The notes under the pieces: model-generated | The model's database searches: none | Told to the model about the DNA's origin: nothing | What the model saw: only the letters and a program-made list of their open reading frames with translations | Part shown: positions 1 to 23,858 of the stretch, one piece after another | Layout: each line of letters starts with the position of its first letter | Position numbering within the stretch: position 1 is the stretch's first letter | Made by a program: the position numbers and the translations under genes | IMG/VR virus record: IMGVR_UViG_3300029922_000300 | Span: 1-23,858 of that record | Direction: 5' to 3' (one strand) | DNA: 23,858 nt | DNA from: a virus

Positions 1-627
1 GCCCGATGTGGCTCCGTTCGCTGCCGCGCTAATTCTTCCGTCAGGTTGGACCGTAATTGTTGGGTTGGTGTATGTCCCTGCTGTAACCCCCGTCGGAGTG
101 ATCGTTGTCGCTTGTACCCCTACTCCCGGCCCAGCAGTGACCGGCCCAGTAAGCTGAGTAATCCCAGAACCGCCACCGCCACTGCCTAGAGGAGGGGCAA
201 GCAAGGAAAGCTGCGAACTTAGGTCCAACGCCATTCCTGAAACAGTAAAGATTCCAGAGAAGCATCGTTGCGGGGGAATCGTACCTCCGTTGGGAAATGG
301 CCTCTGAGAACACACGTTGAAGTTGTATTGCGTACCCGATGGATTCGGCGATGCGGGAGCTGTAAACGCCGTGTTGGGCATAACTGAAGCCGTCATCACG
401 CCGTATGCGCTGCAATTTCCTGACACCGGAGGATCGTTGAACGGAATCGAACCAACATAGACAAGAGACGTAGAAATGTCCTGTCCAGTCGAAGAAACCA
501 AAGAGATCGTGTACGAGCAGTTCTGATACAGAGAACTGTCCGCAGCACTGCGAATCGTTGCCGTAACAACGGTATTCTGCGCGAATGAGGATGTTGCCAG
601 AAATGCCAGTAACAAAAGTCTCTTCAT
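1..627 (-). CDS. Tail fibre or tail appendage protein, N-terminal part (cut by window edge)
   Basis: The frame is open from ATG at 627 to the left edge (209 codons) and has no stop in the window. The N-terminus (MKRLLLLAFLATSSFAQN) looks like a Sec signal peptide: two basic residues, a hydrophobic core, and SFA before a likely cleavage point. After a beta-rich region with paired cysteines comes a Gly-rich hinge (GSGGGGSG, about residue 153) followed by ITQLTGPVTAGPG. That phrase style is common at the start of repetitive phage fibre shafts and collagen-like tail proteins. The start overlaps the stop of the upstream gene as ATGA, so it is probably translated by coupling at the end of the tail operon. 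Seen: open frame, signal-like N-terminus, hinge. Inferred: receptor-binding appendage. An alternative is a secreted or host-derived beta-rich protein. Confidence 0.72.
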   Translation of the reverse strand, partial: MKRLLLLAFLATSSFAQNTVVTATIRSAADSSLYQNCSYTISLVSSTGQDISTSLVYVGSIPFNDPPVSGNCSAYGVMTASVMPNTAFTAPASPNPSGTQYNFNVCSQRPFPNGGTIPPQRCFSGIFTVSGMALDLSSQLSLLAPPLGSGGGGSGITQLTGPVTAGPGVGVQATTITPTGVTAGTYTNPTITVQPDGRISAAANGATSG

Positions 628-2855
628 TGGTTTGCCCCTTGCATCTTGTCTACTACTTGTTGATATGATAGCGGTTGTTTTGCTGTTGCTGCAATTCCAA
701 GTAAAGCTCCGGCAGCGGGAGGAATCTTTATTCCTCTAGTCTGAGCCTGTTTTGCCAGTTCAGTAAAACCGCGTCTTTGATCCTCTGGCAACCGCATCAC
801 CTGCTGAACGTCTTCAGGAGTAAGATTCGATAGAGCATTTACGACGCTAGGGTGAGCAAGAACTCCAGCGTATAAATCCTTCCCTTTTGAGTACCCAAGA
901 CGACCAGCTACGTCTATTCCAATCTCTGCTGGATTCCCAGCTAAAACTCCGCGTAATCCATCAAGAACAGCGATGAATGTAGCGACGTGACCAGACGTTC
1001 CCTTGATTTTGTCTGCATTGTCGAGAACCTTGTCTGCCTTCATCTGCATTACCGATTCGGGGGTTAGAACTTTCTTGTTCGGCTTTACCGTTTTCGCTTT
1101 CAATTCCTGTTTAGCATTAGGCAACGGCTTCATTTCAGGTGCGTTCGGTTCCGCTCCAGCTTTCACGCGAGCGGGATGCTGGGGAATCTTTGGCGCAGCG
1201 AGAGATTCGGAGGTTCTTCCTAGTTGACGGTATCGGTCTAAAATAGCTGGATTGGAACCTTTAGACCGATACTTCGCTGCCTGTTGAAGAAGAACATCTC
1301 CATATTTTCCATTCAACTGAGCCTCAAGATCGGCGGGTACTTGTGCATGGACTACACGAGCCAATGGAGACCCTCCAGCCGTACTCATGCTGCTTAGGTC
1401 GTCGAAATCTTTTTTGTACTGCGACCAATCATTCTTCAGGCCGGAATACTCTCCCCCTAAACCTCGGCTTGTAGCAGCCTCCTTCAACTGAGTATCAAGA
1501 GCACCGTGAACCTCTTGCAATGCTTTCCATACGTTCCCCGGAAGATTGCTCCCATACATCTTGTCACCGATATTTGTAAAGTGGGTTCTAGCCTCTTGCC
1601 AAGAAAGATTCTGTGGCATAGGTTTTACACCTGTTGCCGTATCAGCAAGCGGACCAGTTTCAATACGCCCCATCAGGTCGTTGAACATCTTTAGATCGTC
1701 TGGAGAGCCGACCAGATACTTAGAACGAGCATCTTCGATAGCATCAGCAATGGGCTTCTGCTTCACCGGACGCATATCTATACCCTTATCGGTAATAGAC
1801 GGCTTCTCCATCTTTGAACGCAGTCCATTCCATCGCGCGTCTAATGATGTGCGAGCCGCGTCTCTAGTCTTCTGCAAGTTTTCTAATCCGAGACGAGCAT
1901 ATTCTTTCTGCGCTCGGTTGATTACCTGCTTCTTCGCTTCTACTCCTTGTGCCGTCCGTTCTGCCTGACGAACTGCGTGTTCTTTCTCGGCCCAAGCGGT
2001 TCTATCGGAAGCAAGTTTTTTGGCATTCTCATCAACTTTAGCTTTGTGTTGAGCAATCCTAGCAGCATTCTGGTCTTCAACAGTTTTTTTTCTAGATTCG
2101 TAAGCCTCTCTCCTCTGTTGATTCAAAGAGGAAACTCTTTCTTTGTTGGAAGCTGTTTTCTTTGTCGCCGCCGCCTCTTCTGCGGCATTCTCTGAAGCAG
2201 TTTTAGACACAAACTTGCCTACATCTGCCGGAGTAGTTCCCGTCTTTGAAGCCAGCTTTTTCAGGGTATAGTCTTTCAACTCTAGACCACGATTAAATAC
2301 TCGGCTTACAGTTTCTCCAGCAATAGCACCGGGAACCATTTCCCCAAACTGAGAAGCATAAGATCCAACGGGGTCGTGTCCAAACTGGCTAATCTGCCTT
2401 GAACCTTGTTCCGCTATCTGCTCGGCAGTAAGAGGAGTCACGGGGTCAATTATGTGTCTAATTCCTCTAAGGGCATCTCCAGCACCGGCCCCAAACTCAT
2501 TTAGCAAGTGCTTAGGTTTTACGGCTCCTGAAATACTAGAAGGAGATTCGTGCATAGTTCCAAGTGCAAAATTGTCCTTGTATCTTTGCAAAAACGGCTC
2601 AGACTTCGCGGCATAGGAAAAATCTTTAGTAAACCTGTCCTTATCGCCCTGTTCAATCCTGAAACCAGAATGAGTTCTCCCCATAACCTGAGAATACGGA
2701 ACATCCTCTACCCCATTCGGACCCCTCATCTTGTAGGTTCCTTGATTGTTGGGAGTAGTAGTATTACCAGATGCTCCGGTATCGGGAGCGTCGAGAGTGT
2801 ACCCCGGTGGTAGTTTGGGAGAAGTATCTATACTGTATCCCTTTGGAAGTGGCAT
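624..2855 (-). CDS. Large putative internal virion / DNA-ejection protein
   Basis: This is a 743-residue protein. The first 20 residues carry two copies of a PxGYxxD phrase (LPKGYSID, LPPGYTLD), a phrase I recall from the N-termini of large podoviral structural proteins. A long charged stretch rich in Ala, Lys, Glu and Gln (about residues 215-345) should form extended alpha-helix or coiled coil. The last quarter is helical and Ala/Gly-rich, with a short hydrophobic patch (GALLGIAATA) near the C-terminus. No catalytic motif is visible, and in particular no lysozyme or transglycosylase motif. The gene follows the putative ejection genes and overlaps the previous stop by one base (TAATG). Size, helical content and place between nozzle and fibre genes suggest an injected core protein like T7 gp15/gp16. 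This is inference from context. Confidence 0.6.
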   Translation of the reverse strand: MPLPKGYSIDTSPKLPPGYTLDAPDTGASGNTTTPNNQGTYKMRGPNGVEDVPYSQVMGRTHSGFRIEQGDKDRFTKDFSYAAKSEPFLQRYKDNFALGTMHESPSSISGAVKPKHLLNEFGAGAGDALRGIRHIIDPVTPLTAEQIAEQGSRQISQFGHDPVGSYASQFGEMVPGAIAGETVSRVFNRGLELKDYTLKKLASKTGTTPADVGKFVSKTASENAAEEAAATKKTASNKERVSSLNQQRREAYESRKKTVEDQNAARIAQHKAKVDENAKKLASDRTAWAEKEHAVRQAERTAQGVEAKKQVINRAQKEYARLGLENLQKTRDAARTSLDARWNGLRSKMEKPSITDKGIDMRPVKQKPIADAIEDARSKYLVGSPDDLKMFNDLMGRIETGPLADTATGVKPMPQNLSWQEARTHFTNIGDKMYGSNLPGNVWKALQEVHGALDTQLKEAATSRGLGGEYSGLKNDWSQYKKDFDDLSSMSTAGGSPLARVVHAQVPADLEAQLNGKYGDVLLQQAAKYRSKGSNPAILDRYRQLGRTSESLAAPKIPQHPARVKAGAEPNAPEMKPLPNAKQELKAKTVKPNKKVLTPESVMQMKADKVLDNADKIKGTSGHVATFIAVLDGLRGVLAGNPAEIGIDVAGRLGYSKGKDLYAGVLAHPSVVNALSNLTPEDVQQVMRLPEDQRRGFTELAKQAQTRGIKIPPAAGALLGIAATAKQPLSYQQVVDKMQGANQ

Positions 2856-4168
2856 TACTGCACCTTCTTCCCAGTGCTCAAGTCAAACCAAGTATTGCCA
2901 CCATCATCCGATCCAATCTTGTGACCACCCGGACCAGTAGCGGTTTGCTTGTATGTCTTACCGCTACCTTGCGCTGCACCAAGAGCAGCCGCACCTGATC
3001 CGGTAGGAATAGCTCCAACCCCTCTGCTTCCCACTGTCTTCAAAGCCTTATCGAGTTGATCTAATCCGGCTGCTATAGCTTGTGGGTTAGTGGCATTTCT
3101 TCCAGCCATATTGTAGATAGCCTCAGAGGCATACTGCGACCTACCGCCAAACACGGCCATTGCGTGATCCGACAATGTGGTAGCAGCAGACCGGAATCTC
3201 TGGGCGTCTGGGTCAGTTGAACCAATCCACTGATTGAAATCGTTGAAACGTCCGCTTATAGGTCCAAACAAGTTGGCACGAGAGGCAAGAATTTTCTTCA
3301 TATCCCCAAGTTGCTCGTGCGCACTCAAAGCAAAGTCCCCACGCTGACGCTCAGAAGCGGTTGGCATCTGCATACGATAATCTATGCTTCCCGGTGCTGT
3401 AAGACCACGTCTAGCGGCATCTCCCGCGCTCGTATACACCTCTCTGGTGGGATCGTTGGGGTCTACAGGGGTAACAATCCTGCTCTGGGCAAGCGCAGAA
3501 TATCCCGCCACCTTAGGGTCTGTGGTCTTGGTCTTTATGAGATCGGCGTATGCTTTCTCGAAAGCCGTATCATCTGGAGAAAGAGGAGTACCCATTGCTT
3601 TTCTTTCTCGAATGTCTAAAAATCTTTGATCTGGAGTTTTAGCCTTGTCAACTCCGGCCTCATAAGCGGTTGCCCCCGGTGGTATCGATTCAGGGTTAGC
3701 GGCGTCGAAATACTGAATTGATCCATCCGGCATCTTGTATGGCTTTAGGGCTATCTTTGGCCTAGACATTGATACAGCCTGAGCAGGTGACATCCCGCTA
3801 GAAATAAGACGAAATGCTTCCATTACTTCAGGATTTGCCGTCTTTTCTGTCCAACCAGAACGACTCAACTGTTCTGCAACTGTTGGATAAGATGCAACGA
3901 TAGTGTCTTCTTTGAAACCTTCTGGAGTCTGGTAACGCTGCTTCTGCGCTCCCGTTGCATCAACGTAAGGCTCACCAATCTTGATCCACTGCTTCTTTTC
4001 TGTATCGAGCTTCTGCTGATTCGTCTTCTGCAAAAGATCGTTGTACCGCTGTTTCTGCTCTGCCTCTATCTGAGCACGACGCTGCTCTACCTCCTGCTGA
4101 CGTTGCGCTTGGTAAGCAGGCTGCATGTTCCCTACAGCGGTAAGTCCGGCTCCAAAATCGAAAGCCAT
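2855..4168 (-). CDS. Putative structural / DNA-ejection protein with N-terminal coiled coil
   Basis: The protein is 437 residues when started at ATG 4168 (MAFDFGAGLTAVGN). That start has an AAGGGGGG Shine-Dalgarno and overlaps the previous stop by one base (TAATG). An upstream in-frame start at 4207 would add 13 residues inside the previous gene and is less likely. Residues about 18-55 are Gln/Glu/Arg-rich and predicted coiled coil (QRQQEVEQRRAQIEAEQKQR). The C-terminus carries TGPGGHKIGSDDGGNTWFD, a small beta-hairpin-like tail. No enzyme motif is visible. Its position between two low-complexity proteins and the large 743-residue protein supports a role in the ejectosome or inner core. The function is inferred from context only. 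Confidence 0.6.
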   Translation of the reverse strand: MAFDFGAGLTAVGNMQPAYQAQRQQEVEQRRAQIEAEQKQRYNDLLQKTNQQKLDTEKKQWIKIGEPYVDATGAQKQRYQTPEGFKEDTIVASYPTVAEQLSRSGWTEKTANPEVMEAFRLISSGMSPAQAVSMSRPKIALKPYKMPDGSIQYFDAANPESIPPGATAYEAGVDKAKTPDQRFLDIRERKAMGTPLSPDDTAFEKAYADLIKTKTTDPKVAGYSALAQSRIVTPVDPNDPTREVYTSAGDAARRGLTAPGSIDYRMQMPTASERQRGDFALSAHEQLGDMKKILASRANLFGPISGRFNDFNQWIGSTDPDAQRFRSAATTLSDHAMAVFGGRSQYASEAIYNMAGRNATNPQAIAAGLDQLDKALKTVGSRGVGAIPTGSGAAALGAAQGSGKTYKQTATGPGGHKIGSDDGGNTWFDLSTGKKVQ

Positions 4169-4890
4169 TATTGCCCCCCTTGATTCGGATTGTAACCGTT
4201 TGCCCAAGGATTAGACGGATCGTAACCGTACTCAGTCAGAGGAACAACGCCGGGAGACTGCTGTTGCGGAAACTGGGGTACTCCGCCATTTCCCATCGTA
4301 AGTCCAGAACTAGACGGAGCCGCAGAATTGTCTAAGTTTATCTGAGAAGCATTGGCAACCGGCCCAGTTGAAGTCTGAGTGTATCCGGGATCAAGAGCAG
4401 CCGTAGTACCTCCACCCTGACCTTGTTGTAGTAGCTTCATCAGCGAACTTAGACCGCCCCCCAACGCGGAGAATGAAGATGCTGGATTAGATTGCCCACC
4501 CTCGCCCATCTTCAAAGCGTTCTGAGCCTGCTCCATCCCAGTAGACTGTTGCTGCTGAATGTAGGGGGCAATGGCCTGATTCTGTATCTGCTGTTGCGCA
4601 GAAGGAGAAGTCGCCAAACCTCTTTCAGCCGCATACGCCTGAGACTGATTGTTTACTCCCTGAGTTGTCCCAGCCGCCAAAGGTTTAGTAAATCCAGCCG
4701 CATACGCCTGCATTTTCTTGGGGTCTTCAGACAGTGATCGAACCATGTTTTGATACTTTTGGTTCTCGTAGCTGTTGTACAAACCAGAACCAGCGGACGC
4801 AATACCTGTACCAGCCTGTACCGCATTGGCGGCGGTCGGAGTTTTTAGAGCGGACATAATTGAAGACATTCCTGAAGATATTCCAGACAT
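4168..4890 (-). CDS. Ala/Gln/Ser-rich putative internal virion protein
   Basis: This 240-residue protein is low in complexity. The N-terminus is MSGISSGMSSIMSALKTP, followed by a small-residue stretch (NAVQAGTGIASAGSGLYNS, about 22-40) able to form a membrane-active helix. Then come a Gln/Ala-rich helical middle (AQQQIQNQAIAPYIQQQQ) and a Gly/Pro/Asn-rich C-terminus. Start ATG 4890 has AAGGAG seven bases upstream. The N-terminus resembles that of the next upstream gene (MSGISAG...), which suggests paralogy or a shared targeting segment. T7 gp14 and other podoviral ejection proteins have a similar make-up of Ala/Gly helices that enter the cell envelope. The role is inferred; no conserved catalytic site is seen. 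Confidence 0.6.
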   Translation of the reverse strand: MSGISSGMSSIMSALKTPTAANAVQAGTGIASAGSGLYNSYENQKYQNMVRSLSEDPKKMQAYAAGFTKPLAAGTTQGVNNQSQAYAAERGLATSPSAQQQIQNQAIAPYIQQQQSTGMEQAQNALKMGEGGQSNPASSFSALGGGLSSLMKLLQQGQGGGTTAALDPGYTQTSTGPVANASQINLDNSAAPSSSGLTMGNGGVPQFPQQQSPGVVPLTEYGYDPSNPWANGYNPNQGGQ

Positions 4891-4900
4891 TGATTACTCC

Positions 4901-5350
4901 TTATGATCCACCAGAAAAACTACTGCTAGAGGTTCCGGTGCTGTTTCCACCACCTTGCAATTTTGCTAGAATCTCTTGAATAGAAGCGTTTGATGCGTTG
5001 GTTGCGCCTGTCGTAGATTCGGTATTTGATGCACTGTTAGCGTTAGCTGTTCCTGTTGAACTGGTTGTCCCTGTAACCTTAGCTAGAAGATCGGCAAAGG
5101 AATCAGCCCCCGTACCCGTAAGAGAGCCACCTGTTTGTGCTTGGGCATTTGGACTAGCTGCTGCCAGAGCCTCTTTTTTCTGTGTAGCCGCAGTTTGAGC
5201 GGCAGTTTTTGCCGCAGCCGATTGAGACGCCGCATTAGCATCTCTTGTCTGTCCCGACTCGTAGGCATTCACCCCAAGAGACGCCCCAGTTCCAGCAGCG
5301 GCTATTGCTGATGAAATAATTGCTGCGGTTCCTGCCGATATTCCCGACAT
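4901..5350 (-). CDS. Small Ala/Ser/Thr/Gly-rich putative internal virion protein
   Basis: The protein is 149 residues from ATG 5350. An in-frame GTG at 5356 overlaps the upstream stop, but GGAG lies only one base from it, against seven bases from the ATG, so ATG is preferred. The N-terminus MSGISAGTAAIISSAIAAAGTGASLGVNAYESGQ contains a roughly 25-residue hydrophobic, small-residue helix. The rest is Ala/Gln-rich and then Ser/Thr/Asn/Gly-rich low complexity, ending in SSSFSGGS. The opening MSGIS-SG/AG phrase is shared with the downstream gene. I suggest a small membrane-active ejection or tail protein. Composition makes homology searches weak, so the function stays open. Confidence 0.6.
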   Translation of the reverse strand: MSGISAGTAAIISSAIAAAGTGASLGVNAYESGQTRDANAASQSAAAKTAAQTAATQKKEALAAASPNAQAQTGGSLTGTGADSFADLLAKVTGTTSSTGTANANSASNTESTTGATNASNASIQEILAKLQGGGNSTGTSSSSFSGGS

Positions 5351-5352
5351 AC

Positions 5353-5814
5353 TCACTCTCCCGTTATCGTCACGATGTCGTCATTGTTTGTCCGTGACAG
5401 TAAACTTTCTACTTCATCCGTAAATTGAGATTCTGCTTCCTCTACAGTTTTTGCAGATGAAGGAAAAATCATGGTCAACTCTATATCCGTTCTGGTAAAG
5501 TATACCGTTTTCCTGCCTGCCCCAGCGGGAATTACATTGTAACCCTCGATCAAAACTCCCGAATCACCGGAAAGCACATCGCATACTCCATTCAAAATTA
5601 TCAAAGTAGGACATTTGATAAGTACGCTTGTGAACAAGTTTCCAGCTGGAATCCTGACAGTTCGAGCATACATCCCAGCATGAAATACGTGTTCTGTTCG
5701 GAACTCGATTTGCTCATGCTTTCGTATCTCATCTTCAAGAAGTCGTATTTTATCAATAGTTTCCTCGCTAGTGGCGGGGATAGAATTTCCGATGATAGAC
5801 AGAGAATCGTTCAT
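5353..5814 (-). CDS. Cupin-like (beta-helix) phage protein
   Basis: This is a 153-residue protein. A short helix (residues about 18-36, SEETIDKIRLLEDEIRKHE) precedes a beta-rich part with the run FRTEHVFHAGMYARTVRIPAGN. That run resembles the 'H-F-x-G-x-Y-x-R-x-x-x-I-P-A-G' opening of small cupin-fold proteins encoded in phage tail modules. Continued strands (TSVLIKCPTLIILNGVCDVLSG, GYNVIPAGAGRKTVYFTRTDIELTMIF) fit a double-stranded beta-helix. A conserved metal-binding His cluster is not obvious. The start overlaps the acetyltransferase stop (ATGA), and the stop overlaps the next gene's GTG codon. Family resemblance is from memory of similar phage proteins; the role (structural or modifying) is unknown. 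Confidence 0.55.
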   Translation of the reverse strand: MNDSLSIIGNSIPATSEETIDKIRLLEDEIRKHEQIEFRTEHVFHAGMYARTVRIPAGNLFTSVLIKCPTLIILNGVCDVLSGDSGVLIEGYNVIPAGAGRKTVYFTRTDIELTMIFPSSAKTVEEAESQFTDEVESLLSRTNNDDIVTITGE

Positions 5815-6260
5815 GCAACGCTCCTGAGGTAGACGTTGTTGGTATGTCGGTAACGAGCAGAAAGAACCCGATCAAACATACTTCCATCTGGAGCACTATA
5901 AAGAAAAGCCTCACAAAAATTATCTTTTGCGTATCCCTCTATGGTTTTCAGTAGATTTCCGCCTATTCCGTTATTTCTTTTGACTCTGGAAATAAATATG
6001 CTCTCTGTTGCTGCGATCTTCTTTCCATAGTGCGGAAGAACATATATCAGAACCACAGCAAAACCAACAAGTGTCTTGTCGCTATACACTCCGAACGCCT
6101 GAAACCCTCCCGAACTCTCTAGCAACTCGTATAAATCTCTCTGAGGAGTTGGTTTACCCAACTCTGGAATCGAGCATTCTTCGGCATACTCGGCCAATAG
6201 CTCCTCAGCATTGGGAGCGTCGAGAATTTCCGAGTATCGAACTTTTCTTATATCAGTCAT
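5811..6260 (-). CDS. GNAT-family N-acetyltransferase
   Basis: The protein is 149 residues. It contains the GNAT core: strand beta-4 (ATESIFIS, about 84-91) followed by the acetyl-CoA pyrophosphate-binding loop R95-N-N-G98-I-G100-G and helix (NLLKTIEGYAKD). The earlier strand pair FQAFGVYSDKTLVGFAVVLIYV (about 53-74) matches beta-2/beta-3. The length is usual for a single GNAT domain. The enzyme would transfer an acetyl group from acetyl-CoA to an amine; the substrate cannot be told from sequence. The gene sits in the virion module between the nozzle gene and a cupin-like gene. Single GNAT genes occur in the tail regions of several podoviruses, with no settled role. Its Shine-Dalgarno is weak (AGAGA). 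Confidence 0.8.
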   Translation of the reverse strand: MTDIRKVRYSEILDAPNAEELLAEYAEECSIPELGKPTPQRDLYELLESSGGFQAFGVYSDKTLVGFAVVLIYVLPHYGKKIAATESIFISRVKRNNGIGGNLLKTIEGYAKDNFCEAFLYSAPDGSMFDRVLSARYRHTNNVYLRSVA

Positions 6261-6293
6261 GGCATCTCTGCTATTCTAGTCGATTATGATACA

Positions 6294-9092
6294 CTAGCCA
6301 ATCATAATCTTCCCTCCCGGTTTTTCTGAAACCTGCCAGTCCAAACCATCAATCGTCACAACTCCAGTTCCGGTCACGTTCAAGGTCACGATCTGCCCTG
6401 TAAACATCAAATCTACGTCAATCTCAAATTGCCCAGAGAAGGGCTGAGGCTGAATATACGTCTGATATGTTTTTGCGGCGTTACCATCGCACTGTGCGGT
6501 CACTGTGACTGATGACGCGGTACTCTGCGATGATGTTCCACGGATAATTACTTTCCGATAGAACGCCCTCGCTGAAGACCCTTCTCGATATACGTAAACC
6601 GTCCTAAAAGACCATGTGATCGGAGTAGCAGAAGCAGGAAGCGATCCAACCAAAGATGATGCGTCCCAAGACGTGTCTCCTGCGAAGAATCTCTCTAAGG
6701 CTCCTGATCCGTCAGCCTTGAATCCCAAAGTAAGCGGGTTTCCCTCTCCGGTTCGAGCCTGCATTAGGGTGGTAATCATCCAAGGCAAGTCCATGATCGT
6801 CCAAGCCTGCAAAACCAAGTCGTAAATGAACATCCGAGTAATGTATCCACCTTGACCGACTAGCGGGCAAGCGCAGACGTACATCGGCGGTTTGGCAGAC
6901 TGAACCCCATACGACAAATAAGCGTATGTGAAGTCGATTCCAACGATGTCGGACTCGTATCCAGTTCCTCCATAGATGTAGGGGCGAATCTCTTCGCTGA
7001 GTAACTTATCTTTCACGCCATCAAACAGGCAGAATCCCATGTGAGTAAGTCTAATAATTCCGTACCCAGTGAGAAACTGAATCGACCGAGCTGCAATGCA
7101 ACCCACATCTGTTTGTGATTGGATGATCTGAAAATCTGTTGCCCCAAACACTCCAAGAATCTGATACGTTGAAAACTCTTTGAACACTACAAGAGAGCCA
7201 GTCGGGGCAATCCCAACCTCTGCAATGGTAAAAGTGGTCAATCCAGTAATCTGTGTTCCGTCATCCTTACCAATGAATGCTACGTTTGCAGGATTCCAAG
7301 AGTTAGGATTTCCTGCATCTGACATTTTTATGCAGGTAGGTCCGTCCAACTGATCCGTTGTCGTCTCTGTCGAGGTATTCGCAATCCAAAGCGAACCAGC
7401 ATAAACAATTCCATGAGCTGCTCCACGTGGAACAATCGTAGAAACCGTTCCCGTATTCTTCCAGATAACTTGCCCATCGTAAACCGTTGCGTTTAGTGTT
7501 GTAGGCCAAGATGTAGGCTGGGATGATCCACTAACACCGGCCTGAGTGCAGTTGAACGTATAATTTGTCCCGCTAATCAGAACCGCAATGTTATCACCAA
7601 CCGACCAAGATACAGACGCTTCCCAATTCGGATAAGTTGACTGAAAAGTGTTTTTTAGAGAAGTACAGACAGCAGACCCCAACAATGACGGATCGCATTG
7701 CTGGGGAGCATAGCCGTTTCCAAGAATCAAAATGCAAAGGACTTCAGGTAATGCCTGAGCAGGAGGAACCGCAGTAGTCACTCCTGCAAACTGAATAACT
7801 TGAGGAATTGGGCAGCAGTATCCAGCAGTACCGCCATAAGGAGTGAACGAGTATGCCGATACAACTTTTATGTCAGTTGAAACCATTGTAGCTGTTGCTA
7901 ATACTTCATCGTGTCCAGCGTATGTAGTCGCTGTAGCCGATATTCGGAATTGTAAAAGGTTCAAATTGGTAATTCCATTTAGAACAGCAGTGTAGTCGAG
8001 GGGGCCATAGTTTAGAGTGTAAGCATCTTCTGTAGATTTGCTGGCGCTTATCGGATAAAAAGTGGTCCATGACGAACCAGAATCAACGCTGTATTGAAAA
8101 CTTATGCTTGCAACTTGAGTATTCGGATGATTTGTCGCAAAGAAAATAAGTCCCGTCAACGTAAAATCAGCAGTAACAGACTGAGAACCGCTAATAACTA
8201 CAGACGGAAATCCACTTATGCTCGAAGAATAGTTAGTTACCGATGCTGATCCTCCATATCCTATAGCGTCTGCTACTACATTTACTGTATTGCTTCCATA
8301 CGTTGAAGTAGTGTAAGTAGATGTGTTCTGGTAACCCTCTTGAAAAGAAAAGTTAGGGTCTCCGGGGGAAGTCTGCGCCGGTTCTGCGACGAAAGCAGGA
8401 AAAGTCTCAGCGGTAGCAACAAAATTTACCTGTTTCGACGGGGAAACAATGTTCCCAATCTGTAATTGGTACATGAACGAGTTGTTTCCAACAGGCAACG
8501 CGAATAAAGGAGCGGTCGGTAATGGGCTGTTGATGGTAATTGTGTTAGTTGCCACGTTTCCAATCAGAACTCCGTCTCCATTTCCTAGCCCATTAGGAAG
8601 ATAGTAGACATCATAGGTCGCAGAAGATGGTATTAGGGGCCAATTTAATGTAACCTGATTGTCTCCCGATGTAGGAGTGAACGACACTATTCCAGAAACA
8701 GGATCGGAATGCAATCCCCCTTGAATCGCTACAATAGAAAACATCTGACTCACACCGGATGGGAATGCGGAACCTCCACCACCTGTGCTCAAAGAGTAAG
8801 TGATTCCTGAGATATTTGGAAGAGAATACGATTCCTGAGAAGTTAGTGCTGGATAGTAAGGGTACTGACCAGACGCAAAGTTTGCAAAAGTTCCTGAAGC
8901 AACAGAAAACGAGAACGGACCTACCAACTGCCCCACGATTGCACTTCCATCGACCGTTTGTAGTGACCCTCTCTGAGTGAATCCAAGATTCGATGCACGA
9001 GCAACCGTAGACTGAGGCTGACTCAAAGCACCAGTGCCAGCATTTACTCCCTTCGTCCATCTCTTTTGCGAAACAGTTTTGAACTTTGCCAT
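6294..9092 (-). CDS. Tail nozzle / tail tubular protein B-like (T7 gp12, P22 gp10 type)
   Basis: This 932-residue, beta-rich protein opens with a segment (about residues 12-50) in which QSTVARASNLGFTQRGSLQTVDG matches the 'x-x-A-x-N-x-x-F-x-x-x-G-x-L-x-x-R/V-x-G' start of podoviral nozzle and stabilisation proteins. Residues about 145-200 (QVTLNWPLIPSSATYDVYYL) look like a fibronectin-III domain. The C-terminal half carries a nozzle-like run: GSLWIANT, VVFKEFSTYQILG, GATDFQI, GCIAARSI, GFCLFDGVKDKLLSEEI. The protein ends in a small beta domain (GLDWQVSEKPGGKIMIG). Its place just after the adaptor gene is as in T7 (gp11-gp12). It would form the lower tail tube through which DNA leaves. Larger than T7 gp12 (about 794 aa), probably because of inserted domains. 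Confidence 0.78.
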   Translation of the reverse strand: MAKFKTVSQKRWTKGVNAGTGALSQPQSTVARASNLGFTQRGSLQTVDGSAIVGQLVGPFSFSVASGTFANFASGQYPYYPALTSQESYSLPNISGITYSLSTGGGGSAFPSGVSQMFSIVAIQGGLHSDPVSGIVSFTPTSGDNQVTLNWPLIPSSATYDVYYLPNGLGNGDGVLIGNVATNTITINSPLPTAPLFALPVGNNSFMYQLQIGNIVSPSKQVNFVATAETFPAFVAEPAQTSPGDPNFSFQEGYQNTSTYTTSTYGSNTVNVVADAIGYGGSASVTNYSSSISGFPSVVISGSQSVTADFTLTGLIFFATNHPNTQVASISFQYSVDSGSSWTTFYPISASKSTEDAYTLNYGPLDYTAVLNGITNLNLLQFRISATATTYAGHDEVLATATMVSTDIKVVSAYSFTPYGGTAGYCCPIPQVIQFAGVTTAVPPAQALPEVLCILILGNGYAPQQCDPSLLGSAVCTSLKNTFQSTYPNWEASVSWSVGDNIAVLISGTNYTFNCTQAGVSGSSQPTSWPTTLNATVYDGQVIWKNTGTVSTIVPRGAAHGIVYAGSLWIANTSTETTTDQLDGPTCIKMSDAGNPNSWNPANVAFIGKDDGTQITGLTTFTIAEVGIAPTGSLVVFKEFSTYQILGVFGATDFQIIQSQTDVGCIAARSIQFLTGYGIIRLTHMGFCLFDGVKDKLLSEEIRPYIYGGTGYESDIVGIDFTYAYLSYGVQSAKPPMYVCACPLVGQGGYITRMFIYDLVLQAWTIMDLPWMITTLMQARTGEGNPLTLGFKADGSGALERFFAGDTSWDASSLVGSLPASATPITWSFRTVYVYREGSSARAFYRKVIIRGTSSQSTASSVTVTAQCDGNAAKTYQTYIQPQPFSGQFEIDVDLMFTGQIVTLNVTGTGVVTIDGLDWQVSEKPGGKIMIG

Positions 9093-9221
9093 CTACTTCC
9101 TATTCTTGATTCGACCTTCTTTTCGCAAATAAGACAACTGAATTGCTCTGGCCTGCTTCTTGTTCTTGACGATCTTACCGCCACGTCCTGAATGCAACTT
9201 GTGCGCTCGAAAATCTTTCAT
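9093..9221 (-). CDS. Small basic protein, DUF6496-like (42 aa)
   Basis: ATG at 9221 runs 42 codons to TAG, which directly abuts the ATG of the nozzle gene. The sequence (MKDFRAHKLHSGRGG..., then VKNKKQARAIQLSYLRKEG) has 15 Lys/Arg residues. It follows the pattern 'M-x-x-F-x-x-x-x-L-H-S-G-x-x-G-x-x-V-x-x-x-K-Q-A-x-A-I-x-L-S-x-x-R-K' that I associate with the small phage protein family DUF6496. The coupling and the fit to that pattern make it a real gene despite its size. The function of the family is unknown; nucleic-acid contact is plausible from charge alone. It lies between the adaptor and nozzle genes. Confidence 0.8.
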   Translation of the reverse strand: MKDFRAHKLHSGRGGKIVKNKKQARAIQLSYLRKEGRIKNRK

Positions 9222-9250
9222 TATTTCACTTTACGGCATACTTCCTCCAT

Positions 9251-10537
9251 TTATTTGATTATAACCCCTCCAAATGGACTTCCAAAACCACTTAAAATTT
9301 CACACCCTCCTCCACCTCCTACTTGTGTTTGACGTGGTCCCATCGGTTGACGCATTCCCTTAATTGACGAGCATATCTGTAAGAACCGTTCAAACTCTGC
9401 CTTTGCACCACTGTCGTCTTGCTCTGCGAGTTTGAATCGGTGAGTAAGATAACTTCTGATTGCATCCTCGAATGCCGGAGGGCAGGTAAACACGAAAGCT
9501 GATTGCCCCTTTTGGTACTGCTGTGGCATTCTGAATCCGGTCAAATAAGCGTTCACCTCGTACACGGGAGTATTGACGGGCCACGCTTGCGGCTGAGTCC
9601 CGCCTAGTCCCCTTGTGAGCGCAGATATTGAGGCTGTACCGAGAGTTGAGTAGTACACCATCTCGCAGGAATTAGGCCCAACCAATGCAGTCGGTGGATA
9701 TGTTCCAAGAAGGATCAGTCCAAATCCAAGAACAAACCCATTCGCCCCAAAGTTGACGTTGATCGACGTATCGGTTGCCGTCGCCGCTGTTGAAAGAATT
9801 CCCGAACCTGAAGTCCTGTCCGGCTGAGGCCACAACTCTACAATCTGACGGTCTGAAGACGTGTTTACGGTTCCGACACCAGTTAGTCCAGTAACCGGAG
9901 AGTGTCGAAATATCTGCTGTTTGGTTCCCGCCGCAAATGGATACCCGTCATAGAACTGGTTATCCACCTTCAACCACTGCCCTACAAGCTGATACTGTGC
10001 CGTTCCCTGAGTAGAAGGGAATCCTGTTACGTCTCGGACACCACCTGTCTGCTGTCCCATCAGCTTCAACCCGTCAGAAAGCCAACGGTAAATCAGGGAA
10101 GCCGACAGAATATCTCCATCCGTATCTGGGCAATAGGCTCTGGAAATAGTTGGGGGAAAAGACTGCTGGATTATAGATCCGCTCGAAATCGTGACGGTTG
10201 CCGTGCCTGAAGGAGTTGCAATCAGGGTTTCTACATACTGATCCTCTCCACCGGGAGTCGATGAGAAATAAACACGCACAGAAGTCGCAAGATACGAGCA
10301 TGTAACTGTTGCAACTACATTGAATGCAGCCGGATTCGTAACTGTTTGCTCAACAGTTGCCGCCGTCTCTCCCCAGTAGGTACTCTGTGTCGCTTTCACA
10401 TATACCGTTTGCCCAGCCGAGAACAGAGTAGGAGCAGTAGTATTTGTGGTCACAGACAGAACCGGAACCTGTAGAGTTTGGCAGGGGTCTGGAGCAAGTT
10501 CACGAAGTCCAATAATTATATCCCCGACTAGACTCAA
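9251..10537 (-). CDS. Head-to-tail adaptor / tail tubular protein A-like (T7 gp11, P22 gp4 type)
   Basis: The protein is 428 residues from a TTG start at 10537. No ATG or GTG fits nearby, and GAGG lies six bases upstream, which supports TTG. It opens with GDIIIGLRELAPDPCQTL, the typical first helix of podoviral adaptors. An Ig/FN3-like insertion follows (about 20-125; SVRVYFSSTPGGEDQYVETLI). The adaptor core resumes with GDILSASLIYRWLSDGLKLM, QWLKVDNQFYDGYP and IVELWPQP. Near the C-terminus PPAFEDAIRSYLTHRFKLAEQDDSGAKAEFERFLQ gives the expected helical end. ALTRGLGGTQPQAWP (about 315) matches a phrase frequent in such proteins. It would sit between portal and nozzle. It is longer than T7 gp11 (about 196 aa) because of insertions. 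Confidence 0.75.
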   Translation of the reverse strand: MSLVGDIIIGLRELAPDPCQTLQVPVLSVTTNTTAPTLFSAGQTVYVKATQSTYWGETAATVEQTVTNPAAFNVVATVTCSYLATSVRVYFSSTPGGEDQYVETLIATPSGTATVTISSGSIIQQSFPPTISRAYCPDTDGDILSASLIYRWLSDGLKLMGQQTGGVRDVTGFPSTQGTAQYQLVGQWLKVDNQFYDGYPFAAGTKQQIFRHSPVTGLTGVGTVNTSSDRQIVELWPQPDRTSGSGILSTAATATDTSINVNFGANGFVLGFGLILLGTYPPTALVGPNSCEMVYYSTLGTASISALTRGLGGTQPQAWPVNTPVYEVNAYLTGFRMPQQYQKGQSAFVFTCPPAFEDAIRSYLTHRFKLAEQDDSGAKAEFERFLQICSSIKGMRQPMGPRQTQVGGGGGCEILSGFGSPFGGVIIK

Positions 10538-10548
10538 TATCCACCTCT

Positions 10549-10587
10549 AAAAGTAAGCCCCCACCCCGCACGAAGCAGGACGGGGGC
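10549..10587 (-). terminator. Strong hairpin terminator between capsid and tail blocks
   Basis: On the minus strand, 10587 to 10557 folds into a 13-base-pair stem (GCCCCCGTCCTGC against GCGGGGTGGGGGC, with three G-T pairs) around a TTCGT loop, followed by TTACTTTT. It lies in the 71-base gap after the decoration-like gene and before the Shine-Dalgarno of the adaptor gene. The position matches T-phi of T7, which follows the capsid gene and precedes gene 11. The T-run is imperfect, so partial read-through into the tail genes is likely. Confidence 0.75.
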
Positions 10588-10608
10588 ATGTTGTGTAAGA
10601 ATCAATCG

Positions 10609-11040
10609 TTAGACTAGCGATACTTCAGCATCAATCGGTAGAGAGGTAATGGTTCCGCCTCCGGTAACAACAAAATTGACAGCCGTGATTGAAACATCGG
10701 TTTTGAATTCACCAGTGTAGTCATAGAATCCATTAGCGGCAGCAGCGGGAATGCTCGCCACATCCCACACATTTGTACCATCTGTGACCTGCACAACCAA
10801 TGCAACAGTTGCGGTTGAGGTTGCATTAGTAATGCGAAGGTGCCACTTACCAGAAGTAGGAGCAGGACCGCCTCCCGTGTTGAAAGCAGTCCCACCCGTT
10901 GATGGGGTTGTTGAAGTATTAGCAATAACCAGTGTATTGGCTCCGGTCGCAGTCGGAGTCTGGGTTACTGCCCCGTAGAAAGACCCGGAACCGAATCCCG
11001 GCATTGCTTGCGAAATCGGATTTGCAAATGGAAGAGCCAT
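10609..11040 (-). CDS. Putative head decoration / minor capsid protein
   Basis: This 143-residue protein begins MALPFANPISQAMPGFGSGS. A Thr/Gly/Ala-rich beta-sandwich-like sequence follows (KWHLRITNATSTATVALVVQVTDGTNVWDVASIPAAAANGFYDYTGEF) with regular strand spacing. Its start has a near-perfect AAGGAG Shine-Dalgarno. It lies nine bases after the major capsid gene and just before the terminator, so it belongs to the highly expressed capsid block. Small beta-rich proteins directly after the capsid gene are often capsid decoration or cement proteins. That assignment is from position and composition only; a small head or tail protein is the alternative. Confidence 0.6.
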   Translation of the reverse strand: MALPFANPISQAMPGFGSGSFYGAVTQTPTATGANTLVIANTSTTPSTGGTAFNTGGGPAPTSGKWHLRITNATSTATVALVVQVTDGTNVWDVASIPAAAANGFYDYTGEFKTDVSITAVNFVVTGGGTITSLPIDAEVSLV

Positions 11041-11049
11041 AATTTCTCC

Positions 11050-12036
11050 TTAGTTGGGAAGTCCAGTTACCGGGCAGTTCATGCGCGGAGAGATGCAGGA
11101 AAGGTTCCATGTCAGATACATCGTTGACACCAAGACGCGCTGATTACTCGGCTTGATGAACGGATCGACATTGAAGTAATCAGCCTCATGGAAGACGGGG
11201 AAGATGTACTTCGAGTTCAGGAACAACGCCTCACCAGTGGTAGCGAAATAATCCGGTACCGTTACGGCGTTGTTGAATAGGAAGTGGTTGCGGAATCCAA
11301 CCTGCAAAGCTTCGTCGTCCTGCATTCCCTGACCAAATCGGATGTTTGCCGTGAAATTGGCCTTGAATGCAGCATAGTTCGCTCGATTCATGGTCAATAG
11401 ATCAGGCTCATCATATCCCCAAGTAATCGACTGATAAGCAGGCTCAAAAATAGCCGGAGTCACCGCCCCACCTGAAGGAACCGCAGCACCAGCCAACCAG
11501 AACGAGTTGGCCGAAGTCGCTCGGTTGATACCAGCAATCGTGTTGGTCGTCGAAACAACCCACGAATTGAGATCGTCAACATCAAGAGACGTGTTCTGGG
11601 GAGAAGTATGCCAGAGAGCACGAGACAACTTCTGAAGGAAGGATGCCGATGCTGTCTGATACTTCGCCTTGATGAGGTCAAGGTTCCCCGCTCCGCCACG
11701 GTTCAGAATAATGTCCGTGACTGGAATGACAATCGGCTGGCGGTAAGGCTTCCACTGCTGGTTAGCAGGCTGGATGGAATCGACAACAGACGTATCAAGC
11801 AACTGATCGCCATAGTACGCCCCACCCGGAAGCTCTTCCTGATAGATTTCAGGGAAGACAAGTTCGCCAGCGCCAAACTTTTTGCCTTCACGCGTCAGTG
11901 CCCAGAATACAGGCGACGGCTTGAATACATTGTCTCCGAGTACCGGAACAATATACTTCTGGCTGATTGCATTCACCGTGTTTGAAAGTTGCACTGGGGG
12001 AGAAGCTAGTCCCAGGCCAACGACCGAATTTGCCAT
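11050..12036 (-). CDS. Major capsid protein
   Basis: The protein is 328 residues and follows the scaffold gene by 13 bases, the usual order. The N-terminal arm (MANSVVGLGLASPPVQLSN) is followed by an extended segment, KKFGAGELVFPEIYQEELPG, like the E-loop of HK97-fold capsids. A helix (LDLIKAKYQTASASFLQKLSRALW, about 120-143) may be the spine helix. The later segment (ALFLNSKYIFPVFHEADYFNVDPFI) resembles the A-domain end of non-processed phage capsids, including a conserved-looking 'L.F.N.KY..P..HEADYF'. No protease gene is seen next to it, in keeping with a P22/T7-style shell without proteolytic maturation. The Shine-Dalgarno is GAGG eight bases upstream. The assignment rests on position, size and these features together. 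Confidence 0.8.
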   Translation of the reverse strand: MANSVVGLGLASPPVQLSNTVNAISQKYIVPVLGDNVFKPSPVFWALTREGKKFGAGELVFPEIYQEELPGGAYYGDQLLDTSVVDSIQPANQQWKPYRQPIVIPVTDIILNRGGAGNLDLIKAKYQTASASFLQKLSRALWHTSPQNTSLDVDDLNSWVVSTTNTIAGINRATSANSFWLAGAAVPSGGAVTPAIFEPAYQSITWGYDEPDLLTMNRANYAAFKANFTANIRFGQGMQDDEALQVGFRNHFLFNNAVTVPDYFATTGEALFLNSKYIFPVFHEADYFNVDPFIKPSNQRVLVSTMYLTWNLSCISPRMNCPVTGLPN

Positions 12037-12049
12037 GCTCGTATCCTCT

Positions 12050-12868
12050 CTAGTTCATATACTGCGCAGCAGATGCCCAAATCTGGTCATCCTGTGAAGC
12101 CGCCGCGATTGCATCATCCAACGAAAGAGTATGACCCTTGTCGTCAGTAGTCTTGAAACCTGTATCAGCCACTCTCGGCCCATGAATTCCGGGACGAGAC
12201 ATGCTAGCCAAAGCCTTCTTGTCTTCTGCCAACTTCTCACCACTCTTGACGAGTTCTGCCTTATCGGCTTCCTTGCGAGCATCCCACGTCAGACGGTCCA
12301 CGGCGGAAGCAATATCAAGACGGCCTACATCGTCAGTCAGCTTTCGCTCTGTAGCGAAATTGACTGCCTGCTCAAGAGTGACCTTCCCGCGAATTGATTC
12401 AGGAAGTGCCGCAACTTCACGCTGGAAAGTCGAATGATAATTGTCTCCTAGATAGCCTTTTACGGCCTGCTGGGTAGCAGTTGCAATGCGCTGTACCTGC
12501 TGACGTAACTCGGTAATTTCAGCGGCCTGTTTTGCAGCCTGAGCCTGAGTCTGACGAACCAACGGACCAAACAAAGGATCGTTCTCGTCCATTCCGGTCT
12601 GCTCGGTAACATGCTGCGCGACCTGCTGATGAGTCGGAATAACAGGGTTCAAGTCATTGTCAAGCAAACCAGCCTGACGAAGAGTAGAAACACGCTGCAT
12701 TACCCCTTGCTCCGCCTGCTCCAACTGCTGAGAACGAGTCAAAAGGGCTTGACGCTCACTTGCCGCCATTGACCGCATCTCTCCAACCGACGCCGAAGAA
12801 CCATCGGGAAGAGAGATTACCATGTCATCGGGATAAGTTCCGCTAGTCAAAATATCTTTGAGTGCCAT
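12050..12868 (-). CDS. Capsid scaffolding protein
   Basis: This 272-residue protein is predicted highly helical and charged. Coiled-coil stretches lie at about 36-62 (SERQALLTRSQQLEQAEQ) and 105-135 (AKQAAEITELRQQVQRIATA), and a C-terminal part is rich in Lys, Asp and Ala. The gene lies immediately upstream of the major capsid gene in transcription order, where podoviral scaffold genes are found (T7 gp9, P22 gp8), and the size is typical. It would guide prohead assembly and leave before or during DNA packaging. No sequence motif is diagnostic for scaffolds, so the call comes from composition and position. The start at 12868 has GGGAG about nine bases upstream. Confidence 0.75.
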   Translation of the reverse strand: MALKDILTSGTYPDDMVISLPDGSSASVGEMRSMAASERQALLTRSQQLEQAEQGVMQRVSTLRQAGLLDNDLNPVIPTHQQVAQHVTEQTGMDENDPLFGPLVRQTQAQAAKQAAEITELRQQVQRIATATQQAVKGYLGDNYHSTFQREVAALPESIRGKVTLEQAVNFATERKLTDDVGRLDIASAVDRLTWDARKEADKAELVKSGEKLAEDKKALASMSRPGIHGPRVADTGFKTTDDKGHTLSLDDAIAAASQDDQIWASAAQYMN

Positions 12869-12872
12869 CTAA

Positions 12873-13328
12873 TTAAGCTCCCTGTGCAAACTGCTGTAGT
12901 CCTTGTGTCTGTTCTTGACCACGCGGAGGCTGTCCTGCATTGTTGGCTATCGGACTTTGAACGGTGGATGCAGTTTCCGCCGCCTTCTCGCATTCCTTGA
13001 TAGCCGAATCAAGATACTTCTGAGCCTGAGCCACGTTGCGAGAAACCTCTGGAATCGTGAAAGCAGCGCGAGGATAGATCGCTACAAGCTGACTCTTGAT
13101 CTGCTGCATAATCTTCAAAAGAGAGTTGGGGTCTGCACCCTGTAACTCGGCAAGCTGAGTCTGAATCTGTTGCCCTGCCTGATCTGGTTGCTGGTCTTGT
13201 CCCGGTTGTCCCGGCTGAGGTTGACCCTGTTGAGGCTGTCCCTGTCCGCCACCGGCCATAGATCCGCCTAGCTTTTGCATAAGCTGACGAGCCATGATTC
13301 CGGCTAAAGGATTGGGGGTTGCGCTCAT
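12873..13328 (-). CDS. Gln/Pro/Gly-rich small head-module protein, function unknown
   Basis: This 151-residue protein has a short helical start (MSATPNPLAGIMARQLMQKLGG), a long Gly/Gln/Pro low-complexity linker (GQPQQGQPQPGQPGQ, about 27-55), a helical middle (LQGADPNSLLKIMQQIKSQLVAIY, AQKYLDSAIKECEKAAETAS) and another disordered tail. It lies between the tiny basic genes and the scaffold gene. Its ATG overlaps the stop of the 33-residue gene (ATGA), and AAGG lies six bases upstream. I do not recognise a family. The build (two helical pieces joined by disordered linkers) would suit a scaffold helper or an inner head protein, but that is inference. Confidence 0.6.
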   Translation of the reverse strand: MSATPNPLAGIMARQLMQKLGGSMAGGGQGQPQQGQPQPGQPGQDQQPDQAGQQIQTQLAELQGADPNSLLKIMQQIKSQLVAIYPRAAFTIPEVSRNVAQAQKYLDSAIKECEKAAETASTVQSPIANNAGQPPRGQEQTQGLQQFAQGA

Positions 13329-13426
13329 CGTCTGCCTTTACGCTGTGGGATGTTGCGAAAAGAGTTCTTAGGAACACGAGTGTGCGAGGACTTCAGTCCT
13401 TTCGATTTAAGACCGGGATTTGCCAT
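13325..13426 (-). CDS. Tiny basic protein (33 aa)
   Basis: ATG at 13426 runs 33 codons to TGA, which overlaps the next ATG (ATGA). The sequence begins MANPGLKSKGLKSSHTRVPK and has ten Lys/Arg and no acidic residue. GAGG is found upstream at workable spacing. The start also overlaps the stop of the 57-residue gene (TAATG), so it is held between two genes by translational coupling. It has no recognisable domain. The charge suggests contact with nucleic acid or with acidic scaffold or capsid surfaces. Confidence 0.65.
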   Translation of the reverse strand: MANPGLKSKGLKSSHTRVPKNSFRNIPQRKGRR

Positions 13427-13599
13427 TATCGTTTACCTCGCGCCTTACTCGAATCACCCGGAATAAAATTCAACGGGTCTTTGGGCATGGCGATGGGGTT
13501 GTTGCGAACTTCTGGACCCGGCTCTTGACCGGGACGCCCAACCGTCAAAGGACTCTTGAGAATCTTTTCATCGAATGTATTGCCGAATTTTTCAGCCAT
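13426..13599 (-). CDS. Small protein of unknown function (57 aa)
   Basis: ATG at 13599 has AAAAGG about eight bases upstream and runs 57 codons to TAA, which shares a base with the next ATG. The sequence (MAEKFGNTFDEKILKSPLTV, then Pro/Gly-rich) ends in a basic tail (SSKARGKR). It is rich in Pro and Gly and probably disordered apart from the first 15 residues. It belongs to the row of tiny genes between the 83-residue gene and the Gln/Pro-rich gene. No family is recognised. Coupling and Shine-Dalgarno support expression. Confidence 0.65.
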   Translation of the reverse strand: MAEKFGNTFDEKILKSPLTVGRPGQEPGPEVRNNPIAMPKDPLNFIPGDSSKARGKR

Positions 13600-13616
13600 G
13601 TCATTATCCTTTTAGT

Positions 13617-13648
13617 CAATGGAAGCCCCATCTCTGAGGCTCCCATTG
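13617..13648 (-). other. RNA hairpin just upstream of the 57-residue gene
   Basis: On the minus strand CAATGGGAGCC pairs with GGCTTCCATTG (11 base pairs, one G-T) around a ten-base loop. It ends about four bases before the AAAAGG Shine-Dalgarno of the 57-residue gene. No T-run follows, so it is not a usual terminator. It could be an RNase processing site or a translation control. Confidence 0.45.
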
Positions 13649-13667
13649 GGAGTGCAAGAGGGGCATC

Positions 13668-13721
13668 CTATCGTCTCGTTGCCGGTCTACGAATCTTTCG
13701 TCTTCCGCCACGTTTGGCCAT
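13668..13721 (-). CDS. Arginine-rich micropeptide (17 aa)
   Basis: ATG at 13721 encodes MAKRGGRRKIRRPATRR and stops at TAG. Nine of 17 residues are Lys/Arg and none is acidic. An excellent AAGGAG Shine-Dalgarno lies five to six bases upstream, which is the main evidence that it is translated. It resembles arginine-rich RNA- or DNA-binding peptides and protamine-like sequences in composition only. It is flanked on both sides by untranslated RNA hairpins. It would be missed by gene finders with a 90-base minimum. Confidence 0.6.
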   Translation of the reverse strand: MAKRGGRRKIRRPATRR

Positions 13722-13762
13722 AGAATCTCCTTCGCTACGCGAGTTACGACCCGCAACGGTTA

Positions 13763-13797
13763 AGACAATGGGCGCGAAGGCCAGCACTACATTGTCT
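13763..13797 (-). other. RNA hairpin in the gap before the 17-residue gene
   Basis: On the minus strand AGACAATG pairs perfectly with CATTGTCT (8 base pairs) around a 19-base loop that can itself form GGC/GCC. It lies in the 83-base gap between the 32- and 17-residue genes, which otherwise holds no open frame. No T-run follows. A processing signal is possible. Confidence 0.4.
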
Positions 13798-13804
13798 GAA
13801 TGAG

Positions 13805-13903
13805 TTACCGAGAACTCTTTCGTGAGTTCTTGGCAGCCAGAGAACGTGCATCACGCAAAAACTTCTTCGGGTTTTTAAAGTCCTTGATGATTTTGTGTGA
13901 CAT
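13805..13903 (-). CDS. Tiny basic protein (32 aa)
   Basis: ATG at 13903 runs 32 codons to TAA. The sequence starts MSHKIIKDFKNPKKFLRDAR and ends KNSRKSSR; 11 residues are Lys/Arg against two Asp. The Shine-Dalgarno GAGGAG sits five bases upstream, among the strongest in the window. The first 25 residues could form an amphipathic basic helix. No family is recognised. It is part of the cluster of tiny basic genes. Confidence 0.65.
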   Translation of the reverse strand: MSHKIIKDFKNPKKFLRDARSLAAKNSRKSSR

Positions 13904-13917
13904 ACGCTCTCCTCTAA

Positions 13918-13968
13918 TTACTTACGCTTGCTGGTCTTCTTGTCATGACGCTTGCTCTTACGTGCCAT
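13918..13968 (-). CDS. Lysine/arginine-rich micropeptide (16 aa)
   Basis: ATG at 13968 encodes MARKSKRHDKKTSKRK and ends at TAA. Nine of 16 residues are Lys/Arg. AGGAGG lies about nine bases upstream, inside the last codons of the 83-residue gene, whose stop is only one base from this ATG. The near-perfect Shine-Dalgarno and tight junction argue for translation despite the length. Composition suggests binding to nucleic acid. Confidence 0.55.
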   Translation of the reverse strand: MARKSKRHDKKTSKRK

Positions 13969-13969
13969 A

Positions 13970-14221
13970 TTAGAAGCCCTCCTCTTGCCTCGCTAGGATT
14001 TTATCCATCGGAAGCGGATTACGCGCATCACCGTAGATATGGATGAGACATTCCGACTGTTTCGCAATGTAAGCAAAATACGCTTCATCGCTGTCGTATC
14101 TCTCTCGACTCGACTTGTGATCGTCGATCATAGGAGCAAGTACGCCATTTACGGCAACCTGAACCTGTACATCGCCATTCCCAAGATCGTTGTATCGAAC
14201 CAACTCCACGGCAACTTGCAT
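13970..14221 (-). CDS. Hypothetical protein (83 aa)
   Basis: This is an 83-residue soluble protein. It starts MQVAVELVRYNDLGNGDVQV, whose alternating pattern suggests a beta-hairpin, and has a helical second half (YDSDEAYFAYIAKQSECLIH). The start at 14221 has no clear Shine-Dalgarno (CTCTTCAATT precedes it), in contrast to its tiny neighbours. The last codons contain the Shine-Dalgarno of the 16-residue gene. I do not recognise a family. It heads the tiny-gene row after a 55-base gap from the helix-turn-helix gene. Confidence 0.6.
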   Translation of the reverse strand: MQVAVELVRYNDLGNGDVQVQVAVNGVLAPMIDDHKSSRERYDSDEAYFAYIAKQSECLIHIYGDARNPLPMDKILARQEEGF

Positions 14222-14276
14222 AATTGAAGAGTAGGGCTATGTCATTTGGTTTACAAGGGGTATGGTACAGAACCCC

Positions 14277-14489
14277 CTAATTAATCATGTCTCCGGGGAC
14301 AGAGAAATACCATCTACGGCTTGCTCCACCTAGCCTGCCGTGAGATGTTTTATCGAGCAACACGGGAATTCCAAAATCAGCAAAATGCCCTAATTTTGCG
14401 TATTTGTAAGCCCACTCAGGGCTTCTACCCATAATCCTAGAAAACTCAGACAGAGTAACCCACTCACGATATGGAGACGGAATACTCAT
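14277..14489 (-). CDS. Small helix-turn-helix DNA-binding protein (70 aa)
   Basis: The core VTLSEFSRIMGRSPEWAYKYAK (about residues 11-32) has the shape of a helix-turn-helix of the MerR/excisionase kind: a start strand or short helix, a turn at M-G-R, and a recognition helix S-P-E-W-A-Y-K-Y-A. A wing-like stretch follows (FGIPVLLDK...SRRWYFSVP). The ATG overlaps the portal stop (ATGA), so it is translated together with the portal. Such proteins act as excisionases, repressors or terminase-like DNA adaptors. Lying inside the head gene block is unusual for a regulator. A small-terminase or late-gene control role cannot be excluded. Confidence 0.6.
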   Translation of the reverse strand: MSIPSPYREWVTLSEFSRIMGRSPEWAYKYAKLGHFADFGIPVLLDKTSHGRLGGASRRWYFSVPGDMIN

Positions 14490-16120
14490 CCCTTCTTTCC
14501 ATTCTTCACGCGAGCCAACGCGGCAAGTTGCTGCTGTTCTTTTTGTTCAAGCGCAATCTTCTCCGCATTAGGAATACCAAGCATCTGAAGTCCTCTCTCT
14601 GTATTCAAAACTCCCGTCTTCATTAGATCAGGAACCATGCGGCGCAATGCAATTTCGCTCAATGGTTGAATCGAATCCTCATCCAACATTAGATCGTAAT
14701 CATGGGGATCAAGGATTCCTTCCCACTTCACAATATCAGTTGACTTGTCTCCACGGAACGGCATAGAGAACCGATTCATGTATCTTCCCATCGTGTAGAA
14801 CATACAAGTCGAAAGCTGTGAAATAGTGAACGATTGCAGGCGTCCGGCCAACTGAAGCATTCCAGATGACTGAAGAATAGACGATTCAAATAGTGAAGTT
14901 GATACGTTTCCTTGTCCGGGATTTCCTTGTTTTGCCTCAGTCTGTCCCTGAAGGCGTTGCTGCATCTTCAGAAGGTCACTAGGGAACTGATACGCATTAG
15001 ATGGCAATGCTGGAGATGTACGGCACTCAGGAACCTTTGAATTAGGATTGATCGACTGGACCTCTCCCGGCATTCCACCGAACGATTCAACGTCGATTCC
15101 GGTTGATTGGTCAATGAACCATACTCCGTTGTTCAGACGTACAGAATTCTCGTAAAGCTGCGTGTACAGCTTCTCAGCAAGACTCTGAAGCGTAGAAGAG
15201 AATCGAGTAACTGGAATACCCCAAGGGCCATACAATGGCGGCAAAGCCCAAACCGGAAATATTGGGAAGAATGGGGATGGTATATCGCTTCTCTTAGGGT
15301 ATGGATTTGACCCGTCTGAAAGGATATATCCTTCGCATTCAACAATATAACGACCGTTTCGATACTTCCAAAGGAACTCAGGATCAGTCAATGCCCCATC
15401 GGGAAGGTTATTTTTATCGACAATTTCTCTCGTGTAATCCTTGCAGAACACATGCCTGACTAGTAAACGAGTATCTGAAGAGGTACGTCCTATCGCCGTT
15501 GCCGCACCGGGCATTCCAGGCATAGAGGTCATTGGACCACTAGGCATCTGGAAACCATATCCAGAACCAGTCTGTGAAAGTGTTGCTGATGTTGATCCCG
15601 CCCCAGAGATTTTAAGATTCTTTGAAGTTAGCGGCCAACGCTTGCGAATCTCTTCGATGTGCATCCAATCTTCAAAATACAGATAGGACGGATCAAATTC
15701 ATAATCTGTGGTTGGGTCAAAACCAACGGTACGAGGATCGCGGGACTTTACCCACAAACCGCCCTTGCCATTTCTAAGATCGGGAGAGTAGCAGAGTTGG
15801 AGGAATCCAGTTCCGCAATAGCGAGATGTAGTCGTGGCAAAAAGAGTGTGGTAATTGACTCTTGCTTGCTGCCATTGAGCCTGCAAAGCCTTCTCGCGCT
15901 CCTCTTCTCTGTCTCCCTTTTTGAAAATGAATACCTGCGGAGATACGTCGGAGATTCGGTTCGAGTCCTCAAGAATGATCTTCTGGAGTTCGGGAACAGA
16001 TACAGCAGGGCGAAAAGAGGGAACTTCCCCAGTCGGACCCTTCAACGAATATAAGGCTTCTGCCTCAGAGAAAGCGTTCTCTCCGAGAGCTTTGTTGCGA
16101 GCCTCATCTGACTGGCGCAC
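14486..16120 (-). CDS. Portal protein
   Basis: The protein is 544 residues from GTG 16120. The call rests on its position downstream of the large terminase and upstream of scaffold and capsid genes, its size, and its helical and beta make-up: N-terminal helices, a central beta-rich part (YRNGRYIVECEGYILSDGSNPYP, FPIFPVWALPPLYGPWGIP), a long helix-forming region (FSSTLQSLAEKLYTQLYENSVRLNNGVWFID), then a Gln-rich helical C-terminus. NNGVWFID...GEVQSI is the 'v-w-x-x-d...p-G-x-v' region seen in podoviral portals. The ring would anchor the terminase and tail adaptor. The reading frame stays open 32 more codons upstream (to 16216) with portal-like sequence (DEYRDGRARHIEEWVRQ), so the GTG start may be too short. 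Confidence 0.8.
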   Translation of the reverse strand: MRQSDEARNKALGENAFSEAEALYSLKGPTGEVPSFRPAVSVPELQKIILEDSNRISDVSPQVFIFKKGDREEEREKALQAQWQQARVNYHTLFATTTSRYCGTGFLQLCYSPDLRNGKGGLWVKSRDPRTVGFDPTTDYEFDPSYLYFEDWMHIEEIRKRWPLTSKNLKISGAGSTSATLSQTGSGYGFQMPSGPMTSMPGMPGAATAIGRTSSDTRLLVRHVFCKDYTREIVDKNNLPDGALTDPEFLWKYRNGRYIVECEGYILSDGSNPYPKRSDIPSPFFPIFPVWALPPLYGPWGIPVTRFSSTLQSLAEKLYTQLYENSVRLNNGVWFIDQSTGIDVESFGGMPGEVQSINPNSKVPECRTSPALPSNAYQFPSDLLKMQQRLQGQTEAKQGNPGQGNVSTSLFESSILQSSGMLQLAGRLQSFTISQLSTCMFYTMGRYMNRFSMPFRGDKSTDIVKWEGILDPHDYDLMLDEDSIQPLSEIALRRMVPDLMKTGVLNTERGLQMLGIPNAEKIALEQKEQQQLAALARVKNGKKG

Positions 16121-16216
16121 CCATTCTTCGATGTGACGCGCTCGACCGTCTCGATATTCGTCAGGCTGAGACTTGCGATTCGTTCGGATGGTATAGATAT
16201 TTGAGATGGCCTTATC

Positions 16217-16381
16217 CTATGCGCGTCGTGAGTGCTTCTTTTTTGCTTCCCGTACTTCGCCCTTGCCGGAAAGACCCTTAGAGCGGGCATGTTTAGACCT
16301 GAAATGATTGCGGGGATTCTTCTCTGCCTGATCTTTCGTCTCCGCTGCTTCCGCTGTAGTTTGAAACTTTGCTCTGTCCAT
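16217..16381 (-). CDS. Small basic protein (54 aa), in frame with portal across an amber codon
   Basis: ATG at 16381 has a near-ideal CAGGAGG Shine-Dalgarno; an earlier start nine codons upstream lacks one. The 54 residues (MDRAKFQTTAEAAETKDQAE..., then RSKHARSKGLSGKG, ending KKKHSRRA) include 16 Lys/Arg, mostly in the second half, after a weakly acidic first half. It ends at TAG (16217-16219). The next 32 codons continue open into the portal frame. No family is recognised. It resembles the other small basic proteins of this module and may bind nucleic acid. It lies downstream of a promoter candidate. Confidence 0.65.
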   Translation of the reverse strand: MDRAKFQTTAEAAETKDQAEKNPRNHFRSKHARSKGLSGKGEVREAKKKHSRRA

Positions 16382-16398
16382 AAAATCCTCCTGAGACA

Positions 16399-16427
16399 AT
16401 ACAAACACCCTTCCACTTGAGAGTCAA
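16399..16427 (-). promoter_or_regulatory. Candidate sigma70-type promoter before the portal block
   Basis: On the minus strand TTGACT (16427-16422) is followed after 17 bases by TTGTAT (16404-16399). The -35 is good and the -10 weak. It sits in a 90-base gap, 18 bases upstream of the ATG of the 54-residue gene. The -35 is preceded by the same CCTC as the stronger promoter at 22.2 kb (CCTCTTGAC in both). Confidence 0.4.
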
Positions 16428-16471
16428 GAGGTAAGTGCAATACTATCAACAGTTAGCAATTATTGGATAAC

Positions 16472-16954
16472 TTATGCACTAGGGATGTTTTCTCCCCTGA
16501 GCCATTCGGCAAGTAGCGTAGCAGGTGTCTTCCCTGTTTCTGTAGTCCTTTTGCGGAACTCTTCGAGCTTCATCAACATCTCGGACAACTCTTTCATCGT
16601 CATCACTCCACCATTGACGAGATAGGCAGAATTGTCCGATAAGTCCTTTTGATAGCACTCATAAGCCGCCGACTGGCTGATCTTCCTATTCTCAGAAAAT
16701 CGCTTACCAATCTCATCAATAATGTTATTGGCTTTCTTTCTATCCTCTGGTGATACCGCTACTTGCGGGTGATCCACGGGTAAATCGCTCCCGTTGTCCT
16801 TTTTTGGACGGCCTCGACGTTTGCGGACTCCAGTTTTTTCGACTGCCTTTTCGCTTCCAATTCCGACAACTTTGCTTCGGACGGGACGACTGATCGGTGT
16901 TTCTCCAAACTCGGGGTTGAAGTTGTCTCCGAGAAAAGATGTGTAAATATCCAT
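16472..16954 (-). CDS. AT-hook-containing protein of unknown function (160 aa)
   Basis: This 160-residue protein carries the AT-hook-like core KRRGRPKKD (about 45-53), a motif that grips the minor groove of AT-rich DNA. A helical C-terminal half follows (SPEDRKKANNIIDEIGKRFSENRKI; MTMKELSEMLMKLEEFRKR). The ATG has AGAGG about seven bases upstream. Its first 65 codons overlap, in another frame, the last 65 codons of the 87-residue frame. Position directly after the large terminase suggests a packaging or head-assembly helper, possibly an unusual small terminase; this is inference from the DNA-binding motif and neighbours. Confidence 0.65.
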   Translation of the reverse strand: MDIYTSFLGDNFNPEFGETPISRPVRSKVVGIGSEKAVEKTGVRKRRGRPKKDNGSDLPVDHPQVAVSPEDRKKANNIIDEIGKRFSENRKISQSAAYECYQKDLSDNSAYLVNGGVMTMKELSEMLMKLEEFRKRTTETGKTPATLLAEWLRGENIPSA

Positions 16955-17022
16955 TCGATTGCCTCTGCTTTCTGCTCGTCAGGAAGTTCGATGATGATGC
17001 GGTTTCGGTCACGAATTATCAA
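16759..17022 (-). CDS. Hypothetical overlapping gene (87 aa, TTG start)
   Basis: TTG at 17022 overlaps the terminase stop (TTGA) and the frame runs 87 codons to TAG. The unshared first part, MIIRDRNRIIIELPDEQKAEAI plus EWIFTHLF, looks like genuine protein: a beta strand and then an amphipathic helix. The rest (SELEAKRQSKKLESANVEAV) is charged and helical but is also the other frame of the 160-residue gene for 196 bases. A GGTGGG lies very close (three bases) to the TTG. Either two overlapping genes exist, or a frame change joins the start of this frame to the 160-residue frame. Function unknown. Confidence 0.45.
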   Translation of the reverse strand: MIIRDRNRIIIELPDEQKAEAIEWIFTHLFSETTSTPSLEKHRSVVPSEAKLSELEAKRQSKKLESANVEAVQKRTTGAIYPWITRK

Positions 17023-18848
17023 ATTCCCACCAGCCTATTCGGTGAATTTTTCTTCTTGTCGTACCTCTGAAGCATTCTCAGATGGTCATTAGAGTTGAAC
17101 AGAAGCGCCCCAAATGCCGTAGTACTAGGGTCGTTTACCCAAGTCAACGCTGATGCGTCCTCGGACGTACTGGCCCTGCCAGTAAGAGCAATCTGAGCTG
17201 CTGCCAACTCTTCAGCAGTCAACATTACATTTCGAGACTTCCGTTTCTTGCATGTAGTTGGGTGAAACTGTTCTTTCGCAATCCAACCCAATAACCCCGC
17301 CATGAAAACATCATCGTGTCCGACTGCCACCTCCCAACGGAAGTTTTCAATTTTAGCCGCTGTCATCTGTGCCACAAAAACCTTGTCTCTTGGAATAGCT
17401 TCTTTCCGGTAAAGCGATGTCCTGAAAAGATTGAACATCATTGACCTATATCGTGACGTTGTCTCGAATCCGAACGCTGTACCCGGCTTTCCATCGAACT
17501 TATCGTCTCTCCCCTTCCATCGATACTGATTCGGGTAGAAGTGCCTGTCTCTCAGGTCGCGCATCACGACATAGCCAAGTCCATTTAGCTCTACGTTCAA
17601 GCAAGCATTGTTGAAGAATCTGCCAATCAATCCGGCGTACTCGGCAAGGGTCTCAGGAGATACTCGGCTCATGTAACGCGCTGCCATGTTTCCCGTCTCT
17701 GCGTTCCACATGATGATTGCAGCATAATCCCCCACTCCGATGTTATTCTCGTCACCACGGGCGGTATCAACCCCAGCAAAGTAGTGTTCTCCCGGCTGGG
17801 GCATCTCCCATATTGCCAACAAAGATTCATCTGGATGGGTTGATGGTTCAAACTCTGGTCTACCCGTAACAGTATTTTTTACGATTCGTCCATAATGAAT
17901 CGGATTCATCTTCGACAGTTCTGCAAACTGGACTTCCTGATGAGAGAATGCAGGCTGACCAGATGCGATAAACGCCTCTTGTGGAGTAGATGGGTATTCA
18001 GCCCTCCAGTTATCAATCGACGATTCGCACTTCGTATGAAGAGTGTTTCTGAACCACGCAATGCGATCCTTTCCAAGTTTGATCGGCTTCTTTGTGATTG
18101 GGTCATAAAGATCGTTCATCAACCACTTTTCGTAGTCGTCAGCCGGAGCATCTTCCGCATCTTCTGGATTTCCTACATAGTTGTCATCCTGAAACCACGG
18201 AAGGAAGATCGGTAGGAACTCATTGTCTCCGGCCTCGGCTCCATTCCAATACTCGTAGTAAGACTCTCCCGGCCCCTCCATCCCGTTCGCAGTAGTTTCA
18301 ATCAAGCAAACATTGTCAGGATCAGATGACAGTGTGTTTAGAATGCTGGTGTAAGCCCCCTCATACGGGTAGAAAGCAGCCTCAGTCATGTGGACAGAAG
18401 ATAGAGTCATGCCACGCTGGCCATGAACTGTTGCCGCCGTATATGATTTCAAGTCTGAAGGTTCGGCGTTCTGGTGGAAGTAGTCGATCTTCTTGGAAAC
18501 AAAATCGACGTGAGGATTAATCCCCTTCAAGTCTTTTGCCATCATCTTCGCTTGAGAGAAGATAGTGTTTCCTACTTCGATGTTCTGAGCAATGATTGCG
18601 GCATGTGCGTCTGACCGAGAAGCAATGTGGGATATTTGAATCAGGTTAGCAAATGTAGAGATACCAAGACGACGACCCTTCAAGAAAATTATGTACAGTC
18701 TTCGCTTCTTGGCAATATGCTCTTTCGCCTGCTCAATAATCTGCATCTGCTGAGGGCGAAGTTTAAACGGTATTCTATAACCCAAGTCCCGATCTCGGAT
18801 AGACAATCGGGACGCAAGTTTTACAACACGATCTAGGTCTAGGGGCAT
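17019..18848 (-). CDS. terL: Terminase large subunit (packaging ATPase-nuclease)
   Basis: The 609 residues show both motor and nuclease signatures. ATPase: Walker A-like KGRRLGIST (57-65), Walker B-like SVHMTEAAF (151-159, Glu156 as likely catalytic carboxylate), and coupling motif LIETTANG (182-189). The linker motif WRAEYPSTPQEAF (281-293) is typical of terminases. The RNase H-like nuclease has acidic residues at GVDTARGD (Asp361), NVELNGLG (Glu420) and GHDDVFMAGLL (Asp512/513). Length is normal. The enzyme docks on the portal, cuts concatemers and drives DNA into the prohead. The start at 18848 directly follows the TAA of the upstream zinc-finger gene; the stop overlaps the TTG of the 87-residue frame. 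Confidence 0.95.
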   Translation of the reverse strand: MPLDLDRVVKLASRLSIRDRDLGYRIPFKLRPQQMQIIEQAKEHIAKKRRLYIIFLKGRRLGISTFANLIQISHIASRSDAHAAIIAQNIEVGNTIFSQAKMMAKDLKGINPHVDFVSKKIDYFHQNAEPSDLKSYTAATVHGQRGMTLSSVHMTEAAFYPYEGAYTSILNTLSSDPDNVCLIETTANGMEGPGESYYEYWNGAEAGDNEFLPIFLPWFQDDNYVGNPEDAEDAPADDYEKWLMNDLYDPITKKPIKLGKDRIAWFRNTLHTKCESSIDNWRAEYPSTPQEAFIASGQPAFSHQEVQFAELSKMNPIHYGRIVKNTVTGRPEFEPSTHPDESLLAIWEMPQPGEHYFAGVDTARGDENNIGVGDYAAIIMWNAETGNMAARYMSRVSPETLAEYAGLIGRFFNNACLNVELNGLGYVVMRDLRDRHFYPNQYRWKGRDDKFDGKPGTAFGFETTSRYRSMMFNLFRTSLYRKEAIPRDKVFVAQMTAAKIENFRWEVAVGHDDVFMAGLLGWIAKEQFHPTTCKKRKSRNVMLTAEELAAAQIALTGRASTSEDASALTWVNDPSTTAFGALLFNSNDHLRMLQRYDKKKNSPNRLVGI

Positions 18849-19262
18849 TTACTTCACCAATTCTGCAAGTCCCATCTTCCCGCGATTGTACTCACGGATG
18901 CACCCAATCGAGCATAGAACCTTAGTCTGCACTATTCCAGTTAACTGATCCTTTACTTGAATCATCTGAGGAACCTTAGTCCCAGACGCAATAATTCGGC
19001 GACAGACAGCACATTCATCCTCATCAGGGATAAGCCTCTGATTGATCTCTTCAGATGCTGCCTGACAGATTGCCCTAAACCGAGCAAGTTCTTCCAATGC
19101 TTCAGACTTGCTCAGTTCCTCACGATACCGCTTACGAATAGCAGGAAGAGGAGAATCGAGAAACTGCTCCAAAGTCAACCCCCCTACCGACCCTTCAACA
19201 ATCTCTGCCTGTTTAGGAGGACGACCCGGCTTGCGTTGAATAGCTACTGACGTTTCACTCAT
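18849..19262 (-). CDS. Zinc-finger-like protein upstream of terL (candidate small terminase)
   Basis: This 137-residue protein starts with an AT-hook-like KPGRPPK (about 11-17), followed by helices (PAIRKRYREELSKSEALEELARFRAI, about 40-65), then four cysteines in C84-x2-C87 ... C117-x3-C121 (ECAVCRR, VLCSIGCIREY), fit for one zinc. It lies immediately before terL with no gap, where small terminase genes usually are, and has DNA-binding features. No classical small-terminase sequence is recognised, so that role is a suggestion. The Shine-Dalgarno is GAGGAG; the start overlaps the previous stop by one base (TAATG). Confidence 0.7.
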   Translation of the reverse strand: MSETSVAIQRKPGRPPKQAEIVEGSVGGLTLEQFLDSPLPAIRKRYREELSKSEALEELARFRAICQAASEEINQRLIPDEDECAVCRRIIASGTKVPQMIQVKDQLTGIVQTKVLCSIGCIREYNRGKMGLAELVK

Positions 19263-19573
19263 TATGCTCTCCTCGATTTTTTCATCTGTTCAAAACTGTA
19301 GCGATCTTGCATCTCTTCTCTAAGAGAAGAATCCATGTTGATTTGCTTCATCCGTGGCGGTGGAGCTTTAAGAAGCATATTGCGCTTTGCCAAGTCTTTA
19401 CGGCTTGCATCACGCATCGCCGCTTTGGTCTTCACCTGAATAGACTGAATCTTGCAGTCTGCACACAACTTACAGTAGAACACAAAGCAGTCTTGCCGCT
19501 CTTCGGCGCATACCATCGTGTTTCTGTTTGGACCAGGATGGTCTGGGTTCTTGCACTCAGGCAACTTTGGCAT
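19262..19573 (-). CDS. Cysteine-rich zinc-binding protein (103 aa)
   Basis: The first 40 residues hold C7, H12, C22, C29, C34, C37 and C40 (CKNPDHPG, MVCAEERQDCFVFYCKLCADC), enough for one or two zinc sites, including a C-x2-C-x2-C run. The rest is basic and helical (RKDLAKRNMLLK, REEMQDRYSFEQMKKSRRA). ATG 19573 has GAGG seven bases upstream and lies inside the last codons of the preceding gene (17-base overlap). A small nucleic-acid-binding or adaptor protein is plausible; no known family was recognised. Confidence 0.65.
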   Translation of the reverse strand: MPKLPECKNPDHPGPNRNTMVCAEERQDCFVFYCKLCADCKIQSIQVKTKAAMRDASRKDLAKRNMLLKAPPPRMKQINMDSSLREEMQDRYSFEQMKKSRRA

Positions 19574-20090
19574 TCTTCAACCTCAAATCTCTTATTGGCA
19601 TTTCGTTCAAGTAAGGATTCAACCCAACTACCCTAGGCTGAGATTGTATGACCCAAGTATCAGTTTCAACACATATCTTCATCATTTCAAACGTCTTGGA
19701 AATACTATCTGCTATTCTGCTCAAGTTTGGAACTGGTATCCTTGGCTTGATCGTACCTCTTCCACCCCAAGGAAAGAATCCTGTATCCTCTGCCCACTGG
19801 CGGTACTTGGAAACAACTGGGGTGTACTCCGGCATGAAATACTTCTGATATTCCTTTCGAGCATCCTCATAGCAAACAGAACAGATGTTGATTCCTTTCT
19901 TAGAGATGAAAGCGTACTTGCACCGAACACAGATGCGGCAATCAATCAGTTTCTCCAACCTCTCTCTAAATCTTCTTTTATACTGTGCATTTATTGTCTG
20001 AGAAAGTTGTTCCTTGCTATAAATTCTGAAGCCCCCTTTTGCTACGAGGCGAACCTTTCTGTTGTCTGGTCTTGGAATATGCTTGTACAT
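19557..20090 (-). CDS. Zinc-ribbon protein of unknown function (177 aa)
   Basis: This 177-residue basic protein contains C51-x2-C54-x2-C57 and C70-x2-C73 (CRICVRCKYAFISKKGINICSVC), a clear zinc ribbon. It follows a Arg/Lys-rich helix (NAQYKRRFRERLEKLIDC). The second half is unlike any family I know (YRQWAEDTGFFPWGGRGTIKPRIP). The ATG has AGGGTG about five bases upstream. It sits in the run of zinc proteins leading to the terminase. DNA or RNA binding is likely from the ribbon and charge, but not proven. Confidence 0.65.
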   Translation of the reverse strand: MYKHIPRPDNRKVRLVAKGGFRIYSKEQLSQTINAQYKRRFRERLEKLIDCRICVRCKYAFISKKGINICSVCYEDARKEYQKYFMPEYTPVVSKYRQWAEDTGFFPWGGRGTIKPRIPVPNLSRIADSISKTFEMMKICVETDTWVIQSQPRVVGLNPYLNEMPIRDLRLKNAKVA

Positions 20091-20096
20091 TTCACC

Positions 20097-20648
20097 CTAC
20101 TTGTAATGGCTTACAGCCCCTTGTCCTCTGCATACAGGACATGTACCGCCACCTGCAATGATTCCCTGACCACCGCACCTTCCGCATCCTGTAGGGAGAT
20201 TCTGTGGCCTTGGAGTACGCTTGCGAGTCTTGGGAGCTACTTGCTCAACTGGTTCATCATCTTTGGGGAACTCAACTGGTGTAGCGTTGTCTTTCTCAAG
20301 TTCACGCTGTAATTGCGTCGCCTCTGCTGCCTCTCGTTCGTACTCTTCAATTTCAGGAGATGGGGGAGCAGATGGGTCTTGAATCTGATGTACAGGTACT
20401 TTCTTTGGTTCCATCTGCACAACTTTATTATCAATCGAGGGTTTCTTGTCGCCGAACTTAAATACCTTCGTGTCGGTTGGAGTGACGAGAATCAGCTTAC
20501 GCGCTCCCGCAGTCTCTCCGATTGCCTTGATTACATTTGCCGACACAGATTTAGCCAGAGAAGAGTCTGACACTCGTAAGGTGAACTCTCCATCATCCTC
20601 ATAGACTGCAAGCATTGGTGCTAACTGAATTGGAATTGAATTAGACAT
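20097..20648 (-). CDS. Protein with C-terminal DnaJ-type zinc finger (183 aa)
   Basis: From ATG 20648 (MSNSIPIQLAPMLAVYEDDG) the protein has 183 residues. GAGG lies six bases upstream of this ATG, while the frame's farther start (20699) lies inside the neighbouring gene. The N-terminal 60-70 residues are an alpha/beta unit; a Pro/Glu-rich linker follows (PSAPPSPEIEEYEREAAEA). The end carries two CxxCxGxG repeats (CGRCGGQG and CPVCRGQG; Cys155, 158, 170, 173), the hallmark of the DnaJ cysteine-rich domain. No J-domain (HPD) is present, so it is not a DnaJ co-chaperone. Such isolated fingers occur in phage and bacterial proteins that bind nucleic acid or other proteins. It overlaps the upstream gene by eight bases. 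Confidence 0.7.
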   Translation of the reverse strand: MSNSIPIQLAPMLAVYEDDGEFTLRVSDSSLAKSVSANVIKAIGETAGARKLILVTPTDTKVFKFGDKKPSIDNKVVQMEPKKVPVHQIQDPSAPPSPEIEEYEREAAEATQLQRELEKDNATPVEFPKDDEPVEQVAPKTRKRTPRPQNLPTGCGRCGGQGIIAGGGTCPVCRGQGAVSHYK

Positions 20649-20844
20649 TGGAAACCTCTGGAACCCCAAATTTACAAGAAACTTCTGTTTTACTGCCATA
20701 AGACCATACTGAAGTTATAAAATTTCTTTGCATACCATTTTTGGATGTCCAAGATATGGTAGAAGTTCTAGTACCATTGTCAAAACTTTCGATATATCTA
20801 AAACCGGGCCAATTTGAAATTGGAAGTTTGTACGGATCACTCAA
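20641..20844 (-). CDS. Hypothetical protein (67 aa, TTG start)
   Basis: TTG at 20844 has AAGGGG six bases upstream and overlaps the upstream stop by eight bases; the frame ends at TAA inside the next gene's start. The sequence is MSDPYKLPISNWPGFRYIES followed by strand-like alternation (TRTSTISWTSKN, FITSVWSYGSKTEVSCKFG) and is probably a small all-beta protein. I do not recognise it. Context is the coupled row of small genes leading to the terminase. Confidence 0.55.
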   Translation of the reverse strand: MSDPYKLPISNWPGFRYIESFDNGTRTSTISWTSKNGMQRNFITSVWSYGSKTEVSCKFGVPEVSNV

Positions 20845-21133
20845 ATTTCACCCCTTCTGATTTCTCAAACAATTCTGCATCTCGAACCAAGTCCCGCAAC
20901 TCCGATTTCAAACCCTTGTTATCATGCTCCCAAATCTTGAACTCTTGATCCTCGGATGCCACCTTCAAAGCATCTGCCATTGGCAACCCTCCACCCGTCA
21001 TTTTGTGGGTGCCAACACATCCACCCTTCTCATTCAGAACAGCCAAGTCAATTCCCTCGTATGCTCTCTGACGACGCTTACCCTCGGCCTTCTGCTGCTG
21101 AAACTCTTCTGAAATGTGGTACTCACTTCGCAT
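20837..21133 (-). CDS. Hypothetical charged protein (98 aa)
   Basis: ATG 21133 (MRSEYHISEEFQQQK) has a perfect GGAGG six bases upstream; an earlier start eight codons upstream lacks such a site. The 98-residue protein is highly charged and helical at both ends (EEFQQQKAEGKRRQRAYEG; LKSELRDLVRDAELFEK) around a short Gly-rich middle (GGCVGTHKMTGGGLP). It overlaps the previous stop by 11 bases. No family is recognised. Confidence 0.6.
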   Translation of the reverse strand: MRSEYHISEEFQQQKAEGKRRQRAYEGIDLAVLNEKGGCVGTHKMTGGGLPMADALKVASEDQEFKIWEHDNKGLKSELRDLVRDAELFEKSEGVKFE

Positions 21134-21422
21134 CAGGTACCTCCGATGTCCAACCATTCATCTCAATCATCAACTCCTGGATCTTGCGCATCACATGATC
21201 GACCGCAGCAGGCGTCTTGCACACAATCGTTGGGCTATACCCAAGAAACCAGTAATACTTAGCCTTTGGTGACTCAGGAGTACCCGGACCATAAACCCCA
21301 ACATTCACACGCAACCGGCACTGACGCTTCACCTGAAACGCCGCCCTTACTGCATTCCGATTGTCGTTCTTGTCTACATCAGACTGAGACGGCAAGTTGA
21401 TTAGAATCTCGGGATCAATCAT
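21123..21422 (-). CDS. Hypothetical protein (99 aa)
   Basis: ATG 21422 shares a base with the upstream TGA (TGATG), suggesting coupled re-initiation; a TTG one codon earlier is also possible. The protein has a basic beta-rich middle (AAFQVKRQCRLRVNVGVYGPG) and a helical end (AAVDHVMRKIQELMIEMNGW). No motif identifies a function. It is one of five consecutive small coupled genes after the tRNA-like element. Confidence 0.6.
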   Translation of the reverse strand: MIDPEILINLPSQSDVDKNDNRNAVRAAFQVKRQCRLRVNVGVYGPGTPESPKAKYYWFLGYSPTIVCKTPAAVDHVMRKIQELMIEMNGWTSEVPDAK

Positions 21423-21616
21423 CAATAGTCAACTCTCTTCTTCAAAATCGTTCGCAACATCTCAACCATCCCGATCTTGATTAGTTGCGAGTCAGTGCTA
21501 CTCGACCAACAAATATCTCCTGCTTCGTTAGTCCATATCACAATGCAATCTCTTGGTTCAGTCTGCCCAAACTCAGTCATTGCAGACATTAATGTTTCAG
21601 TAGCCGTTCGGATCAT
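21422..21616 (-). CDS. Hypothetical protein (64 aa)
   Basis: The best start is ATG 21616 (MIRTATETLMSAMTEFGQTE): it overlaps the preceding stop as ATGA and has GAGG eight bases upstream. A TTG at 21658 would add 14 residues that lie inside the neighbour gene. The 64 residues read as helix, strand (DCIVIWTNEAGDICWSS), helix (SQLIKIGMVEMLRTILKK), a compact alpha/beta unit of a kind common among small phage proteins. Function unknown. Confidence 0.6.
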   Translation of the reverse strand: MIRTATETLMSAMTEFGQTEPRDCIVIWTNEAGDICWSSSTDSQLIKIGMVEMLRTILKKRVDY

Positions 21617-21852
21617 ACGATCATCCTCGCCTCGAACTGCATCCAACTCAATCGCCAAACAAACTTCATCGTCTGCTTATCTCCATCAACCTCAAATACC
21701 TGAATCTCATCCGTATATTTTGGGGGATTAGGAAGCAACCCCGAAACAAATGCCCCATCGAACCACTCGGTAACATTCTCAATCGCCGGAACAGTCCCAA
21801 GTTCAACAGTAGGCTCACCCTGCCTTGCAAGCACAATACGAAAGAATGACAT
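21613..21852 (-). CDS. Hypothetical protein (79 aa)
   Basis: ATG 21852 (MSFFRIVLARQGEPTVELGT) has AAGGAG five bases upstream; the GTG one codon earlier is too close to it. The 79 residues are strand-rich (IQVFEVDGDKQTMKFVWRLSW). It starts 14 bases after the end of the tRNA-like element, on the same strand, so both are probably on one transcript from the promoter at 22.2 kb. No family is recognised. Confidence 0.6.
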   Translation of the reverse strand: MSFFRIVLARQGEPTVELGTVPAIENVTEWFDGAFVSGLLPNPPKYTDEIQVFEVDGDKQTMKFVWRLSWMQFEARMIV

Positions 21853-21865
21853 CACTTCTCCTTTT

Positions 21866-21941
21866 TGGTGGATTCGGCAGGAATCGAACCTGCGACCAGT
21901 TGATTAACAGGAGGATGCTATACCAACTGATCTACGCATCC
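21866..21941 (-). tRNA. tRNA-Asn(GTT)-like gene with broken anticodon stem
   Basis: Reading 21941 to 21866 gives a canonical 76-base layout with encoded CCA. The T-arm is perfect (GCAGG TTCGATT CCTGC), the acceptor pairs in six of seven positions (one G-A mismatch), the anticodon loop is CTGTTAA (GTT, Asn), and GG is present in the D-loop. But the anticodon stem (TCCTC against TCAAC) has no pair in five, and the D-stem pairs in only two of four positions. TCAAC would need GTTGA opposite it. It is therefore probably a decayed or rearranged tRNA gene rather than a working one. An alternative fold pairs the 5' end GGATGC with the internal GCATCC, and GATCAGTTG with CAACTGGTC. Confidence 0.55.
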
Positions 21942-22038
21942 GCAAAACAAATCCATCCCACACACGCACCCCAGCAGAATCCTCAAACCACCTACCACAC
22001 TGAGAACGCCGAAATCCATATTGTAGGATCCGCTCCAT
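21904..22038 (-). CDS. Possible small protein running into the tRNA-like element (44 aa)
   Basis: ATG 22038 has AAGGG seven bases upstream and reads MERILQYGFRRSQCGRWFED, then SAGVRVWDGF, and continues through the 5' half of the tRNA-like sequence to a TAA in its anticodon loop. The first 30 residues look protein-like; the last 14 are encoded by tRNA-like sequence. It may be a gene whose end was replaced when the tRNA-like sequence arrived, or a chance frame. It begins 12 bases after the previous stop. Confidence 0.35.
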   Translation of the reverse strand: MERILQYGFRRSQCGRWFEDSAGVRVWDGFVLRMRRSVGIASSC

Positions 22039-22049
22039 ATCTCATCCCT

Positions 22050-22187
22050 TCACACGGAAAACTTCGGAACAATTTTCCTGTTTCGTGCATCCAAGGCATC
22101 GTCAGCTTGTTTACTAGCCGACCCACTCGATACTCCTTGCCTAACGCACTCCAAGTACACCTGCGCCCAGAACTCCCGATCATCCAT
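22050..22187 (-). CDS. Small phage protein (45 aa), first gene after the main leftward promoter
   Basis: ATG 22187 has GGAG seven bases upstream and runs 45 codons to TGA. The pattern (MDDREFWAQVYLECVRQGVS, then ASKQADDALDARNR) is F-W-x-x-V-Y-x-x-x-x-x-x-G followed by A-D-x-A-L-x-x-x. I know this pattern from tiny helical proteins in many phages; they have no agreed function. It starts 18 bases downstream of the -10 of the promoter at 22205-22233. A longer out-of-phase frame in the same place lacks a Shine-Dalgarno. Confidence 0.65.
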   Translation of the reverse strand: MDDREFWAQVYLECVRQGVSSGSASKQADDALDARNRKIVPKFSV

Positions 22188-22204
22188 GTAAAATCTCCTA
22201 ATCT

Positions 22205-22233
22205 GTTGTAGCAAAGTTGCTAACTCATGTCAA
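22205..22233 (-). promoter_or_regulatory. Sigma70-type promoter with palindromic operator candidate
   Basis: On the minus strand a consensus -35 TTGACA (22233-22228), an exact 17-base spacer and -10 TACAAC (22210-22205). The spacer holds the palindrome TAGCAA-CT-TTGCTA (22222-22209), which runs into the -10 and is well placed for a repressor. It should start transcription of the 45-residue gene, the tRNA-like element and the gene row toward the terminase. Confidence 0.7.
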
Positions 22234-22242
22234 GAGGATATT

Positions 22243-22668
22243 TTATGGATGGACGTTGTCAGAGTAGATGAGGCTGAACCCTTCCTGCGGATGGCCGGCT
22301 CGGGCATTGCTGCTCTGGTACCCTATGGGTTTGGGGAGTATGGAATCAATAACTTGAGGGGATGGGTAATATGGTAGAGCCGATCGAGCAGCCGCCATCT
22401 GCTTGATTGATCTTACCAAAGCCATCTCTTGCAGGGCTGAAGCTGCTATGTACCCAGCATGTTCGATTCGCTCATCGATACTACACATTGGGATTGTTCC
22501 GCATTGCCTGCATAGGCCACGATGAATATAGTGCGGACTATCATCGGCGGGAAACCCGCACTCACAGCAATACATCCCCTTAGACGCGATATAACGGGTG
22601 CCATCTTCAGTTTTTCCCCATACGGGTTTCTGCGGATATATGCTTATATCATCTCCCCTCGCTTGCAC
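22243..22668 (-). CDS. Zinc-ribbon protein of unknown function (141 aa)
   Basis: This 141-residue protein starts with GTG 22668, overlapping the RHH gene by 25 bases; AAGGG lies close upstream. The exact start is uncertain because no ATG precedes residue 32. The core MYCCECGFPADDSPHYIHRG plus LCRQCG gives C34-x2-C37 ... C53-x2-C56, a zinc ribbon, with an extra Cys at 62. A helix (RIEHAGYIAASALQEMALVRSIKQM) and a Pro-rich tail follow. Linked to the RHH gene, it could be a regulator partner; nothing more specific is visible. Confidence 0.6.
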   Translation of the reverse strand: MQARGDDISIYPQKPVWGKTEDGTRYIASKGMYCCECGFPADDSPHYIHRGLCRQCGTIPMCSIDERIEHAGYIAASALQEMALVRSIKQMAAARSALPYYPSPQVIDSILPKPIGYQSSNARAGHPQEGFSLIYSDNVHP

Positions 22669-23321
22669 TTGCCCTTGTGGCCATCAATCAGTGCGCAGTG
22701 GTAGCTCTCGCCATCATCCTCGCAGAACTCGACGTGTGAGCACGGATCAGGTACATCAGATAGTGCGCTCGACACGCCATACGCATCTCGCGTGATCCGG
22801 CCATTATTGATACACATAGCAGATGCAGCATCATCGGTACCCGGTACGCAGGGATCGATACCTATTGCGAGTGCATCCTGTATGCCTAGTGCGCAGGGAT
22901 TAATCGTAGACTCGACCACTCCCTTGCCTATCTTGCCAGCAGCAATCGCTCGCAGAGCATCCATGTTGTACGTCACCGGAGGCACCACAACAGCCAGAGG
23001 TGATAACGGACCAGGCTCAGATCGGGTATCAAGCACGGCGACCGCCTTACTTGCACTCCCATCTATAGTATTGCGCTCGCTCCGACGCACCGCCTGCACA
23101 ATAAACCAATCCTCATAATCACACAAACAGAGAGGGCGACTACCCTCATCAGAGCGAAGTATCGCCAACGTATCAGAATCCTCGCCGCGCTCAAGATGAC
23201 GCCAGCAAGCATCCACAATCAAGCTCGCCACGCTCACGCCGACGCTCTTAGCCGCAAACTCCAGTTGCCGCTTGAGATCAACAGGGACTCGCATCGTGTA
23301 AGACACAGTATCAATAGCCAT
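22644..23321 (-). CDS. Ribbon-helix-helix DNA-binding regulator with Cys-rich C-terminus
   Basis: From ATG 23321 (MAIDTVSYTMRVPVDLKRQL) the protein is 225 residues. The N-terminus matches the RHH fold: beta strand YTMRVPVDL, helix A (KRQLEFAAKSVG), turn, and helix B (VSVASLIVDACWRHLE). The fold is that of Arc, CopG and ParD. The middle is unusual, with three [ND]PC phrases (INPCALG, IDPCVPG, PDPCSH). The end has CSHVEFCEDDGESYHCALIDGHKGKC, like small 'C-x(n)-GHxGxC' zinc or disulphide motifs. The gene is preceded by direct repeats of a 10-base word that overlap its start codon, a layout typical for self-repression. GGAGG lies about 11 bases upstream of the ATG; a TTG at 23339 is the alternative start. 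Confidence 0.75.
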   Translation of the reverse strand: MAIDTVSYTMRVPVDLKRQLEFAAKSVGVSVASLIVDACWRHLERGEDSDTLAILRSDEGSRPLCLCDYEDWFIVQAVRRSERNTIDGSASKAVAVLDTRSEPGPLSPLAVVVPPVTYNMDALRAIAAGKIGKGVVESTINPCALGIQDALAIGIDPCVPGTDDAASAMCINNGRITRDAYGVSSALSDVPDPCSHVEFCEDDGESYHCALIDGHKGKCKRGEMI

Positions 23322-23395
23322 GTAAGACAAACCCTCCAAAGATGTAAGACAAACCTATCAGATATGTAAGACAATGGCGAGGATTATGTAAGACA
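23296..23395. repeat. Phased direct repeats ATGTAAGACA (operator or iteron array)
   Basis: Copies begin at 23320, 23342, 23364 and 23386 with an exact 22-base step and conserved ATGTAAGACA; the following 12 bases differ. A fifth copy (GTGTAAGACA) begins at 23296, inside the RHH coding sequence, at 24 bases. The copy at 23320 covers the regulator's ATG. A 22-base step is two helical turns, so bound dimers would lie on one face of the DNA. Confidence 0.85.
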
Positions 23396-23643
23396 TTAGC
23401 CCAGCAATCGCATGCAAATTGCTCTTTGATCGATTACAAACCCCAACGAATCAATCGCAACCTTATTAGATTGAGCGAATCTCTCTGTAAATCACTGTAA
23501 GCGCGGAAATGGGCGGAAATCTGTATCTGGTAGTGGTGCCTGTGTGGTATCAGGTAGAGCGCGAGGATTAGCACGATTGCACTTGTGAATATCTTGTGCA
23601 AATCTCTGATTGGTGCGATGTGGAGCATCATGTAATGCGCTAA

Positions 23644-23682
23644 TTCTCCACTATTTGCAATCATTCTCCACTTTTCTCCACT
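23644..23682 (+). repeat. Three TTCTCCACT repeats at 10-base phasing
   Basis: The word TTCTCCACT begins at 23644, 23664 and 23674, spacing 20 and 10 bases, so all copies lie on the same face of the helix. The last copy ends six bases before a -35 candidate of the plus-strand gene, a position suited to a regulator site. Confidence 0.6.
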
Positions 23683-23688
23683 TTTCGC

Positions 23689-23717
23689 TTTACTTATTTT
23701 GATTATTGGCCGATACT
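23689..23717 (+). promoter_or_regulatory. Candidate promoter of the rightward gene
   Basis: TTTACT (23689-23694), a 17-base spacer, then GATACT (23712-23717), each matching four of six consensus bases. The 45 bases from there to the ATG at 23763 give a short leader. Weak boxes behind phased repeats suggest an activated or repressed promoter. Confidence 0.4.
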
Positions 23718-23762
23718 CATTACAGATCAACAGAGGCAACCAGCCTCACTAGGAGAAACACA

Positions 23763-23858
23763 ATGACATACGGCGAACTGAGAGCGCTTCCAGCAGGGTG
23801 GGTTACGAGCCACGTAATCGAAGATGCATTCAACAATGCCCGCTTCGAGCTGGGCAAG
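23763..23858 (+). CDS. Start of a rightward gene, function unknown (partial)
   Basis: ATG 23763 has AGGAG seven bases upstream and is open to the window end (32 codons). The sequence begins MTYGELRALPAGWVTSHVIE and continues DAFNNARFELGK. The first segment could be a short strand and helix. Too little is present for a family call. It is the only supported plus-strand gene in the window and diverges from the RHH regulator, so it is probably the first gene of the opposite (early) transcript. Confidence 0.65.
   Translation, partial: MTYGELRALPAGWVTSHVIEDAFNNARFELGK

Follow-up and report, generated by a model that had tools for sequence, protein, structure and literature searches.

Few small regulators of phages and plasmids are as common as the RHH repressors, whose sites can rarely be predicted from sequence. 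Arc of P22 contacts bases through Q9, N11 and R13. Direct contacts are known between dimers of Arc, MetJ, CopG and omega, and RHH dimers that touch one another sit about 7-12 bp apart, not 21-22 bp. Many RHH antitoxins repress their own operon. The YlcI/YnfO proteins (NCBIfam NF041551) carry an N-terminal RHH-like stretch, and we know of no operator for them. In CopG of pMV158-type plasmids, the operator overlaps the promoter of its own gene and forms one compact element. SmpO is an RHH protein that acts in plasmid transfer at oriT; a single-residue change at position 7 of its strand was shown experimentally to switch the DNA site, and protein and site co-vary among its relatives (PMC8136818). 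The RHH centromere-binding proteins ParG and omega bind repeats before their own operon and double as repressors (PMC5016525).

The locus described here belongs to an uncultivated phage and combines an RHH gene with a phased array of one word. The window, by which we mean the whole stretch of DNA analysed, is a complete IMG/VR record of 23,858 bases, a linear fragment that ends ~540 bp upstream of the RHH gene. Its relevant features are as follows.

23387-23395, minus strand: word 1 of the putative operator, TGTCTTACA, the outermost, upstream copy (from the sequence).
23365-23373, minus strand: word 2, TGTCTTACA (from the sequence).
23343-23351, minus strand: word 3, TGTCTTACA (from the sequence).
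23321-23329, minus strand: word 4, TGTCTTACA, whose last base is the A of the start codon (from the sequence; same overlap in L022, L038 and L090).
23297-23305, minus strand: word 5, TGTCTTACA, within the V-S-Y-T codons (6-9), which encode the predicted DNA-reading strand (from the sequence).
23352-23360, minus strand: predicted extended -10 box TGATAGGTT, a candidate that lies immediately upstream of word 3 (placed as in L022, L038, L090, L121 and L007).
23395-23403, minus strand: predicted extended -10 box TGGGCTAAT, the other candidate, which reaches word 1.
23332-23337, minus strand: ribosome-binding site GGAGGG, 10 nt before the ATG and between words 3 and 4 (from the sequence).
22644-23321, minus strand: RHH regulator gene, 225 aa, ATG at 23321 (phrog_582 match and AF2 model).
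22935-22964, minus strand: MDALRAIAAG segment in the middle of the RHH protein, kept in relatives (alignment with relatives).
22665-22742, minus strand: C-terminal Cys/His motif CSHVEFCEDDGESYHCALIDGHKGKC, possibly zinc-binding (kept in relatives).
22243-22668, minus strand: next gene of the operon, overlapping the RHH gene by 25 bp, with no family match (ORF and profile searches).
17019-18848, minus strand: large terminase gene, downstream of the RHH gene (phrog_2, E 2e-22).

On the gene strand, the five copies of the 9-mer TGTCTTACA begin at 23395, 23373, 23351, 23329 and 23305 around the start of the leftward RHH gene, with steps of 22, 22, 22 and 24 bp. Read on the plus strand, ATGTAAGACA begins at 23320, 23342, 23364 and 23386 with a step of 22, and the fifth copy, at a step of 24, is GTGTAAGACA at 23296. 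The exact unit common to all five is therefore the 9-mer TGTAAGACA, which reads TGTCTTACA on the gene strand and has the form of a pseudo-palindrome, TGT-N3-ACA. The first-pass annotation had described four words at a 22-base step and a fifth at 24 bases inside the coding sequence, and these positions are exact. It had also placed the array over the start of the RHH gene; the overlap stands, with the corrections that the gene lies on the minus strand and that the word at 23321-23329 covers the start codon. The array is far beyond chance and unique within the window. In 200 first-order Markov resamplings of the window, which keep its dinucleotide composition, no 10-mer exceeded two phased copies at one step, against four in the real window. 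There are no other exact copies of TGTCTTACA in the 23.9 kb, and the one-mismatch copies (2954, 3398 and 20107) are not phased.

The ATG at 23321 is the most likely start of the RHH gene, with GGAGGG at 23337-23332. Residues 4-48 of its product, hereafter the window protein, match phrog_582, the Arc-like repressors, with an E-value of 7.5e-6 (1e-8 to 1e-4 in relatives). All Pfam RHH models score below their cut-offs (RHH_5, E 0.0021), and the best NCBIfam match, to the YlcI/YnfO family (E 5e-6 to 1e-2), is likewise under its curated cut-off throughout. An AF2 monomer model of residues 1-50 (pLDDT 80.6) places helices at 14-27 and 31-45 after the strand region. VIA-align of this model gave Z-scores of 5.5-6.3, with CopASO and PutA up to 6.3, Arc at 5.6 and CopG (1ea4) at 5.5, and nearly all of the rows were RHH proteins; Foldseek E-values were not significant, as expected for a domain this small. 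The model thus indicates, for residues 5-45, the strand-helix-helix fold with a hydrophobic core of the RHH (MetJ/Arc/CopG) superfamily. From the alignment with Q9-N11-R13 of Arc, the base-reading residues should be S7, T9 and R11, which lie in and beside the stretch encoded by word 5, whose codons are GTG TCT TAC ACg.

The ~180 residues beyond the RHH domain include two conserved stretches: MDALRAI-AG and, at the C-terminus, a Cys/His motif that ends in CAL-x2-GHKGKC. The Cys-containing extension of roughly this length, remarked on in the first-pass annotation, is thus present in the 225-residue protein, and it recurs in relatives, this Cys/His extension being conserved in three members. Full-length AF2 gave no confident prediction for it (pLDDT about 35-50). 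The C-terminal motif appears to be a mobile phage module, since in phage contig L044 (1433-1678) a C-terminal GEQYRCALAAGHKGKCKPGE module is fused to a zinc-ribbon-like sequence in place of the RHH domain, beside a TerS-like gene. The linker of the window's RHH gene contains an imperfect 28-base repeat (71%) at 22828-22900; in L121 this region is shorter by ~108 bases.

Among the closest described systems are the Arc-like phage repressors (PHROG 582; P22 Arc), with which the locus shares an N-terminal strand-helix-helix domain, a phage origin, probable autorepression and the contact pattern S7-x-T9-x-R11. The window protein differs from them in its long extension with the Cys/His motif and in adjoining packaging genes, and its sites are 9-bp pseudo-palindromes at 21-22 bp rather than adjacent half-sites. 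With CopG it has in common the RHH fold and an operator that would overlap its own promoter, but it is not above the Pfam RHH_1 cut-off, it carries the extension, and its words are separate at two-turn spacing. The likeness to SmpO lies in the residue at position 7 and in the co-variation of protein and site; here the site is on the gene's own promoter and start rather than at oriT, and the co-variation has been read from sequence only. ParG and omega resemble it as RHH proteins that act on repeats before their own operon, whereas the window has no partner ATPase recognised among the ORFs scanned, an N-terminal RHH domain, and repeats over both the start codon and part of the coding sequence.

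When IMG/VR was scanned for word pairs at a distance of 21-23 bp, 35 loci emerged, as compared with 15 for the reversed control word. Among the 35 are two that nearly duplicate the window. Two others, L022 and L038, found by the DNA pattern alone, encode a protein of the window's kind (49% and 34% identity), and a wider DNA-pattern scan added a third relative with the same RHH type, L090. This protein type was seen in only five distinct phages, for the most part on short contigs; a near-identical copy of the L022 protein on a fifth contig (L043/L049/L123) is cut off ahead of its start codon and so stands outside the comparison of words. In each of L022, L038 and L090, the last base of one word falls on the start codon, and a second word occupies the VSYT codons, 24, 15 and 24 bp further on, respectively. 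Relatives that kept the protein and lacked an upstream repeat would have spoken against the link between regulator and array; instead, all three keep the word at the same places.

The codons under word 5 seem to be constrained as DNA. V6, S7 and Y8 are written GTG TCT TAC in the window, L022, L038 and L090, so that 18 of 18 codon pairs are identical, as compared with 22 of 72 pairs for the other 12 invariant degenerate residues of the RHH domain, none of which (0/12) is identical in all four (Fisher p 0.002). The T9 codon reads ACG, ACG, ACC and ACT, with the third base released just at the end of the word. L022 and L038 were selected by word pairs upstream of these codons, so for these two the codon result is no consequence of the selection; L090 was selected by a pair that includes the codon word and is therefore the weaker of the three in this respect.

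Predicted promoters in the relatives have a common geometry. Extended -10 boxes abut a word in L022 (TGTTAGAAT), L038 (TGCTATACT), L090 (TGGTATAAA), L121 (TGGCTTAAT) and L007 (TGTTAGATT); boxes of such a score occur at ~4% of positions. In all five, one word covers the predicted transcription start, and in most of them another lies between the predicted -35 and -10 elements. The messages of L022, L038 and L090 would then be leaderless, starting at or near the ATG. Relative to these, the array of the window is longer by one unit, with the ribosome-binding site GGAGGG between words 3 and 4; it has two candidate -10 boxes and a weak -35, and a simple promoter scan of the window reported none at the array. 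As in RHH autorepressors, the words lie over the gene's own start, where they meet the start codon in the window, L022, L038 and L090, and next to predicted extended -10 boxes.

A natural exchange is seen in L121, which was found, as was L122, by protein similarity. From the MDALR segment onward, the coding DNA of L121 is 90% identical to that of the window (183/203 aligned bases), whereas its RHH domain shares only 45% amino acid identity and its strand reads P-L-S-L-R in place of S-Y-T-M-R. No TGTCTTACA was found within 350 bp. Instead, GGTAATACC and GGTATTACC stand 22 bp apart around the promoter and start, and GGTAGTACAC follows 13 bp on. With domain and word both different and the C-terminal coding DNA 90% identical, operator and RHH domain appear to have been exchanged together with the spacing kept. 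The one relative that lacks TGTCTTACA thus bears a different phased word along with its different domain, and the assignment of the array to the RHH regulator in the first-pass annotation is supported by the comparison of relatives. Such co-variation of strand and word is plausible given the switching of specificity at position 7 of SmpO (PMC8136818), and it gives indirect support to a homodimer that would read DNA by an antiparallel beta ribbon.

We conclude that the array is very probably the own operator of the RHH protein encoded there, which would repress its own operon. Each TGTCTTACA would be a pseudo-palindromic site for one RHH dimer, a stoichiometry suggested by the pseudo-palindrome of the 9-bp word, and the paired strands V-S-Y-T-M-R, with contacts S7, T9 and R11, would lie in the major groove. 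At two helical turns from site to site, bound dimers would line one face of the DNA and cover the promoter, transcription start, ribosome-binding site and start codon. They would thereby shut off the leftward transcript that runs from the RHH gene to the terminase and structural genes, so that regulation would be negative and would reach the late genes. Cooperative binding in the manner of CopG, as proposed in the first-pass annotation, is doubtful: a step of 21-22 bp, or two turns, is too far for direct contacts of the kind made at about 7-12 bp, so any cooperativity would have to rely on the extension or on bending of the DNA, and in phage L007 the same 21-bp step accompanies an RHH protein of 47 residues that has no extension. 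The pairing of this 47-residue protein with 21-bp arrays also led us to abandon the notion that the two-turn step is imposed by the extension.

The genomic setting agrees with such a role. From the RHH gene to the left end of the window, all genes, among them those matched by PHROG to terminase, capsid and other virion proteins, lie on the same strand. In all five phages the RHH gene is upstream of or beside terminase genes, which themselves belong to two different families (phrog_2, phrog_38). A self-limiting promoter heading the packaging genes is the simplest reading.

The word also occurs outside this phage family. A three-word scan of 84,980 species genomes gave 22 loci. Four of these are Spirosoma loci, where TGTCTTACA/TGTAAGACA, spaced mainly by 21 bp, immediately precede an unrelated RHH gene whose strand is T-W-S-I-R. 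In four Spirosoma genomes (5-8 Mb) every 21-bp word pair is at the RHH locus. Nine three-copy matches (L051, L052, L055, L058, L063, L064, L067, L068 and L071) resemble plain tandem minisatellites and were set aside. In a protein search of the Spirosoma family, the array accompanied 5 of 5 TWS (TWSIRG) loci with upstream DNA, which are closely related and not five independent events, and 0 of 13 relatives whose first contact residue is P, V, L, Q or R. Where it is P the words are TGTCATACA/TGTATGACA (L164; TGTATGACA in L152), and where it is R they are TGTCCGACA/TGTCAGACA (L172). Across Spirosoma and its relatives (L054, L059, L066, L070, L152, L164 and L172), strands TWSIRG, PWS[IV]RG and RWTIRG each have a different upstream TGT-N3-ACA word, a natural data set for an RHH recognition code.

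Among viruses, the L007 group has the same word pair at a 21-bp step before operons that encode a 47-residue RHH protein with the strand T-I-T-I-R. L007, L008, L014, L028 and similar related phages share a promoter, TTGCAT-17-TAGATT, with one TGTCTTACA in the spacer and another at the start site; it drives variable small genes and then the 47-aa RHH gene. An RHH gene lies within ~700 bp of 6 of 12 independent non-window viral arrays and of 0 of 15 reversed control arrays (p 0.003), or of 4/10 against 0/15 when L022 and L038 are left aside (p 0.017). TGTCTTACA pairs at L013, L019, L020 and L030 have no evident RHH neighbour. L019 / L031 carries eight TGT-N3-ACA words in ~200 bp, mostly TGTCTTACA or TGTAAGACA and in both orientations, also with no evident RHH neighbour. 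The steps of all viral word pairs peak at 21 and also at 12 and 15, so spacing alone was not taken as proof.

Further searches yielded no additional relatives. The RHH domain and the L121 protein had no significant relative among annotated phages and plasmids, blastn of the array region matched none of the phages, and no candidate from scanning species genomes with the RHH alignment was confirmed by tblastn. Among 297 genomes of the phylum of the Bryobacterales MAG L050 there were only weak generic RHH matches. A literature search with 'repressor' and 'operator', whose coverage takes in few subscription journals, found no report of TGTCTTACA as an RHH operator.

Judged by these comparisons, what appears to be new is an operator that lies within the codons for the strand that should read it, a natural cassette swap, and one word that recurs across unrelated RHH families. 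Sequence features, namely the phased word, the frozen codons and the natural swap of domains, indicate a site for the regulator of an uncultivated phage, and TGTCTTACA also leads to RHH genes in unrelated organisms. A broader reading is offered tentatively: RHH repressors with a strand [ST]-x-[ST]-phi-R may converge on TGTCTTACA across unrelated families and several phyla, with a change of the first contact altering the word predictably, and in the present family operator and RHH domain may form one cassette in which the operator lies partly in the reading-strand codons, locking protein and site together. If true, this convergence would amount to a readable RHH recognition code with natural swaps. 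If confirmed, strand residue 7 (with 9 and 11) could predict operators genome-wide, and the family would be a neat case of an operator written in the coding sequence of its own reader.

Other explanations were weighed against the auto-operator. The array could be an iteron or centromere-like site, with an RHH protein that, as ParG or omega does, has its main role in replication or partition and regulates itself only secondarily. Direct repeats at ~22 bp do resemble iterons, the centromere-binding RHH proteins likewise bind repeats before their own operon, the window protein (P0001) and its relatives have weak matches to PHROGs named 'partition protein ATPase', and the contig ends ~540 bp upstream. 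We nevertheless consider it distinctly unlikely: the words are centred on the -10 box and start codon with one in the coding sequence, terminase genes adjoin it, L022 and L038 make do with two to three words, and no ParA-type or Rep gene was recognised adjoining the RHH gene. More generally, no ParA-type partner ATPase was recognised among the scanned ORFs, a partial coverage, of the relatives and of the window fragment with its end 540 bp upstream. A toxin-antitoxin pair, in which an antitoxin-like RHH protein and the overlapping downstream gene share the operator, is suggested by the autorepression of many RHH antitoxins and by the 25-bp overlap of the next ORF. That ORF has no family match, however, and the relatives have other genes in the partner's place: TerL in L042, TerS/TerL in L121 and a different small gene in L120. 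With no conserved toxin gene beside the RHH gene in the window or the relatives compared, a type II system is extremely improbable.

It is very unlikely that the word stands before RHH genes by coincidence, being bound by some other regulator, of the host or of the phage, or acting as a promoter element. Pairs of TGTCTTACA do precede other genes, and the array promoter of the L007 group drives varied small genes before the RHH gene. But the word changes along with the RHH strand in two unrelated families, and four whole Spirosoma genomes have the pair at the RHH locus only, where a host factor would predict many genomic sites. A role that would add to the auto-operator rather than replace it, that of a switch controlling both divergent transcripts, had been proposed in the first-pass annotation and is unlikely. 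The one divergent gene in view runs rightward from 23764, but its start is separated from the nearest word by 369 bp and has no word close by; in the relatives, the next upstream genes L042 (L022 contig), L119 (L090 contig) and L120 (L038 contig) show no divergent arrangement; and a separate repeat, TTCTCCACT, lies nearer to the rightward gene.

A probable auto-operator of the leftward operon is the reading that we retain. Upstream of the rightward gene, TTCTCCACT occurs three times at 23644-23688 (steps 20 and 10) and may be a second, separate operator for that gene. This phage is represented by three assemblies, the window (23858), L018 and L024, whose right ends all fall inside a 60-bp interval, 519-579 bases from the same word, and may mark a real end or a variable junction.
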